DNA of 64,000 nucleotides from Phycisphaerales bacterium (GTDB lineage: Bacteria > Planctomycetota > Phycisphaerae > Phycisphaerales > UBA1924), in NCBI GenBank assembly GCA_013360675.1, contig JABWBB010000001.1, positions 186,001 through 250,000 of the forward strand, written 5' to 3'. The position numbers and the translations under genes are program-made. Under the pieces are notes generated by a model. It did no database searches. It saw nothing but the letters and a program-made list of their open reading frames with translations, and had not been told where the DNA came from. Every line of letters starts with the position of its first letter. The first letter of the stretch is position 1. This document shows, one piece after another, positions 1-64,000 of this stretch.

Positions 1-199
1 CCTCAAGATTGCGGGAACGATGCGTCGTGTGGATGCCGCCCGGGCGGCGCTGCTCATGGCCACCACGCGGCGCAAGGCGGTCGAGACGCTGCGCGAGCGG
101 CGGCTGGCCGCATGGAAAGAGGCGATGCGTCGACGCGAAGATGCCGCGCTGGATGAAATCGCGGTGATGCGAGGCCTGCGCACGGAGGACCTGTCATGA
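1..199 (+). CDS. fliJ: Flagellar export chaperone FliJ, C-terminal part
   Basis: The frame is open from base 2 to a TGA at 197-199, so only about 65 C-terminal residues are inside the window. They form one charged, Arg/Glu-rich helix (RRKAVETLRERRLAAWKEAM) followed by EDAALDEIAVMR, the usual end of FliJ. FliJ is the coiled-coil stalk protein of the flagellar export ATPase complex in the cytoplasm. Its stop codon overlaps the next start (ATGA), and the following ylxF/motE-like and fliK genes reproduce the Bacillus order fliJ-ylxF-fliK. The family call rests on a short helical segment plus synteny. Confidence 0.75.
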   Translation, partial: LKIAGTMRRVDAARAALLMATTRRKAVETLRERRLAAWKEAMRRREDAALDEIAVMRGLRTEDLS

Positions 200-978
200 A
201 AACACTCTTCAATGCGCTGGCCGTGATCGCCATCGCGAACCTGCTGGCGGTGGGCGGCTTCATCGGCTGGCTCAAGACCACCGACCGGCTGGACCTGGAG
301 CGTGCCCGCAAAGTGCGGGAGATGTTCACGCCCACCCTGACGGCCGAGAAGAAGGCCGCCGAGATAGAGGCCAAACGAATCGAGGACGAGAAGAAGAAGG
401 CCGAGGCGGAGGCGAAGGCGGCCAGGCCACCATTGACGGCTCAGGAACGACTCGCCGCGCGCGTCGAAGCGACCGAGCTGGATCTCCAGCGTGCCGAGCG
501 GCTTCGCCGCGAGGTGGAAGATCTGCAGCGACGCCTGGTGGACGGCGAGACCAAACTCGCCGCCGAGCGGGCGGCATTCGAGGCTGAGCGTCAGGCCTTC
601 AGCGCCGCAACACAGCGCCAGCGGGATCTGGCCCGCGATGAACAGTTTCAAAAGACGCTGGGCGTCATCGCCGGGCTCAAGCCCACCGATGCCGTCAAGG
701 TGCTGTTGGCGACGATGTCCTCGCCCGGGGCAGCGCCGGCTTTGCCAGTGCTGGGAGGACCCGCGGGGGTGACGGGGGATGCAACGCAAGGGATCGCTGC
801 GCAAGAGACGCGCGATCTCGAACTCGCCGTGGAATACCTCAACGCGATGGATGATCGCCCGCGTTCGAAGATCATCACCGAGATCATCAAGGCCGATGAG
901 GTGTTGGCAGCGGAGTTGCTGGAACGACTTCGCCTGCGCGGGCAGCTGGCCCGCGAGGCGAAGGACCCTTCCCGATGA
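196..978 (+). CDS. YlxF/MotE-like flagellar operon protein
   Basis: 260 residues. One N-terminal membrane segment (about residues 6-26) is followed by a long Lys/Glu/Ala-rich coiled coil (about 40-150). The C-terminal part (about 155-255) resembles the MgtE-N/FliG-like fold of MotE proteins, with FQKTLGVIAGLKPTDAVKVL and later a LAVEYLNAMDDRPRSKIITE stretch. In the MotE family such proteins assist motor or export-apparatus assembly at the inner membrane. The gene overlaps fliJ and fliK by ATGA at both ends, so it is translationally coupled in the flagellar operon. Its position equals that of ylxF in Bacillus. The exact function is inferred. Confidence 0.65.
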   Translation: MKTLFNALAVIAIANLLAVGGFIGWLKTTDRLDLERARKVREMFTPTLTAEKKAAEIEAKRIEDEKKKAEAEAKAARPPLTAQERLAARVEATELDLQRAERLRREVEDLQRRLVDGETKLAAERAAFEAERQAFSAATQRQRDLARDEQFQKTLGVIAGLKPTDAVKVLLATMSSPGAAPALPVLGGPAGVTGDATQGIAAQETRDLELAVEYLNAMDDRPRSKIITEIIKADEVLAAELLERLRLRGQLAREAKDPSR

Positions 979-2186
979 ACACAGGGGCAACCCCCACACC
1001 GTCTCCCTTTTCGAAACTTCATGCCGAGCCCAAACACGAAGAACGCCGCGCGGACACGGAGTTCGGGCTCACGCTCTCGCTCGCCACTATCCAGGCCCAG
1101 CAACCGACACCGATGACCGCTGCCGCACGAGAGGCTTCGCCAGGGATCAACGCGAAGCCGCCCGCCTCCAAGCCTCGAACCGAACTCGAGCAGCGGGCCA
1201 CGGTGGATGTTTCAAAGCTGGCCGCCGCCGAGCTTCGCGGCGAAGGGAGCCCATCCACGCCAGCACAGGAATCGACCACGCCGAGTGCAGAGCCGTCAGG
1301 CCGCACGCGCGAACGAGCGTCGGCACACGCTCCATCCCGTGCTGCGGACGCATCCAAGCACGATGTTGCCACAGAGAAGAAGACAGATGCGGGGCTCGCG
1401 GCGACACCCGTAACTTCGACGGACACCTCGCGAGCGGTTCATGGTGTGAATGCACAGGCCAATACCCCCGTCGCCGCCGCGAGTATGGCGAAGCCCGCAA
1501 CCCCTGCGGCGCGGATGATCGAAGGCCTTGCGGCCACAGGCGCCAGCACCGCCTCGCGCGCCGGCCCGGGCGGGTCGTCGGTGACACTCCGGGGCGTTGG
1601 CACGCCTCCCGACGCCAAGCAGGTCGGAGCACGTGTCAGTGCGAAAAAAGCGCAGCCGCCGCTCCCTCAGCGCACCGATCGACAGATTCATGCGCAGGCC
1701 GTGCGCGGGATCGCGGCGGCGGTGAAGCATGGAGGCGGCAGCATCACACTACGGGTCGAACCCGAGCACCTGGGCGCGTTGCGCGTCCGGGTTGAGGTCA
1801 AGGGCCACAAAGTTTCTGCCTTGGTGGAAGCCGGCACAGAACCGGCACGCCGCTTGCTGGAGGAGGGGCGAGAGAGCCTTCGTGCCGCGCTGGAAGCGCG
1901 GGGACTGAATGTCGAGCGCGTGGAAGTGCGCTTGAACGAACGCCTTTCGGACGGCGTCACGGACGACGCCGACTCGAAGGGCAAGGACGGCGGGGGCGGC
2001 GAGGATGCCGCTGGCTCGTGGTCGTCCCGGGATGGCGAGGATCGCCGCGGGGACCCGGCTCGCCGGGATCATCAGGAGGGACGCAGGGACGCGTCCCAAT
2101 CAGCGGCGGAGCCGCGACCCACACCGCTTCACGCGGCCTGGCATCGCCCGGAGGGCGGGCTGGTCGGGCTCAACGCCGTCGCGTGA
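975..2186 (+). CDS. fliK: Flagellar hook-length control protein FliK
   Basis: 403 residues. The first 240 or so are Ala/Thr/Pro-rich and of low complexity, as is usual for the FliK ruler segment. The C-terminal Flg_hook domain lies at about residues 255-320 and contains GSITLRVEPEHLGALRVRV, then EPARRLLEEGRESLRAALE and LNVERVEVRL. A charged Asp/Gly/Arg-rich tail follows. FliK is exported during hook growth and switches FlhB specificity when the hook reaches length, so it works with flhB and flgE in this operon. The start overlaps the upstream stop (ATGA). Confidence 0.9.
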   Translation: MNTGATPTPSPFSKLHAEPKHEERRADTEFGLTLSLATIQAQQPTPMTAAAREASPGINAKPPASKPRTELEQRATVDVSKLAAAELRGEGSPSTPAQESTTPSAEPSGRTRERASAHAPSRAADASKHDVATEKKTDAGLAATPVTSTDTSRAVHGVNAQANTPVAAASMAKPATPAARMIEGLAATGASTASRAGPGGSSVTLRGVGTPPDAKQVGARVSAKKAQPPLPQRTDRQIHAQAVRGIAAAVKHGGGSITLRVEPEHLGALRVRVEVKGHKVSALVEAGTEPARRLLEEGRESLRAALEARGLNVERVEVRLNERLSDGVTDDADSKGKDGGGGEDAAGSWSSRDGEDRRGDPARRDHQEGRRDASQSAAEPRPTPLHAAWHRPEGGLVGLNAVA

Positions 2187-2207
2187 CACGGAACGAGGAG
2201 CGCCCCC

Positions 2208-2621
2208 ATGCAGGGCATCAGTAGCGTCGCGTCGGGATCCGGCACGTCGAGCGGCGGTTTCTCCGCGCTCTCGAGCGAGGATTTCGCGAAGATCATCTTC
2301 ACGGAACTCTCGAAGCAGGACCCGCTTCAACCCAACGACACCAACGCGCTGCTCGAGCAGATCTCGATGATCCGCTCGATCGAGGCCGATCAGAACCTCT
2401 CCGACCGCCTGGGCTCGCTCGTCGGCCAGAACGAATTCTCTAACGCCGCCACGCTCATCGGGCGTCGCATCGAGGGGCTCAACGAGATCAACCTGCGCGT
2501 TTCGGGCGTGGTCCGCTCCGTCGCCCGCACCAACCAGGGCCCCGTCCTCACGCTCACCGATGGCTCCCGCGTGGCCATGTCGCGGATCGACGGCGTGCAT
2601 GAGATCCGGGAGGGCACGTGA
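2208..2621 (+). CDS. flgD: Flagellar hook assembly scaffold FlgD (short form)
   Basis: 137 residues, against about 220 or more in enterobacteria. The conserved N-terminal FlgD segment is present: FAKIIFTELSKQDPLQPNDT, then EQISMIRSIEADQNLSDRL. After LIGRRIEG only a small beta-rich remnant remains, so the FnIII/tudor-like C-terminal part is reduced. FlgD caps the growing hook and is exported through the flagellar apparatus. A GAGGAG sequence lies 8 bases before the ATG. The stop overlaps the GTG start of the next gene. The short length is seen in other flagellar FlgD proteins and need not be a truncation. Confidence 0.88.
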   Translation: MQGISSVASGSGTSSGGFSALSSEDFAKIIFTELSKQDPLQPNDTNALLEQISMIRSIEADQNLSDRLGSLVGQNEFSNAATLIGRRIEGLNEINLRVSGVVRSVARTNQGPVLTLTDGSRVAMSRIDGVHEIREGT

Positions 2622-3070
2622 GCCCCTCACCCTTTGACCTGCTCCGGTTGCTTGGGTCGGGCGTTCGGGCCACGACCGAGCCCACGCCCGCCAAGACCGT
2701 CGAGGATTCCCAGTTCAAGGAACTCCTGGATAAGGCCAAGGCAGGGCAGGTCCCCAGCGGCATCGAGGCCCGCCTGGCCGACGGTGTTTCGATCAACCTG
2801 TCGCCCGAGCAAATGAAGCGTCTGACCATTGCGGGGGATAAGGCCGAGGCCGCCGGCGCCTCACGCGCCATGATCCTGATGGACGGCCTGGCCTTCACCA
2901 TGGATGTCGGTACGCGCACCATTACCCGCGCGGTCAAGGCCTCGGGCCTGGGCGTGGTGGGGGATGTCGACGCCGTCATCTCGGCCGATGCCCCAGGCCC
3001 CTCCTCCCACGCCTCGGGCGATGCGCTGCTCAAGGCGCTCGCGCTCGCGGACGACCGCAGCGCGGCCTGA
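2618..3070 (+). CDS. Small flagellar operon protein (TIGR02530-like)
   Basis: 150 residues with a GTG start overlapping the flgD stop. The conserved core at about residues 55-110 reads LSPEQMKRLTIAGDKAEAAG, then SRAMILMDGLAFTMDV and RTITRAV. This matches the small, uncharacterised flagellar proteins coded between flgD and flgE in Firmicutes and spirochaetes. The N- and C-terminal flanks are less conserved and the end is Ala/Ser-rich. No signal peptide or membrane segment is visible. Its place between hook cap and hook genes suggests a role in hook assembly or its regulation, which is inference only. Confidence 0.7.
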   Translation: MSPSPFDLLRLLGSGVRATTEPTPAKTVEDSQFKELLDKAKAGQVPSGIEARLADGVSINLSPEQMKRLTIAGDKAEAAGASRAMILMDGLAFTMDVGTRTITRAVKASGLGVVGDVDAVISADAPGPSSHASGDALLKALALADDRSAA

Positions 3071-3128
3071 CCGCCTGAACGCTCTTGATTCTGATCCGTT
3101 TCACGCCCGATCTGCCAGGAAACCGACC

Positions 3129-4889
3129 ATGGCCTCCACGACCGCTCTGTTCACGGGTCTGACCGGCCTGAACGCCAACGCCCGCAATCTCGACGTCATC
3201 GGCAACAACATCGCCAACGTCAACACCACTGCGTACAAGTCCAACCGATTGATGTTCTCCACCGCCTTCTCGCGGACCTTCAGCCTGGGCAGTTCGCCCG
3301 CCGTCACCAGCGGCGGGACGAACCCCGGGCAGATCGGCCTGGGGGTCAACGTGGCCGGGACCCAGCGCAACATGGGCGGAGGCGCGCTCAGCCCCACGGG
3401 CGACATGCGCGACATGGCCATCGACGGCGCGGGCATGTTCGTCGTCGAGCGCGGCGCGGGCGATCAGTTCTTCACCCGCGCAGGGTCCTTCCGGCCCAAC
3501 CGCGACAACGTTCTCACCACCATCAGCGGCGAGCGACTCCAGGGCTACGGCGTGGACGAGGAGTTCAACATCGTTCCCGGGAGGCTCGTCGACGTCACCA
3601 TCCCCACCGGCAACATGACGCTCGCCGAGGCCACCGCCAACGTGCGCTTCGCCGGGAATCTCAACGCCAACGGCGACCTGCCCACCCGCGGATCGCTCGT
3701 CGAACTCAGGGGCACTTCCAGCGCCGGTCTGGTCGCCATCGCCACCGCGGTGCCCGCGCCGACCGCGCCAAACCTGATCGAGGGCACCACGCGGCTGCTC
3801 GATGTCGAGGACCCGCTGCTCGCCGGGAGCGGTACGCCACTGTTCTCCCTGGGGCAGCAGTTTGAGGTTCGCAACGCCGAACGCGGCGGGAAACTGATCC
3901 CGCCGCAGTCGCTCGCCATCGATGCCGCGACCACTATCGACGACCTGTCCGCGTTCCTGACGCAGGCCCTGGGGATCGATACAACCAGCGGGAATAATCC
4001 CGACGGCTCGACGCCGGGCGTGACTATCGATCCGCTCACGGGCGTGGTATCGATCGTCGGCAATGCGGGCGCCGCGAACAATCTGGTCGTTGACAACACC
4101 GATCTGCGGCTGCTCGACGCCGCGGGTTCGCTCGTCCGCTACCCCTTGCACACGACGCAGTCGGGAGAAGCCGACGGCGAGAGCGTGCGCACGACCGTCG
4201 TGGTCTTCGACTCGCTGGGCACGCCCCTCGAGATGGACCTGACCTTCGTGCTCGATTCGCGATCGAACACGGGCACGACGTGGCGATACTTCGCCCAGAG
4301 CCCCGACGACACCGATGCGTCTTCGTTCCTGGGTACGGGTTTGCTCTCGTTCGATCCGCAGGGGCAACTCGTTACCACCACGCCCGTGAGCGTGCTCATC
4401 GACCGTGAAGCCACCGGCGCGGCGACACCGCTGACCATCAGCCTCTCGTTTACTGACGGCGCGGGCGGGCTGACCGCGCTCACCGACGAAACCTCGGAAC
4501 TCGCCGCCGTCTTCCGCGACGGTGCTCCGCGCGGCACGCTGTCGGGCTTTGCCGTCGGCCCCGACGGGATCATCACGGGCTCGTTCACCAATGGGCGGAC
4601 ACGCACCATCGGGCAGATCGCCCTGGCCACCTTCGCCAATCACGAGGGGCTGATCGACGCCGGTGGGAATCTCTTCTCGGTCGGAGCCAACAGCGGACCC
4701 GCGGTGATCACCGAGCCGGGCCTTCTGGGGGCGGGCCGGGTTATCGGCGGGGCGCTCGAGCTCTCGAACGTGGACCTGGGCGAGGAGTTCATCAAGATGA
4801 TTCTCTCTTCCACCGGTTACTCGGCCTCGTCGCGGGTTATCAGAACCACCGACGAGCTGATGCAGCAACTTCTGGTCATCGGGCGCTAA
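3129..4889 (+). CDS. flgE: Flagellar hook protein FlgE
   Basis: 586 residues. The start at 3129 is chosen because AGGA lies 8 bases upstream and the protein then opens with the rod/hook signature, including LTGLNANARNLDVIGNNIAN and a VNTTAYKSNR segment. The C-terminus has the matching helix (SNVDLGEEFIKMILSSTGYS, then RVIRTTDELMQQLLVIGR). The middle is a long surface-exposed insertion, so this hook protein is larger than the roughly 400-residue enterobacterial FlgE. It polymerises into the hook after export through FlhA/FlhB. A long open frame on the opposite strand is a composition shadow. Confidence 0.95.
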   Translation: MASTTALFTGLTGLNANARNLDVIGNNIANVNTTAYKSNRLMFSTAFSRTFSLGSSPAVTSGGTNPGQIGLGVNVAGTQRNMGGGALSPTGDMRDMAIDGAGMFVVERGAGDQFFTRAGSFRPNRDNVLTTISGERLQGYGVDEEFNIVPGRLVDVTIPTGNMTLAEATANVRFAGNLNANGDLPTRGSLVELRGTSSAGLVAIATAVPAPTAPNLIEGTTRLLDVEDPLLAGSGTPLFSLGQQFEVRNAERGGKLIPPQSLAIDAATTIDDLSAFLTQALGIDTTSGNNPDGSTPGVTIDPLTGVVSIVGNAGAANNLVVDNTDLRLLDAAGSLVRYPLHTTQSGEADGESVRTTVVVFDSLGTPLEMDLTFVLDSRSNTGTTWRYFAQSPDDTDASSFLGTGLLSFDPQGQLVTTTPVSVLIDREATGAATPLTISLSFTDGAGGLTALTDETSELAAVFRDGAPRGTLSGFAVGPDGIITGSFTNGRTRTIGQIALATFANHEGLIDAGGNLFSVGANSGPAVITEPGLLGAGRVIGGALELSNVDLGEEFIKMILSSTGYSASSRVIRTTDELMQQLLVIGR

Positions 4890-4952
4890 GCCGGGTCGCA
4901 GCAGGGCCGATTCTGAGCAGCAGACGCCGCAGATCCGTCCGGAGGCCTGACG

Positions 4953-5375
4953 ATGGTTGAAGCCGCACAATCCATGCTCGCTGCCACGTCAACCCTCGCC
5001 GCCGGTGCGGGAGTGGTCGTCGGTGCCGCGGCGTGCGTGCCCCTCTCCATCATGGGTGCCCGTCTGCTGAATCTGCCCGCGAAGATCAGCGCCTTGGCGC
5101 ATCACGGTTGGACATCGCTGGCCCGTCCCATGGCGATGGTCGCGTTGGCATTGGCGGCGTGCATCATGCTCGGGGTAGTCTCGATGGGCGTGGGTGTGAT
5201 CATGCCCGTGTTCGCGGTGGTTTCTCTCCTGAGTGGCCTTCTGCTGATGGCCATCGCCCCGGTGGGGCCGGTCCGTCGGCAGGAACAGGCGATTGTGGTC
5301 AAGCCCACGCGTCCAGCCGTTGACGCCAAGGCCTCGCCCAAGCCCGCCAAGCCCGAGCCTCGCAAGGCCGCTTGA
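4953..5375 (+). CDS. Unrecognised membrane protein in the flagellar operon
   Basis: 140 residues; I do not recognise the family. Two or three hydrophobic segments are visible: about residues 14-37 (LAAGAGVVVGAAACVPLSIM), 56-78 and 78-103. A Lys/Pro/Ala-rich cytoplasmic tail of about 30 residues follows. GGAGG lies 7 bases before the ATG, so translation is well supported. The gene sits between flgE and fliL, where other bacteria place flbD/swrD, motA or motB, but it has none of their motifs. A role in the flagellar basal body or motor is suggested only by position. Confidence 0.75.
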   Translation: MVEAAQSMLAATSTLAAGAGVVVGAAACVPLSIMGARLLNLPAKISALAHHGWTSLARPMAMVALALAACIMLGVVSMGVGVIMPVFAVVSLLSGLLLMAIAPVGPVRRQEQAIVVKPTRPAVDAKASPKPAKPEPRKAA

Positions 5376-5504
5376 CGCCGCCTGTATCGACTATGCCGTT
5401 TCGACGTGAAGCCCCCTGACATTCCGGGCTGTGGTAGCGATCGTGCCCGTCCGAATGAAGGGTGACGGTGCGCGCCCGCGCTCCGCCATGCAAGGGGAGG
5501 TCCG

Positions 5505-6029
5505 ATGTCCGAGGAAGCCAAAGCCGAGCAGGCAGCACCCGCCAAGTCAAAGCCGCCGATCAAGATGATCGCCATCGTGGGGGCCATCATGGTGCTCGAG
5601 GGGGCGGGTGTCGCGATGTTCGTGTCGATGACGGGCAAGGCCCCCGACCAGGCGCACGCCGCGGATCTCAGCACCGGACCCGCCGAGGACCTTGAGCGCA
5701 CCGTCGAGGTGCCGCTGATGGAAGAGAAGTTCCAGAACCTACAGACGGGTCGGGTGTGGTTCTGGGATACGTCCATTGTGCTGGTGATTAAGGCCCGCAA
5801 CGAGACCTTCGTGAAGGAAGAACTCGATCGGCGCAAGGCGGAGATCGCCGAGGGCGTCTCGATGCTCTTCCGCAAGGCGCAGCATGGGCAACTCAAGGAG
5901 CCCGGGCTCGAGACGATCAACCGCCAGTTGGCCTCGTACGTGAACCGGATTCTGGGGAAGGACGCCGAGGGCAACGACCGCCTCGTGCGGCTGGTCATCC
6001 CCAAGTGCCGAGGGATCCAGGCGGACTGA
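5505..6029 (+). CDS. fliL: Flagellar basal-body protein FliL
   Basis: 174 residues. A short charged cytoplasmic N-terminus precedes one membrane segment (about residues 20-42, KMIAIVGAIMVLEGAGVAMF), and the rest would be periplasmic. The C-terminal part carries the FliL pattern of paired beta strands and a helix (TSIVLVIKARNETFVKEEL, then GLETINRQLASYVNRILG). FliL rings surround the stator units and stabilise or tune the motor. GGGGAGG lies 5 bases before the ATG. In related operons fliM follows directly; here the next gene is fliN. Confidence 0.8.
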   Translation: MSEEAKAEQAAPAKSKPPIKMIAIVGAIMVLEGAGVAMFVSMTGKAPDQAHAADLSTGPAEDLERTVEVPLMEEKFQNLQTGRVWFWDTSIVLVIKARNETFVKEELDRRKAEIAEGVSMLFRKAQHGQLKEPGLETINRQLASYVNRILGKDAEGNDRLVRLVIPKCRGIQAD

Positions 6030-6221
6030 CCCCGCCTTGGGCCAGGGCCACGAACGCGCAGGAATCGCGCGTCATTATGGGACTGAGCGCAGCACTTGCG
6101 GAAAGTGTGTTGCGTTGACCCCCGGCGGGTCGATGCCCATGAGCCGTGCTCGGTGAGGCGGTCGATGCACGCCGGAGTGCGCCCAACGCAGGTTGACCCA
6201 TCACGACCAACGAGGGCCAGG

Positions 6222-6953
6222 ATGGCCGATACGAACGACACCAACGTAGGACCAGACGGCCAGCCGCTGCCGGAAGTTGATCCCGCCGCTCCTCAGGGGG
6301 AGCCCCAGCCAAGCGCCGGGGCCAAGCCGGATCCGATCGCCGAGGCCGCGCTGAAGGCCGCCAAGGATGCACTCTCAGGCATGGGAGATCTGACAGCCCC
6401 TCAAGGGCAGTCGCCCGCCGCTCCTGGCGATGAAGCAGAACCTGATTCGATGGCCCAGGCGGCGCTCAACGCAGCCCGTGATGCCATCGCCGGGCTGGGT
6501 AATCTCGCCGCTTCAGCCACCGAGTCCTCGTCTGCATCCGGCGGCGGGGATATGGACGACCCCTTTGCCAGGGCCATGGCCGAGGCGGTTGAGCAGGAAA
6601 AAGCCGAGAAGGCAGCCGCGGCGGCGAACGCATCACCCTTTGTGATGCCCTCCTTCGCACCCAATATGACCCCGGCACAGCAGCGGGCCATGGACATGCT
6701 GTCCGACGTGAACCTGCAGGTCAAGATTGAGTTGGGCCGCACTCGGATGCTGGTCGAGGATGTGCTCCGCCTGGGCGAGGGCGCTGTCGTCGAACTCGAC
6801 AAGCTCGCCGGCGACCCGGTTGACGTCTACGTCAACGATCGTCACGTGGCCAAGGGCGAGGTCCTGGTCCTCAACGACAACTTCTGCGTGCGTATCAACG
6901 AGATCGTCGCGCCCCCGGGCGAAAACGATAAGAAATCTCAGGGCGCGGCTTAG
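6222..6953 (+). CDS. fliN: Flagellar motor switch protein FliN, extended N-terminus
   Basis: 243 residues. The start at 6222 is chosen because GAGGGCCAGG precedes it. The C-terminal about 80 residues are a clear FliN/SpoA domain: [20 protein letters not shown], then [20 protein letters not shown] and [19 protein letters not shown]. The N-terminal about 155 residues are an Ala/Pro-rich extension holding a duplicated 21-residue amphipathic unit at 37-57 and 75-95. FliN forms the bottom of the cytoplasmic C-ring and normally pairs with FliM, which is missing here. The extension could dock another partner; that is inference. Confidence 0.9.
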
Positions 6954-7009
6954 GCGTGCCGTCGGCGGCGGAGCCGCCTTCGTACCTCAAGATTGGCAGG
7001 ATGCCAGCG

Positions 7010-7702
7010 ATGAACCGGGCCACGACAACCGCATTCCGCGTGCTTCTCGTCATCGTGGCGATCTCGGTCGCACCGCACGCGGTGGCCCAGTCCGAGGGGC
7101 CCACGCCCGAGCCGCAAGCCGGGATCGTCGCCCCGGCGACCGAAGCGTCGATGCCGCTGGGGCAGTGCGTCGCCAGCGATCGGGCCACTTCCGATCCCAA
7201 GTCTGGAAATGGCGCGTCCACCACGCAGAGCATGCTCGCGCTGGGGGGCGTCGTGGCCGTGGCGCTGGGAATCGGAGCATTGGTCCGCAAAATGGCGCGT
7301 CGATGGGGCGGGCTCATGGGCTCGATCGGTCCGGGCGGGCGGGCGCCCTCGGGGCTGCTCGAAGTCCTGGGTCGGTTCCCTGTCTCACGCGGGTGCACCC
7401 TGGTGCTGCTCAAGCTGGATCGCCGCGTGCTGCTCGTCAGCCAGACGGCCTCTCGCCAGGGTTCGGGCATGACCACGCTCTGCGAGATCACCGACCCCGA
7501 AGAGGTCGCGGCCATCCTTGTCAAAGCCCGCGATGAAGAGGACGAATCACAGGCCCGCAAGTTCGAGGCGATGCTCCGCGGCGAGGGGAACGCCGTGTCG
7601 AGGGCCGTCAGCGACGCCGCCGCCCCCGAGTCACGCGCCATCGACCTGATCCGGCGGCGACTGGGCAAAGCCGGTTCCATGGCGGAGGGCCTGAGCGCGT
7701 GA
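7010..7702 (+). CDS. fliO: Flagellar export apparatus protein FliO
   Basis: About 230 residues. The ATG at 7010 is preferred because GGCAGG ends 9 bases upstream and the product then opens with a signal peptide (FRVLLVIVAISVAPHAVAQ). An ATG at 7001 and a GTG at 6956 are in frame as alternatives. A membrane segment at about 62-86 is followed by the FliO cytoplasmic domain (GLLEVLGRFPVSRGCTLVLL, then LDRRVLLVSQTAS). FliO is a membrane chaperone for assembly of FliP into the export gate. The stop overlaps the fliP GTG start. Confidence 0.85.
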   Translation: MNRATTTAFRVLLVIVAISVAPHAVAQSEGPTPEPQAGIVAPATEASMPLGQCVASDRATSDPKSGNGASTTQSMLALGGVVAVALGIGALVRKMARRWGGLMGSIGPGGRAPSGLLEVLGRFPVSRGCTLVLLKLDRRVLLVSQTASRQGSGMTTLCEITDPEEVAAILVKARDEEDESQARKFEAMLRGEGNAVSRAVSDAAAPESRAIDLIRRRLGKAGSMAEGLSA

Positions 7703-8631
7703 CCCGATGCGTTCTCGTGGCCATCCTCGCGATGCTCTCTTTCCTGCCCCAGGCGTGGGGGCAGGATACCTACGGCCCGCCCATGCCCGGGGCATCGATG
7801 CCGCTCGCCCCAACCAGCGACGATCCGATGAACCCGCTGCGGATGCTTGAAGCCGCGGGTGCCGCGCTGCCCGGCGGCGGAGGGAGTTCGAACGGGAGTG
7901 ATTCCTCGCGCGGCGGGCTGTCGACGGCACTGAACATCCTGGTCGTGCTGACGATCGTGTCGCTGGCCCCGGCGTTGATCCTCATGACCACGTGCTTCAT
8001 GCGGATCCTGATCGTGCTGGGGCTGTTGCGCCAGGCGATGGGCACACAGAGCGTTCCGCCGCCGCAGGTCATCACGGGCCTGGCCCTCTTCATGACCTTG
8101 CTCGTGATGTCGCCCACGATCGATCGGATCAATGCCGAGGCGATCACGCCCTATCGCCAGGGGCAGGTGCAGGACTACGAACAGTTGTGGGACGCGGCCA
8201 AGCGCCCGATGCGAGACTTCATGTTCGCGCAGATCGAGACCACGGGCAACTGGACCAGCCTCTACATGGTGCTCGACTATCGGGGCATCGACACCACACA
8301 CCCCGAGAAACTCACCCGCGCCGACGTCGACATGATCTCGCTGATCCCCGCCTACATGCTCAGCGAACTCAAGGTCGCCTTCCTCATGGGCTTCAAGGTC
8401 TACCTGCCCTTCCTGGTGATCGACATGGTCATCAGCACGATGCTCATCTCGATGAGCATGATGATGCTTCCCCCCGTGCTCGTCAGCCTGCCCTTCAAAC
8501 TGCTGCTCTTCGTGCTCGTCGACGGCTGGGCCCTCATCGTGGGCAGCCTCATGCGGAGTTTCGTGACCGAGGCCCCGGGCGTGATCGGCATGCTCGCCCC
8601 CGGGGGCGCGGCGACAACGTGGTTGGGTTGA
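7699..8631 (+). CDS. fliP: Flagellar export gate protein FliP
   Basis: 310 residues with a GTG start overlapping the fliO stop. An N-terminal signal peptide ending near QAWGQ and a Gly/Ser-rich linker precede the FliP core. Family signatures include TTCFMRILIVLGLLRQAMGT, PPPQVITGLALFMT, FMGFKVYLPFLVIDMVIS and MLPPVLVSLPFKLLLFVLVD. FliP forms the FliP5-FliQ4-FliR1 export gate in the inner membrane. The cleavable signal peptide is usual for this family. fliQ follows after 31 bases with its own strong ribosome-binding site. Confidence 0.96.
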   Translation: MTRCVLVAILAMLSFLPQAWGQDTYGPPMPGASMPLAPTSDDPMNPLRMLEAAGAALPGGGGSSNGSDSSRGGLSTALNILVVLTIVSLAPALILMTTCFMRILIVLGLLRQAMGTQSVPPPQVITGLALFMTLLVMSPTIDRINAEAITPYRQGQVQDYEQLWDAAKRPMRDFMFAQIETTGNWTSLYMVLDYRGIDTTHPEKLTRADVDMISLIPAYMLSELKVAFLMGFKVYLPFLVIDMVISTMLISMSMMMLPPVLVSLPFKLLLFVLVDGWALIVGSLMRSFVTEAPGVIGMLAPGGAATTWLG

Positions 8632-8662
8632 TTCGGCAACGGGGCGGAGAGGAGGTGCGCGC

Positions 8663-8920
8663 GTGCATTATGACGAGGCCATGCTCGAGATGATCCGCGA
8701 CGCGCTGATCATCACGCTCAAGATCGCCTCGCCCATCATCGTGGCGGGCGTGATCGTGGGGCTGGTGATCAGCCTGCTCCAATCCGTCACGCAAATCCAG
8801 GACCAGACGCTGTCGATGGTGCCCAAGATCATCGCGATGATCCTCGTGGCGGCGTTGGTGATCCCGTGGATCGCCGCCCGTCTGATCGAATACGCCGCCG
8901 AACTCTTCATGCTGCGATGA
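8663..8920 (+). CDS. fliQ: Flagellar export gate protein FliQ
   Basis: 85 residues, the usual length. GGAGG at 8651-8655 lies 7 bases before a GTG start. Two membrane helices are visible (about residues 14-36 and 50-75), with the FliQ signature ISLLQSVTQIQDQTLSMVPK between them. It is the small spiral subunit of the FliPQR export gate. It lies between fliP and fliR as in most flagellar operons. Confidence 0.95.
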   Translation: MHYDEAMLEMIRDALIITLKIASPIIVAGVIVGLVISLLQSVTQIQDQTLSMVPKIIAMILVAALVIPWIAARLIEYAAELFMLR

Positions 8921-8929
8921 CGCCACGCC

Positions 8930-9721
8930 ATGGACACGCTCGCCGATATTCGCCCGCTGCTGGCCCAGGCCGTCCCGTGGACGCTGGTGCTCTTCCGCGT
9001 CGCGGGGGTGTTCATCGCGGCGCCGATGCTGGCCAGCTCGATGATCCCCACGCGATACCGGGCGCTGATGTCGGCGGTGATCGCCGCCGGGCTGTTTCCG
9101 CTGGTGGGGCCGGACCTGAAGGTACCCGCCGACATGGACCTCTTCGGTCTTTTGCCGCTGGTGGCGGGGGAGGCGCTCATCGGCTTCTCGATCGGTGCCA
9201 TCGGGATGCTCCCACTGCTGGGGATGGAGTTCGCCGGCTCGATCGCCGGTCACCAGATGGGCTTTGGTTTGGCGCGGGTCTACAGCCCCGAGACCGACAG
9301 CGACTCGGAAATCCTGGGGCAGATCCTCTTCTACGTGGGCTTTGGCGTCTACGTCGCGCTGGGGGGCGTCGAGATCATGTTCACCACGCTGGCGAGCAGT
9401 TTCAAGGGCATCCCGCTGGGCGAGATGGGGGCGGGACGAGCGCCCCTGGACCTGTACCTGGGCGTCTTCTCCGCGGGCTTCGACATGGCGATCCGCGTCG
9501 CCGCCCCGATCACCGGGATCGTGCTGCTCGTGGCGATCGCCCTGGGCGTCATGAGCAAGACGGTTCCCCAGATCAACATCATGACCGTGGGCTTCACCTT
9601 CAAGATCGTCGGTGGGATCGTCATGCTGATCCTCTCGCTCTACGCGGCGGCCAGCGCGGCGAGCGACGTCATGGCACCCATGTTCAACGAACTGGCGGCG
9701 TGGGCCGCGGGAGCGCGATAG
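8930..9721 (+). CDS. fliR: Flagellar export gate protein FliR
   Basis: 263 residues with about six hydrophobic segments. Recognisable stretches are TLVLFRVAGVFIAAPMLASS, IPTRYRALMSAVIA, GEALIGFSIGAIGMLPLLGM and the acidic cytoplasmic loop after GHQMGFGLARVYSPETDSDS. FliR is the single-copy subunit of the FliPQR gate and contacts FlhB. The gene starts 9 bases after fliQ and ends 9 bases before flhB, without a strong Shine-Dalgarno sequence, so translation may be coupled to fliQ. Confidence 0.95.
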   Translation: MDTLADIRPLLAQAVPWTLVLFRVAGVFIAAPMLASSMIPTRYRALMSAVIAAGLFPLVGPDLKVPADMDLFGLLPLVAGEALIGFSIGAIGMLPLLGMEFAGSIAGHQMGFGLARVYSPETDSDSEILGQILFYVGFGVYVALGGVEIMFTTLASSFKGIPLGEMGAGRAPLDLYLGVFSAGFDMAIRVAAPITGIVLLVAIALGVMSKTVPQINIMTVGFTFKIVGGIVMLILSLYAAASAASDVMAPMFNELAAWAAGAR

Positions 9722-9730
9722 GACACCCCG

Positions 9731-10795
9731 ATGCCTGAGGACATGGGCGAAAAGACCGAGATGCCAACGTCGCGACGCCTCGAAGAGGCCCGCGACAAGG
9801 GGCAGATCCCCAAGAGCACCGACTTCTCCTCCGCCATCGACATGGTGGGGGCCGCGGTGCTGCTGCTCATGCTGGGCGGCGAGATCCTCATGCTCGGCCG
9901 CACGCTCATCCTCCACGCGATCGAAGACCCCCGCACCCTGATGGACATCGGCAGCATTCCCACCCAGGCCACCGAGGCCTTCGTGCAGGCGGCCAAGACC
10001 CTCACGCCGCTGCTGGGGCTCATGTTCTGCGTGGCAGGCATCGCGCAGGTGACGCAGGTGGGGCTGGTCTTCACCACCGAGCCGCTCGTGCCCAAGATCG
10101 AGCGCCTGAACATGGTCAAGGGGCTAGGGCGGCTCTTCTCGCGCCGCAACCTCGTCCGCAGCGGGCTTGGCATCATCAAACTCAGCGTGGTGCTGGCCGT
10201 GGCCTGGTCGTACCTGTCGGGCAATGCGCAGCGTCTGGCGGTGCTCCCCTCGATGACGATCGGCAGCGCCTTTCTTCAGATCGGTCGCCTGGCGCTCGAA
10301 CTGGCCGCGGTGCTGCTGGCGATCATGTTCGCGATCGGGCTGATCGACTGGTGGTATCAGCGCTGGCAGCACACGCAGGACCTCAAGATGACCAAGCACG
10401 AGGTGAAAGACGAACGGCGCAGCATGGAGGGTGACCCCAAGATCAAGGGCAAGCGCTACGAGATGATGCGCAAACTGGCGATGCAGCGGATCAACTCGGT
10501 GGTGCCCAAGGCCGACGTGGTGGTGACCAACCCGACGCACTTCTCCATCGCGATCCGCTACGACGCGAACACGATGCACGCCCCGCGCGTGGTGGCCAAG
10601 GGCGTGGACGACATGGCGATGCGGATCCGCCAGGTCGCCGCCGCTCACGCCGTGCCGATCGTCGAGCGACCTCCGCTGGCGCGGGGGCTGTACTACTCGG
10701 TCGAGGTGGGGCAGGAAGTGCCCACCGAGTTTTACCAGGCGGTCGCCGAACTGCTGGCGTACGTGTACAACCTCGACAAGACCGCCGCCGCCTGA
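9731..10795 (+). CDS. flhB: Flagellar export switch protein FlhB
   Basis: 354 residues. The N-terminus has the family opening (EDMGEKTEMPTSRRLEEARD, KGQIPKS), then four membrane segments, then the cytoplasmic domain. The autocleavage motif NPTH is intact at about residues 268-271 (VVVTNPTHFSIAIRY), followed by RVVAKGVDDMAMRIRQVAA and ERPPLARGLYYSVEVG. FlhB cleaves itself at N-P and changes export from rod/hook to filament substrates when FliK signals. AGGA lies 7 bases before the ATG. All key residues I can judge are present. Confidence 0.97.
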   Translation: MPEDMGEKTEMPTSRRLEEARDKGQIPKSTDFSSAIDMVGAAVLLLMLGGEILMLGRTLILHAIEDPRTLMDIGSIPTQATEAFVQAAKTLTPLLGLMFCVAGIAQVTQVGLVFTTEPLVPKIERLNMVKGLGRLFSRRNLVRSGLGIIKLSVVLAVAWSYLSGNAQRLAVLPSMTIGSAFLQIGRLALELAAVLLAIMFAIGLIDWWYQRWQHTQDLKMTKHEVKDERRSMEGDPKIKGKRYEMMRKLAMQRINSVVPKADVVVTNPTHFSIAIRYDANTMHAPRVVAKGVDDMAMRIRQVAAAHAVPIVERPPLARGLYYSVEVGQEVPTEFYQAVAELLAYVYNLDKTAAA

Positions 10796-10809
10796 TGCAC
10801 GAGTGACCC

Positions 10810-12996
10810 ATGGCCCGTCCCACCGCCAATCCCGCCCCAACCAGCCGCGCTGCGGCCGAGGCTGTGCCGCAGGTGCTCCCGGCGTGGCTGCACGGGCTGA
10901 AGAAGTACCGCGGGTACATCGTGCCGATCAGTTTCGTGTCGATGCTGGTGGTGCTGCTGGTGCCGCTCCCGCCGATGGTGATGGACCTGCTGATCGCGAC
11001 GAACATCAGCCTGGCGATCATCATCCTGCTGACGACGATCTACATGGATCACCCGCTGGATTTCTCGGTCTTTCCTTCACTGCTGCTGGCCACGACGCTC
11101 TTCCGGCTAGTGCTTAACGTCGCGTCGACGAGGTTGATTCTCCGCGCTGATGCGTCGACGCCCGAGGAGGCCCAGGACGCCGCCGGGCACGTGATCGCGG
11201 CCTTCGGCCAGTTCGTCGCCGCCGACTCCCTCTTCGTGGGCATCGTCATCTTCCTCATCATGGTGATCATCCAGTTCGTCGTGATCACCAAGGGTGCCAC
11301 GCGCATCAGCGAAGTGGCGGCCCGCTTCACCCTCGACGCCATGCCCGGTAAGCAGATGGCCATCGACAGCGATCTCAACGCCGGCATCATCAACGAATCG
11401 CAGGCCCGTGAACGGCGCGAACGCATCTCGCGCGAGGCTGATTTCTTCGGCGCCATGGACGGCGCCAGCAAGTTCGTGCGTGGCGACGCCATCGCCGGGC
11501 TCATCATCACCGCCATCAACGTCGCGGGCGGGTTCGCCGTGGGCGTCTTCGCTCGTGGATGGGATGTCGCACAGACCGCCGAGATCTTCACCAAACTCAC
11601 CATCGGCGACGGGCTGACGAGCCAGATCCCCTCGTTCGTCATCGCCATTGCCTCGGCGCTTATCGTCACGCGCTCGGGCACCAAGAACCAGTTGGGCGAT
11701 GAACTGGCCGACCAGGTGATCAGCCAGCCCCGCGGCCTGGCTATCACCGCCGGGTTCCTCGTCCTGCTCGCGATGACGCCCCTGCCCAAAGTCCCGCTGC
11801 TGGCCACCGCGGCGATCCTCGCCGGGCTCGCCTGGTCCATGAGCCGCGCCACGCGCGCCAAAGCCGCGGCTAAGGCCAAGGCCGACGCCCCCGTCGCGAA
11901 CGAGCCGCCACCCGTCGAGCAACTGCTCAAGGTGGACACGCTCGAACTTGAGGTGGGATACGCCCTGGTGTCGCTGGTTGATACCACGCAGGGGGGCGAC
12001 TTGCTCGAGCGGATCTCGTCCATCCGCCGCCAGCTGGCCGTGGAACTGGGCCTGGTCATGCCACCCGTGCGCATCCGCGACAACATGCACCTCGCCGCCA
12101 ACGAATACCGCGTGCGCATCCGCGGCAACGTCGTCGCCGGCGCCGAGACCCGCCCAGGGCGATTGCTCGCGATGGATTCGGGCATCGCCTCGGGCCCGAT
12201 CGACGGCGAGAAGACCCGCGAGCCGGCCTTTGGCCTCGAGGCCTGGTGGATCGACCCCGCCCTCAAGGCCCGCGCCGAGATGCTCAACTACACCGTGGTC
12301 GATCCGCCCAGCGTGCTGGCCACGCACCTGACCGAGGTCGTCCGCCGCCACGCCGACGAACTGCTCACCCGCGACGAGATCGCCAACCTGCTCGAGCAGT
12401 TGAAGCAGAAGTCGCCCAAGCTCGTCGAAGAGACGGTGCCCGTCATCGTCAAGCCGGGGGAGCTGCAGAAGATCCTGCAAAACCTGCTGCGCGAGCGCGT
12501 CGCGGTGCGCGATCTCGAGACGGTTCTCGAAACCCTCGCCGAGTGGGGGCCCAAGACCAAGGACCTGGACGTGCTCACCGAGTATGTCCGCAACGCCCTC
12601 CGCCGCTCGATCTGCGCCCAGTACTCATCACCCACGCCCGATGGCAAATCGCGCCTGGTCTGTGTCACCATCGATCCCACGCTCGAAGACCTGATCAACG
12701 CCTATATCGACCGCGGGCCCGCGGGGACGGTCGTGACCATGCCCGCGCGCATCTCGTCCCGGGTGACGGAACAGTTGCTCAATGCCCTGTCCCTGGTCAC
12801 CCAGGCGGGGCACCAGCCCGTGGTGCTCGCCTCGCCCCAGGTGCGGGCGGTGGTCCGCCAACTCCTCGACGGGCACCTGCCCAACGCCGCGGTCCTGGGC
12901 TACAACGAAGTCGTCCCGGGCGTCGAGGTCGAATCGCTCGCGCTGGTCATGCCCCCGCCCGCCGACGAGGCCCGTCGTCCCGTCAATGCGGCGTGA
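10810..12996 (+). CDS. flhA: Flagellar export channel protein FlhA
   Basis: 728 residues, close to the usual about 690-700. The N-terminal half has eight membrane segments and the FHIPEP signature region (SVFPSLLLATTLFRLVLNVA, then STRLIL, and later KGATRISEVAARFTLDAMPG). The C-terminal half is the cytoplasmic nonamer domain (LEVGYALVSLVDTTQGGDLL, IRDNMHLAANEYRVRIRG, VLATHLTEVVRRHADELLTR). FlhA forms the ring that receives chaperone-substrate complexes and supports proton-driven export. It follows flhB by 14 bases. FlhF comes next after about 110 bases. Confidence 0.97.
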   Translation: MARPTANPAPTSRAAAEAVPQVLPAWLHGLKKYRGYIVPISFVSMLVVLLVPLPPMVMDLLIATNISLAIIILLTTIYMDHPLDFSVFPSLLLATTLFRLVLNVASTRLILRADASTPEEAQDAAGHVIAAFGQFVAADSLFVGIVIFLIMVIIQFVVITKGATRISEVAARFTLDAMPGKQMAIDSDLNAGIINESQARERRERISREADFFGAMDGASKFVRGDAIAGLIITAINVAGGFAVGVFARGWDVAQTAEIFTKLTIGDGLTSQIPSFVIAIASALIVTRSGTKNQLGDELADQVISQPRGLAITAGFLVLLAMTPLPKVPLLATAAILAGLAWSMSRATRAKAAAKAKADAPVANEPPPVEQLLKVDTLELEVGYALVSLVDTTQGGDLLERISSIRRQLAVELGLVMPPVRIRDNMHLAANEYRVRIRGNVVAGAETRPGRLLAMDSGIASGPIDGEKTREPAFGLEAWWIDPALKARAEMLNYTVVDPPSVLATHLTEVVRRHADELLTRDEIANLLEQLKQKSPKLVEETVPVIVKPGELQKILQNLLRERVAVRDLETVLETLAEWGPKTKDLDVLTEYVRNALRRSICAQYSSPTPDGKSRLVCVTIDPTLEDLINAYIDRGPAGTVVTMPARISSRVTEQLLNALSLVTQAGHQPVVLASPQVRAVVRQLLDGHLPNAAVLGYNEVVPGVEVESLALVMPPPADEARRPVNAA

Positions 12997-13107
12997 GCAG
13001 GAGGTCTTCCCCCGTGGTACCATGAGCCCGGTGTTTGAGACAGTTTGCCGCCGCTGTGCGGACACGTCGGCCGGAGTCCGGCGTGGGTTCACCCAGGACG
13101 GGAACAG

Positions 13108-14487
13108 ATGAACCTTCGAACCTTCCGCGGACGATCGATGGCTGAAGCCCTTGCCGAGGTCAAAAAAGGCCTGGGCAAGGACGCCGTCATCCTTCACACT
13201 CGCACCTATCGCGTCGGCGCGGTCATGGGCATGGGCGGGAAAGAGGTGATCGAGATCACCGCCTCCGACGCGCCCGCCGCCCGGGGCCCACGCCTGCGCG
13301 ACCCGCGCCCGCTCGCCAGAGTTGCCGCACCCGCGGCCCCACGCTTTGTCGCCGACCCGGTGCACCGCGCCCCGCCCGAGCCCATCGATCAGTTCATCCA
13401 GTCACCGCGTCAAGCCGCGCCCAAGTCACCCGCCAACCCGCCCGCGGCTTCGAATGCTGCCCCAGCGAACGAGCCCGCCCGCGCAACCCCCGCCCGTCCC
13501 GCGTCACTGGCGGTGCGTGTCACCCCTTCGCCCGTCGATTCCAAAGCAACCGACGACCTTCGCCAGGAGCTGGCCTCGATCAAGCGGCTGATGGGGCAGG
13601 TGCTTCAGTGCTCTCGCCAGGCCGTGCGCACGATCACGCCCGCGAGTGGTGCTTCGGGCGTGGCAAACCTGGGCGGGATGCCCGAGCACCTCTTCACGCT
13701 CTACCTGCGTCTGCAGGATCAGGGCGTGAGCGCCGAGATCGCCGAGACCATCGCCGCCAGCGTGCGTGACGACCTGACCCGCGACGAGATGGAAGACCCC
13801 GCGATCGTCCGCCAGGGAGTGCTGCGCCGCGTGGCCGAGCAGATCCGCGTCATCGGCACGGTCGGCCGCGTGGGCCCGCGTGAGGACGCCCGCCCGCTCA
13901 CCATCGCGCTGGTGGGGCCCACGGGCGTAGGCAAGACCACGACCCTGGCCAAGCTCGCCGCGGCATACAAGCTGCGCCAGGGCAAGAGCGTCGGGCTGGT
14001 GACGGCGGACACCTACCGAATCGCCGCCGTCGATCAACTCCGCACCTACGCCAACATCATCGGTCTGCCCATCAAGGTGGCGATGACGCCCGGCGAACTC
14101 GCCGCCGCGTGCGAATCGTTCCGCGATGTCGACGTGATCCTCGTCGATACCGCCGGTCGGTCGCAGCAGGATCGCTCGCGCTTGTCCGAACTCCAGGCCT
14201 TTGTTCAGGCCGCCAACCCGCACGAGACCCATCTGGCCCTCTCGGCCACGGCGTCTGAGAACGTGCTCAACGACGCGGCGTCACGCTTCTCCGTCCTCAA
14301 GCCTGACCGGGTCGTCTTCACCAAACTCGACGAAGCCGTGGGCCTTGGCACGCTTGTGAATGTTCTGCATGCCTCATCCATGAGCATCAGTTACGTGACC
14401 ACCGGTCAGGAAGTGCCCGACCAGATCGAGTTGGCCTCGGCGGACCGCCTCGCCCGGGCCGTCCTCGACGGGGGGATCACCCGATGA
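13108..14487 (+). CDS. flhF: Flagellar GTPase FlhF
   Basis: 459 residues from ATG 13108, with GGGAACAG just upstream. The N-terminal B domain begins MNLRTFRGRSMAEALAEVKK. A Pro/Ala-rich linker (about 70-150) leads into the N and G domains of an SRP-type GTPase. G1 is GPTGVGKTTTLAKLAA (about residue 270), followed by LVTADTYRIAAVDQLRTYA, DTAGRSQQDR (about 347) and the G4 motif TKLD (about 404). FlhF sets the place and number of flagella, usually polar, and is regulated by FlhG, which overlaps it by ATGA. Polar flagellation is an inference from this pair. Confidence 0.95.
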   Translation: MNLRTFRGRSMAEALAEVKKGLGKDAVILHTRTYRVGAVMGMGGKEVIEITASDAPAARGPRLRDPRPLARVAAPAAPRFVADPVHRAPPEPIDQFIQSPRQAAPKSPANPPAASNAAPANEPARATPARPASLAVRVTPSPVDSKATDDLRQELASIKRLMGQVLQCSRQAVRTITPASGASGVANLGGMPEHLFTLYLRLQDQGVSAEIAETIAASVRDDLTRDEMEDPAIVRQGVLRRVAEQIRVIGTVGRVGPREDARPLTIALVGPTGVGKTTTLAKLAAAYKLRQGKSVGLVTADTYRIAAVDQLRTYANIIGLPIKVAMTPGELAAACESFRDVDVILVDTAGRSQQDRSRLSELQAFVQAANPHETHLALSATASENVLNDAASRFSVLKPDRVVFTKLDEAVGLGTLVNVLHASSMSISYVTTGQEVPDQIELASADRLARAVLDGGITR

Positions 14488-15500
14488 GCGCCCTGCCCAC
14501 CCCGCTCCACGCGTCGTTCACCGGCACCCATGTCGATGACCAGGCCTCGCGCCTTCGCGCCCTCGTCAACGCCGTGCAGCCCGGCAGTTCGCGCGTCCCC
14601 ATGCCCACCCCGGACCCCGCGCTGCGCCGCTGCCCCGTGATTGCCGTCACTTCGGGCAAGGGCGGCGTGGGCAAGACCAGCACCTGCGTCAATCTGGCGA
14701 TTTCCTTCGCCACCCGCGGCTGCCGCGCCACCCTGCTCGACGCCGACTTGGGGCTGGCCAACGCCGACGTCATGTGCGGCCTTTCGCCCACGACCCGCCT
14801 CGACTGCGCAATCGGGTCACGGAGTTCTCCTCACGCGGCGTCTCGCCTTGGCCCCGGCGCCACAGGTCGTCCCGAGCAGCGTCGTTCGCTTGCGCAGATC
14901 GCCGTCGAAGCCCCCGGCGGGTTCCGCCTCGTTCCGGGCGCGGTCGGGTTGACGCGAATGGCGAATCTGAGTCAGGCGGATCAGGAGACACTCGTTCGGG
15001 GATTGGTCGACCTCGAACGCATGAGCGATCTGGTGATCATCGACACCGGAGCCGGAATCGGTTCAGGCGTCACCTCGTTCGTCGAGGCGGCGGACCTGGC
15101 CCTGGTCGTCGTGACCCCCGAGCCTACCTCGATCGCCGACGCCTACGCCCTGATCAAGTGTGTCTGGCCCGGGATGCGTGCCCGCGGGGCGGGCCCGGGT
15201 TCGATCGCCCTGTGCGTCAACAACGTGCTGACCCACGCCGAGGCCGAGGAAGTCCATGCACGCATCGCCGCTACCTGCACCCGGTTCCTCGGCTTCACGC
15301 CACCGCTCGCAGGCTCGGTACGGCATGACGAGGCCGCGATCGAGGCCGTGCGGCGACGTGTGCCGCTGCTCTCGTCGGGTTGCAAATCTTTGGCCGGCCG
15401 AGACATAACGGACCTGACCACCTCGCTCGCCCGCCTGGCCCGAGTGGGGGGCCTGGCTCCTGTCAAGCGTGGGTTCTGGGCCCGTTTCCTGGGCCGATAA
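14484..15500 (+). CDS. flhG: Flagellar number regulator FlhG (MinD/ParA-type ATPase)
   Basis: 338 residues. The N-terminal DQAxxLR motif that activates FlhF is visible (DDQASRLRALV, about residues 18-28). The deviant Walker A is TSGKGGVGKTSTCVNLA (about 56-72), then LLDADLGLANADVMCGL and the Walker B strand DLVIIDTGAGI. An insertion of roughly 25 residues (about 115-137, Ser/Gly/Arg-rich) separates the LDCAIG segment from the EAPGGFRLVPG segment, where most family members have a short helix. FlhG limits flagellar number by controlling FlhF. The start overlaps the flhF stop. Confidence 0.93.
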   Translation: MSALPTPLHASFTGTHVDDQASRLRALVNAVQPGSSRVPMPTPDPALRRCPVIAVTSGKGGVGKTSTCVNLAISFATRGCRATLLDADLGLANADVMCGLSPTTRLDCAIGSRSSPHAASRLGPGATGRPEQRRSLAQIAVEAPGGFRLVPGAVGLTRMANLSQADQETLVRGLVDLERMSDLVIIDTGAGIGSGVTSFVEAADLALVVVTPEPTSIADAYALIKCVWPGMRARGAGPGSIALCVNNVLTHAEAEEVHARIAATCTRFLGFTPPLAGSVRHDEAAIEAVRRRVPLLSSGCKSLAGRDITDLTTSLARLARVGGLAPVKRGFWARFLGR

Positions 15501-15536
15501 CACAAAATCGTGTGTGAAATGTGCTCCGGCTTGGAG

Positions 15537-15556
15537 TCGACTCGGCCTCGAGTCGA
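15537..15556. repeat. Inverted repeat between flhG and the next gene
   Basis: TCGACTCG-GCCT-CGAGTCGA is a perfect 8-base stem with a 4-base loop in the 113-base gap after flhG. No T-run follows on either strand, so it is not a standard terminator. It could be an operator or an mRNA-processing hairpin. Confidence 0.4.
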
Positions 15557-15613
15557 TAGATCGATGCGCGTGGGTACCGGAGCGACACAAGTCGCGCGGG
15601 AGCATTGAGAGCC

Positions 15614-15919
15614 GTGCAGAATCCTCCGAAAGTTATCGCCGCCATCTTCGCGTTATGCGGGTTCGCGATGGCATTGGCCTGCGGGATCCTCGCGGGCAAT
15701 CCGGGGATCAACACCCTGCTGAACGCGATCGTCGCGCTGGTCGTCTGCCACGTGGTCGGGGTCCTTGCAGGACTGGTCTTGGTGCGGGTGGGGGAGAACC
15801 AGATCGCCGCACACAAGGCGGCACACCCCGTGCCCGAGGTGATGTCGCTGGCGCTGCGGAAGCGAGAGGGTGAAGGCGGAGCGGGGAAGAATACTCCCGA
15901 TCATCGGGAGAAGTTGTGA
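15614..15919 (+). CDS. Small membrane protein between flhG and fliA
   Basis: About 101 residues from GTG 15614 (GGGAG about 12 bases upstream); an in-frame TTG at 15605 is an alternative. Two hydrophobic helices span about residues 8-28 (VIAAIFALCGFAMALACGIL) and 35-60 (LLNAIVALVVCHVVGVLAGL). A basic, charged cytoplasmic tail follows. I do not recognise the family. It occupies the place that chemotaxis genes hold in the Bacillus fla/che operon. A flagellar role is inferred from position only. Confidence 0.65.
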   Translation: MQNPPKVIAAIFALCGFAMALACGILAGNPGINTLLNAIVALVVCHVVGVLAGLVLVRVGENQIAAHKAAHPVPEVMSLALRKREGEGGAGKNTPDHREKL

Positions 15920-15937
15920 ACAACTGGGCGGAGCCCC

Positions 15938-15964
15938 TTGCGGGTGAGCAGAGGTCGTTATACT
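15938..15964 (+). promoter_or_regulatory. Candidate promoter of fliA
   Basis: TTGCGG at 15938 and TATACT at 15959-15964, with a 15-base spacer, lie about 100 bases before the fliA start. The leader would carry the AAGGAG at 16053-16058. The -35 fit and spacing are modest, so this is a candidate only. Confidence 0.35.
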
Positions 15965-16064
15965 GCCACCCGCTGACAGCCACGGATGGGTGTGTCGGCG
16001 TGAGAACTTGAGAAAGTGCCCGCGTTTCGTGCGGCGGGCACGCCAAAGGGTCAAGGAGTCGACC

Positions 16065-16931
16065 ATGGCAGGAATGAAGACCTCGGTCCGGGGCGGTCTG
16101 CGCGGCAGCAATCGGTTTCTGGCACGTCACGCCGAGGCCCCCAAGGCCCCGTCGCCGCTGGATGCCCGACCCATCGCGGAGATCTGGACCGAGTATCAGA
16201 AGACGCAGGCCGAACACCTGCGCAACTACCTCATGCTCAAGTTCCTCCCGCTGGTGCGCTACAACGCCGAGCGCATCTACACCCGCCTGCCCGACGAGGT
16301 CGACATCGAAGACCTCATGTCCGCCGGGCTCTTTGGCCTGATGGACGCCATCGACGCCTTCGATCTCGAACGCAAGGTCAAGTTCGAGACGTACTGCGCC
16401 CCGCGCATCCGCGGCGCGATCCTTGATGAACTGCGCTCGATGGACTGGGTGCCGCGACTCGTTCGCCACCGCACGGCGAAGGTCGAGGGCGCACGCCAGC
16501 GCATCGAGAAGGCCACCGGTCGCCCCGCCAGCGACACGCAGGTCGCCCAGGCCCTGCACATGCCCATGGAAGAGTTCGACAAGCTCAAGCGCGATGCGGC
16601 GGCGGTCAGCACCCGCAGCCTCACGCAGCGCTGCTTCTCGTCCGACGGCTCGCGCGACGTGCGTGAGATCGACGTCATCCGCGATGAGACACAGACCAAC
16701 CCGCTGGGCGACATCCAGCGCCGCGACCTGCGCGACCTCATGACCAAGGGCCTCTCGCGGGCCGAGCGCCTCATCATCGTGCTGTACTACTACGAAGGCA
16801 TGACGATGAAGGAGATCGGCGTGACGCTCGATCTGTCCGAATCGCGCGTCAGCCAGATGCACAGCAGCATCCTCGCCCGCCTCAAGGCGCAGATGCAGCA
16901 CCGCTCGCGCGAACTCGAACCGGTGGAATAA
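16065..16931 (+). CDS. fliA: RNA polymerase sigma-28 factor FliA
   Basis: 288 residues from ATG 16065, with AAGGAG at 16053-16058. Region 2 contains DEVDIEDLMSAGLFGLMDAI, then DAFDLERKVKFETYCAPRIR and GAILDELRSMDWVPR, the sigma-28 hallmark. Region 4 has GMTMKEIGVTLDLSESRVSQ followed by MHSSILARLK. The N-terminus carries about 35 extra basic residues. FliA directs late flagellar and motility genes. No anti-sigma FlgM gene is visible in the window. A candidate promoter lies about 100 bases upstream, so the gene may also be transcribed separately from the long operon. Confidence 0.95.
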   Translation: MAGMKTSVRGGLRGSNRFLARHAEAPKAPSPLDARPIAEIWTEYQKTQAEHLRNYLMLKFLPLVRYNAERIYTRLPDEVDIEDLMSAGLFGLMDAIDAFDLERKVKFETYCAPRIRGAILDELRSMDWVPRLVRHRTAKVEGARQRIEKATGRPASDTQVAQALHMPMEEFDKLKRDAAAVSTRSLTQRCFSSDGSRDVREIDVIRDETQTNPLGDIQRRDLRDLMTKGLSRAERLIIVLYYYEGMTMKEIGVTLDLSESRVSQMHSSILARLKAQMQHRSRELEPVE

Positions 16932-16957
16932 CGCCGCGGGCCGGGGGTCGACTCTCG

Positions 16958-16987
16958 GTGCCACTGGCAAGGCCCTGCTTGCCAGTG
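16958..16987. repeat. REP-like palindrome 1 (after fliA)
   Basis: CACTGGCAAG-GCCCTG-CTTGCCAGTG at 16962-16987 is a perfect 10-base stem with a 6-base loop. With preceding bases it starts GTGCCACTG, the same head as the REP-like elements around the transposase gene. No T-run follows, so it is a poor terminator for fliA, though it could protect the 3' end of the mRNA. Confidence 0.6.
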
Positions 16988-17045
16988 TCCTTGTATGTAG
17001 AGACCCCGCGAGCCGTCGGATGCGGCCGTCTGGCACGATGCACCC

Positions 17046-17081
17046 CGTGCCACTGCACCGCCGGCTTCGGCGCGTGCAGTG
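17046..17081. repeat. REP-like palindrome 2 (upstream partner)
   Basis: The hairpin has arms CACTGCAC-CGCCG and CGGCG-C-GTGCAGTG with a GCTT loop and one bulged base. Its 36 bases are the reverse complement of 17857-17892 with a single mismatch. The pair therefore flanks the transposase gene in inverted orientation, the arrangement known for RAYT genes and their REP sequences. Confidence 0.8.
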
Positions 17082-17155
17082 CCTGTAATCCCAATCCCCA
17101 CGGCACAAACGGCGAGCCGCGGCAAATCCTCAGCAAAGGGTCGCGCGATACCCGG

Positions 17156-17161
17156 TACACT
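17156..17161 (+). promoter_or_regulatory. -10 element (leaderless) of the RAYT gene
   Basis: TACACT ends 6 bases before ATG 17168 and there is no Shine-Dalgarno sequence. Transcription would start at or next to the start codon. Confidence 0.5.
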
Positions 17162-17167
17162 TCATCT

Positions 17168-17776
17168 ATGGCAGCACACGAGCCGCAACGGAAGCGGATG
17201 CGTCGGCGTGAGGGGCTGGATGCACGGTTCCTCACGTTCTCTTGCTACAACCGTTTGCCGCTGCTTGGAAATGCTCGAATCCGCGACCAGTTCGTCGAAG
17301 CGATCGTGGCGGCACGACGCGACCAGCCGTTCCAACTGATCGCGTGGGTCGTGATGCCCGAGCATGTGCACATGATGATCCTGCCTTCGCCCGGGCATCC
17401 CGTCAGCCGCGTGATGTCCGCGTTAAAGCGGCCCTTCGCGGAGGTGGTGGTCGGGCGCTGGCGAGAACTCAAGGCCGGGGTTCTGCATCGGATCACGGGC
17501 GAGGGCGGACGCGCGAGGTTCTGGCAACCGGGCGGCGGGTTCGATCGCAATGTGCGCGACGAGGCCGAGTTGTTCCGCGAGATCGCCTACATCCACGAGA
17601 ATCCCGTCGAGCGAGGCCTGGCCGAGAAGGCCACGGATTGGGCGTGGTCCTCGGCCCGGTGGTATGCCGGCCAGTGTGAAGGAACCGTCGGGGTTGATCG
17701 GCCCTGGGGCATGACCCAGGATCGGTTTCTGGAAGGTGAGCGACGCAAGGCGGAGCGCAGCGGGGCATTGAAGTGA
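17168..17776 (+). CDS. REP-associated tyrosine transposase (RAYT, Y1/HUH family)
   Basis: 202 residues. The HUH motif is intact (MPEHVHMM, His66 and His68) and the likely catalytic Tyr141 lies in AYIHENPVERGL, followed by ATDWAWSSARWY, as in TnpA-REP/RAYT proteins. Such single-copy, usually domesticated nucleases act on hairpin REP sequences as single strands. Two near-identical REP-like hairpins flank the gene in opposite orientation, and two more palindromes lie further out. It sits between fliA and folK and is not part of either operon. The frame is uninterrupted, so the protein is probably functional. TACACT 6 bases before the ATG suggests a leaderless transcript. Confidence 0.9.
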   Translation: MAAHEPQRKRMRRREGLDARFLTFSCYNRLPLLGNARIRDQFVEAIVAARRDQPFQLIAWVVMPEHVHMMILPSPGHPVSRVMSALKRPFAEVVVGRWRELKAGVLHRITGEGGRARFWQPGGGFDRNVRDEAELFREIAYIHENPVERGLAEKATDWAWSSARWYAGQCEGTVGVDRPWGMTQDRFLEGERRKAERSGALK

Positions 17777-17856
17777 TGTGCGGCGTCATCGCACAGGTCA
17801 CGACACCAAGCACAGCGCCACGTTCCGCTGTGCGCGTCGAGGGCGCGGGTACCCAC

Positions 17857-17892
17857 CACTGCACGCGCCGAAGACGGCGGTGCAGTGGCACG
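17857..17892. repeat. REP-like palindrome 3 (downstream partner)
   Basis: Arms CACTGCAC-G-CGCCG and CGGCG-GTGCAGTG with an AAGA loop. This is the inverted copy of the element at 17046-17081 (35 of 36 bases match after reverse complementing). Confidence 0.8.
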
Positions 17893-17907
17893 CAGATTTC
17901 TTGCCCC

Positions 17908-17938
17908 GTGCCACCGATCGCCGCCGGGGCGATCGGTG
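17908..17938. repeat. REP-like palindrome 4
   Basis: CACCGATCGCC-GCCGG-GGCGATCGGTG is a perfect 11-base stem with a 5-base loop at 17912-17938. It is preceded by GTGC, so it has the same GTGCCAC head as the other elements. The stem sequence differs, which suggests a second REP class or a compensatory variant. Confidence 0.6.
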
Positions 17939-17968
17939 CTCTCCGCCGCTCGCATAATCCTCCCGCCG

Positions 17969-17974
17969 TACGCT
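17969..17974 (+). promoter_or_regulatory. -10 element (leaderless) of folK
   Basis: TACGCT ends 5 bases before ATG 17980; no Shine-Dalgarno sequence is present. Confidence 0.4.
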
Positions 17975-17979
17975 TCCCC

Positions 17980-18447
17980 ATGCCCATCGCGGCGATCGGC
18001 CTTGGCTCCAACGTCGGCGACCGTGCGGCTCACCTCCACGCCGCTCTCGACGCCCTGCGCGCCGACCCGACCATCCTCGACCTTCGTGCCTCGGCAGCGA
18101 TTGAGACCGCACCCATGGGGCCCATCCCGCAGGGCCCATACCTCAACGCCGCCGCCGCGTTCACGACCGATCGTTCCCCGCGGTCGCTGCTCGACCTGCT
18201 GCACGCGATCGAGCAGAGCCGCGGGCGCAACCGCAAGGCCGAGCCACGCTGGGGCCCGCGCACGCTCGACCTCGACCTGCTGCTCTATGGCGACCTGGTG
18301 ATCGACGAGCCGGGGCTTCGCGTGCCCCACCCGAGCCTGCACGAGCGGCGGTTCGTGCTCGAACCACTGGCGGCGATCCTGCCCGACGCACCCGTGCCCG
18401 GGCTGGGACTTCGCGTGCGAGAACTCCTTGTTCGTCTGCCTTCGTGA
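17980..18447 (+). CDS. folK: 2-amino-4-hydroxy-6-hydroxymethyldihydropteridine pyrophosphokinase
   Basis: 155 residues, the usual length. HPPK signatures are AIGLGSNVGDR (about residues 4-14), SAAIETAPMGP, NAAAAFTTD and the metal/ATP-binding PRTLDLDLLLYGD with RVPHPSLHERRFVLEPL. The enzyme transfers pyrophosphate from ATP to the pterin before dihydropteroate synthase in folate synthesis. No other folate gene is nearby. The start at 17980 is chosen because the family begins right at this strand. TACGCT 5 bases upstream fits the leaderless pattern of this window. Confidence 0.95.
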   Translation: MPIAAIGLGSNVGDRAAHLHAALDALRADPTILDLRASAAIETAPMGPIPQGPYLNAAAAFTTDRSPRSLLDLLHAIEQSRGRNRKAEPRWGPRTLDLDLLLYGDLVIDEPGLRVPHPSLHERRFVLEPLAAILPDAPVPGLGLRVRELLVRLPS

Positions 18448-18453
18448 TAGCAT
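18448..18453 (+). promoter_or_regulatory. -10 element (leaderless) of the 18460 gene
   Basis: TAGCAT ends 6 bases before ATG 18460, with no Shine-Dalgarno sequence. Confidence 0.45.
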
Positions 18454-18459
18454 GAATTC

Positions 18460-19869
18460 ATGAATGTCGCTCGTCGGATGCTTGCTGCCTTGCTTGTCGG
18501 CTGCCTCGCCGCGGGTTATGCGCCGGGCCAGGAGGCCCCTACGACACAACCCGGCGACGCGCCTGTGCCGGCATCTGCGCCGCTGCCGTTGATTGATCCA
18601 CAACCCGCCGATGCACCGCCGCCGGCACTGGCAACGACACCTCCCGCCGACGCTTGGACCCCAACCCCGGCCCAGATCCTCGCTCAACTGGCGGCGTCGT
18701 ACCGGGGCGGGCCGCTCGCCGAGCGCGTGCGCCTGCGTGTGGTGGGCGAGGCCGGTCGCGAACGCACCAGCCGCGTTGAACTCCGCCTCGACGCCGGTGA
18801 TGAAGGTCGCCCGCGTCGCATGCGCGTCGACCTGGGGCGCTACACGCTCTACGCCGAGGGGGAAGAAGTTCATGTACTCGATCGATACAACCCCGGCGCC
18901 TACGCGGCGTTGGCGAACCCCGCCGGACCGGGCCTCGGGGTGGGGGCGCTCCCGCTGCTCCCCTTGCCGCAGATCGCCTGGGCCTTTGACGCGGAAGCGA
19001 TCGAACCGACGCGGATGCTCGCGCCGCTGGTCGATGCGGTGGCGTGGCGTCAGGCCGATGTCGATGCCGCCAGCGGGCAGACGTGGCTGCGGGGGGATGT
19101 TTCGCCAGGTTCTGCCAACCTGCTCATCGGGGGCGAGACCCCGCGCCTGATCTCGGCGCGTGTCGCCCTCGCCCATGGTCTGGCCTCGGTGCGCCTGGAA
19201 GTCGAGGCGATCCCCGAAGGCGACCCGGCGAAGTGGGCGCCCGATGTGATCGGTCGCAGGCGTGTGGCCTCGCTCGCCGAGCTCCGCCCGCCCCAGCCCG
19301 ACATCGACGTGGGGGAACGTTTGCCCAGCCTGGGGCTGATGACATCGGATCTGCGCCTCTGGACGCTGCGCGAAGAACTCGCGGCGAGCGTCAACGGGCG
19401 TGCCCCGGCCATCGGCGCGCTGGTGCTCTATCGCGCCGGGCAGGGCGAGGCCGACGCGCAGGCCGGCTGGCTCGCACTCCACGAGGCGAGACTGCAGCAC
19501 GAGCGACGCGCCGCCGTCGAGCGCAGGCCGCTGCCTCGAATCCTCGCGCGTCCGGTGGGCGTGCTCGAACTCGACGAGGTGACGCCCGAGCGGGTGCGTG
19601 AACTCGGCGCGATCTGGGTGTCGCGCCAGGTCGACCCGGGCTGGACATCGACCGGGCGGGCGATGCTCGACCGCTTCGCCACGGGCTCGCACGCGATCGT
19701 GATCCTCGTGAATCGCGAAGAGCGACTGGGCGCGGTGGTCCGCCTCGATGGGCGGGCCGGCGAGCCCGAAGGGCTGATCCAGGATCTCTCCGACGCTTTC
19801 GAAGCGGTGGCGCGGGCGTCGTCGATCGAGATCACGCCCGAGGTACTGCCCGCCGCCGAGCCACGTTAA
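18460..19869 (+). CDS. Secreted protein of unknown function, LolA-like plus redoxin-like parts
   Basis: 469 residues. A signal peptide (MLAALLVGCLAAGYAPGQ) is followed by a Thr/Pro/Ala linker. Residues about 65-265 look like an outer-membrane-lipoprotein-carrier or DUF2092 type beta barrel half. The segment from about 285 (DIDVGERLPSLGL) resembles the start of a peroxiredoxin/thioredoxin fold, but no CxxC or peroxidatic Cys motif is visible. It would act in the periplasm, possibly as a binding protein. The call for both domains is by pattern only. It ends 16 bases from the converging symporter gene. Confidence 0.6.
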   Translation: MNVARRMLAALLVGCLAAGYAPGQEAPTTQPGDAPVPASAPLPLIDPQPADAPPPALATTPPADAWTPTPAQILAQLAASYRGGPLAERVRLRVVGEAGRERTSRVELRLDAGDEGRPRRMRVDLGRYTLYAEGEEVHVLDRYNPGAYAALANPAGPGLGVGALPLLPLPQIAWAFDAEAIEPTRMLAPLVDAVAWRQADVDAASGQTWLRGDVSPGSANLLIGGETPRLISARVALAHGLASVRLEVEAIPEGDPAKWAPDVIGRRRVASLAELRPPQPDIDVGERLPSLGLMTSDLRLWTLREELAASVNGRAPAIGALVLYRAGQGEADAQAGWLALHEARLQHERRAAVERRPLPRILARPVGVLELDEVTPERVRELGAIWVSRQVDPGWTSTGRAMLDRFATGSHAIVILVNREERLGAVVRLDGRAGEPEGLIQDLSDAFEAVARASSIEITPEVLPAAEPR

Positions 19870-19885
19870 ATGCAGCGCGTGCCAA

Positions 19886-21271
19886 TTACAACTGGGGGTT
19901 CGAGAGTTTCCCCTCGCTCGAGGCCACGATGGCCGAGGTCGCCGCATCGCCCGTGATATTGACGACGGTGCGGCACATGTCGAGCAGGCGATCGAGCCCG
20001 AGGATGATCGCGATGCCCTCCATGGGCACGCGAATAGCTTGGAGCACGACGATCATGAGGACGATACTCCCGCCCGGGATCCCCGCCGCCCCGATCGAGA
20101 CGAGCGTCGCCGTGGTCATGACGGCGAGTTGGTCCGCGAGCGTGAGATGAATGCCGTACAACTGAGAGAGAAAGACGGCAACGCAGGCCTGGTAGAGCGC
20201 CGTCCCGTCCATGTTGATCGTCGCCCCCAGCGGCAGGACGAAGCTGGCCACTTCGTCGTCCACCCCCAGACGGTGACGCACACACTCGAGGTTGACCGGG
20301 AGCGTCGCCGCCGAGGACGAACTCGAAAACGCCAGCAGCTGCGCGGGCGCCTGCGCCCGGAAGAAGCGAGTGAACGTGATGCGGTTGGTCGACTTGGTCA
20401 GGAAATAGAGCAGCGTGGGATAAACCACCGTCAGTTGCAGGGAGAGCGCCACGATGACGACCATCGCGTACACCGCCAAGGCCTTGAGCACGTCCATCCC
20501 CATCGTGGCGATGACCGGGGCAATGAGCGCAAAGACCGCGATGGGCGCGATCCGCATCAGGATCATGACGATCGATGTCACCGCGTCGGTCAGCGCCTGG
20601 CAGGCCTCGATCACCGGCGTGGCGCGGGCCCGCGGGATCAGCGTCAGCCCCAGCCCCAGCAGCATCGAGAGCGTGACGATCTGCAGCATGTCGCCCTTGG
20701 CCAGGGCTTCGAACGGGTTGGCCGGCACCAGGTCGAGCATTTGCTTCCACCACGACATGGCCTCCGCCGCCGCCTGCCCGCTGGCCGTCTTGCTCGAGGC
20801 CTCCGCTGCCCGCGTGGCGAGCAACTCGGCCTTGGTCTCCGCGGAGACATACGTCCCGGGCTTGACGATGTTGGAGAGCGTCAACCCGACGGTGATGGCT
20901 AGCACGGTGGTGGTGAGAAAGACCAGCAGCGTCTTGCCGCCGATCCGCCCGAGTTTGCGCACATCACCCAGGCTGGCCACCCCGGCGATCAGCGAAAAGA
21001 GCACGATCGGCACCGCGATGAACCGCAGCGAACGGATGAACAAGTCTCCCGTGAACTGCGTCGCGTTGCGGATGAAGCGGCATGACGCCGCAACCAGCCC
21101 CGCATCCGCGTTCGCCTCGGAGGCCTTCCCGGCGAGGAACGCCGTGGAATCACCCACCCCGATCGAGGACCACGTCCCCGGTGTCCACCACTGGTTGATC
21201 GCCGCCCCGAGCAGAATGCCCAGCACCAAGGCGATCAGGATGTCCCGTGCCAGCGTGTTGCGTTCGGTCAT
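19886..21271 (-). CDS. Dicarboxylate/amino acid:cation symporter (DAACS family)
   Basis: 461 residues. The family's serine-rich hairpin FSSSSSAATLPV lies at about residues 310-321 and the substrate/Na site LPLGATINMDGTALYQA at about 344-360, followed by the HP2 region (AAGIPGGSIVLMIVVLQAI). The N-terminus is a run of membrane helices. Such proteins import glutamate, aspartate or C4-dicarboxylates with sodium or protons. Residues about 30-60 and 165-190 contain extra polar loops. The substrate cannot be settled from sequence. TAGGAT 6 bases before the ATG suggests a leaderless transcript, divergent from pfkA. Confidence 0.92.
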   Translation of the reverse strand: MTERNTLARDILIALVLGILLGAAINQWWTPGTWSSIGVGDSTAFLAGKASEANADAGLVAASCRFIRNATQFTGDLFIRSLRFIAVPIVLFSLIAGVASLGDVRKLGRIGGKTLLVFLTTTVLAITVGLTLSNIVKPGTYVSAETKAELLATRAAEASSKTASGQAAAEAMSWWKQMLDLVPANPFEALAKGDMLQIVTLSMLLGLGLTLIPRARATPVIEACQALTDAVTSIVMILMRIAPIAVFALIAPVIATMGMDVLKALAVYAMVVIVALSLQLTVVYPTLLYFLTKSTNRITFTRFFRAQAPAQLLAFSSSSSAATLPVNLECVRHRLGVDDEVASFVLPLGATINMDGTALYQACVAVFLSQLYGIHLTLADQLAVMTTATLVSIGAAGIPGGSIVLMIVVLQAIRVPMEGIAIILGLDRLLDMCRTVVNITGDAATSAIVASSEGKLSNPQL

Positions 21272-21277
21272 GCCCCG

Positions 21278-21283
21278 ATCCTA
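21278..21283 (-). promoter_or_regulatory. -10 element (leaderless) of the symporter gene
   Basis: TAGGAT on the minus strand ends 6 bases before ATG 21271, with no Shine-Dalgarno sequence. Confidence 0.45.
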
Positions 21284-21317
21284 CCGAAATGCGAAAGGAG
21301 CCGCAGGAACCGTCCGA

Positions 21318-21323
21318 TAGCAT
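21318..21323 (+). promoter_or_regulatory. -10 element (leaderless) of pfkA
   Basis: TAGCAT ends 7 bases before ATG 21331, with no Shine-Dalgarno sequence. It is divergent from the symporter promoter 34 bases away. Confidence 0.45.
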
Positions 21324-21330
21324 CCCCTGC

Positions 21331-22443
21331 ATGTCCCTCGCCACCACCTGCCCAACCGTCCGACGCCTGGCCATCATGACCGGCGGCGGTGACTGCCCTG
21401 GCCTCAACGCCGTCATCCGCGCCGTCGCCAAGGACGCCCTCAACTGCGGGCTTGAGATCTACGGCATCGAGGACGGCTATCTCGGCCTCATCGAAAACCG
21501 CATCCGACGCCTCGAAGAGAAGGATATCTCCGGCATCCTCGCACGCGGCGGCACCATCCTCGGCTCCAACAACAAGTCCAATCCCTCCGAATTCCCCGTC
21601 GGTAAGAACCCCGACGGCTCGATCCGGTTCGCCGACGTCACCCCCAAGTGCCTCAGCCACCTCGACGCCCTGCGCATCCAGGCCATGGTCGTCATCGGGG
21701 GCGATGGCACGATGACCAGTGCGGCTCGCTTCGCCAAAGAAGGTGTCAGCGTGGTAGGGGTGCCCAAGACCATCGATAACGACATCGTCGGCACCGAGAT
21801 CACCTTCGGCTTCGAGACCGCTGTTGCCACCGCCACCGACGCGATGGACAAGGTCCGCACCACCGCCGACAGCCACCACCGCGTGATGGTGGTCGAGGTG
21901 ATGGGGCGTAACGCCGGCTGGATCGCGCTGCATTCGGGCGTCGCCGCCGCCGCCGACGTCATCCTGCTGCCCGAGATCGAGTTCGATCTCGACAAGGTGG
22001 CCCAGGTCGTCCGCCAGCGCAGCGCCCGCGGCAAGCGTTCCACGCTCATCTGCGCCAGCGAAGGCGCACGCCCCGCCGGCGGCAAGCAGATCGTCGCCAA
22101 GGTCGATCCCACCAGCCCCGACCCCATCCGACTGGGGGGTGTCGGCAAGTTCATCGCCGATGCGCTTGAAAAATCAACAGGCGTCGAGAGCCGCTATGTC
22201 GTGCTCGGGCATACGCAGCGCGGCGGGACGCCCGTCGCCAGCGACCGCGTGCTCTCCACGTTGCTGGGCAACCACGCGATGATGCTCCTGCGCGAGGGCA
22301 AGGTTGGGCGCATGGTCGCCGTGCAGCGCGGCACACTGACCGATATCGATCTGGCCGAGCCCGCAGGGCGTCAACGCCTGGTCTCGCCCGAGGCCCCGCT
22401 CATCCAGGCCGCACGGGCCGTGGGCACGAGCATGGGCGACTGA
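21331..22443 (+). CDS. pfkA: 6-phosphofructokinase (group III / mixed type)
   Basis: 370 residues from ATG 21331; the leaderless -10 and the usual N-terminus favour this start over an upstream in-frame start. The P-loop-like GGGDCPGLNAVIRA is near residue 15. The nucleotide site reads GGDGT (about 123-127), with Gly where PPi-dependent enzymes have Asp. The second discriminating site reads PKTIDND (about 144-150), with Lys as in PPi-PFKs and group III ATP-PFKs. The combination fits an ATP-dependent group III enzyme, but the phosphoryl donor needs an assay. It catalyses the committed step of glycolysis. Confidence 0.9.
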   Translation: MSLATTCPTVRRLAIMTGGGDCPGLNAVIRAVAKDALNCGLEIYGIEDGYLGLIENRIRRLEEKDISGILARGGTILGSNNKSNPSEFPVGKNPDGSIRFADVTPKCLSHLDALRIQAMVVIGGDGTMTSAARFAKEGVSVVGVPKTIDNDIVGTEITFGFETAVATATDAMDKVRTTADSHHRVMVVEVMGRNAGWIALHSGVAAAADVILLPEIEFDLDKVAQVVRQRSARGKRSTLICASEGARPAGGKQIVAKVDPTSPDPIRLGGVGKFIADALEKSTGVESRYVVLGHTQRGGTPVASDRVLSTLLGNHAMMLLREGKVGRMVAVQRGTLTDIDLAEPAGRQRLVSPEAPLIQAARAVGTSMGD

Positions 22444-22483
22444 CCGCCCGCGCGAATGCGCTGTCCGGCATGCAGCCCGACCG

Positions 22484-22966
22484 TCAGGGAGGGCCCGCAG
22501 CGTTCACGCTCCATGACACCGAGCGGTGACTATTCTGCTCGACGAGCAGCACGCCCGACAGCAGCCCGACCATCAGGAGGTTGCGAGCGCAGATCGACGC
22601 CCACGCCGCGGGCGCCTCGCTCCAGCCGCACCCGCATGACGAGCCGCTCGCCGGCGGGTTCAGCCAGAGCAATCCTGCATAGCCCGCAAAGACCGCGAAG
22701 AGTACGACGAGCCACAGCGAAGCGCGACCGACTGTCTGGTGCACGCCGATCAACCAGAGGGCCCAGCCGCCGATCACGGCCTCGCCAACCGGGACAACCC
22801 ACACGGCGGCGGATGTCATCCACCCCGGGATCAACGCATGGGCACGCACCGCCTCGTTGAATGCTTCGGGCGAGAGCATCTTGCTGATGCCCGTCGCCAG
22901 CACGAACACCCCGGCCATGACCGGAATAACCGCAACCATCAATCGCCATCGACGCCTCTCACGCAC
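22484..22966 (-). CDS. MauE/DoxX-like redox-associated membrane protein
   Basis: 160 residues with four hydrophobic helices. GTG start at 22966, with GGAGG 7 bases upstream; it overlaps the stop of the preceding gene by 8 bases. The family pattern is TGISKMLSPEAF near the N-terminus, VVPVGEAVIGGWAL, and a Cys-rich loop NPPASGSSCGCGW between helices 3 and 4. MauE-type proteins support disulfide formation in exported partners, classically the many-disulfide small subunit of methylamine dehydrogenase. Here it is the last gene of a four-gene operon that also encodes a 12-Cys secreted protein, the obvious candidate client. That link is inference. Confidence 0.7.
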   Translation of the reverse strand: MRERRRWRLMVAVIPVMAGVFVLATGISKMLSPEAFNEAVRAHALIPGWMTSAAVWVVPVGEAVIGGWALWLIGVHQTVGRASLWLVVLFAVFAGYAGLLWLNPPASGSSCGCGWSEAPAAWASICARNLLMVGLLSGVLLVEQNSHRSVSWSVNAAGPP

Positions 22967-23930
22967 GGACCATCCTCCGACGCACGATCCATGCCACCAC
23001 GCCGATGCCCACCGCGATCGCGCCAGCGATCACGAGCGATTGACTCCACCGTTGCTCACCGCTCGTATTCCCAAGGATCGGCGTGACCTTTGCATCTCGC
23101 TCCGCCCACTCGTCGGGACGAGCGATCGGTGTGCGCTCGCGGACCGCAAGCCGCCGATCCTTCGCCTCCTTCGTGACCGTCGCGATCGAGAAGGCATCTG
23201 GGCGTTCTGCGGGGTTGAATCGAAACTCCTTGACCGTGAACTCCGGATTGGTCGGCGGGCGCGTCACCAACTGGAATCCGCCGGGAGAGTTGGGCGAGCG
23301 ATCGACGTCATACGCCGGGCTCTCCTCCTTGGCCCATGGCGCCAATCCCTTGACGTGGATCGATCGGACCATCAGGTCCGAGTCCACTCGGACCAATACC
23401 GTCCGCATGACCTTCTCGGGCCCGCCCCATCGCGCCAGTTCGGGCTCGGGGAGTTCTTCGATCGTAAACTCCCGCTCCCCGCGAGGAAGCGTGAACGCGA
23501 GCGTGTATCCAGCATCGGGCTCTTGCGTGATGCTCTGGAGCGAGCCGTGCAGATCGAGCAGCGCCCTCAGGCCATACCCCGGGAAGAGTTCGTCCAGCGA
23601 AGAACCAAGCCCCGTGTGCGGCTTCTCGAATCGCTTCACACGCCCGTTGTTGGGGTCCCAGTCGTACAAAATACCATCAGGGTCACGGCCGAGGACCGCG
23701 ATGCGATTATCTCGGTACCACGCGCCAGTGGAAAATTCGTACCCCACACGAAAAGTGTTAAGGTCGTCTCCATAGACAACATGAACACTCCCGGCTTTGG
23801 GCCACCCTTCGACCAGGCGGGCGCGGATCCCGGCGGCGATCTCCTTCGGGGTGGTCTGCGCGTGCGCCCCTTTCCCCATGAGGAAGAGAGCAACCACACC
23901 GATGATCGCTCGTAGCGAGCGAATTTTCAT
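22959..23930 (-). CDS. Exported protein with C-terminal membrane anchor, unknown function
   Basis: 323 residues. The start at 23930 is set by an ATGA overlap with the upstream stop. The N-terminus is a signal peptide (LRAIIGVVALFLMGKGAHAQ). The body is beta-rich and charged (GAWYRDNRIAVLGRDPDGIL, then FTVKEFRFNPAERPDAFSIA), reminiscent of LolA/DUF2092 outer-membrane-sorting folds. The C-terminus is a single hydrophobic helix (SLVIAGAIAVGIGVVAWIV) with an RRRMVRA tail, so the domain would be held outside the inner membrane. I do not recognise a named family. It is the third gene of the G-tract operon. Confidence 0.65.
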   Translation of the reverse strand: MKIRSLRAIIGVVALFLMGKGAHAQTTPKEIAAGIRARLVEGWPKAGSVHVVYGDDLNTFRVGYEFSTGAWYRDNRIAVLGRDPDGILYDWDPNNGRVKRFEKPHTGLGSSLDELFPGYGLRALLDLHGSLQSITQEPDAGYTLAFTLPRGEREFTIEELPEPELARWGGPEKVMRTVLVRVDSDLMVRSIHVKGLAPWAKEESPAYDVDRSPNSPGGFQLVTRPPTNPEFTVKEFRFNPAERPDAFSIATVTKEAKDRRLAVRERTPIARPDEWAERDAKVTPILGNTSGEQRWSQSLVIAGAIAVGIGVVAWIVRRRMVRA

Positions 23931-24340
23931 GCGCCGCCTCCGCCTCCGCTGCACCCGCAGGGGGCACCCGTGGGAATCAGCATGTTGCCAGGGGAGGAAT
24001 CATTGGTTTGGTTGAGGTCCTTGGCATAACAACACACCGTGCCATCGCGGCACCCCGTCGGATAATAACCGCCCGGGGAGTCCCCATCACAGGGAGCGGT
24101 GATGACATTTCGGATGACATAGCAACGTCGCGACACCGTGCTGTTCGCAGGCCCTTCCTTGCCGCAGCCCGTATCAATCGTCCCATACCCCGTGTCGCAG
24201 ACTTTCATGCCATTCTGGCAGAAATCGCTTGTGCCCGCCTTGCACCCGCTGCTCTGGAGGAAGTAGCACGTCTGAGACGCCGTCGCCCCGAAAAACGAAC
24301 ACGCCATCACCATGATCGTCACCGCTGGTTTCATCCGCAT
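23927..24340 (-). CDS. Small cysteine-rich secreted protein
   Basis: 137 residues. A signal peptide (MKPAVTIMVMACSFFGATAS) is followed by about 115 residues holding 12 Cys, including paired CC and CGC. It ends in a Gly-rich tail (SGGGGGA), whose GGAGG-containing codons also supply the ribosome-binding region of the next gene. No known domain is recognised. The even number of Cys and export suggest six disulfides. AAGGAG lies 10 bases before the ATG. It is the second gene of the operon, coupled by ATGA to the anchored protein. A small disulfide-rich surface protein, adhesin or enzyme subunit are all possible. Confidence 0.7.
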   Translation of the reverse strand: MRMKPAVTIMVMACSFFGATASQTCYFLQSSGCKAGTSDFCQNGMKVCDTGYGTIDTGCGKEGPANSTVSRRCYVIRNVITAPCDGDSPGGYYPTGCRDGTVCCYAKDLNQTNDSSPGNMLIPTGAPCGCSGGGGGA

Positions 24341-24357
24341 GGCTCACGTCTCCTTGG

Positions 24358-25026
24358 TTACCGCAACCGATCGATGCCCCTCACACCGCCCCACGTCGAC
24401 ATAACGGGGTGCCCGACCCAGTTCTCGATAAAGGTTTCGCGGATCTCGATACTCCGCGCGGCTTTGCTCTGGACGCTCCCGTCCCCGAGCGCGATGGGGG
24501 TCTCAACCTGTAAGTCATAGATAGTCCAGAACACGTGCCGTTCACCGATGATGTGCAGCCATTGCCACAGGACACCCTTGGACGAAGGAAACAGCACGTC
24601 CGTTTGGCGGATCGGCGACGTCTCGGCGAACCCGATCGGAACTGTCGCGCCCGGTTCCATCATCGCTGCCGGATGAAACATGCACCCCGACAGTGCGATC
24701 CGCGTCGAGCCCGTCAGACGCACGCCCTCCGGGTCGATGCTCTGTGCGTTTGGAAACACCCCGCTCGCGATCAATGGGCGATCCCAGCGCAGCATGCTCC
24801 CGTTCACGCCCGGCTCCGCGATGGGGTAGACATCCGCCCAATCCCCGAGATACGCAAAGACCCCGGTCGCCGCGTTCCGCATTTGCATCGCGTTCCGTGC
24901 CTGCTTGCTCATCTCTCGCGCCTTGCCCAGCGCGGGCAGCGTGAGCCCGATCAGCACCGCGATGATCCCGATGCAGATGATAAGTTCGATGAGCGAGAAA
25001 CCGCCCCGTCCCATCCGTCCGATCAT
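24358..25026 (-). CDS. Type II secretion / type IV pilin-like prepilin protein
   Basis: About 222 residues from ATG 25026 (GAGG 12 bases upstream); in-frame ATGs at 25044 and 25038 are alternatives. The class III signal is clear: GRGG/FSLIELIICIGIIAVLIG, with cleavage before Phe and Glu at +5. The hydrophobic helix is followed by LPALGKAREMSKQARNAMQM and a globular domain. Near the C-terminus ALGDGSVQSKAA resembles the H-X9-DG motif end of planctomycete prepilin-like proteins. Processing and assembly would need a prepilin peptidase and secretion ATPase, not in this window, and perhaps the secretin at 58-60 kb. First gene of the G-tract operon. Confidence 0.8.
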   Translation of the reverse strand: MIGRMGRGGFSLIELIICIGIIAVLIGLTLPALGKAREMSKQARNAMQMRNAATGVFAYLGDWADVYPIAEPGVNGSMLRWDRPLIASGVFPNAQSIDPEGVRLTGSTRIALSGCMFHPAAMMEPGATVPIGFAETSPIRQTDVLFPSSKGVLWQWLHIIGERHVFWTIYDLQVETPIALGDGSVQSKAARSIEIRETFIENWVGHPVMSTWGGVRGIDRLR

Positions 25027-25053
25027 GCGAGATGCCATCCTCATGTAAAAATG

Positions 25054-25079
25054 AATATACCCCCCCCCCCCCAACGCAA
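25054..25079 (-). promoter_or_regulatory. Candidate phase-variable promoter with a 13-base G tract
   Basis: On the minus strand, TTGCGT (25079-25074) is followed by one T and 13 G (25072-25060) and then TATATT (25059-25054). The homopolymer makes up nearly the whole spacer, which is 14 bases here, short of the optimal 16-18. Slippage by two or three G would reach optimal spacing. Transcription would start near 25047, just before the prepilin-like gene. Confidence 0.55.
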
Positions 25080-25083
25080 GGGG

Positions 25084-25102
25084 TAATCCACTCTGTGGAT
25101 AA
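25084..25102. promoter_or_regulatory. Quasi-palindrome containing a perfect DnaA-box sequence
   Basis: The plus strand reads TAATCCAC-TCT-GTGGATAA, two 8-base arms with one mismatch. The right arm read on the minus strand is TTATCCACA, the DnaA-box consensus; the left arm matches 7 of 9. It lies just upstream of the G-tract promoter and about 105 bases after the dnaB stop. It may be a regulator operator or DnaA site for the operon; a single pair is too little for an origin. Confidence 0.45.
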
Positions 25103-25207
25103 CTTGCTCACAAGCCCCGCATCGTGGGGAAGGAGAGTGAGAAATGCGTTCTGCGGGGCTGCGTGGCTTCGCGCCCAATCGATCCGCAGGCTCCAGCATG
25201 CAGAAAC

Positions 25208-26905
25208 TCAGATCGGCAGATCGCCCAGGTCGTCGTCCGCATCGGGCCCGCCCCCGTCGCGGAAGTTGTTCACCGGGCCCGTCTTCTTGCCGGGCGAGAA
25301 GGGCGGCGGCTCGTTGGGCCCCTTGGTCCACGATGATGCCGTGCCCTTGGGCTCGCTGAGCGTGCTTGGTGCGCTCGTGCCCTGGGGCTGCGCAAAGGGC
25401 GACGCGTGCGCGGGGGCGGCGTACCCGCCCGGGGCGTGCGCGTGCGAGTCAAAGTTCTTGAAGCGCGTCGTGCGGGAATCCCACACCAGTTTCACCACGC
25501 CCGTGGGGCCGTTGCGCTGCTTGGCGATGATGATCTCGGCCAGGCCCACCTTGTCGGGGTTGTCCAGCGCCCACTCGGGGTTGCTGACGTGGTAGTACTC
25601 CTCGCGGTGCAGGAGCATGATCACGTCCGCGTCCTGCTCGATCGAGCCCGATTCGCGCAGGTCGCTCATCCGCGGGCGGTTGCCCTCGCGCGATTCCGTG
25701 CCGCGGTTCAACTGCGACAGGCAGATCACGGGCACCTTGAGTTCCCGCGCCAGCGCCTTGACCCCGCGGCTGATCGCCGACACCTCGACCTGGCGGCTTT
25801 CCTTCGCCGCGTGGGGCGCGGTCATCAACTGCAGATAGTCGATCATGATCGCCTTGACGCCGTACTGGCGCACCATGCGCCGGGCCCGCGCCCGCAGGGT
25901 GAGCACGGTCAGCCCGGGCGTGTCGTCGACATAGATCGGGGCCTGCTTGAGGTCCTCGCTGGCGAGCATGAGGCGGCGCAGGTCCTCGTCGGGGATGCGC
26001 GAGCCCCCGCGCAGCACCATCGAACTCACCTGCCCGCGGGCCGACATCATGCGCTGCACGATCGCGTTCTTCGACATCTCGAGCGAGAAGAGCGCCACGG
26101 GCGTGCGGTGCCCGGCCTTGGCCCCGGGCACGGGAACCCCGCCGATGGCCATCTGCTCGGCGATGTTCAGCGCGAGCGCCGTCTTGCCCATCGAGGGGCG
26201 GGCCGCCATGATGATGAGTTCGCCCGGCTGGAAGCCGCGCAGCAACTCGTCCATCTCGTGATAGCCGCTGCGCACGCCCGACATCGATTCGCCGTCGAAG
26301 TCCATCGCCTCGATGCGGCGCATCTCGATCTCGAGCAGGTCGGCCAGGGCCTGCGGGTCGTTGGCCCCGCTCTCCTGCGCGATCTCGAAGACGCTCATCT
26401 CGGCCTTGTCGAGCACCTCGCGCGCCCCCTCGGGCCCGAGGTCGCCCACGTGGTAGGCGTCGTACAAAATCTGCCCGGCGGCGTCGATCAGCCGGCGCAG
26501 CTTCGCCTTCTCGCCCACGATGCGCGCAAAGTGGGGGGCGCTCGTCGCCGCGGGCACGCTGTTGGCCAGCGTGACGAGATAGTCGTCCCCGCCGCACTGC
26601 TCGTACACGCCCCGATCGCGGAGCATGTTCTGCAACTGCACCAGGTCGCCGCTGTGGTGCACGTCGTAGATGTCGACGATCGCACGGTAGATGTGGGCGT
26701 GGGCTTCTTTGTAGAAATCGTCGGGCCCCGAGAGCATGCCCAGCACATCGCCGATCACGTTGTGATCGAGGATCATCGCCCCAAGCAGCGACATCTCGGC
26801 CTCGAGCGACTGGGGCGGCTGGCGGTCGAACATGGGCGATGCCGACGCCGCCGGGGCCTCCCGACCCCGTCCACGCCGCCCGCCTTTGCTGTTCACCTGC
26901 GTCAT
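25208..26905 (-). CDS. dnaB: Replicative DNA helicase DnaB
   Basis: 565 residues. The start at 26905 is chosen because GAGG lies 9 bases upstream. The N-terminal primase-binding domain begins QPPQSLEAEMSLLGAMILDH. The RecA-like domain has Walker A ARPSMGKTALALNIAE (about 231-246), LFSLEMSKNAIVQRM, IDYLQLM, and the arginine-finger region RMSDLRESGSIEQDADVIM. The C-terminal about 60 residues (Pro/Gly/Ala-rich, ending DADDDLGDLPI) exceed most homologues. DnaB is the ring helicase of the replication fork. No ribosomal L9 gene, its common neighbour, is here. Confidence 0.97.
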   Translation of the reverse strand: MTQVNSKGGRRGRGREAPAASASPMFDRQPPQSLEAEMSLLGAMILDHNVIGDVLGMLSGPDDFYKEAHAHIYRAIVDIYDVHHSGDLVQLQNMLRDRGVYEQCGGDDYLVTLANSVPAATSAPHFARIVGEKAKLRRLIDAAGQILYDAYHVGDLGPEGAREVLDKAEMSVFEIAQESGANDPQALADLLEIEMRRIEAMDFDGESMSGVRSGYHEMDELLRGFQPGELIIMAARPSMGKTALALNIAEQMAIGGVPVPGAKAGHRTPVALFSLEMSKNAIVQRMMSARGQVSSMVLRGGSRIPDEDLRRLMLASEDLKQAPIYVDDTPGLTVLTLRARARRMVRQYGVKAIMIDYLQLMTAPHAAKESRQVEVSAISRGVKALARELKVPVICLSQLNRGTESREGNRPRMSDLRESGSIEQDADVIMLLHREEYYHVSNPEWALDNPDKVGLAEIIIAKQRNGPTGVVKLVWDSRTTRFKNFDSHAHAPGGYAAPAHASPFAQPQGTSAPSTLSEPKGTASSWTKGPNEPPPFSPGKKTGPVNNFRDGGGPDADDDLGDLPI

Positions 26906-27024
26906 GCCGGACATCCTCAATGCCGAGGGATCTCAACGCAACTCGGCAATTGGAACCGACAGCATCTTGAGAATGTATTCCACAGAGAGCCAAGCCCGAT
27001 TGTCATCTGGGAAAATGGGGTAGA

Positions 27025-28251
27025 TCACCCCGTCGCTCGGACGCCCCGCTCGCGGCTCAGTTCTTCACCCAGGGCCCTCCCCAGGCGTTCGTACTGCTCG
27101 AGCGAGTTGTAGATCTGTGCCGAAACCCGAACGATGCGCTGTTCGTCGGTGTTGAGCCGCCACACGGGCACTTGGATCCGGTGGCGGGCGAGCAGTTCAT
27201 CCTGCAGGGCATCGTCGTAGATCGTCGGCCGCTGGGCCATTTCCGGGGCCGGTTCGGGGATCGGGAGGGAGTACATCGCCCCGACCATCGAATCGGGCGC
27301 GGCCGGGGCCACACCCAAGGCATAGCTCAGCAGGGCCCGCGACGCAAGCGAAAGGCTGGTATTGGCCCGCATGATCCCGGCCCATCCGCCCGGGTGCATG
27401 GCACCAACCTCGCGGATCGCCGCGGGCAGGGCGAGGATCGGGGTGTAATCCGCAGTCCCGAAATAGTCGAAGTCGCGCAGGTATCTCGCCCGCTCGGGCT
27501 TGTCCTTGTGCGCACGGCTCGAAAGCCAGAGCGAACGGAACTCGCCTTGGCGATCCGCCCGGACGAACATGAACCCGGCCCCCTTGGGCCCGCACATCCA
27601 TTTGTGCCCCGATCCGATGTAGTACGTCGGGTTGAGGGCGGCGACATCCACCGGGATCTGGCCCGGGGCGTGGGCCCCGTCAACGCAGACATCGATGCCC
27701 CGCGCATTGAGGGCGGCGACGATCGGGGCCACGGGGAAGATCAACGCCGTCGCGCTGGTGCAATGGCTGATGAGGGCCAGTTTCGTGCGCGCGCTTACCG
27801 CGCCGAGGTACCGCTCGACCACCTGCGCGGGGTCTGTCAGGGGGAAGGGGATCCGAGCCTTGACCACGACCGCCCCGGTGCGGGCCGCGACGCGTTCGAG
27901 TTCGTTGAGGAGCGATTGATACTCATGGTCGGTGATCAGGATCTCGTCACCGGGCTCGAGCGGGGTGTTGGCCAGGATGGTCGCCAGGGCGACGGTGGCG
28001 TTGGGCATGAAGCCAAGATCGGCCGGGCGGCAGTTGATGAACCCGCCCACCGCGCTCCGGGCCTCGTCGAGCAGGTCGGCGAGGTCCACCTTGAAGAATC
28101 GAACCGGGTCGCGTTCGCAGCGCTGCCGTAACTGCGCGAGGGTCTCCTGCACCGCGACTGGAACGGCCCCGTACGAGCCGTGGTTGAGGAATGTCAGCGA
28201 CGGGTCGAGCGACCAGTGCCGATCGGGGAACTTGATCGTGGAGGGGCTCAT
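27025..28251 (-). CDS. Class V PLP-dependent enzyme, isopenicillin-N-epimerase/CefD type
   Basis: About 408 residues from ATG 28251; ATG 28260 and GTG 28281 are in-frame alternatives. The fold-type I pattern is clear: LTFLNHGSYGAVPVAVQETL, a PNATVALATIL segment, cofactor-binding DGAHAPGQ and the Schiff-base Lys in GSGHKWMCGPKGAGF. This NHG(S/T)YG opening is typical of CefD-like epimerases and cysteine-desulfurase relatives. The true substrate is unknown. The gene lies 87 bases downstream of cysteine dioxygenase on the same strand, so a role in processing cysteine sulfinate or another sulfur amino acid is a reasonable but untested idea. Confidence 0.85.
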   Translation of the reverse strand: MSPSTIKFPDRHWSLDPSLTFLNHGSYGAVPVAVQETLAQLRQRCERDPVRFFKVDLADLLDEARSAVGGFINCRPADLGFMPNATVALATILANTPLEPGDEILITDHEYQSLLNELERVAARTGAVVVKARIPFPLTDPAQVVERYLGAVSARTKLALISHCTSATALIFPVAPIVAALNARGIDVCVDGAHAPGQIPVDVAALNPTYYIGSGHKWMCGPKGAGFMFVRADRQGEFRSLWLSSRAHKDKPERARYLRDFDYFGTADYTPILALPAAIREVGAMHPGGWAGIMRANTSLSLASRALLSYALGVAPAAPDSMVGAMYSLPIPEPAPEMAQRPTIYDDALQDELLARHRIQVPVWRLNTDEQRIVRVSAQIYNSLEQYERLGRALGEELSRERGVRATG

Positions 28252-28338
28252 CTCGTCCATCCGTGGAGCGCGGGGGATCACCGGGTCTGTATCGGCGATT
28301 GGGCCTTCTCGCCCGCACGCGTCGAAAAAGGCCGCGGG

Positions 28339-28944
28339 TTAGCAGGGCAGATCACCCGCGGCGGCCTGATTGCTGGGCGTCGTGCCGGGGCCCATATAGC
28401 GATCGGCGCACTCGCCCGAGATGGGCGTGGCGAACTCGTAGACGTTCATCTTCTTGATCGGGGGCGAGTAGATGTGCAGGGTGACCAGATCCTGGCCCTT
28501 GGCCTGCATGTTGGCCACCTGATGGATGTCGGGTTCGTCGGCGGCGCAGATATACCCAGGCGCCATGGCGATGGTCTGGACCGGGCAGATCAGGCCCGAG
28601 GGCGTGAGCTCGAAGCGCAGTTCGGTGCCCGTCCCCTCGATCACCTTGAAAGCGCACGAAACGCCCTTGTGATCGTGGATGGGTGTGCAGTCGCCGCTGC
28701 GCCAGCACAGGGCCAGCAACTCAAACCAGGGCGATTCGGCGATGGTGTTGCGCTTGTACCCCCGTGCGCCAAAGCAGCAGGCCGGGGCGATGTCGGCGCG
28801 GGTAATGGCAGTCTGGGTGAGCATCTTGGACAGAACGCCCAGGTCTGCGCGCGCGCCCAGCGACATCAGATACTCGATCAGCGCCCCCAGTTTCGGGAAG
28901 GCCTTGGCGGCGTGAACGCTGATCTTGTCCGCGGCCTGGGTCAT
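28339..28944 (-). CDS. Cysteine dioxygenase
   Basis: 201 residues from ATG 28944, with GGGAGG 8 bases upstream. The cupin iron ligands are His90 and His92 (CTPIHDHKGVSC) and His141 (DIHQVAN). Cys97 and Tyr159 (TLHIYSPP) sit where the mammalian enzyme has its Cys93-Tyr157 crosslink; many bacterial homologues are reported to carry Gly at the Cys position. The enzyme oxidises cysteine to cysteine sulfinate with oxygen in the cytoplasm. RYMG near the end replaces the usual C-terminal region. A PLP enzyme follows on the same strand. Confidence 0.88.
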   Translation of the reverse strand: MTQAADKISVHAAKAFPKLGALIEYLMSLGARADLGVLSKMLTQTAITRADIAPACCFGARGYKRNTIAESPWFELLALCWRSGDCTPIHDHKGVSCAFKVIEGTGTELRFELTPSGLICPVQTIAMAPGYICAADEPDIHQVANMQAKGQDLVTLHIYSPPIKKMNVYEFATPISGECADRYMGPGTTPSNQAAAGDLPC

Positions 28945-29040
28945 CGAACATCCTCCCTGCACTCCCACAGGATACGACAATCATCCGTTTCCGTACGGAT
29001 GGACCGGAGGTTTCTCGTACTGAAAAACGCGTTCCCGGGT

Positions 29041-29805
29041 CTAGTCGAGCAGCGGGGGATGCTCGCGGTACCACCCGGCCAGCCAGGCCTTGGCGCCGGG
29101 GGCCAGCACGGGGATCGTCCGCCCGTTGTCCGCGTCGCGTTCTCCACGAACACACGCCAGCACCACCTCAGCCACGGCCTGCGGAGGAAGAGCCTCTTCA
29201 GGCGGGATCGCCTTCGTATCGAACGCGGCCCGGAGCATGGGTGTCTCGACCGCGCCGGGCGCGATGGCAAAGGCCCGGATCCCGTGCGGCTTGCCCTCGG
29301 TGGCGGCCGAGGCGGCCATGAGGTTGAGGGCCGCCTTGCTCCCCGCATACGCGAAGAAGCCGGGGAAGGGGTCGATGGTCGCCATCGACGAGATATTGAC
29401 GATGCACCCGCCCCCCTGGGCGGTGAGGCGATCCCACGCCGCGTGGATCGCCCACGCCGCCGGGAAGGTGTTGATGCGATACGCCTCGGCGACGACACCG
29501 CCGTCGGACTGGGCGATGGGGACGACGCGTCCCACCCCGGCGTTGTTGACGAGCACATCCAGGCGGCCCAGGCGCGTGAAGGCCGCATCGACCATCGCGC
29601 GGCAGGCACGCTCGTCACTCACGTCGGCAACGTGCACCAGGCCCGCCCCGGGTGGAAGAAGGTCACGCGTGGCCTCGAGGTTATTCTGTGTCCGCCCGAC
29701 GAGCAGGATGCGATAGCCCGCCTGCCCCAGCGCCAGGGCGATGGTACGTCCGATGCCCGATCCAGCCCCGGTGACGAGGGCGGCCTTGGTCGTGGTCTGA
29801 TCCAT
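29041..29805 (-). CDS. Short-chain dehydrogenase/reductase
   Basis: 254 residues from ATG 29805, with GAGGGG upstream. Classical SDR marks are TGAGSGIG (residues 12-19), the DVSD acidic stretch, NNAGVG, IVNISSMA with the catalytic Ser, and YAGSK with the catalytic Tyr and Lys, then APGAVETPM. It is an NAD(P)-dependent oxidoreductase; the substrate cannot be told. Divergent from the binding-protein gene, 58 bases apart. Confidence 0.9.
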   Translation of the reverse strand: MDQTTTKAALVTGAGSGIGRTIALALGQAGYRILLVGRTQNNLEATRDLLPPGAGLVHVADVSDERACRAMVDAAFTRLGRLDVLVNNAGVGRVVPIAQSDGGVVAEAYRINTFPAAWAIHAAWDRLTAQGGGCIVNISSMATIDPFPGFFAYAGSKAALNLMAASAATEGKPHGIRAFAIAPGAVETPMLRAAFDTKAIPPEEALPPQAVAEVVLACVRGERDADNGRTIPVLAPGAKAWLAGWYREHPPLLD

Positions 29806-29850
29806 GGGTACCCCTCTTCCGTGAACGCCGCCGCACATGACTCAGGACCA

Positions 29851-29856
29851 TACACT
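29851..29856 (+). promoter_or_regulatory. -10 element (leaderless) of the binding-protein gene
   Basis: TACACT ends 7 bases before ATG 29864, which supports that start over the in-frame ATG at 29837. Confidence 0.5.
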
Positions 29857-29863
29857 CGCCCCC

Positions 29864-31573
29864 ATGCGTCTGCCGCAGATCCTGGTCTTTGTCGGGCTCG
29901 CGCTCGTGCTGGGCGTGCCCTTTCTACTGCGCCCCGCCGCGGCACCCGCCGGGGGCGATGGGGGAGGCACGCGCGCGACGCTGGTGGTGGTGACGCCCCA
30001 CGTGCCGCAGATCCGCGCCGAGTTTGAGTTCGCCTTCGACCGCTGGCACCGGCGCGAGCACGGGTCGGGGGTCACGATCGACTGGCGCGTCCCCGGCGGG
30101 ACCAGTGAGATCGTCAAGCAACTCGAGTCGCAATACGTGGCGGCGGCCAAGGCCGGGCGGTTTGACTTCTCAGACGAATCAGACCCCCAAGCCGCCCCCG
30201 GGACGATCGCCTTCGACCTGATGTTCGGCGGGGGCTCGTTCGACCACGGGCGGGTCAAGCGGGGCGTGACGCTCCGCAAGACCTTTGTGACGCTGACAGG
30301 CCAGACCCAGAGCGAGGTGCGGCTGCCTTTGTCGCGCCCCGCGGGCTTCACCCAAGAACAACTCGACGCCTGGTTCGGCGAGAACAGTGTCGGGGCCCAG
30401 CTGCTCTACGACCCCGAGCAATACTGGCTCGGCACGGCGTTGTCCGGCTTTGGCATCGTCTACAACCGCGACGCCCTGGCCCGCCTGGGGCTGCCCGAGC
30501 CCACGGCCTTTGGCGATCTGACCGACCCGCGCTACCGGGGCGAACTGGTCCTGGCCGACCCCCGCCAGAGCGGCTCGGTCACGACGACCTTTGATTCGAT
30601 CCTGAACTGGCACCTGTACTCGCACGCGGTGAAGGATGGCTTCGCGGCTCAACTCGACGCCGCGCTACGCGACAGCGCGACGCCCTGGGAGCGGGTCATC
30701 ATGCCCGCGCACAGCGCGAGCGTGGAGGCGGCCTTTGACGCGGGTTGGCGCGAACTACGCGAACTCGCGGCCAATGCACGCTCCTTTACGAACTCGTCCA
30801 CCAAGCCGCCCATCGACGTGAGCGCGGGCGAGGCGGCGGCGGGGCTGGCCATCGATTTCTACGGGCGCGGGCAGGCCCAGGCGATCCTCGCGCCCGGGCA
30901 GGAACCGGGCGACACGCGCGTGGGGTATGTCGATCCCAAGGGGAGCGTCTCGATCGACGCCGATCCGATCTCGATCCTGCGGGGCGGGCCCAATCCCGAG
31001 TTGGCCAAGCGGTTCGTCGAGTTTTGCCTGAGCGACGAGGGGCAGGCGCTGTGGCAGTTCCGCGCGACGACGCAGCCGGGAGGGGCGGCGAACCCGCCCG
31101 GGCCGGGGGGCGAGCCGCTGGGCCCGCAGCGCGAGCAGTTGCGCCGGATGCCCGCCCGCCGCGCGATGTACGAGACGTACACGCCCTTCATGATCGACCC
31201 GGTGAACCCGTTCGAGTTGGCCTCGCCGACGCTGCCCGCGGGCTGGCGCGGGGCGATCGCGCCGATGATGGGGGCCTTCGCGATCGATGTGCACGGAGAG
31301 ATCAAGGCCGCGTGGGACGCGCTGCTGGCGGCCCGGGCCGACGCCTCATTCCCGCCCGAGTCGCTCGCCGAGATGGAGCGGCTGTTCTACGCCTTCCCGC
31401 CCACGCGGGTGGGGGACGAGGACCTGGCCTTCACGGCGGCGAACCTCGGGGCGATCCGCGCCGAGTGGCGCAAGCCCGGGCGTGCCGACCAGACGCGCAT
31501 CGAGTACACCAAGTGGTTCCGCGAGAACTACGCGCGGGTGGTTGCGTTGCATGAGACCCGAGGCGGGTCTTAG
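29864..31573 (+). CDS. Membrane-anchored extracellular solute-binding protein (iron/spermidine type fold)
   Basis: 569 residues. One N-terminal hydrophobic segment (LPQILVFVGLALVLGVPFLL) acts as signal or anchor. The rest has the two-lobed ABC binding-protein pattern: TLVVVTPHVPQIRAEFEFAF, the GFGIVYNRDALARLGLPEPT segment followed by DLTDPRYRGELVLADP, and FVEFCLSDEGQALW. This matches the family of Fe(III)/2-aminoethylphosphonate or spermidine binders, although it is much longer than the usual 330-380 residues. No permease or ATPase genes are adjacent. The stop interlocks with the converging gene's stop (TTAG). Substrate unknown. Confidence 0.8.
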   Translation: MRLPQILVFVGLALVLGVPFLLRPAAAPAGGDGGGTRATLVVVTPHVPQIRAEFEFAFDRWHRREHGSGVTIDWRVPGGTSEIVKQLESQYVAAAKAGRFDFSDESDPQAAPGTIAFDLMFGGGSFDHGRVKRGVTLRKTFVTLTGQTQSEVRLPLSRPAGFTQEQLDAWFGENSVGAQLLYDPEQYWLGTALSGFGIVYNRDALARLGLPEPTAFGDLTDPRYRGELVLADPRQSGSVTTTFDSILNWHLYSHAVKDGFAAQLDAALRDSATPWERVIMPAHSASVEAAFDAGWRELRELAANARSFTNSSTKPPIDVSAGEAAAGLAIDFYGRGQAQAILAPGQEPGDTRVGYVDPKGSVSIDADPISILRGGPNPELAKRFVEFCLSDEGQALWQFRATTQPGGAANPPGPGGEPLGPQREQLRRMPARRAMYETYTPFMIDPVNPFELASPTLPAGWRGAIAPMMGAFAIDVHGEIKAAWDALLAARADASFPPESLAEMERLFYAFPPTRVGDEDLAFTAANLGAIRAEWRKPGRADQTRIEYTKWFRENYARVVALHETRGGS

Positions 31574-32541
31574 CAGCCCTCGGCCCAGTAGACGAAGAAC
31601 GTGAAGACGTCGGCATCGTCGGGGACGCCGCCGCTGTTGTTCACGTCCGCGCTGGGGTCGCCTTCGTTCCAGGCGTCGAAAAAGGCGGCGACGTCGGAGT
31701 CGTCGGGCGTGCCGCCGCTGTTGTTGAAGTCGCCCGGGCAGCGGACCATGCCGCGGAGGATGAAGGGGAAGTCCTGGGCCAGGTCCAGCGCGAGCGCGGG
31801 CTTGCCCATGTCGACCACGTCGGCCCAGGCCCCGGCCTGCTCGGTGCGGAACTGGCGGGCGTTGGCCCCGCCGCGCGTGCGCATACCCGCGAAGGTCAGC
31901 GCCGGGCTGAAGGCCTCGGCCCCGGGGGCGGCGCCGGTGTATTGCCAGTCGATCCAGTACGTGCCCGGCCCGAGGATCGCCCCCGCGAGCGAGGCGTCGG
32001 TCTTCCAGATCAGGCGCTTGGTGTCGGCGCTCTGGGGCGAGGGCTGCGCCGTGGTGCGGAAGATCCGGTAGATCTGCGACGAGGTCGAACCGAGCAGTCG
32101 GTTGGTGACGCTGTCGCCGAAGACGATCGTGCTGCCCGCGTCGCCCGGGCGGCCCGACCAGATCCGCACGTTGATCGCGGTGAAGGGCGAGGCCCCGCCC
32201 AGCGCGTTGGTCTGGTAGGCGTAGAGCGAGACGCTCTCGAGCACCCAGCCCGTCGGGTCGCTGATTGTGAAGTCATCGGCGAAGCGGTAGAGATCGCCGC
32301 TGCCCGTGAAGTGGCTCGCAAAGCCCGCGACGGCATTGGCGTGGCTCTGCACCGTCGAGTCGGCCTGCAGCTCCGACCAGCTCGCGCCGAAGGGGGCGGG
32401 CGTGCCGTTGGCGGCGGTCGTGCCCGTGGCCAGGCCCGGGTCTTCGCCCGTGCTGCCGGCGTTGTTGAAGAGGACGGACTGCGCGCTCGCGAGCGACGCG
32501 GCGCCGGCGAGGACGAGGATCAAAATCGTGCGGATCGGCAT
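31570..32541 (-). CDS. Secreted protein with C-terminal GC-type dockerin-like domain
   Basis: 323 residues. A signal peptide (ILILVLAGAASLASAQ) is followed by a beta-rich domain of about 240 residues with no recognised family. The C-terminus has two calcium-loop repeats, DFNNSGGTPDDSDVAAFF and DVNNSGGVPDDADVFTFF, preceded by CPG and ending WAEGC. A dockerin-like module with a terminal Gly-Cys is a mark of many Phycisphaerae secreted proteins, thought to be an anchor or sorting tag. GGAGA lies 8 bases before the ATG. It follows the DUF1501 gene by 18 bases and is probably in the same operon. Confidence 0.75.
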   Translation of the reverse strand: MPIRTILILVLAGAASLASAQSVLFNNAGSTGEDPGLATGTTAANGTPAPFGASWSELQADSTVQSHANAVAGFASHFTGSGDLYRFADDFTISDPTGWVLESVSLYAYQTNALGGASPFTAINVRIWSGRPGDAGSTIVFGDSVTNRLLGSTSSQIYRIFRTTAQPSPQSADTKRLIWKTDASLAGAILGPGTYWIDWQYTGAAPGAEAFSPALTFAGMRTRGGANARQFRTEQAGAWADVVDMGKPALALDLAQDFPFILRGMVRCPGDFNNSGGTPDDSDVAAFFDAWNEGDPSADVNNSGGVPDDADVFTFFVYWAEGC

Positions 32542-32559
32542 GGCGTAGTCTCCGTGGAC

Positions 32560-33858
32560 TCAGCAGGCGAGGACATTGCGGAAGACGGGCGTGTAGGCCG
32601 GATCGGGGAAGACGCTGGCGAGGTTGGGGTTGCCCATCCGGCTGGAAACGATCTCGGCGAGGATGTCGCGGTAATCGATCGTCACCTGCAGGTCGCGGTT
32701 CTCGAAGAGTTGGCCCGCGCCAAGGCCGGGCCAGTTGGCCAGCACGCGCCCGCCGTCGATGCAGTTGCCCATGACGAACATGCAGTTGCCGTGCCCGTGC
32801 TCGGTGCCGGCGGAGCCGTTCTCGGCGACGCGCCGCCCAAACTCGGACATCACCACCAGCGAGAAGGTCGGGGCGACGCCCGTGGTCATGTCGCGATAGA
32901 AGGCGGCCAGCGTGAGGGCCAGCGTGTTCATCAGCCCGGCCATGAAGCCGGTGAGGTTGCCCTGCTGGTCGTGCGTGTCCCACCCGCCCACGTCGATGGC
33001 GATCGCTTCCACGCCGACCTGGGCCTTGATGAGCGCGGCCGACTGCTTGAGCGCCAGCCCGAACGCGCCGCTCGGATAGACCGCCCCGCCCGCGGGCACG
33101 TAGCCCGCGAACTCGATGGTGTTGAGCAGGTCGATGGTGTTGATCGTGTCGGTGGCGGCCGCCCCCAGCGGCGCCGCGGCCCCGGTGTAGAGCGAGGTCA
33201 GCGCCGACGAGCGCGAGGGGATCGACGTCGTGAAGCCGGTGAGGCCGAAGGTGTCGAGATTGGGAATCGGCAGCGTCTGCGGCCCGCCCACGAGCGTGCG
33301 CTGCAGGCCCGTGGCGATCCCCACGCCGCGGAGCAGCGGGTTCTGGATCATCGGCCCCACGCCCGCGAGGTGCCGCCCGAGCCAGCCGGTGCCCAGCGCG
33401 GGGTCGTTGGGCTTGCCGACTTCCATGAACCGCTGCGCGTCGAAGTGCGAGCGCGAGGGATCATGCGAGCCCGTGGCGTGGACGATCAGCAGTTTGCCGT
33501 CCTGATACGCGGGCAGCAGCGGGAGGAGCGGCTCGGCGAGCCCGAAGAAGCCGTTGAGGTCCGTGCAGCGGTTGGCCTGCCCGCTGTCGGGGCGGGGGAC
33601 GGCGAGCGTGGGGCGGGCGGCGTAATAGGCGTTGTCGCCCCAGGGCACGCACATGGAGAGCCCGTCGCTGGCCCCGCGCAGGTAGACCTGGATCACCACG
33701 TCGCGCATCGACGAGCGGTAGTCCTTGGCCAGGGCCACGCGCGGGAAGCAGGCGGGGGCGATGGCCGCCGCGGCGAGCCCGGCCCCCGTGAGGGCCATGA
33801 AGCCGCGGCGCGAGAGCTCGCGATACTCGGGGCAGGCGTGCGTGTCGGGATTCATCAT
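32560..33858 (-). CDS. DUF1501 family exported protein
   Basis: 432 residues. The Tat signal SRRGFMALTGAGLAAAAIAP is at about residues 16-35. The DUF1501 core follows: VVIQVYLRGASDGLSMCVPW, ATGSHDPSRSHFDAQRFME, VGGWDTHDQQGNLTGFM, and the C-terminal VMSEFGRRVAENGSAGTEHG with CMFVMGNCIDGGRV. These proteins resemble the alkaline-phosphatase/sulfatase superfamily. In planctomycetes they are almost always paired with DUF1800 or DUF1553 proteins, as here. Likely role is export-linked cell envelope or polymer metabolism, unproven. GAGG lies 6 bases before the start. Confidence 0.9.
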   Translation of the reverse strand: MMNPDTHACPEYRELSRRGFMALTGAGLAAAAIAPACFPRVALAKDYRSSMRDVVIQVYLRGASDGLSMCVPWGDNAYYAARPTLAVPRPDSGQANRCTDLNGFFGLAEPLLPLLPAYQDGKLLIVHATGSHDPSRSHFDAQRFMEVGKPNDPALGTGWLGRHLAGVGPMIQNPLLRGVGIATGLQRTLVGGPQTLPIPNLDTFGLTGFTTSIPSRSSALTSLYTGAAAPLGAAATDTINTIDLLNTIEFAGYVPAGGAVYPSGAFGLALKQSAALIKAQVGVEAIAIDVGGWDTHDQQGNLTGFMAGLMNTLALTLAAFYRDMTTGVAPTFSLVVMSEFGRRVAENGSAGTEHGHGNCMFVMGNCIDGGRVLANWPGLGAGQLFENRDLQVTIDYRDILAEIVSSRMGNPNLASVFPDPAYTPVFRNVLAC

Positions 33859-33897
33859 GGTTCACCTCGCGGAGGACGGCGGGACGGCGCGCCTGGT

Positions 33898-35457
33898 TCA
33901 ATACCACTGGAAGGACGGGGTCGAGAGGGCCAGGCCCAGCGCCTCGCGCTGGCGGAGCGTGGTGGGCGCGTTGGGGAGCAGGTAGTCGCGGAGGCGGTTG
34001 CGTTCGGCCGTGGGCAGTTCGCCCGCGAAGATGGTGGTGTTGATGCGGTCGGCCATGGCGTCGGCGGTGGTCGCCCCCGCGAAGAAGGCCGCGTGATCGA
34101 CCGTGACGCCGTTGATCCCGCCGTTGGTCTGGCTGCCCGCCGAGTTCATCATCGACGCGGCGAAGTTCCAGCGGGGCAGGATGAAACCGCCCCAGAAATC
34201 GACCTTGTCCGGGTAGCCGTCGGGCGTGGGCCAATAGAACTGCTGGTGCCCGGCCCCGGTCAGTTGCGTGCGGATGGCGCTGGTCGTGGCGACCTGCGCG
34301 TTCACGGCACGCAGCCCCGAGACGAACATGTGGAAGGGCCGCTTGTACTTGAGGGGCGCCTCGGCGACGACGTTGGCTTTGAGCACCTCGCGGAGCATCG
34401 CCTTGATGTCGCCGCGCGTGGCGGTGTAGACCCCGGCCACGGCGTTGATGACGGACGTGGGCGGGTTCTCGCTCAGGAACCACTTGCACATCTTGGTGGC
34501 GAGGTAGCGGGCGGTGTTGGGGTGATCGATGAGGATGTTGAGGACGTCGACCCCGTCCTGGATTCCCGCCGCCGCGCTGCGCGCGGGGATGACGTGCCCC
34601 AGCACGACCTTCTGCCCCGTGTCGTGGCGGGTCGAGTCGTAGCGGAAGGTGCCCGTGTTCGTCCCCTGGCCGCGGCCCCACATGGTCCAGCCGGTGAGGC
34701 AGCGGGCGACCTGCTCGACGTCGGTCTGGGTGTACCCGCCGTCGGCGCCCAGCGTGTGCAGTTCGAGCAGTTCGCGGGCGTAGTTCTCGTTGGCGTTGCC
34801 GGCGATCGAGCCGGTGTTGTCGAGGTAGTAGAGCATCGCCGTGCTGCGGGCCGAGGCGTTGAGCAGGTTGGGGAAGGTGTCGAGGGCGAAGGGGCGGATG
34901 ACGGTCCGGTCGTCATAGGTCTTGAGGTAGCGGTCGTCCCCCTTGGTGATGTCGATGTTGAAGTGGTCGGTCCAGAACTCGACCATGCGCTCGAAGAGCT
35001 GGCGCTTGCTCAGGATCGCCCGCAGCAGCTGCGCCTCGCTGAGCTCGCCGATCACCTGCCCCGCCTGCAGCGGGAAGAGATCGAGCGGGATCATGTTCAG
35101 GGTGGTCAGGGCCGAGAGGCGCGTGGTGAGGTTCGCGTCCTCGGGGATGGCGGCGTGATTCAGGTGATACTCGAGGTAGCCGTCGTAGCCCAGGTTCTGG
35201 GCCAGGGTCAGCTCCGCGGGCGTCAGGCCCAGCGTGATGCGACGGACCAACTTGGGCAGGAGCGCACCCGGATCGACGTCGGCGGCGACGGCGGGTGGCG
35301 CGGCGTGGGCTGATTCCTGGGTGGCCATGCTCCACAAACCGGCCAGGGCCGCCGCGGAACCGATCAAACCGCGTCGCGTCAGCCTCGGTTCGTGCGGCAC
35401 GTGCGGTTCGTGCGGCGGGGTGGCGGGGGCTTCCGCAACGACGGTGCGCTCGGCCAT
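33898..35457 (-). CDS. DUF1800 family exported protein
   Basis: 519 residues. The N-terminus has a Pro/His-rich stretch and a Tat-type signal TRRGLIGSAAALAGLWSM. The DUF1800 pattern is clear: LPKLVRRITLGLTPAELTLA, RAILSKRQLFERMVEFWTDH, then FNIDITKGDDRYLKTY and ENYARELLELHTLGADGGYT, with DVEQVARCLTGWT. AAGGAGAG lies about 10 bases before the ATG. It leads the operon DUF1800-DUF1501-dockerin protein on the minus strand. Function is unknown in the family. The very long open frame opposite is a codon-bias shadow. Confidence 0.9.
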   Translation of the reverse strand: MAERTVVAEAPATPPHEPHVPHEPRLTRRGLIGSAAALAGLWSMATQESAHAAPPAVAADVDPGALLPKLVRRITLGLTPAELTLAQNLGYDGYLEYHLNHAAIPEDANLTTRLSALTTLNMIPLDLFPLQAGQVIGELSEAQLLRAILSKRQLFERMVEFWTDHFNIDITKGDDRYLKTYDDRTVIRPFALDTFPNLLNASARSTAMLYYLDNTGSIAGNANENYARELLELHTLGADGGYTQTDVEQVARCLTGWTMWGRGQGTNTGTFRYDSTRHDTGQKVVLGHVIPARSAAAGIQDGVDVLNILIDHPNTARYLATKMCKWFLSENPPTSVINAVAGVYTATRGDIKAMLREVLKANVVAEAPLKYKRPFHMFVSGLRAVNAQVATTSAIRTQLTGAGHQQFYWPTPDGYPDKVDFWGGFILPRWNFAASMMNSAGSQTNGGINGVTVDHAAFFAGATTADAMADRINTTIFAGELPTAERNRLRDYLLPNAPTTLRQREALGLALSTPSFQWY

Positions 35458-35710
35458 GGGCGAATCTCTCCTTCACCGGGCGTGTTGAACCGGTTCGGGG
35501 ACGGCGATCGGCCGCGGGCGGAGCGCGTGCTCACACGCTGCCCGCGGTTCACCCCGGCCCAACGCACCGGGGGTGGGGGGGCTTGCGGCCAAGTTGGAAT
35601 CAGAATCAGAAAATAGCTCGGGGGGCGTGGGTACTCAGACGGCGGCGGGGGGTGCAGGCGAGCGGACCACTGCGCGGCGCACGGCGGCCAACCCGGAATG
35701 ACCGACGGCC

Positions 35711-37483
35711 CTAGCGGATGCTGGGGCCGTTGTCGTTCATGCCCGTCGGGGCGGGGTCCGTCGGGCCGGGCGCGGCCGCGGGCGCGTCGTCGGCGGCGGG
35801 CTTCGCACTCCCCTCGTCGGACGCCTTGGGCTCGTCCTTCTTTTCGGCGGGGAGTTCCCGCGGCAGGAGCGTCGGGGCGCAGGCCAGCCGGTACGCCGTG
35901 ATCGCCGAGTTCGTCGACGACTGGACCAGGTACTCCTCGATGGCCTGCTCGAACTTGTCGTTCTGCGTGTGCCAGCCGAAGGTGTATTCGCTCCGCCCGA
36001 TCTCGTCCCAGAAGAACCCGGGGACGCCCACCGCGTTGAACGAGGCGTGGTCGCTGCTCCCGTGCGAGCCGATCCGCCGCCCCGTGTCGCGGATGTTCAC
36101 GTTGAGGTAGCGACCGTCGGTCTCCGAATAGAACTGATTGTTCGTCGGGGCCGTGGCGGCGGCGAGCATCTCGACCATGTTGCTGGCGGCGGGCAGGCCC
36201 CCCTGCGTGTTGGTGCCGCCGTCGTCGACAAAGACCGCCGAGATCTTGTCGAGCGAATCCTTGTGCATCTTGACGTAGGCCCGCGAGCCGAGCAGGCCCT
36301 GCTCCTCGCCCGTCCAGTTGATGAAGCGGATCGTGCGCTTGGGCTTGGCGTTGGCGGCCATGAGGATGCGGGCGGCCTCGAGCGTCACCGCGCTGCCCGT
36401 GCCGTTATCCAGGCACCCCTGCGAGCCGGGGCCGTCCCACGAATCGAGGTGCGCCGAGATGATGACGACCTCGTCGGGCCACTCGGTGCCGCGGATCTCG
36501 GCGATGGTGTTGGCGCAGGGGATGGGACCCTCGATGAGTTCGTGCTGGAGGTTGAACTCGACCTCGACGGGCTCGCCGTCGGCCAGGCGCGAGTTGAGCG
36601 CGTCGTAGTCCGACCCGCGGATCATGACGTGCAGGTCGGGCAGCACGTCGGCGGGTTTGCGCTCGCGCCAGCGCGGTACGGAACTGGTCCAGACGCGCTC
36701 GTCGCGGCTGGTCGTGATGAACCCCGCCGCCCCCGAGAAGATGATCTTCTGCGAGACGGGCAGCTCGTCGATGCTCGTGCCCTCGGCGACCTTGTCGCGC
36801 GTGTTGACGGCCATCTCGAGCCAGCCGCGGGGCCCGCGCCGGATCCCCTGGCGGGCCGTGGACGACGGCGGGCGCAGCAGCACCCAGGCGCCGGGCAGTG
36901 TGTCTTTGATCGCCTCGTATTCCTCTTCGGTGGCGGGCTCGCGGATGACGGGCCCGCGCAACGGGCTGTCGGTCCCCTTGGTCCACGCCATGGTCGAGAA
37001 CTCGAACTCGCGCAGGGTTTCGTACTCGACCTTGGGGGCGTCGCTGTCGGCGTCGCGGCGGCGGCGTTCGACCTTGAGGAGCAGTTTGCCGGTGCTGGGC
37101 CCGCGGTTGAACTGCGTGGCCACCGTGCCCCATTCCTCGATGTGCGCGTTGGTCAGGCCCCACGCGGTGTACTGATCGCGGCACCACTCGTTCGCCGTGG
37201 CCAGCCGACGCGAGCCGGTCAGGCGCGGGCCGATCTCGTGGGTGAGGTGGCGCAGGTGCTGCATGACCTGGTTGCGGTTCTTGCCCTCGTCGAGGAGGCG
37301 GAGGATGGTTTCGTCGTCGCCCATGTCGATCGCCGGGGCGGGGGTTTCCTTCCCTTCGATGACGCTCGTCCATTGGAGGCGACCGTCGGGCCCCTTGGCG
37401 GGGATGTTGATCGTGGATTGAGCCCAGACCGGGGCGGCCAGGGCGAGCGTGGCAAGGAGCAGGGTCAGGCGAAGGCGCGGCAT
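35711..37483 (-). CDS. Secreted M28-family metallopeptidase
   Basis: 590 residues from ATG 37483; AAGGA with 7-base spacing fits this start better than the ATG two codons upstream. Signal peptide LRLTLLLATLALAAPVWAQ. A PA-type insert domain (about 150-330) precedes the zinc peptidase domain: IISAHLDSWDGPGSQGCLDN with the first His and bridging Asp, TIRFINWTGEEQGLLGSRAY with the catalytic Glu pair, AVFVDDGGTN, and SDHASFNAVGVPGFFW with the last His. All metal ligands are visible. It is probably an aminopeptidase or carboxypeptidase acting outside the cytoplasm. The C-terminal about 50 residues are a Pro/Ala tail. Confidence 0.92.
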   Translation of the reverse strand: MPRLRLTLLLATLALAAPVWAQSTINIPAKGPDGRLQWTSVIEGKETPAPAIDMGDDETILRLLDEGKNRNQVMQHLRHLTHEIGPRLTGSRRLATANEWCRDQYTAWGLTNAHIEEWGTVATQFNRGPSTGKLLLKVERRRRDADSDAPKVEYETLREFEFSTMAWTKGTDSPLRGPVIREPATEEEYEAIKDTLPGAWVLLRPPSSTARQGIRRGPRGWLEMAVNTRDKVAEGTSIDELPVSQKIIFSGAAGFITTSRDERVWTSSVPRWRERKPADVLPDLHVMIRGSDYDALNSRLADGEPVEVEFNLQHELIEGPIPCANTIAEIRGTEWPDEVVIISAHLDSWDGPGSQGCLDNGTGSAVTLEAARILMAANAKPKRTIRFINWTGEEQGLLGSRAYVKMHKDSLDKISAVFVDDGGTNTQGGLPAASNMVEMLAAATAPTNNQFYSETDGRYLNVNIRDTGRRIGSHGSSDHASFNAVGVPGFFWDEIGRSEYTFGWHTQNDKFEQAIEEYLVQSSTNSAITAYRLACAPTLLPRELPAEKKDEPKASDEGSAKPAADDAPAAAPGPTDPAPTGMNDNGPSIR

Positions 37484-37691
37484 GGGCATTTCCTTGGGGG
37501 GTGCGTGCTCAAGCCAGTGTACCGCGGGGCCTTTGGAAGCGTTACCGATCCTTGGGCGGGGCATGGAACCGGCGGCCGGGCGGCGTAAACTTGGGGCCCG
37601 GCACTGTCCGGTGGCCCGCCCCGCCGATCTGGATGGGGGAAACACCCCACGGCGGCGGGCGCCTCACACCTTCTCGATCGGAGCCAACGTC

Positions 37692-39074
37692 ATGTCCCAA
37701 GCCGCCACCAGTGACCCGCAGAACGTCGTGAAGGTTGTCGACGCGGGCCCCAGCCGCAAGAAGCTGCAGATCGAGATCCCCGCCGCCGCCGTCGCCGAGA
37801 AGTTGAAACTCTCGATGGACACGCTGGCGGTCGAGGCGGCCCTGCCCGGGTTCCGCAAGGGTCGCGTCCCCCGCCAGCTGGTCGAGAAGCGGTTCGGCTC
37901 GACCGTCCGCAAGGAAGCCAAGAACGAGCTGGTGGCCAGCGCCTACTCCAAGGCGGTCGAAGACCTGAAGCTGCAGGTGCTGGGCGACCCGACCGCGGGC
38001 AACCTGGCCGAGGTCGAACTGACCGACGGCAAGCCCTTCGCCTTCGAGGTGGAGGTCGAGGTGCTCCCCGAGTTCGAGCTGCCCAAACTCGAGGGGATCA
38101 AGGTCAAGAAGCCGGTGCTCGCGGTGACCGACGAGATCGTCGCCGAGGAGATCACCAAGATGCAGATCAATGAGGGCAGCCTCGAGAGCCGCGAGAAGGC
38201 CGAGCCGGGCGATTACCTCACCGGGCACGCGGTGATGACGGGCCCCGACGGCAAGGAGTTCTACAACCTCAAGGGCGCGGTCGTCCAGTGCCCCCTCCCC
38301 GAGAAGAAGGGCAAGGGGATGATCCTGGGGATCATCGTCGAGGATTTCTCCAAGCAGCTGGGCAGCCCCAAGGCCGGCGACACCGTCACGATCAAGTGCA
38401 AGGGCCCCGAGCAGCACGAGGTCGAAGGCCTGCGGAACGTCGACCTGACCGTCGCCTTCACGATCGACCGCGTGGACCGGATCATCCCGGCCCCCGTCGA
38501 TTCGATCCTGGGCCTCTTCGGCGTCGAGTCGGAAGAACGCCTGAAGGAGATCGTCCGCTCGCGGATGCAGCAGCGTGTCGAGATCCAGCAGCAGTCGGTG
38601 CTGCACCAGCAGATCGCCAAGTACCTGATCGACGAGACCAAGATGGAACTCCCGCCGCGCCTGACCGCGCAGCAGGCCCTGCGGACGCTCGACCGCCAGC
38701 GGATGGAGCTGATGTACCGCGGGATGGAGCCGCACCAGATCGAGGAGCGGATGGCCGAACTTCGGGCCGTTTCGGGGGCGTCGGCGGCACGCGACCTCAA
38801 GTTGACGTTCATCCTGCACAAGGCGGCCGAGACGCTCGACGTCCGCGTGGACGAGGGCGAGCTGAACGGGCGCATCGCCTCGATGGCGATGCAGCGCAAC
38901 GAGCGCCCCGAGAAGCTGCGCCAGGAACTGATCCAGACCAACCGCGTCGGGGCGGTCTTTCAGCAGATCCGCGACCACAAGACGCTCGATGCCATCCTGG
39001 CCAACGCCAGCGTGGAAGAACTCTCGGCCGAAGACTTTGACAAGGCGATGAAGGCCGAAAGCAAGAAGGCCTGA
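37692..39074 (+). CDS. tig: Trigger factor (ribosome-associated chaperone)
   Basis: 460 residues from ATG 37692, with GGAG 9 bases upstream. The ribosome-binding loop GFRKGRVPRQLVEKRFG is at about residues 55-71. The FKBP-like PPIase middle domain follows (PGDYLTGHAVMTGPDG, then DTVTIKCKGPEQHEVEG), with the helical C-terminal chaperone arms after it. Trigger factor binds nascent chains at the exit tunnel. TAAACT at 37586-37591 could be its -10, giving a leader of about 95 bases. clpP and clpX, its frequent neighbours, are not here. An intrinsic terminator follows. Confidence 0.95.
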   Translation: MSQAATSDPQNVVKVVDAGPSRKKLQIEIPAAAVAEKLKLSMDTLAVEAALPGFRKGRVPRQLVEKRFGSTVRKEAKNELVASAYSKAVEDLKLQVLGDPTAGNLAEVELTDGKPFAFEVEVEVLPEFELPKLEGIKVKKPVLAVTDEIVAEEITKMQINEGSLESREKAEPGDYLTGHAVMTGPDGKEFYNLKGAVVQCPLPEKKGKGMILGIIVEDFSKQLGSPKAGDTVTIKCKGPEQHEVEGLRNVDLTVAFTIDRVDRIIPAPVDSILGLFGVESEERLKEIVRSRMQQRVEIQQQSVLHQQIAKYLIDETKMELPPRLTAQQALRTLDRQRMELMYRGMEPHQIEERMAELRAVSGASAARDLKLTFILHKAAETLDVRVDEGELNGRIASMAMQRNERPEKLRQELIQTNRVGAVFQQIRDHKTLDAILANASVEELSAEDFDKAMKAESKKA

Positions 39075-39122
39075 TCATCGCCTTTGGGCGGGTCGATCGA
39101 ACGACGCGATTTAGCACACTGA

Positions 39123-39156
39123 CGCGGGCTCCTTCCGGGGCCCGCGTTTTCTTTCT
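39123..39156 (+). terminator. Intrinsic terminator of tig
   Basis: CGCGGGCTCC-TTCC-GGGGCCCGCG forms a 10-base stem with one G-U pair, followed by TTTTCTTTCT. It lies 48 bases after the tig stop and abuts the next gene's -10 element. Confidence 0.9.
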
Positions 39157-39161
39157 AAACT
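39156..39161 (+). promoter_or_regulatory. -10 element (leaderless) of the PH-domain gene
   Basis: TAAACT ends 6 bases before GTG 39168, directly after the tig terminator's T-run. No Shine-Dalgarno sequence. Confidence 0.5.
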
Positions 39162-39167
39162 TGCGGC

Positions 39168-39863
39168 GTGACCACACCCACCCGCTACATCGTCCACGGC
39201 ATCGATCCCGCGTCGAAGCAGCGCGTCCGCAAGATCATCGAGGCCCCGACCGCCCCCGAGGCCGAGGCCATCGCCGCCGCCATCGGCGTCGAGGTGATCG
39301 GCTCAGAGATCGACGTGGGGCCAAGCGGCAATGCCGTGCCTGCTCCGCCTGGCGCGTCCTCTGTCGACGCAACCGCCGCGCAGGACGAAGAAGTGATCTG
39401 GTCGGGCCATTCCAGCCTGTGGAGCAAGTTCTGGTGGCTTGCGGGGGCGATGGTGATCGTCGTCACCGCCTTTGGTGTTGGGATCCTTGGCGCTTTCGCG
39501 GGCGCGTGGCTGGTGATCCCGATTGGGATGCTCTTCGCGGCAGCGATCGTCGGCGGGAGTGTTCTGGTCTGCCGCTCGCAACGATACACGCTGTCGAACC
39601 AGCGCCTGCGCCTCGAGAGCGGCATCATCGCCAAGCAGGTCGAGGAACTCGAGCTCTACCGCGTGATCGATACCGCGGCGGACCAGGGCGTGATCCAGCG
39701 CCTGCTGGGCGTGGGCACGGTGGTGGTGGTGAGCAGCGACCAGCGATCGCCGCAGTTCGTGATGCCGTGGGTGCACGATCCTCGCGCCCTGAGGGAACAG
39801 ATCCGCCAGTTGGGCGAGGTCCGCCGACGTTGGCGCAAGGTGTCGGAGATCGATATCTCGTGA
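39168..39863 (+). CDS. Bacterial PH-domain (YdbS/DUF304-type) membrane protein
   Basis: 231 residues with a GTG start. The first about 70 residues are a small soluble region, then two membrane helices (about 85-130). The bPH2 domain follows: RYTLSNQRLRLESGIIAKQV, EELELYRVIDTAADQG, IQRLLGVGTVVVVSSDQ. Family members sit at the cytoplasmic face of the membrane; their task is unclear, often linked to envelope or secretion. GTG 39168 is chosen because a -10 element and terminator lie directly upstream, leaving no room for a longer protein. Confidence 0.85.
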   Translation: MTTPTRYIVHGIDPASKQRVRKIIEAPTAPEAEAIAAAIGVEVIGSEIDVGPSGNAVPAPPGASSVDATAAQDEEVIWSGHSSLWSKFWWLAGAMVIVVTAFGVGILGAFAGAWLVIPIGMLFAAAIVGGSVLVCRSQRYTLSNQRLRLESGIIAKQVEELELYRVIDTAADQGVIQRLLGVGTVVVVSSDQRSPQFVMPWVHDPRALREQIRQLGEVRRRWRKVSEIDIS

Positions 39864-39927
39864 GTAGAAGGGTGCGATAAGCGGACTGGACTGCGCGATC
39901 CACCGCGTGCTCACACAAGCAGCGCAG

Positions 39928-40248
39928 CTATGCCTCGTGTTCGGGCCACCGTCCGCCCTCGAGCGGCAGGTCGCTGGCAAAGTGCCTGGGCATGGGTTGA
40001 GCGATCGTGCCGCACGCGCGGCAGACCCGCCCGTGCTCGCCCGCCGGCTCGTCCGCCACGCTCTGCCCGCACCCCAGACACGTCGCCGGGTTCACCCGGT
40101 GCGCCAGCGAATGCACGCAGACGGCCAGGGTCGCCACGGCAACGCCGACGATCGGCCACGCGGGCATCGTTGTCAGCGAGATCAACGCCAGCGCGGTCAG
40201 CCCGATCCCCACGATCAGGGCCAGGGCACGCAATCGAAGTCGGTGCAT
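39928..40248 (-). CDS. Small membrane protein with a zinc-ribbon-like tail
   Basis: 106 residues from ATG 40248. Two hydrophobic helices (about residues 6-25 and 28-48) are followed by a treble-clef-like pattern CLGCGQ and, 14 residues later, CRACG. Four Cys in two CxxC pairs suggest zinc binding on the cytoplasmic side. Not recognised as a named family. It converges with the PH-domain gene and is divergent from the first glycosyltransferase. A longer GTG start at 40293 is possible. Confidence 0.55.
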   Translation of the reverse strand: MHRLRLRALALIVGIGLTALALISLTTMPAWPIVGVAVATLAVCVHSLAHRVNPATCLGCGQSVADEPAGEHGRVCRACGTIAQPMPRHFASDLPLEGGRWPEHEA

Positions 40249-40328
40249 GAACGTCACGGTTCGCTCCGCCAATGGTGGGCATAGCGTAGCCACCCGCCCC
40301 GCAATCGGCCCGCGTCGGATCGCCCCTT

Positions 40329-40334
40329 TATACT
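40329..40334 (+). promoter_or_regulatory. -10 element of the glycosyltransferase pair
   Basis: TATACT ends 9 bases before ATG 40344, with no Shine-Dalgarno sequence; transcription would start within a few bases of the start codon. Confidence 0.45.
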
Positions 40335-40343
40335 CATGCCCAC

Positions 40344-41960
40344 ATGCGTGTCCTGCTTGTCAACTGGTCCAACGTCTGGGAGGGGGCCTCCCGCGGCGGG
40401 GGGGTCAACGGCTACCTCCAGGGCTTGGCCCTCGAACTCGCCCGCGCCGGGCACGACGTCTGCTCGCTCAGCGGGGGGTGGGTCTACGCCCCTGGCTCGG
40501 CCCTGCAATCGGGGCCCGGCCCGTGCACGATTCGACGCCACGCCGACTGGCACAGCGTGCGGTGCTTTGAAGTCATCAACTCGCCCGTGGTCGCCCCGGG
40601 GATCTTCCAGTTCGACGACCCGCTGGGCGAGGTGGCCGCCCCCGATCTCGAGTGCGAGATCACCCGCTTCTATCACCTGCTCGAGCCCGACATCGTCCAC
40701 TTTCACAACATCGAGGGGTTCAGCGCGGGGTGCGTCGACGCGGCCCGAACGCCCAGCGCCACATGGCCCGGGGCACAGGTTCTCTTCTCGCTCCACAACT
40801 ATCACACGATCTGCCCGCAGGTCTACCTGATGCGGGGGGGGCGGGTCGCGTGCACCGATTCTGACAACGGTCACGCGTGCGCCGATTGCACCCGATCGCC
40901 CCGTGACCCGGGGGAGGAACGCCGCATCCGCGCGTCCGAATACGACAAGGGCGTGCCCGACGACGCCGCACGCGAAACGACCGAAGCCCGCGCGGGGCTG
41001 CTGGGCCTGTCGTGGGGCAAGATCAAGCGGCCTATCGAGGTTCCCCTGCCAGGCCAACCCGCCGCCACGCGCGAGGATGTCGCCGTGCGTGGGCACGCTG
41101 TGCCGCCGCCGCCCGTGGCGCTCCCGGTGCTGAATCCGAGCGACCCGTCGTGGTCGCCCCTGGAGAACAACGCGGGCGCGGACCCACGCAACTCGCGCCC
41201 GATGCACCCCTTTGGCAAGCGTCGGCGGGCGATGGTCGAGATGCTCTCGCGCTGCAGCCGCGTGATCGCCGTCTCGTCGTTCGTGCATCGCAAGTTCGAG
41301 GCGATGGGGGTGCGCCGCGAGGCGCTGCGAACCCTGCCCATCGGCACGCGCATGACCGAGATGGCCGCCGCGTCGCCCGAACTCCTGTTCGACCCGCCGC
41401 CTTTCGAGCCGCCCCGCCCGATCCGGATCGTGTTCCTCGGGTACAACAACTACTACAAAGGCTTGCCGATGTTGTGCGACGCGCTCGAGCTGCTCGATCG
41501 CGCGACCCTCGGGCGGCTGCACCTGCACGTCTTTGCGAAGGACATCGCCGCCGCAACCCCGCGCCTGGTGCGCCTCGAATCGCGCCTGGCCGCGCTCACC
41601 ACCCGCGGCGAGTACACACCCGAGCAGATCCCCGCGCTGCTCAGCGGGAAGGATCTAGGGCTGGTCCCCAGCGTCTGGTGGGACAACGGCCCGCAGACGG
41701 TGCTCGAGTTCCTCGCCTGTCGCCTGCCCGTGCTCGGGGCCGCCCTGGGCGGGATTCCCGACATGATCACACACGGCGAGAACGGCCTGCTCCATTGCGG
41801 GAACGATCGGCACGATCTGGCGACGAAACTTCGCGAGGTGGTCGCCAATCCATCGATCCTCGCCATGCTTCGCGCGAACATCAAGCCCCCGCCGACCATG
41901 GGCGAGCACGCGGCGAAGATGAGCGAGCTCTATGCCGAGTGCGTGGCGGACGGCGCGTGA
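40344..41960 (+). CDS. Glycosyltransferase family 4-type protein with a long insertion
   Basis: 538 residues. The N-terminal Rossmann half opens MRVLLVNWSNVWEGASRGGG and includes VHFHNIEGFS and LHNYHTICPQVYLMRGG, followed by a Cys cluster (ACTDSDNGHACADC). A Pro-rich insertion of roughly 110 residues (about 190-300) separates it from VIAVSSFVHRKFEAMGV. The C-terminal donor-binding half has FLGYNNYYKGLPMLCDALEL, LGLVPSVWWDNGPQTVLEFL and a GGIPDMITHGENGLL segment. It probably adds a sugar to a surface glycan or lipid carrier. The next glycosyltransferase overlaps it (GTGA), and the two share the same architecture, so they may act in sequence. Confidence 0.85.
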   Translation: MRVLLVNWSNVWEGASRGGGVNGYLQGLALELARAGHDVCSLSGGWVYAPGSALQSGPGPCTIRRHADWHSVRCFEVINSPVVAPGIFQFDDPLGEVAAPDLECEITRFYHLLEPDIVHFHNIEGFSAGCVDAARTPSATWPGAQVLFSLHNYHTICPQVYLMRGGRVACTDSDNGHACADCTRSPRDPGEERRIRASEYDKGVPDDAARETTEARAGLLGLSWGKIKRPIEVPLPGQPAATREDVAVRGHAVPPPPVALPVLNPSDPSWSPLENNAGADPRNSRPMHPFGKRRRAMVEMLSRCSRVIAVSSFVHRKFEAMGVRREALRTLPIGTRMTEMAAASPELLFDPPPFEPPRPIRIVFLGYNNYYKGLPMLCDALELLDRATLGRLHLHVFAKDIAAATPRLVRLESRLAALTTRGEYTPEQIPALLSGKDLGLVPSVWWDNGPQTVLEFLACRLPVLGAALGGIPDMITHGENGLLHCGNDRHDLATKLREVVANPSILAMLRANIKPPPTMGEHAAKMSELYAECVADGA

Positions 41961-43474
41961 CGCCCGCGATGGGCAAGCCTCTGCGCATCGCGATGCTCGG
42001 CTGGGCCTGGCCGCCCCTGGGCCCGCGCGAAGGCTCGGGGATGAACCTCAACGTGGGAGAGCTCGCCGCGGCGCTGGCGGCTCGCGGTCATGAGGTGGCG
42101 TATCTCCGCGCGGGCGTGACGTATTCGCTCCGCCCGGGGGTGCGCGTACATCGCCATGACGCGTGGCGCGGGGTCAGGCTCTACGACCTGGCCAACAGCC
42201 GCAACCTCGCCACAGCGAACTTCAACTTCCGCAACCCTTCGCGCCAATGCAGCGACGAGGCCACGACCGTGGCAGTCATCGCATGGCTGGGCGAGGTGCG
42301 CCCCGATCTCGTGCACGTTCACTCGATGGAAGGGTTCGGCTTTGATCTCATTCCGGCCATCGCGGCAAGACGAATCCCCGTCGTCGTCACGCCGCACAAC
42401 TATTACTGGCTCTGCCCGCAGATCGATCTCTTCCGCCGAGAATCGCGCATCTGCGACGACTACATGGCGGGCGATGCGTGCATCGGGTGCCTCGAAGCGC
42501 CACGCCCGGCCAAGGAATTTGCTCGCCGTGCGTGCGAACAAACGCTGACGCGCGTGAAGGCGGTGGGCGGCCCGGGCGGCGCGTTGGCCTCGATTGCGCT
42601 GCCGATGGCGCAGCGACTGCTTGCCTCGCCCCATCGCCCGACCACCCCCGAGCCCGCGGTCGATGCCCGTGCCGCGGAACAATCTCTGCTGGCCGGAGTG
42701 GGGCATGGCGCTGGTGAGAACGCGTACGCCAATCGCCGCCGGGCGGGCGTGGCCGCCCTCAATGCCTGCCATGCGGTGCTGTGCCCGAGCCACTGCCTGC
42801 TCGACGTGCACCGGTCCATGGGCGTGGAGCCGTCGCGACTGAAGGTGGTGTACCTGGGCCAGCCGCACTTTGACGCGATCAACGCGGCGTCGTGCGCTTC
42901 ACTCGGGTATACGAAGCCGCCTTGGACGCCCGCTTCGAGCCGCCCGCTCCGTCTCGCCTTCTACGGCAACGTGCACCCGAACAAAGGGCTGGGCGTGCTC
43001 GCGGGCGCGATCGAGCAACTACCGCCTGGGATTGCAACGCGAGTCGAGATCCTGATCCGCGTCGGCGCGGGCGATGAGCCCTGGCGCGAGCGGCTTGGGC
43101 GATTTGGCTGGGTGCGGTTCGCGGGCGCGTATGCCCCAGGCGACCTGCCCGCGATGGTGGGGGAGGCGGACGTGGGGCTCTTCCCCAACCAGGGGCTCGA
43201 CAACTCACCCTTTGTCATGCTCGAGCACCTTCACGCGGGGCGGTTCACGCTCTGCTCCAACGTCGGCGGGCCGCGCGGCTGGATCACTCCGCCCCGCAAT
43301 GGGCTGCTCATATCCGCGAACGAAACTGCCGCCTGGGCCGATGCCATCGCTTCGATCGTGGACGGCCGCGTGACACTGCCCACGCCTTCGCAGGTGCACG
43401 CGGCCAGCGGGCTGGTGACCCACGCGCAGCATGTGGATGCGGTCGAGCAGGAATACCGCAACGCGATGGGCTAA
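41957..43474 (+). CDS. Glycosyltransferase family 4-type protein
   Basis: 505 residues from GTG 41957, overlapping the previous stop; ATG 41969 is an alternative. The N-terminus reads IAMLGWAWPPLGPREGSGMN, then VHVHSMEGFGFDLIPAIAA, TPHNYYWLCPQIDLFRRES and a Cys cluster (RICDDYMAGDACIGC). The C-terminal half has LRLAFYGNVHPNKGLGVLAG, VGLFPNQGLDNSPFVMLEHL and GGPRGWITPPRNGLL. This is the same subtype as the upstream protein, though clearly diverged, which suggests an old duplication. Acceptor and donor sugars are unknown. Its stop interlocks with that of the converging gene (CTAA). Confidence 0.87.
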   Translation: MTPAMGKPLRIAMLGWAWPPLGPREGSGMNLNVGELAAALAARGHEVAYLRAGVTYSLRPGVRVHRHDAWRGVRLYDLANSRNLATANFNFRNPSRQCSDEATTVAVIAWLGEVRPDLVHVHSMEGFGFDLIPAIAARRIPVVVTPHNYYWLCPQIDLFRRESRICDDYMAGDACIGCLEAPRPAKEFARRACEQTLTRVKAVGGPGGALASIALPMAQRLLASPHRPTTPEPAVDARAAEQSLLAGVGHGAGENAYANRRRAGVAALNACHAVLCPSHCLLDVHRSMGVEPSRLKVVYLGQPHFDAINAASCASLGYTKPPWTPASSRPLRLAFYGNVHPNKGLGVLAGAIEQLPPGIATRVEILIRVGAGDEPWRERLGRFGWVRFAGAYAPGDLPAMVGEADVGLFPNQGLDNSPFVMLEHLHAGRFTLCSNVGGPRGWITPPRNGLLISANETAAWADAIASIVDGRVTLPTPSQVHAASGLVTHAQHVDAVEQEYRNAMG

Positions 43475-45417
43475 GGCACGCGCACGCGTACGGCCAGCAC
43501 GTCGGTCTTTGCGTTATCGATCGCAAACCGCGACGATAATTCGATGGGCTCGACCACCAACCCCGCCTCGCGCAGGCGATCAATCGCGGGCACGCGGCTC
43601 CAGTATTCATCGTCGGGCTGGCGCGACCGCACCAGCAGCGTCCAGGCTTCACCCGTCCGTTGCAGGCGTGCCATGAACGCGTCGAGTGTCTCGCGCGAAT
43701 CGCCCGCGGTCTTGTCGCGGATGAAGATGTCGCCCACGGGGTGGACAAAGGCCCCGGCATAGACCGAGGGCGCCGCGCTCCAGAACTCGAACGACGCGAT
43801 GCGGTCTGGGGCTATCTGGTGCGGCGGCGCGAGCAACTCGCCGATCATCGCGCGCGGGCTGCGCTGCGGGTCGAATCGCTCGCGTCCCACGCCGTACCAC
43901 CACGCTTGACCGATCGCCAGCGCCGCGATCGTGACGACCAGCAGCGGGCGCAGCATGCGGGGGGCCCGGCGCTCGTGCCACAGCGTGGCGATGAGCAGCC
44001 CGCCCAGCATCGCCACCCCCGGCCAGATCGGCGTGAGATAACGACCCACACCCTTGCCCAGCATCGAATACGCCATGAACCCAAGCCCGACCCAGGCGAT
44101 CAGCACGCAGGCCGCGGGCGTCAGGCGCGGGCGCACGCGCACGAACCAGACGATCGCCGTGATCGCCATGATCGACCCCAGCCCCACGCCAAACGACGCG
44201 GCCTCGAGATTCTTCAGCGGCGCGATGGGTACCAGCACATTGAGATTGTCCTCGGCTTCTTTCTGCGCCCACGACGCGGCAACCTCAGGCCCGATCCGCG
44301 CCGCCACGAGCCGGCCCCAGCCCCACAGCGCCAGCGCCGGTAGGCCCAGCACGACGACTGGGTGAGTCCGTGAAAGGACCCGCCAGAGGCTTTTCAATCG
44401 CGACGGCGATGCCAGGCCCGCAAAGGTCCAGCCGATCGCGCCGGCCATCGCCGCGAGCATCAGCACACCGACCGCGTCACTTGCGCCGCGCACACGAAAC
44501 AAGGCGTCCTTACCCAGCGTGTCGGTGGGCAGCATATTGAACGTGGCCAAGGCGGCGGCGCCAAGGCCCAGCAGCACCGCCGATGCCCGACGCGCGCGTG
44601 TCGCCTCAGGCGCGTCGATTTCGCGGCTCATCGCCGCCCACAGCGCTATCGAGCCAAACCCGGCGATGGCGACCATGAGCACGGCGGGGGGGCCCTTGGT
44701 CAGCGCCGCCAGGGCCGCCGCCAACGCCGCCAGCCCGATCGCCCCGTACGACACGCGTGCCGTATCGCGCCAGGAAAGCCACGCGTGGATGATCGCGCCC
44801 ACGCCCGTCACGACAAAGGGCACCTGCCAGATATCCAGTTCGCCGATGCGGCTTGATCGCACGTACAGCATCCCCGTCGCCAGGCACAGCCCCGAGTACA
44901 ACGCCCCGGTGCGGGCCCAGTCGCCGTGCACCAGCCGCGGCGGCGAGAGCCCCGACGCGGGCGGCGCGCTCATCGAGCCAAACAGCCGGCGAGCGACGAG
45001 GTACGTCAGCAGCACACCCAGCAGCCCCGCGATCGCCACGCCCAGCCGTAACTCAAACTCGCCGGGTGTGCCCCCGCCCGCGAGGACGATCTGCACCCAA
45101 TAAAACAGCGGTGGCTTGGCGAGGTATGGGTTGAAGTTGATCGTGGGCACCAGCCAGTTGATTCCGCCGGGGGCGAAGGGATTGGCCGGGTCGGTCATCT
45201 CGCGCACCACCAGCGCCCGCTGCGATTCCTGCCAGTTGGTCAGGCCGTGCGATGTCAGCCCGGTGAAATAGACCCCCAGGCACACGATCGCGAGCAGCGC
45301 AAGATCGAACAGCGCCCCGCGCCATGGACGGCCTGCCGCGTGCGGTGAGCCGCGATGTGTGATAGCTGGCGCGGGCTTGTGTGCGTGTCTCGGTGCGGGT
45401 CTGGCGGCGGGCATCAT
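43471..45417 (-). CDS. Integral membrane glycosyltransferase, ArnT/PMT-like (GT83 type)
   Basis: 648 residues with about a dozen membrane helices and a small soluble C-terminal domain. The first periplasmic loop has the ArnT-like features NWQESQRALVVREM, GGINWLVPTINFNPYLAKPP and LFYWVQIVLA. In this family a Glu/Asp near the first helix and the KPPL-YW stretch form the polyprenyl-phosphate sugar site; here the acidic pair is reduced to QE. It would move a sugar from undecaprenyl phosphate to an envelope target. It lies 5 bases after pgk on the same strand and may be co-transcribed with the atp-pgk cluster. Confidence 0.82.
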   Translation of the reverse strand: MMPAARPAPRHAHKPAPAITHRGSPHAAGRPWRGALFDLALLAIVCLGVYFTGLTSHGLTNWQESQRALVVREMTDPANPFAPGGINWLVPTINFNPYLAKPPLFYWVQIVLAGGGTPGEFELRLGVAIAGLLGVLLTYLVARRLFGSMSAPPASGLSPPRLVHGDWARTGALYSGLCLATGMLYVRSSRIGELDIWQVPFVVTGVGAIIHAWLSWRDTARVSYGAIGLAALAAALAALTKGPPAVLMVAIAGFGSIALWAAMSREIDAPEATRARRASAVLLGLGAAALATFNMLPTDTLGKDALFRVRGASDAVGVLMLAAMAGAIGWTFAGLASPSRLKSLWRVLSRTHPVVVLGLPALALWGWGRLVAARIGPEVAASWAQKEAEDNLNVLVPIAPLKNLEAASFGVGLGSIMAITAIVWFVRVRPRLTPAACVLIAWVGLGFMAYSMLGKGVGRYLTPIWPGVAMLGGLLIATLWHERRAPRMLRPLLVVTIAALAIGQAWWYGVGRERFDPQRSPRAMIGELLAPPHQIAPDRIASFEFWSAAPSVYAGAFVHPVGDIFIRDKTAGDSRETLDAFMARLQRTGEAWTLLVRSRQPDDEYWSRVPAIDRLREAGLVVEPIELSSRFAIDNAKTDVLAVRVRVP

Positions 45418-45422
45418 GCCGC

Positions 45423-46628
45423 TCAGGCGTTGTCGAGGAGTTCAACCGTGGTGAAGACCTTGCCCGCGAGCATCTCGAGCGAGGCGCCCCCGCCGGTGGA
45501 GACGTGCGACATCTTGCCCGCGACGCCAAAGGCCTCGGCCGCCGCGGCGGAGTCTCCCCCGCCCACGATGCTCACCGCGCCCTGCCCCGTCGCCTCGGCG
45601 ATGGCCTTGGCTACCTGCTGCGTGCCCGCGGCGAAGGGTGACCATTCGAACACGCCCATCGGGCCGTTCCACACGATCGTCTTGGCCTTGCGCAGGCGCA
45701 GGGCATACGCCGTCTGCGTCTTGGGTCCGATGTCCAGGCCCATGAAGCCCGGCTTGATGCTGGTGTCGAAGACCTCGATATCACCCGACGATTCGGCGAA
45801 CTGCGTCGAGCAGACGTGATCGGTGGGGAGCACGAGCTCGCACTTTACCTTCGCCGCCGTATCGATCATGCGCTTGGCCTCGTGGAGTTTGTCCTCCTCC
45901 ACGCGGCTCGTGCCCACCTCGCGCCCCAAAGCCTTGAGGAACGTGTAGGCCATGGCCCCGCCCACGAGGATCGCATCGGCCTTGCCCAGCAGGTGATCGA
46001 TCAGCCCGATCTTGTCCGAGACCTTGGCCCCGCCCAGCACCACGATGAAGGGCTTGGCCGGCGCCGCCAGCGCGCCCGAGAGATACTTGAGCTCCTTCTC
46101 GAGCAGCAGGCCCGCGACCTTGGGCTTGCCCGCCATCGCCCGCGGAACCGCGAACATCGAGCCATCCTCGCGGTGCGCCGTGCCGAAGGCGTCGTTCACG
46201 TAGATGTCACCGTACGACGCCATGCGGGCGGCGTACTCGCTGTCGCCCTTCTTCTCGCCCTTGGCGAAGCGCACGTTCTCGAGCAGGATCACCTCGCCGC
46301 GGGCCATCGAGGCAACCGCCTTGGCCGAGGTTTCATCCGTGCAGTCGGTGCTTGGGAACTTGACGGGGCGTCCCAGCAACTCGCCCAGGCGGGCGGCGAC
46401 GGGCTTGAGGCTGTATTCCGCCTCATACCCCTTGCCCTCGGGGCGGCCCAGGTGCGACATGAGCACCAGCGAGCCGTCGCGGTCGAGCACGTTCTTGAGC
46501 GTGGGCAAAGCCTCGCGGATGCGACGATCGTCGGCGATGACGCCGTTCTCGATGGGGACGTTGAAGTCCACGCGCACGAGCACGCGCTTGCCGGAAACGT
46601 CGATCTGGGTGATGTTCTTCTTGGGCAT
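45423..46628 (-). CDS. pgk: Phosphoglycerate kinase
   Basis: 401 residues from ATG 46628, with GGAG 7 bases upstream. Signatures are GKRVLVRVDFNVPIENGVIA, LMSHLGRPEGKGYEAEYSLK, a FVVLGGAKVSDKIGLIDHL segment in the second lobe, VWNGPMGVFEWSPFAAGT and the C-terminal VGGGDSAAAAEAFG. The enzyme makes ATP from 1,3-bisphosphoglycerate in glycolysis. It sits directly after atpH, where atpA would be expected, so two ATP-making systems share a transcript. gap, its usual neighbour, is absent. Confidence 0.97.
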   Translation of the reverse strand: MPKKNITQIDVSGKRVLVRVDFNVPIENGVIADDRRIREALPTLKNVLDRDGSLVLMSHLGRPEGKGYEAEYSLKPVAARLGELLGRPVKFPSTDCTDETSAKAVASMARGEVILLENVRFAKGEKKGDSEYAARMASYGDIYVNDAFGTAHREDGSMFAVPRAMAGKPKVAGLLLEKELKYLSGALAAPAKPFIVVLGGAKVSDKIGLIDHLLGKADAILVGGAMAYTFLKALGREVGTSRVEEDKLHEAKRMIDTAAKVKCELVLPTDHVCSTQFAESSGDIEVFDTSIKPGFMGLDIGPKTQTAYALRLRKAKTIVWNGPMGVFEWSPFAAGTQQVAKAIAEATGQGAVSIVGGGDSAAAAEAFGVAGKMSHVSTGGGASLEMLAGKVFTTVELLDNA

Positions 46629-46666
46629 AAACGTCTCCTTCATGGGCCCCCTCCGGGGCGTCGCGT

Positions 46667-47278
46667 TCAGCCCGGGTCGATGATGCGGCCGATGCGGGCG
46701 CGAAGGCTCGCGGCCCCGCGGTTGTCGAGTTGATCCTTCAGCCCGCGCAGACGCGTCGCGACCGAGGCGTCGACCAGCTGGTCGCCCAGGCGGATCTTGA
46801 CCCCGCCGATCATCGCTCGCTCGGTATAGGGATGCACGACGACTTCCTTGCCCAGCGCCCGCGCCAGGCGGTCCTTGAGGTCGCGCAGCGATTCGGGCGT
46901 CGCGGGTTGAGCCGTGAAGACATCCACCTCCACACGACCAAACTGCTCCTGCACCAGCGAGTCAAAGGCGGCGGCGATCGCGGGCAACACCCCGAGCCGC
47001 CCCTTCTTGTTGACGACCTGCAGGAACCGTAGAACCAGGTCGCTGCACCGCCCCTTGAGAATCTTCTCGAGGCTCGCCGCCCGCTGGCTCGCGCCGATGC
47101 TGCGGCTCGACAAAAACTCGGAGAAGCGGGCGTCGCCGCGCGCCACTTCGAGGATGTCCTCGAGCTCGGCCAGGCAAGATTCGACCTGCGTGCGACCGCC
47201 CGCGGCCTCGGCCAGTTCATACAGGCTCCGGGCATACGTGCGGGCAAGCGCGTCGGGCTGGTTCTCGATCAGCGGCAT
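46667..47278 (-). CDS. atpH: ATP synthase F1 subunit delta
   Basis: 203 residues, slightly longer than usual. The OSCP/delta pattern begins ALARTYARSLYELAEAAGGR, then VVNKKGRLGVLPAIAAAF and a C-terminal ERAMIGGVKIRLGDQLVDAS with RLRGLKDQL. Delta links the F1 hexamer head to the b-subunit stalk. GGGAGAG lies 8 bases before the ATG. In most bacteria atpA, atpG, atpD and atpC come next; here pgk follows and the rest of F1 must lie elsewhere. Confidence 0.92.
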   Translation of the reverse strand: MPLIENQPDALARTYARSLYELAEAAGGRTQVESCLAELEDILEVARGDARFSEFLSSRSIGASQRAASLEKILKGRCSDLVLRFLQVVNKKGRLGVLPAIAAAFDSLVQEQFGRVEVDVFTAQPATPESLRDLKDRLARALGKEVVVHPYTERAMIGGVKIRLGDQLVDASVATRLRGLKDQLDNRGAASLRARIGRIIDPG

Positions 47279-47314
47279 GGGCGGGTCTCTCCCAACAAGG
47301 CGTCGGCGGGGGTC

Positions 47315-47875
47315 TTAGTTCTTCAGCGTCTGGAGCTGCGCGAGGGATTCGTCGAGCAGCTGGGCGTGATCGTCCTGCGTCATCTGACGACGCAGGATCT
47401 TGCCCGCCATCATCGTCGCCAGGTTCGACGCGTCGGCGTAGATCTCCGACACCGCCGCCCGACGCGCCTGATCGATGTCACGCATCGCGCGCTCTCGCAT
47501 CTGCGAGAGTTCGGCGTCGGCCTTGGTCTTGAGTTCCGCGGCGAGCTGCTGCTGCTGGGCCCGCGTGGCTTCGAGCATCTTCGTCGCCTCGGCCCGCGCC
47601 TGCTCCAGGCTCTTCTGGTACTGCTCGAGCGCATCCTTAGCCTGGCGACGGGCCATCTCCGCCGCCTCGATCTCCTCGGTGATCTTCGCCGCCCGCTCGT
47701 CGAGCGCCTTGGTGATCGTCGGCCACACCTTCAGCGACAGCACGCCGAAGACGAGCAGGAACACCACCAGCGCGACGATCGCGGGCATCATCCCCTGCAT
47801 GGGCGTGGGGATCGCGCCGACTTCATCAGCGCCGAGAACGAGTTGGCCGATCGAACCTGGGAGCATGCCGAGCAT
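47315..47875 (-). CDS. atpF: ATP synthase Fo subunit b
   Basis: 186 residues from ATG 47875, with GGAGG 5 bases upstream. One membrane helix (about residues 28-50, MPAIVALVVFLLVFGVLSLK) is followed by a long coiled coil (WPTITKALDERAAKITEEIE onward) that forms the peripheral stalk and contacts delta. Length and layout are normal for subunit b. A strong hairpin with a T-run lies between atpE and this gene. Confidence 0.93.
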   Translation of the reverse strand: MLGMLPGSIGQLVLGADEVGAIPTPMQGMMPAIVALVVFLLVFGVLSLKVWPTITKALDERAAKITEEIEAAEMARRQAKDALEQYQKSLEQARAEATKMLEATRAQQQQLAAELKTKADAELSQMRERAMRDIDQARRAAVSEIYADASNLATMMAGKILRRQMTQDDHAQLLDESLAQLQTLKN

Positions 47876-47910
47876 GAAGGCCTCCGAAACGTGTGGCGTG
47901 CGGAACAGAG

Positions 47911-47948
47911 AAAACCCCGACGCGTCCCTTTCGGGTCCCGCGCGGGGG
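47911..47948 (-). terminator. Terminator-like hairpin between atpE and atpF
   Basis: On the minus strand a GC-rich hairpin with a GAAA loop (at about 47929-47932) has inner CCC/GGG, middle GCGCG/CGCGT and outer CCCC/GGGG pairing with small bulges, followed by TTTTCTCT. It begins right after the atpE stop. The stem is imperfect, so it may only partly stop transcription or protect the atpE mRNA. Confidence 0.5.
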
Positions 47949-47955
47949 GAATGAC

Positions 47956-48258
<303 letters not shown>

Positions 48259-48325
48259 TCAATCCCTTTCATGACACGGGTCAGACTCTGCGCCGCGCTG
48301 GCGCTGTTAAAACGGGGCCCGTTAT

Positions 48326-49243
48326 TCACGCTTGGGCGTGCTCGTGGCCGTGGGCATGGCCATGCCCGTGCTCGTCGTGGCCATGCTCGTCGTGGTGATC
48401 CATCAGTGAGATAAACACGGTCGTCAGGAACATGAAGACAAACGCCTGCAGGAAGGCGACAAACAACTCAAGGAACATCACCGCCGCGCCGCCCACCACA
48501 GAGATCAGCGTCACCGGGCCCTGGATGGCGAAGCCCTTGCCCCACACCGTCCCCGCCGCCAGGAAGAGCGTCGCCAGCAGGATGTGCCCCGCCGTCATGT
48601 TCGCGAAGAGACGAATCGCCAGTGCGGCGGGCTTGATGACTAACTGACCCGCCAGTTCCAGCACGAAAATCAGCGGCGCCACGATCAGCGGCGCGCCCCC
48701 CGTCAGGTGGTGCAGATACCCGCCGATCCCAAGCCGCTTGATCGCGGCGGCATTGAAGACCAGCCCCGCGGCGAGCGCGAGCACGCCCGTCACCCAGATG
48801 TTCTGCGTCGCCGTCCCGCCGATGGGCGTGCGATGCTCCGCCGCCCACGAGGGGAAGATCAGGTGCAGCAGGTCCATGATCGGGACCAGCCCGAGGATGT
48901 TGTTGACCAGGATGAAGAAGAAGATCGTCCAGAGGAAGGGCATCAGCCGGTCGGTGCGATCGTTGAGTAGCGGGCGGACGACCTCGTCCCGCAGGTAGAC
49001 GCACATCACCTCGATCATGTGGGCAAAGCGGTTCTTGGTGACGAACCGCTCGTTGCCCTCCGATGCCGGGCCCGTGCGGATCTTCGACGCCACCCACATC
49101 ATGCCCGGGATCAGGATCAACGCCGACAGGACCAGGTTCCCCTGGTTGCCTGACCAGAGCCACAGCCCGTTCTCCGTTTGCCACCAGACGTGGTTGTAGA
49201 CGTGCGAGGCCGGATCGGCGGCGGCGAGAAGCGTCTGAATCAT
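48326..49243 (-). CDS. atpB: ATP synthase Fo subunit a, with His-rich tail
   Basis: 305 residues. Subunit a hallmarks are the helix with the essential Arg (PAALAIRLFANMTAGHILLA, Arg211, equal to E. coli Arg210) and the last helix GGAAVMFLELFVAFLQAFVF. After the last helix the protein ends in about 25 residues dominated by His, Asp, Glu and Gly (MDHHDEHGHDEHGHGHAH), which is not part of the family core. The subunit forms the two proton half-channels beside the c ring. The start overlaps the atpI stop (ATGA). Confidence 0.95.
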   Translation of the reverse strand: MIQTLLAAADPASHVYNHVWWQTENGLWLWSGNQGNLVLSALILIPGMMWVASKIRTGPASEGNERFVTKNRFAHMIEVMCVYLRDEVVRPLLNDRTDRLMPFLWTIFFFILVNNILGLVPIMDLLHLIFPSWAAEHRTPIGGTATQNIWVTGVLALAAGLVFNAAAIKRLGIGGYLHHLTGGAPLIVAPLIFVLELAGQLVIKPAALAIRLFANMTAGHILLATLFLAAGTVWGKGFAIQGPVTLISVVGGAAVMFLELFVAFLQAFVFMFLTTVFISLMDHHDEHGHDEHGHGHAHGHEHAQA

Positions 49244-49686
49244 GCGTTGACCTGCCCCGAAGGATCGCGGCTCGTCAGCGCTTCGCGCTCACGCTCCAGC
49301 CGCGAAAGAATCTTGATCGCCAGCGTTGTTTCGCCCGCCAGCACCACCGCGGCGCCGACGACAGACCCCAGCCAGTAGGCCTGGCGGATCAGTTCCCGTG
49401 TCTCATCGAAATACGCCCCAAGCCCCAGGACGACCAGCATTCGCGCCACCGATGCCGCCAGCACCAGCATGCCCCACGTCTGCGCTCCGCCCCGCAGCAT
49501 CAAGATGCCCGGGAAGAGCGTCGCGCACGTGGCGATCAGCACCGTCGCGCCCGCCAGCGTGATGGTGCGCGAATCGCCGCCCATCGCCCCGGCCATGCCG
49601 CTCGCCACGAACGCACCCAGGGCTCCGATGCCCGTCATCGCCGCGAGATACGTCCCGCGTGGGGGTTGTGGGGGGGTCTGATTCAT
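49240..49686 (-). CDS. ATP synthase-associated protein AtpI-like
   Basis: 148 residues from ATG 49686, with CAGG about 9 bases upstream. Four hydrophobic helices are spaced as in AtpI/UncI (TYLAAMTGIGALGAFVASGM, TLAGATVLIATCATLFPGIL, WGMLVLAASVARMLVVLGLG, YWLGSVVGAAVVLAGETTLA), with a charged C-terminus. AtpI helps c-ring assembly or ion supply. The sequence is poorly conserved in the family, so the call leans on its place directly before atpB and the coupled overlap. Confidence 0.7.
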   Translation of the reverse strand: MNQTPPQPPRGTYLAAMTGIGALGAFVASGMAGAMGGDSRTITLAGATVLIATCATLFPGILMLRGGAQTWGMLVLAASVARMLVVLGLGAYFDETRELIRQAYWLGSVVGAAVVLAGETTLAIKILSRLEREREALTSRDPSGQVNA

Positions 49687-49789
49687 CTGCTCGATCCTGC
49701 CCGACACGTCCCCCGAAACCCGGCCAAAGGCCAAGCCGCGTGGGCGTTTCCCATCGGTTGCTTCCGGGGGGCCAAAGGATAGCCGCCAG

Positions 49790-49817
49790 CCACCCGAACG
49801 GCGAGCGATTCGGGTGG
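49790..49817. repeat. Hairpin between atpZ and atpI
   Basis: CCACCCGAA and TTCGGGTGG form a perfect 9-base stem around a 10-base loop. No T-run follows on the minus strand, the direction of the atp genes. It may mark a processing or partial attenuation site. Confidence 0.4.
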
Positions 49818-49831
49818 GTTGCTTTCTGTCC

Positions 49832-50221
49832 TTAACGCGATGGGTGGCCGCCGCCCTTGGCCCGCTGGGCCTCGGCTCGCTCGGCTTTGAGCGTCTGACG
49901 GATGATCCGAGTCAGGGCCATGGCAAAGCCCAAACCCAGCCCGCCCATGACCCAGAGGGCCAGCGGCCCGCCGATCCATGTCGCCCCCGCCCAGCCCAAT
50001 GCCGCCCCGGCCAGGATCGTCACGATGAAATCAAACGCCACCGCCCAGGCTTTGGCCGTCTCTCCCCAGGAGGTCCGGGGGGAGTCGGGCTTGGGTCGTG
50101 CCGATGCGGGCGTTTCGCGCAAGGTCTGCGGGATCTCGGGGGGTGGGTCTGGCTCGCGCCAGCCCGAGGGTTCAGGTTCGATCGGGTCATCCGGCCCGTT
50201 CATAGGCGGAGTGTTCGCCAT
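49832..50221 (-). CDS. ATP synthase-associated protein AtpZ-like
   Basis: 129 residues. The first about 55 are Pro/Glu-rich, then two helices form a glycine-rich hairpin (AFDFIVTILAGAALGWAGAT, then GGPLALWVMGGLGLGFAMAL) and a basic tail TRIIRQTLKAERAEAQ. This is the AtpZ/F1Fo-associated small protein pattern; with AtpI it forms a Mg/Ca channel in some species. It begins the atp cluster. TAGGCT 6 bases before the ATG suggests a leaderless transcript. Confidence 0.75.
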   Translation of the reverse strand: MANTPPMNGPDDPIEPEPSGWREPDPPPEIPQTLRETPASARPKPDSPRTSWGETAKAWAVAFDFIVTILAGAALGWAGATWIGGPLALWVMGGLGLGFAMALTRIIRQTLKAERAEAQRAKGGGHPSR

Positions 50222-50227
50222 GGCGTG

Positions 50228-50233
50228 AGCCTA
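50228..50233 (-). promoter_or_regulatory. -10 element (leaderless) of the atp cluster
   Basis: TAGGCT on the minus strand ends 6 bases before ATG 50221, with no Shine-Dalgarno sequence. This would be the promoter of atpZ and perhaps the whole atp-pgk run. Confidence 0.45.
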
Positions 50234-50251
50234 GCACCGCCAGCGGTTAGG

Positions 50252-51817
50252 ATGTTCACGATCATCATGTCCCCGCAATACGCCGATAGTTCCGTTTTCA
50301 CGGGTGAGTTTGGTTCCGAGATGGAACTCGAACGACAGGTGCTTCTGCGCCGTCGGTTCCTCTGGTATGCGGGCGCGGTCGGGTGCCTGCATGTCCTGGT
50401 TATCGTCTCATCGCTGTTGGGTTGGCTGGGGTTGACCGGGCCACGCGAAACGGTCATGCCGACCTGGGTCGACGTCCTGCTGGCGATTACCAACCTGATG
50501 ACCCTGGGGCTGTACGCCGGGGGCTTCTTCCATGTGTACCGCACGCAGCGCCCACGCTGGCCGGTACTCACGATCGCATTCTGGCTGATCGTGGTCACGG
50601 GAGGTGTTTCCTTGCTGGCCGGGCCAGCCGTCTCCGAGTCGATTCGTTATTCCTACATCACGGCGAACAACGAATCGGATCCCGCGATGGAGGCCCAGCG
50701 ACAGGCTGTCATCAAGGGCTTGGCGGCGGCGACGATTTTCCTCGGTCTCTGGCAGGTCTTCGCCAAGCAGTTCTTCGCCTGCCTGTTTCTTCCCTGGACC
50801 CCACGAGAGTCCTACCGCCCGCTCATTCCCCTGCTCGTGCTGAATGCCGCGGTCACACTCGTCTCGACCGCCGTCGTGACGGGCGCCAAGGTTGCGCCGC
50901 TGGCGTGGGCGATGCTCGCCATCGTGCTCTCGCCGCTGATCGGATTGCCCGGGGCGGCGGTCTGCTGGTTCCGCTACAGCCGCCTGCGCGAGGGGCTGAC
51001 ATCCCGAATTCTGAAAGGTCGCTACGCCGAGATGCGACGCGAACTCGTTGATGCCAAGCGCATCCACGAGGCTCTCTTCCCCGCGCCCATCACGACCGGC
51101 ATGCTCCGCCTCAACTACGTCTACGAGCCCATGCGGCAGATCGGGGGCGATTATCTCTACGCCAAGCGCACCCGGCGCGTGGGCGGGGGTGAGCAACTCA
51201 GCCTTGTGGTGCTCGATGTCACCGGGCACGGGATCGCCGCGGCCCTCACCGTGAACCGCCTGCACGGCGAGCTCGAACGCGTCTTCGCCGAGGCCCCCGA
51301 CGTCGCGCCCGGCGAGGTGCTGCGCCTGCTCAACCGCTACATCCACCTCACGCTCGCGACGCACTCGGTCTATGTCACCGCATTTTGCGCGCGCATCGAC
51401 ACCGACACCGATGTGCTCGAGTTCGCGAGCGGCGGACACCCGCCCGCCTATATCCGCGGAGTCGATGGCACGGTCCACGAACTCCCGGCGACCGCGCTGG
51501 TGCTGGGGGTGTGCGCCGACGCTGATTTCGACCCCGACCCCGCCGAGCGCCCGTTCATGCCCGGCGATGTGCTCATCGCGTATACCGACGGCGCGATCGA
51601 GGCCCGCAACGCCGAGGGACGCCCGCTGATGCTCCGCGGGCTCCAGTCAATTGTGGCCGGCGCCGACACCGAGCCCGACGAATCGTGGGCACATCGGATC
51701 ATCGGTGTTGTCGATTCATTCCGTCACGGACCGGTGCAGGACGACACGCTGGTGATCGAACTGTCGCGCTCGGTGCACGACGTGGCCCGCCCGCGGGTCA
51801 GTCCTTCACGCCGCTGA
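50252..51817 (+). CDS. Membrane SpoIIE/PP2C-type serine phosphatase
   Basis: 521 residues from ATG 50252; ATG 50267 is an alternative and fits a TAGGAT at 50248-50253 better. Six membrane helices fill the first 250 residues. The PP2C-like domain follows: EPMRQIGGDYLYAKRTRRVG with the metal Asp, LVVLDVTGHGIAAALTVNRL, LEFASGGHPPAYIRG and DVLIAYTDGAIEARNAEG. Such phosphatases act on anti-anti-sigma or partner-switch proteins at the membrane. No STAS or HATPase partner is adjacent. The last 20 bases overlap the converging MazG-like gene. Confidence 0.88.
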   Translation: MFTIIMSPQYADSSVFTGEFGSEMELERQVLLRRRFLWYAGAVGCLHVLVIVSSLLGWLGLTGPRETVMPTWVDVLLAITNLMTLGLYAGGFFHVYRTQRPRWPVLTIAFWLIVVTGGVSLLAGPAVSESIRYSYITANNESDPAMEAQRQAVIKGLAAATIFLGLWQVFAKQFFACLFLPWTPRESYRPLIPLLVLNAAVTLVSTAVVTGAKVAPLAWAMLAIVLSPLIGLPGAAVCWFRYSRLREGLTSRILKGRYAEMRRELVDAKRIHEALFPAPITTGMLRLNYVYEPMRQIGGDYLYAKRTRRVGGGEQLSLVVLDVTGHGIAAALTVNRLHGELERVFAEAPDVAPGEVLRLLNRYIHLTLATHSVYVTAFCARIDTDTDVLEFASGGHPPAYIRGVDGTVHELPATALVLGVCADADFDPDPAERPFMPGDVLIAYTDGAIEARNAEGRPLMLRGLQSIVAGADTEPDESWAHRIIGVVDSFRHGPVQDDTLVIELSRSVHDVARPRVSPSRR

Positions 51818-52109
51818 CCCGGTCGGGCTGTGTGTACTTGCTCAGGGCTTCTTCGAGATCAACCCCGTTGACATTGGCCAGCGTGGTCAGCCAGGCAAAG
51901 ACGTCGGCGAACTCCTCGCCCAGGTTCGCCCTCTGCTCGGGGGTGGGGGACTTGCCGGGGGCATTCTCTTGGAGCGCGGTGGCCAGTTCGCCCAGTTCTT
52001 CGACGAGCCAGAGAAAGGTTGCGGGGGTGCCCCGGGCTGAATCCGTGGCGAAATACCGCTGCCGGATGAGATCCTGGAAGGCGGCGAAAGTCAGGGGTGT
52101 GGTGGCCAT
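51798..52109 (-). CDS. MazG-like nucleotide pyrophosphohydrolase
   Basis: 103 residues, the single-domain size. The metal-binding helices are VEELGELATAL (EELGE, residues 37-41) and NLGEEFADVFAWLTTLAN (EEFAD, residues 65-69), the EExxE and ExxD pattern of the all-alpha NTP pyrophosphatase superfamily. It probably hydrolyses a non-canonical or excess nucleotide. TACCCT 5 bases before the ATG fits a leaderless transcript. It overlaps the phosphatase gene by 20 bases at the 3' end. Confidence 0.88.
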   Translation of the reverse strand: MATTPLTFAAFQDLIRQRYFATDSARGTPATFLWLVEELGELATALQENAPGKSPTPEQRANLGEEFADVFAWLTTLANVNGVDLEEALSKYTQPDRVSGVKD

Positions 52110-52114
52110 GCGGG

Positions 52115-52120
52115 AGGGTA
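52115..52120 (-). promoter_or_regulatory. -10 element (leaderless) of the MazG-like gene
   Basis: TACCCT on the minus strand ends 5 bases before ATG 52109; no Shine-Dalgarno sequence. Confidence 0.4.
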
Positions 52121-52210
52121 GTCTGGACGTGGGCGAAAGATGCGGCTATCGTTCGGACCCTGATCCCCGGACGTCCCGGGTGAGGGTTGCATTGCCGACA
52201 GGTAGACCCG

Positions 52211-52588
52211 ATGCCGACGATTAACCAACTGGTTCGCAAGCCCCGCCGCACGCTCGCCCGCAAGTCCAAGGTCAAGGACCTTGTGCTCTCGCCCCAGATG
52301 CGAGGCGTCTGCTTGCTCGTGAAGACCACCACCCCCAAGAAGCCCAACTCGGCCTTGAGAAAGATCGCCCGTGTGCGTCTCTCCAACGGTCGCGAAGTGA
52401 CGGCCTATATCGGGGGCGAGGGGCACAACCTGCAGGAGCACTCCATCGTCCTCGTCCGCGGCGGACGTGTGCGCGACCTTCCCGGTGTGCGCTACCACGT
52501 CGTTCGCGGCACGCTCGACTGCCTCGGCGTCGAGGGTCGCAAGCAGGGCCGGTCCAAATACGGTGCCAAGCGCGGCAAGGGCGGCTAA
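52211..52588 (+). CDS. rpsL: Ribosomal protein S12
   Basis: 125 residues from ATG 52211, with AGG about 9 bases upstream. All S12 marks are present ([59 protein letters not shown]). The loop [14 protein letters not shown] has Arg at residue 88 (codon 52472-52474), where E. coli has Lys87; that Lys-to-Arg change is a known streptomycin-resistance allele. The Asp modified by RimO (Asp89) is kept. It is transcribed with rpsG but without fusA, tuf or rpoBC around it. Confidence 0.98.
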
Positions 52589-52704
52589 GTCATTTTCCGG
52601 GGCGCGGCCCCGACATTTCACAGGCAGTAATCCGCGGGTGAACCCCATTCCCTGCGGGTGAACAGAGCGCGGGAACACCCCCGTGGCGGCCAAAGGAGGC
52701 TTGT

Positions 52705-53202
52705 ATGGGTCGTAAGCGTTTCACCAAGGCAGCCGAGCAACTCCGTCCCGATCCGCGGTACGGCGACAAGGTCGTCTCGCGCTTCATCAACTGCATCATG
52801 TACGACGGCAAGAAGGCCGTCGCCCAGCGTGTGATGTACGACTGCTTCGACATCATCGACGAGAAACTGGCCAAGGAGACGGCTCCCGACAAGCCCGAGA
52901 ACGCCCTCAAGCTGTTCCAGGCCGCCATCGAGAACGTCAAGCCCTTCGTCGAAGTCCGCAGCAAGCGAATCGGCGGCGCCAACTACCAGGTCCCGCTGCC
53001 CGTCAACCGCAAGCGCCAGCAGAGCCTGGCCTTCCGCTGGATCATCGACGCGACCCGCGCCGAGCGCGGCCGCCCCATGTGCCAGCGCCTCGCCGACGAG
53101 CTCTACGCCGCAGCGAAGAAGGAAGGCAAGGCGATGATGACCCGCGATCAGACGCACCGCATGGCCGAGGCCAATCGCGCCTTCGCCCACTTCGCGAACT
53201 GA
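52705..53202 (+). CDS. rpsG: Ribosomal protein S7
   Basis: 165 residues, a little longer than the usual 156. AAAGGAGG at 52692-52699 precedes the ATG. S7 features are the N-terminus RFTKAAEQLRPDPRYGDKVV, the SRFINCIMYDGKKAVAQRVM helix, NVKPFVEVRSKRIGGANYQV and PLPVNRKRQQSLAFRWII. S7 starts assembly of the 30S head by binding 16S rRNA. A textbook terminator follows 31 bases after the stop, so the two-gene rpsL-rpsG operon ends here. Confidence 0.98.
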   Translation: MGRKRFTKAAEQLRPDPRYGDKVVSRFINCIMYDGKKAVAQRVMYDCFDIIDEKLAKETAPDKPENALKLFQAAIENVKPFVEVRSKRIGGANYQVPLPVNRKRQQSLAFRWIIDATRAERGRPMCQRLADELYAAAKKEGKAMMTRDQTHRMAEANRAFAHFAN

Positions 53203-53233
53203 CGCCGCGTCGATCAGGTTTCGATCCCACGGG

Positions 53234-53262
53234 GGCCCGGATTCGTCCGGGCCCCTTTTTCG
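53234..53262 (+). terminator. Intrinsic terminator of rpsL-rpsG
   Basis: GGGGCCCGGA-TTCG-TCCGGGCCCC is a perfect 10-base stem with a stable UUCG loop, followed by five T. Confidence 0.95.
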
Positions 53263-53287
53263 TGGCGCACCGGGGCAACAATGCCCC

Positions 53288-54298
53288 GTGCCCGTCACTC
53301 GCTATCACCGCCAGATGCTGCTTCCCGTCGTGGGCGACGAGGGTCAGGCCGCGCTGGCCCGTGCGCACGCGGTCATCGTCGGCGTGGGGGCGTTGGGGTG
53401 CGCGAGTGCGGACCAGTTGGTGCGCGCGGGCGTGGGGCGTGTCACGCTGATCGACCGCGACGTGGTGGAACTCACCAACCTGCAGCGCCAGACGCTCTAC
53501 ACCGAACTCGACGCGAGAGAGCGTCGCCCCAAGGCCGTCGCCGCCGCCGAGCGACTCGCCAGCATCAACGCCGAGATCGCCATCACGCCCGTCATCGCCG
53601 ATCTGACCAGCCGCAATGCCGCGGCGCTGCTGCGCGGGGCGAGCGTGCTGATTGATGGCACCGACAACTTCGAAACCCGCCTGCTCATCAACGACGTGAG
53701 CGTGCGTGATGCGATCCCCTATGCCTATGCGGGCGTCGTGGGCGTGACGGCGATGTGGGGGGCGTTCACGCCCGGCGGGGCCTGCCTGCGCTGCGTCGTC
53801 CCCGAGGTCCCCGCGCCCGGCAGCCTGCCCACCTGCGATACCGCCGGCGTGCTCGGCGCCGCGGTGCAGACCGCCGCCAGCGGCCAGTGCGTCGAAGTCT
53901 TACGGGTCTTGCTGGGCCATATCGACCCGCAGCGCCGGGTGCTCACCGAACAGGATTGCTGGCGGGGCACTCGCCGCGAGGTGAGACTGGTCGCCGACCC
54001 GGCCTGCCCCTGTTGCGCAATGCGACGCTTTGAGTTTCTCGAGGGGAAGGGGAGCGACACCGCCGTACTCTGCGGCCAGAACGCGGTGCAGGTCTCGCCC
54101 GAATCGCCCGCGTCGATCGATCTCCCCGCGATGGCGAAAAGACTGTGCACGCTGGGTGTGGTGACGCTCTCGCCCCACATGCTCCGCGCGAGCGTCGACG
54201 GCCATGAATTGACGATCTTCGCCGACGGGCGAGCCATCGTGAAGGGCACCACCCGCCCCGAGGCGGCCCGTGCGCTCTACGCCCGCCTGATGGGTTAA
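53288..54298 (+). CDS. ThiF/MoeB/HesA family E1-like adenylyltransferase
   Basis: 336 residues with a GTG start; an ATG at 53281 is out of frame. The start follows the rpsG terminator by 25 bases. The opening YHRQMLLPVVGDEGQAAL and the nucleotide loop VIVGVGALGCASAD (GxGxxG near 32-38) lead to LIDRDVVELTNLQRQTLY, DGTDNFETRLLIND, and CxxC pairs (CLRC, CPCC) for zinc. The likely thiol-transfer Cys is in TCDTAGVLG. It adenylates the C-terminus of a ubiquitin-like sulfur carrier (ThiS or MoaD). A C-terminal domain of about 65 residues follows. Which pathway it serves cannot be told here. Confidence 0.88.
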   Translation: MPVTRYHRQMLLPVVGDEGQAALARAHAVIVGVGALGCASADQLVRAGVGRVTLIDRDVVELTNLQRQTLYTELDARERRPKAVAAAERLASINAEIAITPVIADLTSRNAAALLRGASVLIDGTDNFETRLLINDVSVRDAIPYAYAGVVGVTAMWGAFTPGGACLRCVVPEVPAPGSLPTCDTAGVLGAAVQTAASGQCVEVLRVLLGHIDPQRRVLTEQDCWRGTRREVRLVADPACPCCAMRRFEFLEGKGSDTAVLCGQNAVQVSPESPASIDLPAMAKRLCTLGVVTLSPHMLRASVDGHELTIFADGRAIVKGTTRPEAARALYARLMG

Positions 54299-54302
54299 GG
54301 AC

Positions 54303-54884
54303 CTAGGCCTCGCGGTTTTTGCCCGGTACCCAGAGCACGTCCTGCCCCGCGTTGGCCACCCGCCCCAGCACAAAGAGCAGGTCGCTCAGGCGATTGAGAT
54401 AGCGGATCGCCTCGGCGTTCGTAGTGGCCGGGTCCGCCGCGTGCAGCGACACGCTCAGGCGTTCGGCCCGTCGCACGACCGTTCGCGCCAGGTGCAGCGC
54501 CGCCGCCAGAGTCGACCCGCCCGGCAGCACGAAACTCGCCAGCGAGGCGAGGGGCTCGTTGAAGTGGTCGATCTCGCGCTCGAGCCGCTGGGTCTGCGTG
54601 GCCAGCACGCGCAGCGCCGCGCCGGGCTTCTCGCCGGGCGTGAGCGGTGTGGCCAGATCCGCCCCTACGTCGAACAGGTCGTGCTGGATCGTCCGCAGCA
54701 GGGTCATGATCTGCGCGTGCTCGCCCGTGCTCAGGGCCAGGGCCATCCCGATGGCGGCGTTGGCCTCGTCCACCGTGCCATAGGCCTCGACGCGGGGGTC
54801 GTCCTTGCGCACGCGAACCCCGCCCACCAGCACCGTGGTGCCGTCGTCGCCCGTCCGGGTATAAATCTTGTTCAGTTTGACCAT
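54303..54884 (-). CDS. PduO-type cob(I)alamin adenosyltransferase
   Basis: 193 residues from ATG 54884, with GGAGGG 6 bases upstream. The start MVKLNKIYTRTGDDGTTVLV is the family hallmark (ATP loop TRTGDxGTT). RVEAYGTVDEANAAIGMALA, FDVGADLATP, and the cobalamin-side helix LHLARTVVRRAERLSVSL with EAIRYLNRLSDLLFVLGR follow. It makes adenosylcobalamin from ATP and cob(I)alamin. Divergent from recJ. The frame stays open far upstream across recJ, but that part is a shadow. Confidence 0.95.
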   Translation of the reverse strand: MVKLNKIYTRTGDDGTTVLVGGVRVRKDDPRVEAYGTVDEANAAIGMALALSTGEHAQIMTLLRTIQHDLFDVGADLATPLTPGEKPGAALRVLATQTQRLEREIDHFNEPLASLASFVLPGGSTLAAALHLARTVVRRAERLSVSLHAADPATTNAEAIRYLNRLSDLLFVLGRVANAGQDVLWVPGKNREA

Positions 54885-54932
54885 GACTTGCCCTCCGCGG
54901 CGTAGGGTAGGGTCCATGCCGGAGAGAGCGTC

Positions 54933-56711
54933 GTGCGCGATCAGACCGCCAACCCAACCACCCGCGACACGCCGCTGATCCGCGGCATGACGCGCCTGTG
55001 GCGTGGCGTGGCGTGCGAGGTGGGCGCAAGCCAGCCGCTGATCACGCGCGTGCTCGCCGCCCGCGGCCTGCGCGATCCTGAAACCGCCGCCGCATTCCTC
55101 GATCCGTCGCTCAAGCGCCTGCACGATCCCTCGCTGATGCCCGACCTCGACAAGGCCGCCCAGCGACTGCTGCGGGCCCTGCACGACCGCGAGCCCATCG
55201 CCATCTACGGCGATTACGACGTCGATGGGGTCACGGCGACGTCGATCCTCTGGCACACCCTCCACGCCCTCGCCCCCGACGCCGACGTGCGCACGTATGT
55301 CCCGCACCGCCTCGACGAGGGGTACGGCCTCAACGAAGAGGCCATCCGCGAACTCGCCGCCGCCGGCGCCAAGGTCATCATCAGCGTCGATTGCGGCGTG
55401 ACCGCGATCGGGCCGGCGCGCGTCGCGCGAGAGTGCGGCGTCGATCTCATCATCACCGATCACCACAACCTGCCCGAGGACGAGGGCGCCCTGCCCGACG
55501 CCTATGCCGTCGTCCATCCGCGCCGACCCGGCTCGCGCTACCCCTTCGGCGAGTTGTGCGGCGCGGGCGTGGCCTTCAAGTTGGCGTGGCGGGCGGCGAC
55601 GATGGCCGCCGGGGGCGAGCGTGTCTCGCCCAAGGTGCGTGACGTGCTGCTTGAGATGCTCCCCCTGGCGTCGATGGGCGTGGTCGCCGACGTGGTGCCG
55701 CTGGTCGATGAGAACCGCGTGATCGCCTCGTGGGGCCTGCCGCGGATCAGGGCCTCGACGCTCGAGGGGCTGCGGGCGCTGGTGCGTGCGTCGGGGCTCG
55801 ACGGCGAATCGATCGACTCCGAGGCGGTGGGGTTCAAACTTGGCCCGCGTCTCAACGCCTGCGGGCGCATGGGGCACGCGCGCGAGGCGGTCGAACTGCT
55901 CACCACCGCGCGAGGGGCCCGCGCGAGCGAGATCGCCCAGATGCTCACACGCAAGAACGAGGAGCGCCGCGCCGTCGAGAAGGCGATCCTCGACGAGGCC
56001 ATCGCGCTCGCCGAGGCGGCCGGCATGACGCGCGACGAGCGACGGGCGATTGTTCTTTCTCGCCCCGGGTGGCACCCGGGCGTGGTCGGCATCGTCTGCT
56101 CGCGCCTGGTCGAACGATTCCATCGCCCGACCATCCTGATGGGCGAGCAGGATGGCGTCTGCCACGGCTCGGGGCGCAGCGTCGATGGTTTTCCGCTGGC
56201 CCACGCCATCGCCCGCTGCACCGAGTATCTCATCAGCCACGGCGGACACGACATGGCCGCCGGGCTCAAACTTCAGCGCGATTCGCTCGATGCGTTTGTC
56301 GAGGCCTTTACGAGCGTGGCCAACGAGGCGATCCGCCCCGACCAACTCCACGGCAGGGCGAGTTTCGATTGCGACGCGACCATCGCCGAACTCTCGGGCG
56401 ATGTCGTCCGCGAGTTGCGCCGCCTGGGGCCCTTCGGGCGAGAGAACCCGCCCATCACGCTGCGCATGCCCAGCGTGCGGGTCGAGGGACGCGCCCAGAC
56501 CATGGGGCGCGAAAACCTGCATCTTTCCATGCACGTGCGCGATGCCAATGGCTCACGCCCCATGCGGGTCGTGGGCTGGCAGTGGGGGCGACGAGTGGCC
56601 GAGTTTGCCCCCGGCACGCCGCTCGACCTGCTGCTGCGCCCGGGCATCTCGACCTTCGGCGGTTCGCCCAGGGTCGAGTGCGAGTTGGTCGACGCCCTCG
56701 TGGTTCGTTAA
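54933..56711 (+). CDS. recJ: Single-stranded-DNA-specific exonuclease RecJ
   Basis: 592 residues with a GTG start and GGAGAG 6 bases upstream. DHH-superfamily motifs are IAIYGDYDVDGVTATS (residues about 90-105), IISVDCGVTA, ITDHHNLPE and VVHPRRPGS, then GAGVAFKLAW. The DHHA1 part contains SRPGWHPGVVGIVCSRLVER and CHGSGRSVDGFPLAHAI, SHGGHDMAAG. The C-terminal OB-like domain closes with GRENPPITLRMPSVRVEG. RecJ degrades 5'-3' single strands in RecF recombination and base/mismatch repair. secDF or rpsO, frequent neighbours, are absent. Confidence 0.97.
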   Translation: MRDQTANPTTRDTPLIRGMTRLWRGVACEVGASQPLITRVLAARGLRDPETAAAFLDPSLKRLHDPSLMPDLDKAAQRLLRALHDREPIAIYGDYDVDGVTATSILWHTLHALAPDADVRTYVPHRLDEGYGLNEEAIRELAAAGAKVIISVDCGVTAIGPARVARECGVDLIITDHHNLPEDEGALPDAYAVVHPRRPGSRYPFGELCGAGVAFKLAWRAATMAAGGERVSPKVRDVLLEMLPLASMGVVADVVPLVDENRVIASWGLPRIRASTLEGLRALVRASGLDGESIDSEAVGFKLGPRLNACGRMGHAREAVELLTTARGARASEIAQMLTRKNEERRAVEKAILDEAIALAEAAGMTRDERRAIVLSRPGWHPGVVGIVCSRLVERFHRPTILMGEQDGVCHGSGRSVDGFPLAHAIARCTEYLISHGGHDMAAGLKLQRDSLDAFVEAFTSVANEAIRPDQLHGRASFDCDATIAELSGDVVRELRRLGPFGRENPPITLRMPSVRVEGRAQTMGRENLHLSMHVRDANGSRPMRVVGWQWGRRVAEFAPGTPLDLLLRPGISTFGGSPRVECELVDALVVR

Positions 56712-56732
56712 CCACGCCGCGTCGAGTCAGGT

Positions 56733-56774
56733 TTTACGAAAAAAGAAGCGGCCTGTCCCCTCCGGACAGGCCGC
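56733..56774 (-). terminator. Intrinsic terminator of the TPR gene
   Basis: GCGGCCTGTCC-CCTCC-GGACAGGCCGC (56748-56774) is a perfect 11-base stem. On the minus strand it is followed by TTCTTTTTTCG. It lies 42 bases after the TPR gene stop. Confidence 0.9.
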
Positions 56775-56816
56775 CTCGCAAACTCCCAGTGTCGGGGTGA
56801 AGTGTCGGTGACGGTC

Positions 56817-58103
56817 TTATTCGGGCGAACCGGCCAGCGCCGTCGCTTCGATCTGCGAGAGCAGTCGACCGGCGTTGGGGTGGCGCGGGTCGACGCGCAC
56901 GGCCTCGGCGTACGCCGCGTGGGCGTCCTGCGCGTTGCCCAGGTCCTCCTCGATCATGCCTAGCAGCACGAGCGAATCCGCCGCCCGCGAGAGTTCGATC
57001 GCGCGGAGGATGCTCTCGCGTGCCCCGGGCAGGTCACCCGTGCGCTGCTGGTGCAGGGCCTTGAGGACATACCCGTCGGGACGGTTGGGCGAGAGGGCGA
57101 TGACGCGCGTGGCGCACAGACGCACGCGGGGCAGGTCCTTGAGAAGCAGGGCCACCTCGCCAAGCCCGATCCACGCCTGCACGTCGCCGGCGCCCGTCTG
57201 GTCCGAGGTCAGCCCGATGAGGACCTGGCGGGCGTCCACGGGGCGCTGCACCTGCACCAGGCACTTGGCCCGGAGATGCTGCAGTTCACGCCGCCCCTTG
57301 TAGGCATCGGTCGCGAGCAGGCGAGAGATGTTCACCTCGGCGTCGCCGAATCGTGCTGTCGCCATCTGGGCGCGGATCAGATCCTCGACGATCGCCAGGT
57401 TGGTCGGTGCCAGCAGGCGGGCCTGGTCGAAGAGTTCAACCGCCGCATTCGCATCGCCGCGCATCATCGCGATGTGCCCCAGCGTCTGGCGCACGCCCGC
57501 GTTGTGCCGGAACGTTTCGCTGCGTGAGTTGAGGTACCCCTCGGCCTCGTCGAGACGACCCTGCTCAATCATCATCTCGCCCGCGGCGACGGCGTACTGA
57601 GGGTTCTGGCGGTCCAGGTCCGCCGCCTTCTGATAGAACGCCAGCGCCTCGTCCGTCTTGGCGATCCGTTCGGCCAGGATGCCCTGGAAATACTGCGCAT
57701 CGGCGTTCGTCTCGTCCACCTCGGCGGCCTTGGCCAGCGACAGACCGGCCGCCTCGAGGTTGCTCATCTCCAGGAAGATCCGCCCGCGCAGCACGTGCGA
57801 ACGCGCCACCTTCTCGTTGAGCGCGATCGAGTAATCGATGTGTCGCTGGGCCTTGGGCAGGTCGCCGGCCAGGAAGGCCTGGTGGGCCATCTGGTATTCG
57901 GTCGCGGCCTTCATCCCCTCCATCTTGGCCTTCGCCCCCGACTTGTGGGCCGTGGTGTACTTGCCGTGCCCGGCGCAGCCCGGTGCGATCAGCGCGGCCC
58001 ATCCCAGCAGGACCAGCACCCCGATCCCCACCGACCCGCGGACGAATCCGCTCATGCGGGCGAGGCTCGCCTGGTTCAGGTTCGCGGCGTGGTTTTGGCT
58101 CAT
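56817..58103 (-). CDS. TPR-repeat lipoprotein
   Basis: 428 residues with AAAGGAG 7 bases before the ATG. A membrane helix (VGIGVLVLLGWAALIAPGC) ends in a weak lipobox (APGC), so it may be lipid-anchored. About nine TPR units follow, e.g. AFLAGDLPKAQRHIDYSIAL, TDEALAFYQKAADLDRQNPQ and the C-terminal AQDAHAAYAEAVRVDPRHPN. TPR scaffolds of this kind act as secretin or pilus assembly factors (PilF/TadD type). It lies directly downstream of the secretin, after a terminator, so the link is likely but not proven. Confidence 0.8.
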   Translation of the reverse strand: MSQNHAANLNQASLARMSGFVRGSVGIGVLVLLGWAALIAPGCAGHGKYTTAHKSGAKAKMEGMKAATEYQMAHQAFLAGDLPKAQRHIDYSIALNEKVARSHVLRGRIFLEMSNLEAAGLSLAKAAEVDETNADAQYFQGILAERIAKTDEALAFYQKAADLDRQNPQYAVAAGEMMIEQGRLDEAEGYLNSRSETFRHNAGVRQTLGHIAMMRGDANAAVELFDQARLLAPTNLAIVEDLIRAQMATARFGDAEVNISRLLATDAYKGRRELQHLRAKCLVQVQRPVDARQVLIGLTSDQTGAGDVQAWIGLGEVALLLKDLPRVRLCATRVIALSPNRPDGYVLKALHQQRTGDLPGARESILRAIELSRAADSLVLLGMIEEDLGNAQDAHAAYAEAVRVDPRHPNAGRLLSQIEATALAGSPE

Positions 58104-58126
58104 GGGCTGCTCCTTTGCATTGGTGT

Positions 58127-58166
58127 GAAAGAAAAACAGGCGGCGGGCGCGAAGCCCACCGCCTGT
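58127..58166 (-). terminator. Intrinsic terminator of the secretin gene
   Basis: ACAGGCGG (58136-58143) pairs with CCGCCTGT (58159-58166), with an inner GGGC/GCCC stem. On the minus strand it is followed by TTTTTCTTTC. It lies 21 bases after the secretin stop and before the TPR gene's ribosome-binding site. Confidence 0.85.
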
Positions 58167-58187
58167 GCTATCGGTCGTATCGGTTGA

Positions 58188-60509
58188 TCACTTTCCGCCG
58201 ACTGTGCCGGTTTCCGACACGTTCGTGAAGCGATCCTGCACATTGTTGTTGAATGCGGTCGTGAAGGACCAGAACCCAAACCCGCCCGGGAGACCCACCG
58301 GCCCGCTGGCGGCCTTGCCCGCGAAGGGCGTGCCCTGATTCGGGAAGAAGGGCGAGTCCTCGTTCGTCGTCATCGAAGGTGCCGCCGCCGTGGTGAACGA
58401 CTGGCTGTCGGTGGTGGGGGTGTTCGCGTCCGTGGTGTTGTTTGTGTTCGTTGCGGTGAAGGTCTGCGTCTCTTGGGTAGTGTTCGAGTCCGCAATGGCC
58501 GTGCTATTGGTGTTCGCGGGAGTTGTCGCGGTATTGAAGGTGCCCGTGGCGGGAGCATTGAAGGCGTTGTTCGATGCGGTGCTGGAGGCGTTGAAGTTGG
58601 GCGAGGGCGTCGGGGCCTGGCTCGAACGCTTGTTCGCGTCGCCGCGGATGGCGTCGTTGAGCAGGCTGCGGCTGGGCCACTGGCTCTTGTTGCCCGTCAG
58701 CTTCTCACGCAGCGCCACCACCTCGGGCTGGTTGGGGTTCAGGCTCAGCGAGCGCTGCACGTTCCAGATGGCCTTCTCGTTGTCACCCTCACGGGCGAGG
58801 CGCTCGGCCTCGATGTTCAACTGGGCGGTGAGCTTGTCACGCGACCAGAACAACGTTCCCTCGCGAGCGCCCGTCCGGGCGTGATCGATGTACGCCGTCG
58901 CGGCCTGGCCCGACGAGTCCAGGGCCGTGTCGTTCATCTTGGTGGGCGTGATCAGGAAGATGATCTCGGACCGATTGGTCTCGTCATCGTTCCCGCGGAA
59001 GGCCTGCCCGATGATGGGCAGATCGCCCAGGATGGGCACCTGGCGACGGGTCGACTGCGTCGACTCGCGGAACAACCCGCCGAGCACGATCGTCTGCCCG
59101 TCGCGGACGAGCACGTTGGTCACCAGCTCGTTCGTGATCTCGTCGGGCACCGTCACCGCCGCGCCCGTGGCGTCGGTCGCCTCGCGGATGACCGCCTCGG
59201 AGACCTGCGGCTTGAGTTCCATGCGGATCATCCCGTCGCCCATGACGAAGGGACGCACGTAGAGCTGCGTGCCTGTGTCGAGGAACTCAACGGTCTGGGT
59301 CGTTGCGGTGTCGGTGCTGGTGGTGTTGAGATAGCCGACCTTGCGACCAACCAGCACGCGGGCCGACTGGCGGTTGAGCACGAGCAGCTTGGGGTTCGAC
59401 AGGATCGTCGTGTCGGTCACCTCGTCGAGCACCCGCATGAAGAAGGCGACGTTGTTCGTGACGACGCCGACCTTGAGCCCGCCCGGCCCGCCGACGTTGC
59501 CCACGTTGGTGCCGATCGCCGTCCCGCCGCCGTCGGCGGGGAAGGGCGCTGAACCGCCGGTGGACGAGCGCCCGCCGATCAGGGCGTTGGGCCCGAGCAG
59601 CGGGCCGCCGATGCCGACAAACTCGGAGAAGTTGAGATCCGCGACGATGCCAAAGTCGATGCCGAAGGCGTTCTGCTCGTTCAGCTGCGTCTGCAGGATT
59701 GTCGCCTCGATGAGCACCTGCGAAGGGCGCGTGTCGATCTGCTTGAGCAGCGCCTCGATCTCGGCGACGTTCTCTTCATAGTCATAGACCACCAGCACGC
59801 CCTCGTTGGCGTATTCCTCGTTGCCGACGGGCACGTCGCCCATCGAGGGGAAGGTGCCCGTCTTGCCGTTGGCCTTGATCTGCCCGCCGTCGGGCGAGAG
59901 GAGGGGCTTGACGAACTCGCTGGCGTCGACCGCGGTCAGGTAGTTCAGGCGGAGCACCTTCGAGACGCGGGGCTTGGAGTTCTTCTCGATCTCCTTCCAT
60001 TCCTCGCGCGTGTAGATGTAGATGAAGTTGCCCTGCTGTTCATACACGTAGCCGTTGACCGAAAGAATCGCGTCGAGCGCCTCGTAGAAGGTCACGTTGT
60101 ACAGGTTCGCCGTGACGCGGGCCGAGACGTTCTTGCTGGCGATGATGTTCTGCTGCGACTGCAGGCTGAGCATCTCGAGCACGGTGCCCAGGTCCTCGTC
60201 GGTCACGTGCAGGTCGACGATCGAGTTCTCATCGACCGACACCTTGGTGTCGGTCTTGGGGGGCGTGCGCTCGCCGGGCTGGTTCGTCAGGCGGGCGATC
60301 TCGGCCGCCGCCGCGGAGTTGTCGGGCGTGCGGGCCGGATCAAAGAAGACCGGTTGCATCGGCTGCAGGGCATTGCTCGGCGGCTTGCTCGCCGGCTTCT
60401 GCTGGCCCAGGGCCGCACTCGTGCCCGCGATCGCGGTCATCACCGCGGCCAGGCGGCACGCCGAAATCAACCCCGTCGAACGAAACACGAAAATGCGGTT
60501 GCCTGCCAT
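58188..60509 (-). CDS. Secretin (type II secretion / type IV pilus outer-membrane channel)
   Basis: 773 residues from ATG 60509, with GAGAGG 5 bases upstream. After a signal peptide (RLAAVMTAIAGTSAALGQ), an STN/N0-like domain (VDENSIVDLHVTDEDLGTVL, then FYEALDAILSVNGYVYEQQ) and N1/N3-type segments (VEIEALLKQIDTRPSQVLI in altered form) lead to the secretin core: VPDEITNELVTNVLVRDGQT, IVLGGLFRESTQSTRRQVPI, LGDLPIIGQAFRG and SEIIFLITPT. A TPR-like stretch (ERLAREGDNEKAIWNVQRSL) and an unusual Asn/Thr-rich tail of about 80 residues follow. It forms the outer-membrane gate for secreted proteins or pili. Confidence 0.92.
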   Translation of the reverse strand: MAGNRIFVFRSTGLISACRLAAVMTAIAGTSAALGQQKPASKPPSNALQPMQPVFFDPARTPDNSAAAAEIARLTNQPGERTPPKTDTKVSVDENSIVDLHVTDEDLGTVLEMLSLQSQQNIIASKNVSARVTANLYNVTFYEALDAILSVNGYVYEQQGNFIYIYTREEWKEIEKNSKPRVSKVLRLNYLTAVDASEFVKPLLSPDGGQIKANGKTGTFPSMGDVPVGNEEYANEGVLVVYDYEENVAEIEALLKQIDTRPSQVLIEATILQTQLNEQNAFGIDFGIVADLNFSEFVGIGGPLLGPNALIGGRSSTGGSAPFPADGGGTAIGTNVGNVGGPGGLKVGVVTNNVAFFMRVLDEVTDTTILSNPKLLVLNRQSARVLVGRKVGYLNTTSTDTATTQTVEFLDTGTQLYVRPFVMGDGMIRMELKPQVSEAVIREATDATGAAVTVPDEITNELVTNVLVRDGQTIVLGGLFRESTQSTRRQVPILGDLPIIGQAFRGNDDETNRSEIIFLITPTKMNDTALDSSGQAATAYIDHARTGAREGTLFWSRDKLTAQLNIEAERLAREGDNEKAIWNVQRSLSLNPNQPEVVALREKLTGNKSQWPSRSLLNDAIRGDANKRSSQAPTPSPNFNASSTASNNAFNAPATGTFNTATTPANTNSTAIADSNTTQETQTFTATNTNNTTDANTPTTDSQSFTTAAAPSMTTNEDSPFFPNQGTPFAGKAASGPVGLPGGFGFWSFTTAFNNNVQDRFTNVSETGTVGGK

Positions 60510-60819
60510 GGTGACCTCTCCGTCTGCGATGATCGATGATCGTGTACACACACCCTCGGCCCGCCCCGGCATGCCCCACGCGTACGCCGCGCGGGCGTTC
60601 CCCGGGCCAGGGGCGAGAACGCAACGCCTCTCTGTCGTCCGACGCGCATGGGGACTTTGGGACAACCATGCGAGCGAGTGAGACTTTGGCGAGCACGCCG
60701 CGCATGCCGGACCCACGCGTGATAATCACGACGTTCGCACCCGCGCAGGGCGTGGTCACAAGACAACCACTCAGACGCTCGCTTCACTTATCGGGCTTAG
60801 AATCTGCGCTCGCCCGTGT
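60510..60819. other. 310-base intergenic region before the secretin gene
   Basis: No credible coding sequence on either strand. It separates the secretin start (minus strand) from the end of the MBL-fold gene (minus strand), so it should hold the secretin promoter. The clearest element is the 13-base palindrome CGTGAT-A-ATCACG at 60718-60730. No clear -35/-10 pair or terminator hairpin with a T-run was found. Confidence 0.6.
60718..60730. promoter_or_regulatory. Palindrome, possible operator of the secretin gene
   Basis: CGTGAT-A-ATCACG, a perfect 6+1+6 inverted repeat about 210 bases upstream of the secretin start and about 90 bases downstream of the MBL-fold gene. The link to regulation is a guess from its symmetry. 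Confidence 0.3.
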
Positions 60820-61461
60820 TCAAGGACGCACGAACGGATTGCCCCGCTTCTCGCGGGCGATCGTGGTTTCCGGGCCGTGCCCGGGTAGCACGCGCGTGGC
60901 GTCGGGCAGCGTGTACAGCCGCGTGCGGATCGACTCGCTCAACAGTTCGAACGAGCACCCCGGAAAATCCGTGCGCCCGATCGACCCGGCGAACAGCGCG
61001 TCGCCCACGATCGCCACGCCCTCTTCCGCGCGATACAACGTGATCCCCCCGGGCGAGTGACCCGGCGTGTGCAGCACGCGCCACTCCTGGTCCGCCAGCG
61101 TCAGCGCATCGCCATCATTCAACGTCGCATCGGGCCCGTGGCACGTCACGGGCATCCCCGAAAAGGCGCTCAGATTCAGCTTCGCATCGCCGAGCCAAGC
61201 CCGTTCCGCCTCGTGAATCATCACCGGCGTGCCCGGAAAGGCCCTGAGACAATCGTCCACGCCGGCGATGTGGTCGACGTGTGCATGGGTCAGCACTACG
61301 CCCCTGGGGCTTAGCCCCAGCTCTCGCACGCGGGCGATCATCGGGGCGCACGAAAAGCTCACATCCACCACCCAGCAGTCCTTCGACCCCGGATAGTGCA
61401 CCAGATAGCAGTTGGTCTCGTAGGGGCCGAGGGTGAATCGCTCGATGGTGGCCTGGGGCAT
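60820..61461 (-). CDS. MBL-fold hydrolase, glyoxalase II-like
   Basis: 213 residues from ATG 61461. The metal site is THAHVDH (residues 58-64, HxHxDH), with the additional ligands in TPGHSPGGI and GDALFAGSIGRTDFPG and the last His in LPGHGPETT. The opening FTLGPYETNCYLV is typical of small hydroxyacylglutathione-hydrolase relatives. The C-terminal substrate domain of true glyoxalase II is missing, so the substrate may be another thioester. TACGGT 6 bases before the ATG fits a leaderless transcript, divergent from the cupin gene. Confidence 0.9.
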   Translation of the reverse strand: MPQATIERFTLGPYETNCYLVHYPGSKDCWVVDVSFSCAPMIARVRELGLSPRGVVLTHAHVDHIAGVDDCLRAFPGTPVMIHEAERAWLGDAKLNLSAFSGMPVTCHGPDATLNDGDALTLADQEWRVLHTPGHSPGGITLYRAEEGVAIVGDALFAGSIGRTDFPGCSFELLSESIRTRLYTLPDATRVLPGHGPETTIAREKRGNPFVRP

Positions 61462-61467
61462 AGCCCG

Positions 61468-61473
61468 ACCGTA
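61468..61473 (-). promoter_or_regulatory. -10 element (leaderless) of the MBL-fold gene
   Basis: TACGGT on the minus strand ends 6 bases before ATG 61461; no Shine-Dalgarno sequence. Confidence 0.35.
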
Positions 61474-61509
61474 GTAGCCCTGCGCCGAGATCGCCGCCCC
61501 GGTTTCCCA

Positions 61510-61515
61510 TAGAAT
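61510..61515 (+). promoter_or_regulatory. -10 element (leaderless) of the cupin gene
   Basis: TAGAAT ends 6 bases before ATG 61522; no Shine-Dalgarno sequence. Confidence 0.5.
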
Positions 61516-61521
61516 GATCTC

Positions 61522-61890
61522 ATGCTGATCCGCAACATCGAGCAGGTCCCCCTCAAGCCCGTCGAGATGGCCGGCGCCCAGGGCGCCCAGATGGCCGTCA
61601 TGGTGGGGCGGTCCGACGGGGCCCCCAACTTCGCCCTGCGCCAGATCCAGGTCTCGCCCGGCGGGCACACCCCGCGCCACAGCCACGATTACGAGCACGA
61701 GGTCTACGTGGTCGAAGGCCAGGGCACGATCCTTCTCGATGGGGCCGAACGTCCCATCCGCAAGGGCGATGTCATCTACGTCCCCGCCCACGAAGAGCAC
61801 CAGCTCAAGGCCGCCGCCGCCGACGCACTGCGCTTTCTCTGCCTTGTACCCATGAGCCGCGACTGCGGCGAACCAACACCCGGCTCCTGA
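61522..61890 (+). CDS. Single-domain cupin protein
   Basis: 122 residues. Cupin motif 1 is GGHTPRHSHDYEHEVYVVEG (metal ligands His53, His55, Glu60 or His59) and motif 2 is GDVIYVPAHEEHQLKA. The beta-barrel holds one metal ion. Small cupins of this kind include isomerases, dioxygenases and sugar-binding regulators; the reaction is not predictable. It is probably co-transcribed with the next gene, 26 bases on. TAGAAT lies 6 bases before the ATG. Confidence 0.85.
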   Translation: MLIRNIEQVPLKPVEMAGAQGAQMAVMVGRSDGAPNFALRQIQVSPGGHTPRHSHDYEHEVYVVEGQGTILLDGAERPIRKGDVIYVPAHEEHQLKAAAADALRFLCLVPMSRDCGEPTPGS

Positions 61891-61916
61891 TCCACCCCCA
61901 CACCGGAGGTCTTCCC

Positions 61917-62894
61917 ATGCGACACGGCACCAACGAACCCGCACATCCCGTCCGCCGCCCGGCCAACCGTCCGCCAAGCCAGATCGCCCCCCTCGCATTG
62001 CTGGTGGTCTGGTACGCCGCTTCGATGATCTTCGCCGGGTGGGTTTCGCAGCAACGCGGCGAGCCGGTCATCGCCTGGGCCGCGCTCCTTCTGGGCCTCT
62101 TCCTGGGCCCCGTCGCGCTCACGCTGCTGGTGACGGCCAAGGACGGCGCCCGAGTCATGGAGGCCAAGGTCGACGAACTCACCCGCGCCGTGCGTGCCAT
62201 CCAGGATCAGTCAGCCCTCTCCGACGACGCGCGGCGCATCATCAACCGCCGCCAGGAGCGTGAAGTTCTCTGCCAGGCCATCGAGGAAGACATCGCTTCG
62301 GGCAACTTCGACGCCGCCCGCACGCTGATCGGCGAGTTGGCCGACCGATGCGGCTATCGCACCGACGCGGAAGAGTTCCGTCGACGCATCGACCAGACGC
62401 GCGCGCAAACGGTGGAAGAAGAGATCACCGATGCGATCGCCTCGCTTGATGGGCTGATCATGCAGCGACGCTTTGATCAGGCCGAAACCGCCGCCGCTCG
62501 ACTGGGCCGCCTTTACCCCGACTCGCCTCGCACGGCGTCGTTGCGAGCCCGGGTCGAACAGGCCCGCGAATCGTGCAAGGCCGAGCTGGAACGCCGGTTC
62601 CTCGTGGCCTCGCACGAGGGGCGTGTCGAGGATGCCCTGTCCACGCTCAAGGAACTTGACGCCTATTTGAGCCCCAACGAGGCCGAACCGCTGCGCGAAC
62701 TGGCGCGCGGGGTGATCGGGCGTGCCCGCGAGAATCTGGGCGCCGAGTTCAAAATCGCTGTTCAGGATCGCCGGTGGAAAGACGCTTCGAGCATCGGCGA
62801 GCGGATCATCGCCGAGTTCCCCAACACGCGAATGGCAACCGAGGTCCGCCAGATGATCGACGCCATCCGCACGCGAGCACGCGAACTCGCCTAG
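61917..62894 (+). CDS. Membrane protein with long helical repeats, unknown function
   Basis: 325 residues. GGAGG lies 8 bases before the ATG. Two hydrophobic helices (about residues 23-45 and 50-75) are followed by about 240 residues of amphipathic helices in TPR-like pairs (IASGNFDAARTLIGELADRC, LIMQRRFDQAETAAARLGRL, VQDRRWKDASSIGERIIAEF). This could be a scaffold facing the cytoplasm. I do not recognise a named family. It follows the cupin gene and converges with lspA. Confidence 0.7.
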   Translation: MRHGTNEPAHPVRRPANRPPSQIAPLALLVVWYAASMIFAGWVSQQRGEPVIAWAALLLGLFLGPVALTLLVTAKDGARVMEAKVDELTRAVRAIQDQSALSDDARRIINRRQEREVLCQAIEEDIASGNFDAARTLIGELADRCGYRTDAEEFRRRIDQTRAQTVEEEITDAIASLDGLIMQRRFDQAETAAARLGRLYPDSPRTASLRARVEQARESCKAELERRFLVASHEGRVEDALSTLKELDAYLSPNEAEPLRELARGVIGRARENLGAEFKIAVQDRRWKDASSIGERIIAEFPNTRMATEVRQMIDAIRTRARELA

Positions 62895-62921
62895 GGCGGC
62901 GGGGCATCGACGATGCCGGTG

Positions 62922-63554
62922 TCAGGCTTTCTTGGGTGCCCGCATGCCGTGCACCAGCAGGATGCCGATGCCGATCAGCAGCCACAGATCGGCGACATTC
63001 GAGACATAAGGCCACACCTCGCGCCCGCCCCAGGGCCACGACCACCCCAAGGGCAGGTTCAACCCCGGCAGCGGGTGGATAAAATCGCGCACGCAGGCGT
63101 ACATCACACGGTCGTACAGGTTGCCCAGCCCGCCGGCGATGAGCAGCCCGATCGCCGCGTGCGGGCCCCATTCATGCGACCGGGTCCACCGCCCGAACAT
63201 CAGCAGCCCAAAGGCCAGGGCCGCGACGGTGAAGCCCACGAAGATCCAGCGCTTGCCCGCGCCCATGCCAAAGACCGCGCCCGGGTTCTGCACCAGCGTC
63301 AGCTCAAGCAACCCGGGGATCACCACCCGCGGGGCGTGCAGGGGAATGTCCGCCCCCACGCTCCGACCCGATTCGAAGAGCTCGATCACGCGGTCGCGAT
63401 CGATCCGCACAGGGACCTCCGCCACGTGTTCGAACGCGGCGTGCTTGGTCCACAGATCGCTGGCCAGGCCGAGCACGACCACGAGGCCGAGCACGATCCA
63501 CGCGCGCACGCTGCGACACGCGGGCACGCCGACGCTGGGGCCTTCATTGCTCAT
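62922..63554 (-). CDS. lspA: Lipoprotein signal peptidase
   Basis: 210 residues from ATG 63554, longer than the usual about 165 because of a charged periplasmic insertion (RIDRDRVIELFESGRSVGAD) after the first helix. Catalytic Asp148 lies in GGLGNLYDRV and Asp189 in SNVADLWLLIG, both in place. The signature NPGAVFGMG is also present. The enzyme removes signal peptides from prolipoproteins in the inner membrane. It follows the DksA-like gene by 10 bases, so the two are co-transcribed. Confidence 0.93.
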   Translation of the reverse strand: MSNEGPSVGVPACRSVRAWIVLGLVVVLGLASDLWTKHAAFEHVAEVPVRIDRDRVIELFESGRSVGADIPLHAPRVVIPGLLELTLVQNPGAVFGMGAGKRWIFVGFTVAALAFGLLMFGRWTRSHEWGPHAAIGLLIAGGLGNLYDRVMYACVRDFIHPLPGLNLPLGWSWPWGGREVWPYVSNVADLWLLIGIGILLVHGMRAPKKA

Positions 63555-63564
63555 GGGGGCTGTC

Positions 63565-63984
63565 TCAGGGAAGCGATCGCATCGACTGGCGCTCGAGCTC
63601 GCGGGCGGCCTCGATCGAGTACCGCGCCCAGGGGAGCTCTTCCAGTCGCTCGACCTTGATGGGCTTGCCCGTCCGCTCGCAGAGCCCAAAGGTGCCCGCG
63701 GCGATGCGATTGAGCGCGTCATCGATCTCACGGATTAGCTTGCGATCCGCCGCCGCCAGGTCCAGCGAGAGCGATTGGTCGTACGCCTCCGAGCCCTGCT
63801 CGGCCATGTGCTGGGGCAGGTTCGAGAGCGAACCCGACTGCCCGCGCAGGGCCTGCGTCTCCATCGTGTTCACATCGCCCACCAGCTCGGCCCGCTTGGC
63901 CAGCAGCAGCGCGCGGAACCGATCAAGATCACGCTTGCCAAAGGGTGACTTGCCCGTCGCCTTGGGCGTCACCGGCTCTTCCAC
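63565..63984 (-). CDS. DksA/TraR-family protein with degenerate zinc finger, probably cut by the window edge
   Basis: 139 residues are visible from a GTG at 63984, but the frame is open to the window end and no good Shine-Dalgarno sequence precedes that GTG, so the real start may lie outside. The coiled coil with DksA-type tip (SLSLDLAAADRKLIREIDDA) is followed by LNRIAAGTFGLCERTGKPIK and LPWARYSIEAARELE. Only one of the four zinc Cys remains (Ser and Ala replace the last pair). DksA-type proteins bind RNA polymerase in the secondary channel. It leads the operon with lspA. Confidence 0.85.
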   Translation of the reverse strand: MEEPVTPKATGKSPFGKRDLDRFRALLLAKRAELVGDVNTMETQALRGQSGSLSNLPQHMAEQGSEAYDQSLSLDLAAADRKLIREIDDALNRIAAGTFGLCERTGKPIKVERLEELPWARYSIEAARELERQSMRSLP

Positions 63985-64000
63985 TCCGCCGTGCGCCCCC

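Follow-up and report, generated by a model that had tools for sequence, protein, structure and literature searches.

Why does a run of 13 identical bases lie directly in front of a prepilin-like gene in a planctomycete, and what might it do there? The run (25060-25072) reads as 13 C on the plus strand, i.e., as G13 on the minus strand, from which the gene is read. It is the only homopolymer longer than 8 in the window, by which is meant the whole 64,000-nucleotide stretch of DNA that was analysed. The genome is that of an uncultured planctomycete (2.92 Mb, 97% complete), and it was compared here with 120 genomes of the same family. Slippage-driven phase variation, the process that such a tract brings to mind, has been studied mostly in host-associated pathogens and commensals.

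The window promoter and its operon

Along the minus strand, TTATCCACA is followed by GAGTGGATTACCCC, TTGCGT, a single T (25073), the G13 tract, TATATT, CATTTTTAC, and the ATG of the first gene (25044-25042), which begins 9 nt after TATATT (Table 1). The initial annotation had described a 13-base G tract between a -35-like TTGCGT and a -10-like TATATT, a 14-nt spacer, and a prepilin-like gene downstream. All three points hold. The sequence has the elements in that order on the minus strand, the hexamers are 14 nt apart, and the gene product matches the Pfam N_methyl family (E=2.8e-5), with a prepilin methylation motif and hydrophobic helix. A homopolymer between the -35 and -10 of a sigma-70-type promoter is therefore found at the window locus, albeit with a weak -35, and throughout the family, as described below. 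Because the -35 is a poor match here, we are less certain of the predicted activity of this one promoter than of the pattern in the family. A mechanical promoter scan did not include the site among its listed promoters.

Table 1. Features of the window promoter and operon (positions in the window)
Feature	Position	Strand	Remarks
TTATCCACA, DnaA-box-like	25094..25102	-	21 nt upstream of the tract
-35-like TTGCGT	25074..25079	-	3/6 to TTGACA; identical hexamer at the C81 operon of the same genome
G13 homopolymer, promoter spacer	25060..25072	-	among the genome's six long G tracts
-10-like TATATT	25054..25059	-	5/6; abuts the tract; geometry as in other tract promoters
Prepilin-like gene, 228 aa	24358..25044	-	first in operon; PF07963, E=2.8e-5; transcript probably with little or no leader
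Secreted Cys-rich protein, 137 aa, 13 Cys	23927..24340	-	homologues in the equivalent position after other tract promoters
Secreted protein with C-terminal membrane anchor ("secB"), 323 aa	22959..23930	-	overlaps the stop of the Cys-rich gene
MauE-family membrane protein (PF07291)	22484..22966	-	last operon gene; E=8.5e-17; fused to prepilin in four paralogous operons

What does the operon make? It lies downstream of a dnaB-like helicase gene. The AlphaFold model of the window's secreted protein has a mean pLDDT of 51. The MauE Pfam domain is found above cut-off in the window protein and in four fusion proteins (described below), and almost every aligned sequence retains its CxC. Proteins of the MauE family have been connected with the formation of disulphides in methylamine dehydrogenase. 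Together with the Cys-rich partner, these features suggest the oxidation of an exported protein, while the presence of a prepilin suggests a pseudopilus-like fibre. We infer, for function and filament assembly alike, that the operon's product is a secreted protein rich in disulphides, with MauE assisting its oxidation and such a fibre handling it. The closest homologue of the window prepilin, at 44% identity, is in family genome G036; a scan of the wider genome contig set with this prepilin found no relative.

Long G tracts and paralogous operons in the genome

Could the tract simply be a product of chance? G runs of at least 10 occur just six times in the whole genome; their lengths are 12, 13, 14, 15, 17, and 18, so that 10 and 11 are not represented. 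Runs of exactly 8 number 55; extrapolated with the local extension rate, they predict about 0.3 to 1 run of at least 12 and about 0.001 or fewer of 18. In five of the six, the coding strand carries the G's, a start codon follows closely, and the tract stands immediately ahead of an operon of one family. The earlier judgement that the tract exceeds chance is thus borne out by the length statistics and by this placement; with only six long runs, five of them before one kind of operon, a chance run was rejected as the explanation of the window tract. The -35 at the five operon-heading tracts is TTGACA twice, TTGCGT twice, and TTGAAC once. The sixth tract, of 15 G (C76:25381-25395 of this genome, G000; L024 6982-6996), is in a noncoding stretch with no such operon behind it. 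A gene 156 bases downstream of it resembles, judged from its sequence, an IS200-type transposase and lies amid GC-rich repeats.

Each of the five tract-headed operons encodes a secreted anchored protein, a small Cys-rich secreted protein, MauE, and a prepilin. MauE and the prepilin form a single fused protein in four of them and are separate genes in the window. The five operons are old, diverged paralogues; the other fusions share 23-35% identity with the first. When the genome was searched with a profile of the fusion, the four tract-headed fusions scored far above all else; an additional, weaker fusion (C81:4676-5605, E=1e-32) has no tract, and the window prepilin emerged as a more distant relative. 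Gene order falls into four types. (i) In type A, found in three operons of this genome, the secreted protein comes first. (ii) In type B, found in the window and behind more than 10 promoters elsewhere, the order is prepilin, Cys-rich protein, secreted protein, and MauE. (iii) In type C, represented by the C2 operon of this genome, the Cys-rich gene leads. (iv) In type D, prepilin and Cys-rich genes diverge from one tract.

The genome also hints at a second element. TTATCCACA has only 10 copies in it, and at three of the five tracts a copy stands 19-23 nt upstream (in the window, and at C2:25376-25384 and C73:36250-36258 of G000). Similar sequences occur close to the tracts of a few relatives. 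Beyond this genome, the DnaA-box motif is only weakly associated with tracts (4/124 versus 0/725) and was rejected as a family-wide part of the promoter. A link of TTATCCACA to replication or to another regulator is possible.

A promoter pattern across the family

The window tract is one part of a much larger, family-wide operon system. The pattern TTGAC-N(1-9)-G9-N(0-9)-TANNNT has 116 matches in 52 of the 120 family genomes, and its reversed form, used as the control, has 1; a C9 version has 36 matches against 0 reversed. The layout, likened at the outset to that of porA, therefore recurs far above control with either base. The sixth base of the -35, left unconstrained in the search, is A in 101/144, and the -10 takes the form TA(T/G)NCT. 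TTGCGT is rare as a -35 among tract promoters (two loci of the window's own genome and few others); it was rejected as the usual -35 of the family, for which TTGACA is the rule. Spacers peak at 16-20 nt, and the start codon lies 6-8 nt after the -10 in 31/114, a sharp peak that implies leaderless transcripts for many tract promoters.

What do these promoters drive? A MauE or prepilin HMM match lies within 4.3 kb downstream on the same strand at 43/67 sites (60 regions), compared with 5/67 upstream on the same strand; upstream matches on the opposite strand, i.e., divergent ones, occur at 14/67. A Cys-rich secreted open reading frame lies within 1.6 kb downstream of 69/100 promoters versus 17/239 control windows. 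Fusion-profile matches at E<=1e-15 occur in 116 of the 120 family genomes, many spanning the prepilin part only, and the profile matches solved pilins across the N-terminal helix. In a set of 61 fusion loci from 60 regions, one of them from the window's own genome, a G or C run stands at the operon front in about half, typically 1.1-1.75 kb ahead of the fusion gene and after a TTGAC-type -35; the rest have no tract.

Outside the family but within the same order, a stricter pattern was rare (five matches in three genomes). In a wider species set, similar promoters appear among the matches listed in gut Clostridia, Bacilli, Treponema, Helicobacter, and others. The promoter architecture alone is thus not lineage-specific but of a widespread kind.

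The assembly breaks off at or next to the tract in several fusion-locus contigs and in two more promoter contigs. Heterogeneous tract lengths would account for this, but so would difficulty in sequencing alone, and we give it little weight. At one contig end beside a fusion operon (L141 1-240, G002:C13) a G36 stands with C runs as long as 86; the assembly has probably gone wrong there at a slippery site.

Variation in tract length and base

If the tract is a variable spacer, its length should differ among close relatives. Comparison of the tract in related genomes, proposed as a check in the initial annotation, found orthologous promoters of related species that differ by 2 G; these pairs come from elsewhere in the family, the set having no second genome of the window's own genus. 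Genomes G164 and G099 share one promoter within 1,313 bp at 96.7% identity, with 9 versus 11 G. The orthologous promoters of G081 and G177 have 11 versus 9 G and are otherwise similar, as are those of a paralogue pair in G017, with 11 and 12 G.

The base differs as well. In relatives, poly-C replaces poly-G on the coding strand at the same promoter place; the G036 homologue of the window prepilin, for example, follows a TTGACA...C14...TAGTCT promoter. Because G and C tracts interchange at one place, length rather than sequence seems to matter. If spacer length is what controls the promoter, a tract should be free to change both base and length, as is seen here. Tract-free promoters of the same operons have a 16-18-nt spacer in 6/8 cases. 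Among tract-bearing leaderless promoters, 13/31 have spacers of 16-18 nt and most others of 19-21, so that their lengths do not scatter widely.

Tracts shared by divergent promoters

In G036 (two copies), G029, and G028, TTGACA flanks a single tract on both strands, as in TTGACAGAATAGT-G13-TATTCTGTCAA. In these divergent pairs, each -10 overlaps the sequence between the tract and the opposite promoter's -35, so that one tract sets the spacing of two promoters. Shared tracts lie at L225 4508-4543 and 7031-7066, L270 4515-4551, and L208 1496-1530, with divergent prepilin and Cys-rich genes. L225 and L226, both of G036, carry tandem, near-identical tract promoters with their first genes; these tandem copies suggest a recent duplication of switchable units.

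Weighing the alternatives

The reading we hold with good, though not complete, confidence is that G13 forms a spacer of variable length in a sigma-70-type promoter, makes that promoter phase-variable, and sets transcription of the operon by its length; slippage within a population and dependence on length are both inferred. Counting against this reading are the poor -35 of the window, the limited scatter of spacer lengths among tract-bearing leaderless promoters, and the lack of a tract at about half of the relatives' fusion loci. Phase variation of the porA kind is supported at the window tract by comparison of sequences, and switching itself has not been observed. What else could explain the tract? 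It might be a mutational accident, or an assembly artefact, of a GC-rich genome, in promoter-like surroundings by coincidence. Relatives do often carry tens of long G runs, not all of them in promoters, and the C76 tract, with its 15 G, has no such operon behind it. This explanation is hardly credible nonetheless, being already contradicted by the five of six tracts ahead of one operon kind, the 116:1 excess of the promoter motif over its control, and the near-zero expectation for an 18-G tract.

Two other explanations grant the tract a function. It might be a fixed cis element of constant length, either a G- or C-rich regulator site or a G-quadruplex-like structure; its place in the promoter is, after all, constant across many genera, and a second shared element, TTATCCACA, stands upstream in three of the five loci of this genome. 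Such an element would not be expected to exchange coding-strand G for C at one place or to differ in length among close orthologues, and the tract-free members have ordinary spacers, all of which makes it unlikely. Alternatively, the switch might be translational, the tract lying inside a 5' gene end read from a TTG (about 25074-25076) and shifting the frame. The prepilin frame is indeed open through the tract from that TTG (24358..25074, MGGGGYIHFYMRM...), but no Shine-Dalgarno precedes it, the prepilin motif begins well downstream, and family-wide a -10 hexamer stands between tract and start, with starts peaking 6-8 nt after it. An upstream TTG start with frame-shift switching is disfavoured by these start positions, and we regard it as very improbable.

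A model for switching, and its implications

How would a promoter with a variable spacer work here? Slipped-strand mispairing during replication would add or remove G's and so bring the -35 and -10 closer together or move them farther apart. All the operon's genes, i.e., those for the prepilin, the Cys-rich protein, the anchored secreted protein, and MauE, would be transcribed strongly at a spacing near 16-18 nt and weakly away from it. By analogy, the assembled window allele, at 14 nt, would be weak or OFF, and two to four extra G's would turn it ON. As four other diverged operons each have their own tract, cells of one clone would differ in the combinations that they express. Members of the family probably switch several secreted-protein and pilin operons randomly by gain and loss of G's.

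A broader speculation, which we favour somewhat over its negation, is that the phasome of free-living Phycisphaerales is large. Many Cys-rich/anchored/MauE/prepilin operons, all of one new kind, would then switch independently of each other behind their own G/C tracts, some tracts would drive two divergent promoters, and one clone would continually make many types of surface or secretion, directed perhaps at phages, predators, or kin. If this is true, bacteria outside hosts, too, use stochastic switching of their secreted and pilin-like proteins as a major strategy. The G/C tracts, in their many lengths, form a natural series for the study of spacer-length control in a poorly cultured phylum, and the tract promoters offer a hook for the function of the operons behind them.

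How much of this is new? Literature searches returned no report of phase variation in Phycisphaera-type bacteria, nothing on MauE with Cys-rich peptides, and no description of a Cys-rich/MauE/prepilin operon family or of G/C interchange at such a scale. Within the literature searched, the promoter mechanism is of a known kind, while its presence in this lineage and the apparently undescribed operon family appear to be new.

Comparison with known systems

The closest parallels are promoters with a poly-G spacer, porA of Neisseria meningitidis and tp0126 of Treponema pallidum, for which 17 nt is optimal; the tp0126 promoter was studied with a GFP reporter in E. coli (PMC7864442). Like the window promoter, that of porA has poly-G between -35 and -10, in its case ahead of a surface-protein gene. 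porA is, however, a single gene of a host-adapted pathogen, whereas here a family of paralogous operons in Planctomycetota has tracts of either G or C, and its starts are often leaderless. tp0126 has its poly-G in the same place but encodes an OmpW-like protein unrelated to the genes here. In N. meningitidis opc, the length of a promoter poly-C controls transcription (PMC7864442); that tract covers the -35 region rather than the spacer. Finally, in hifA/hifB of Haemophilus influenzae, one (TA)n repeat spaces two divergent pilus-gene promoters (PMC2651432), the same shared-repeat logic as in the divergent promoters of L225, L270, and L208/L359. There the products are chaperone-usher pili and the repeat a TA dinucleotide; here the repeat is a homopolymer of G or C, the genes encode type-IV-like prepilins, and the window promoter points one way only.
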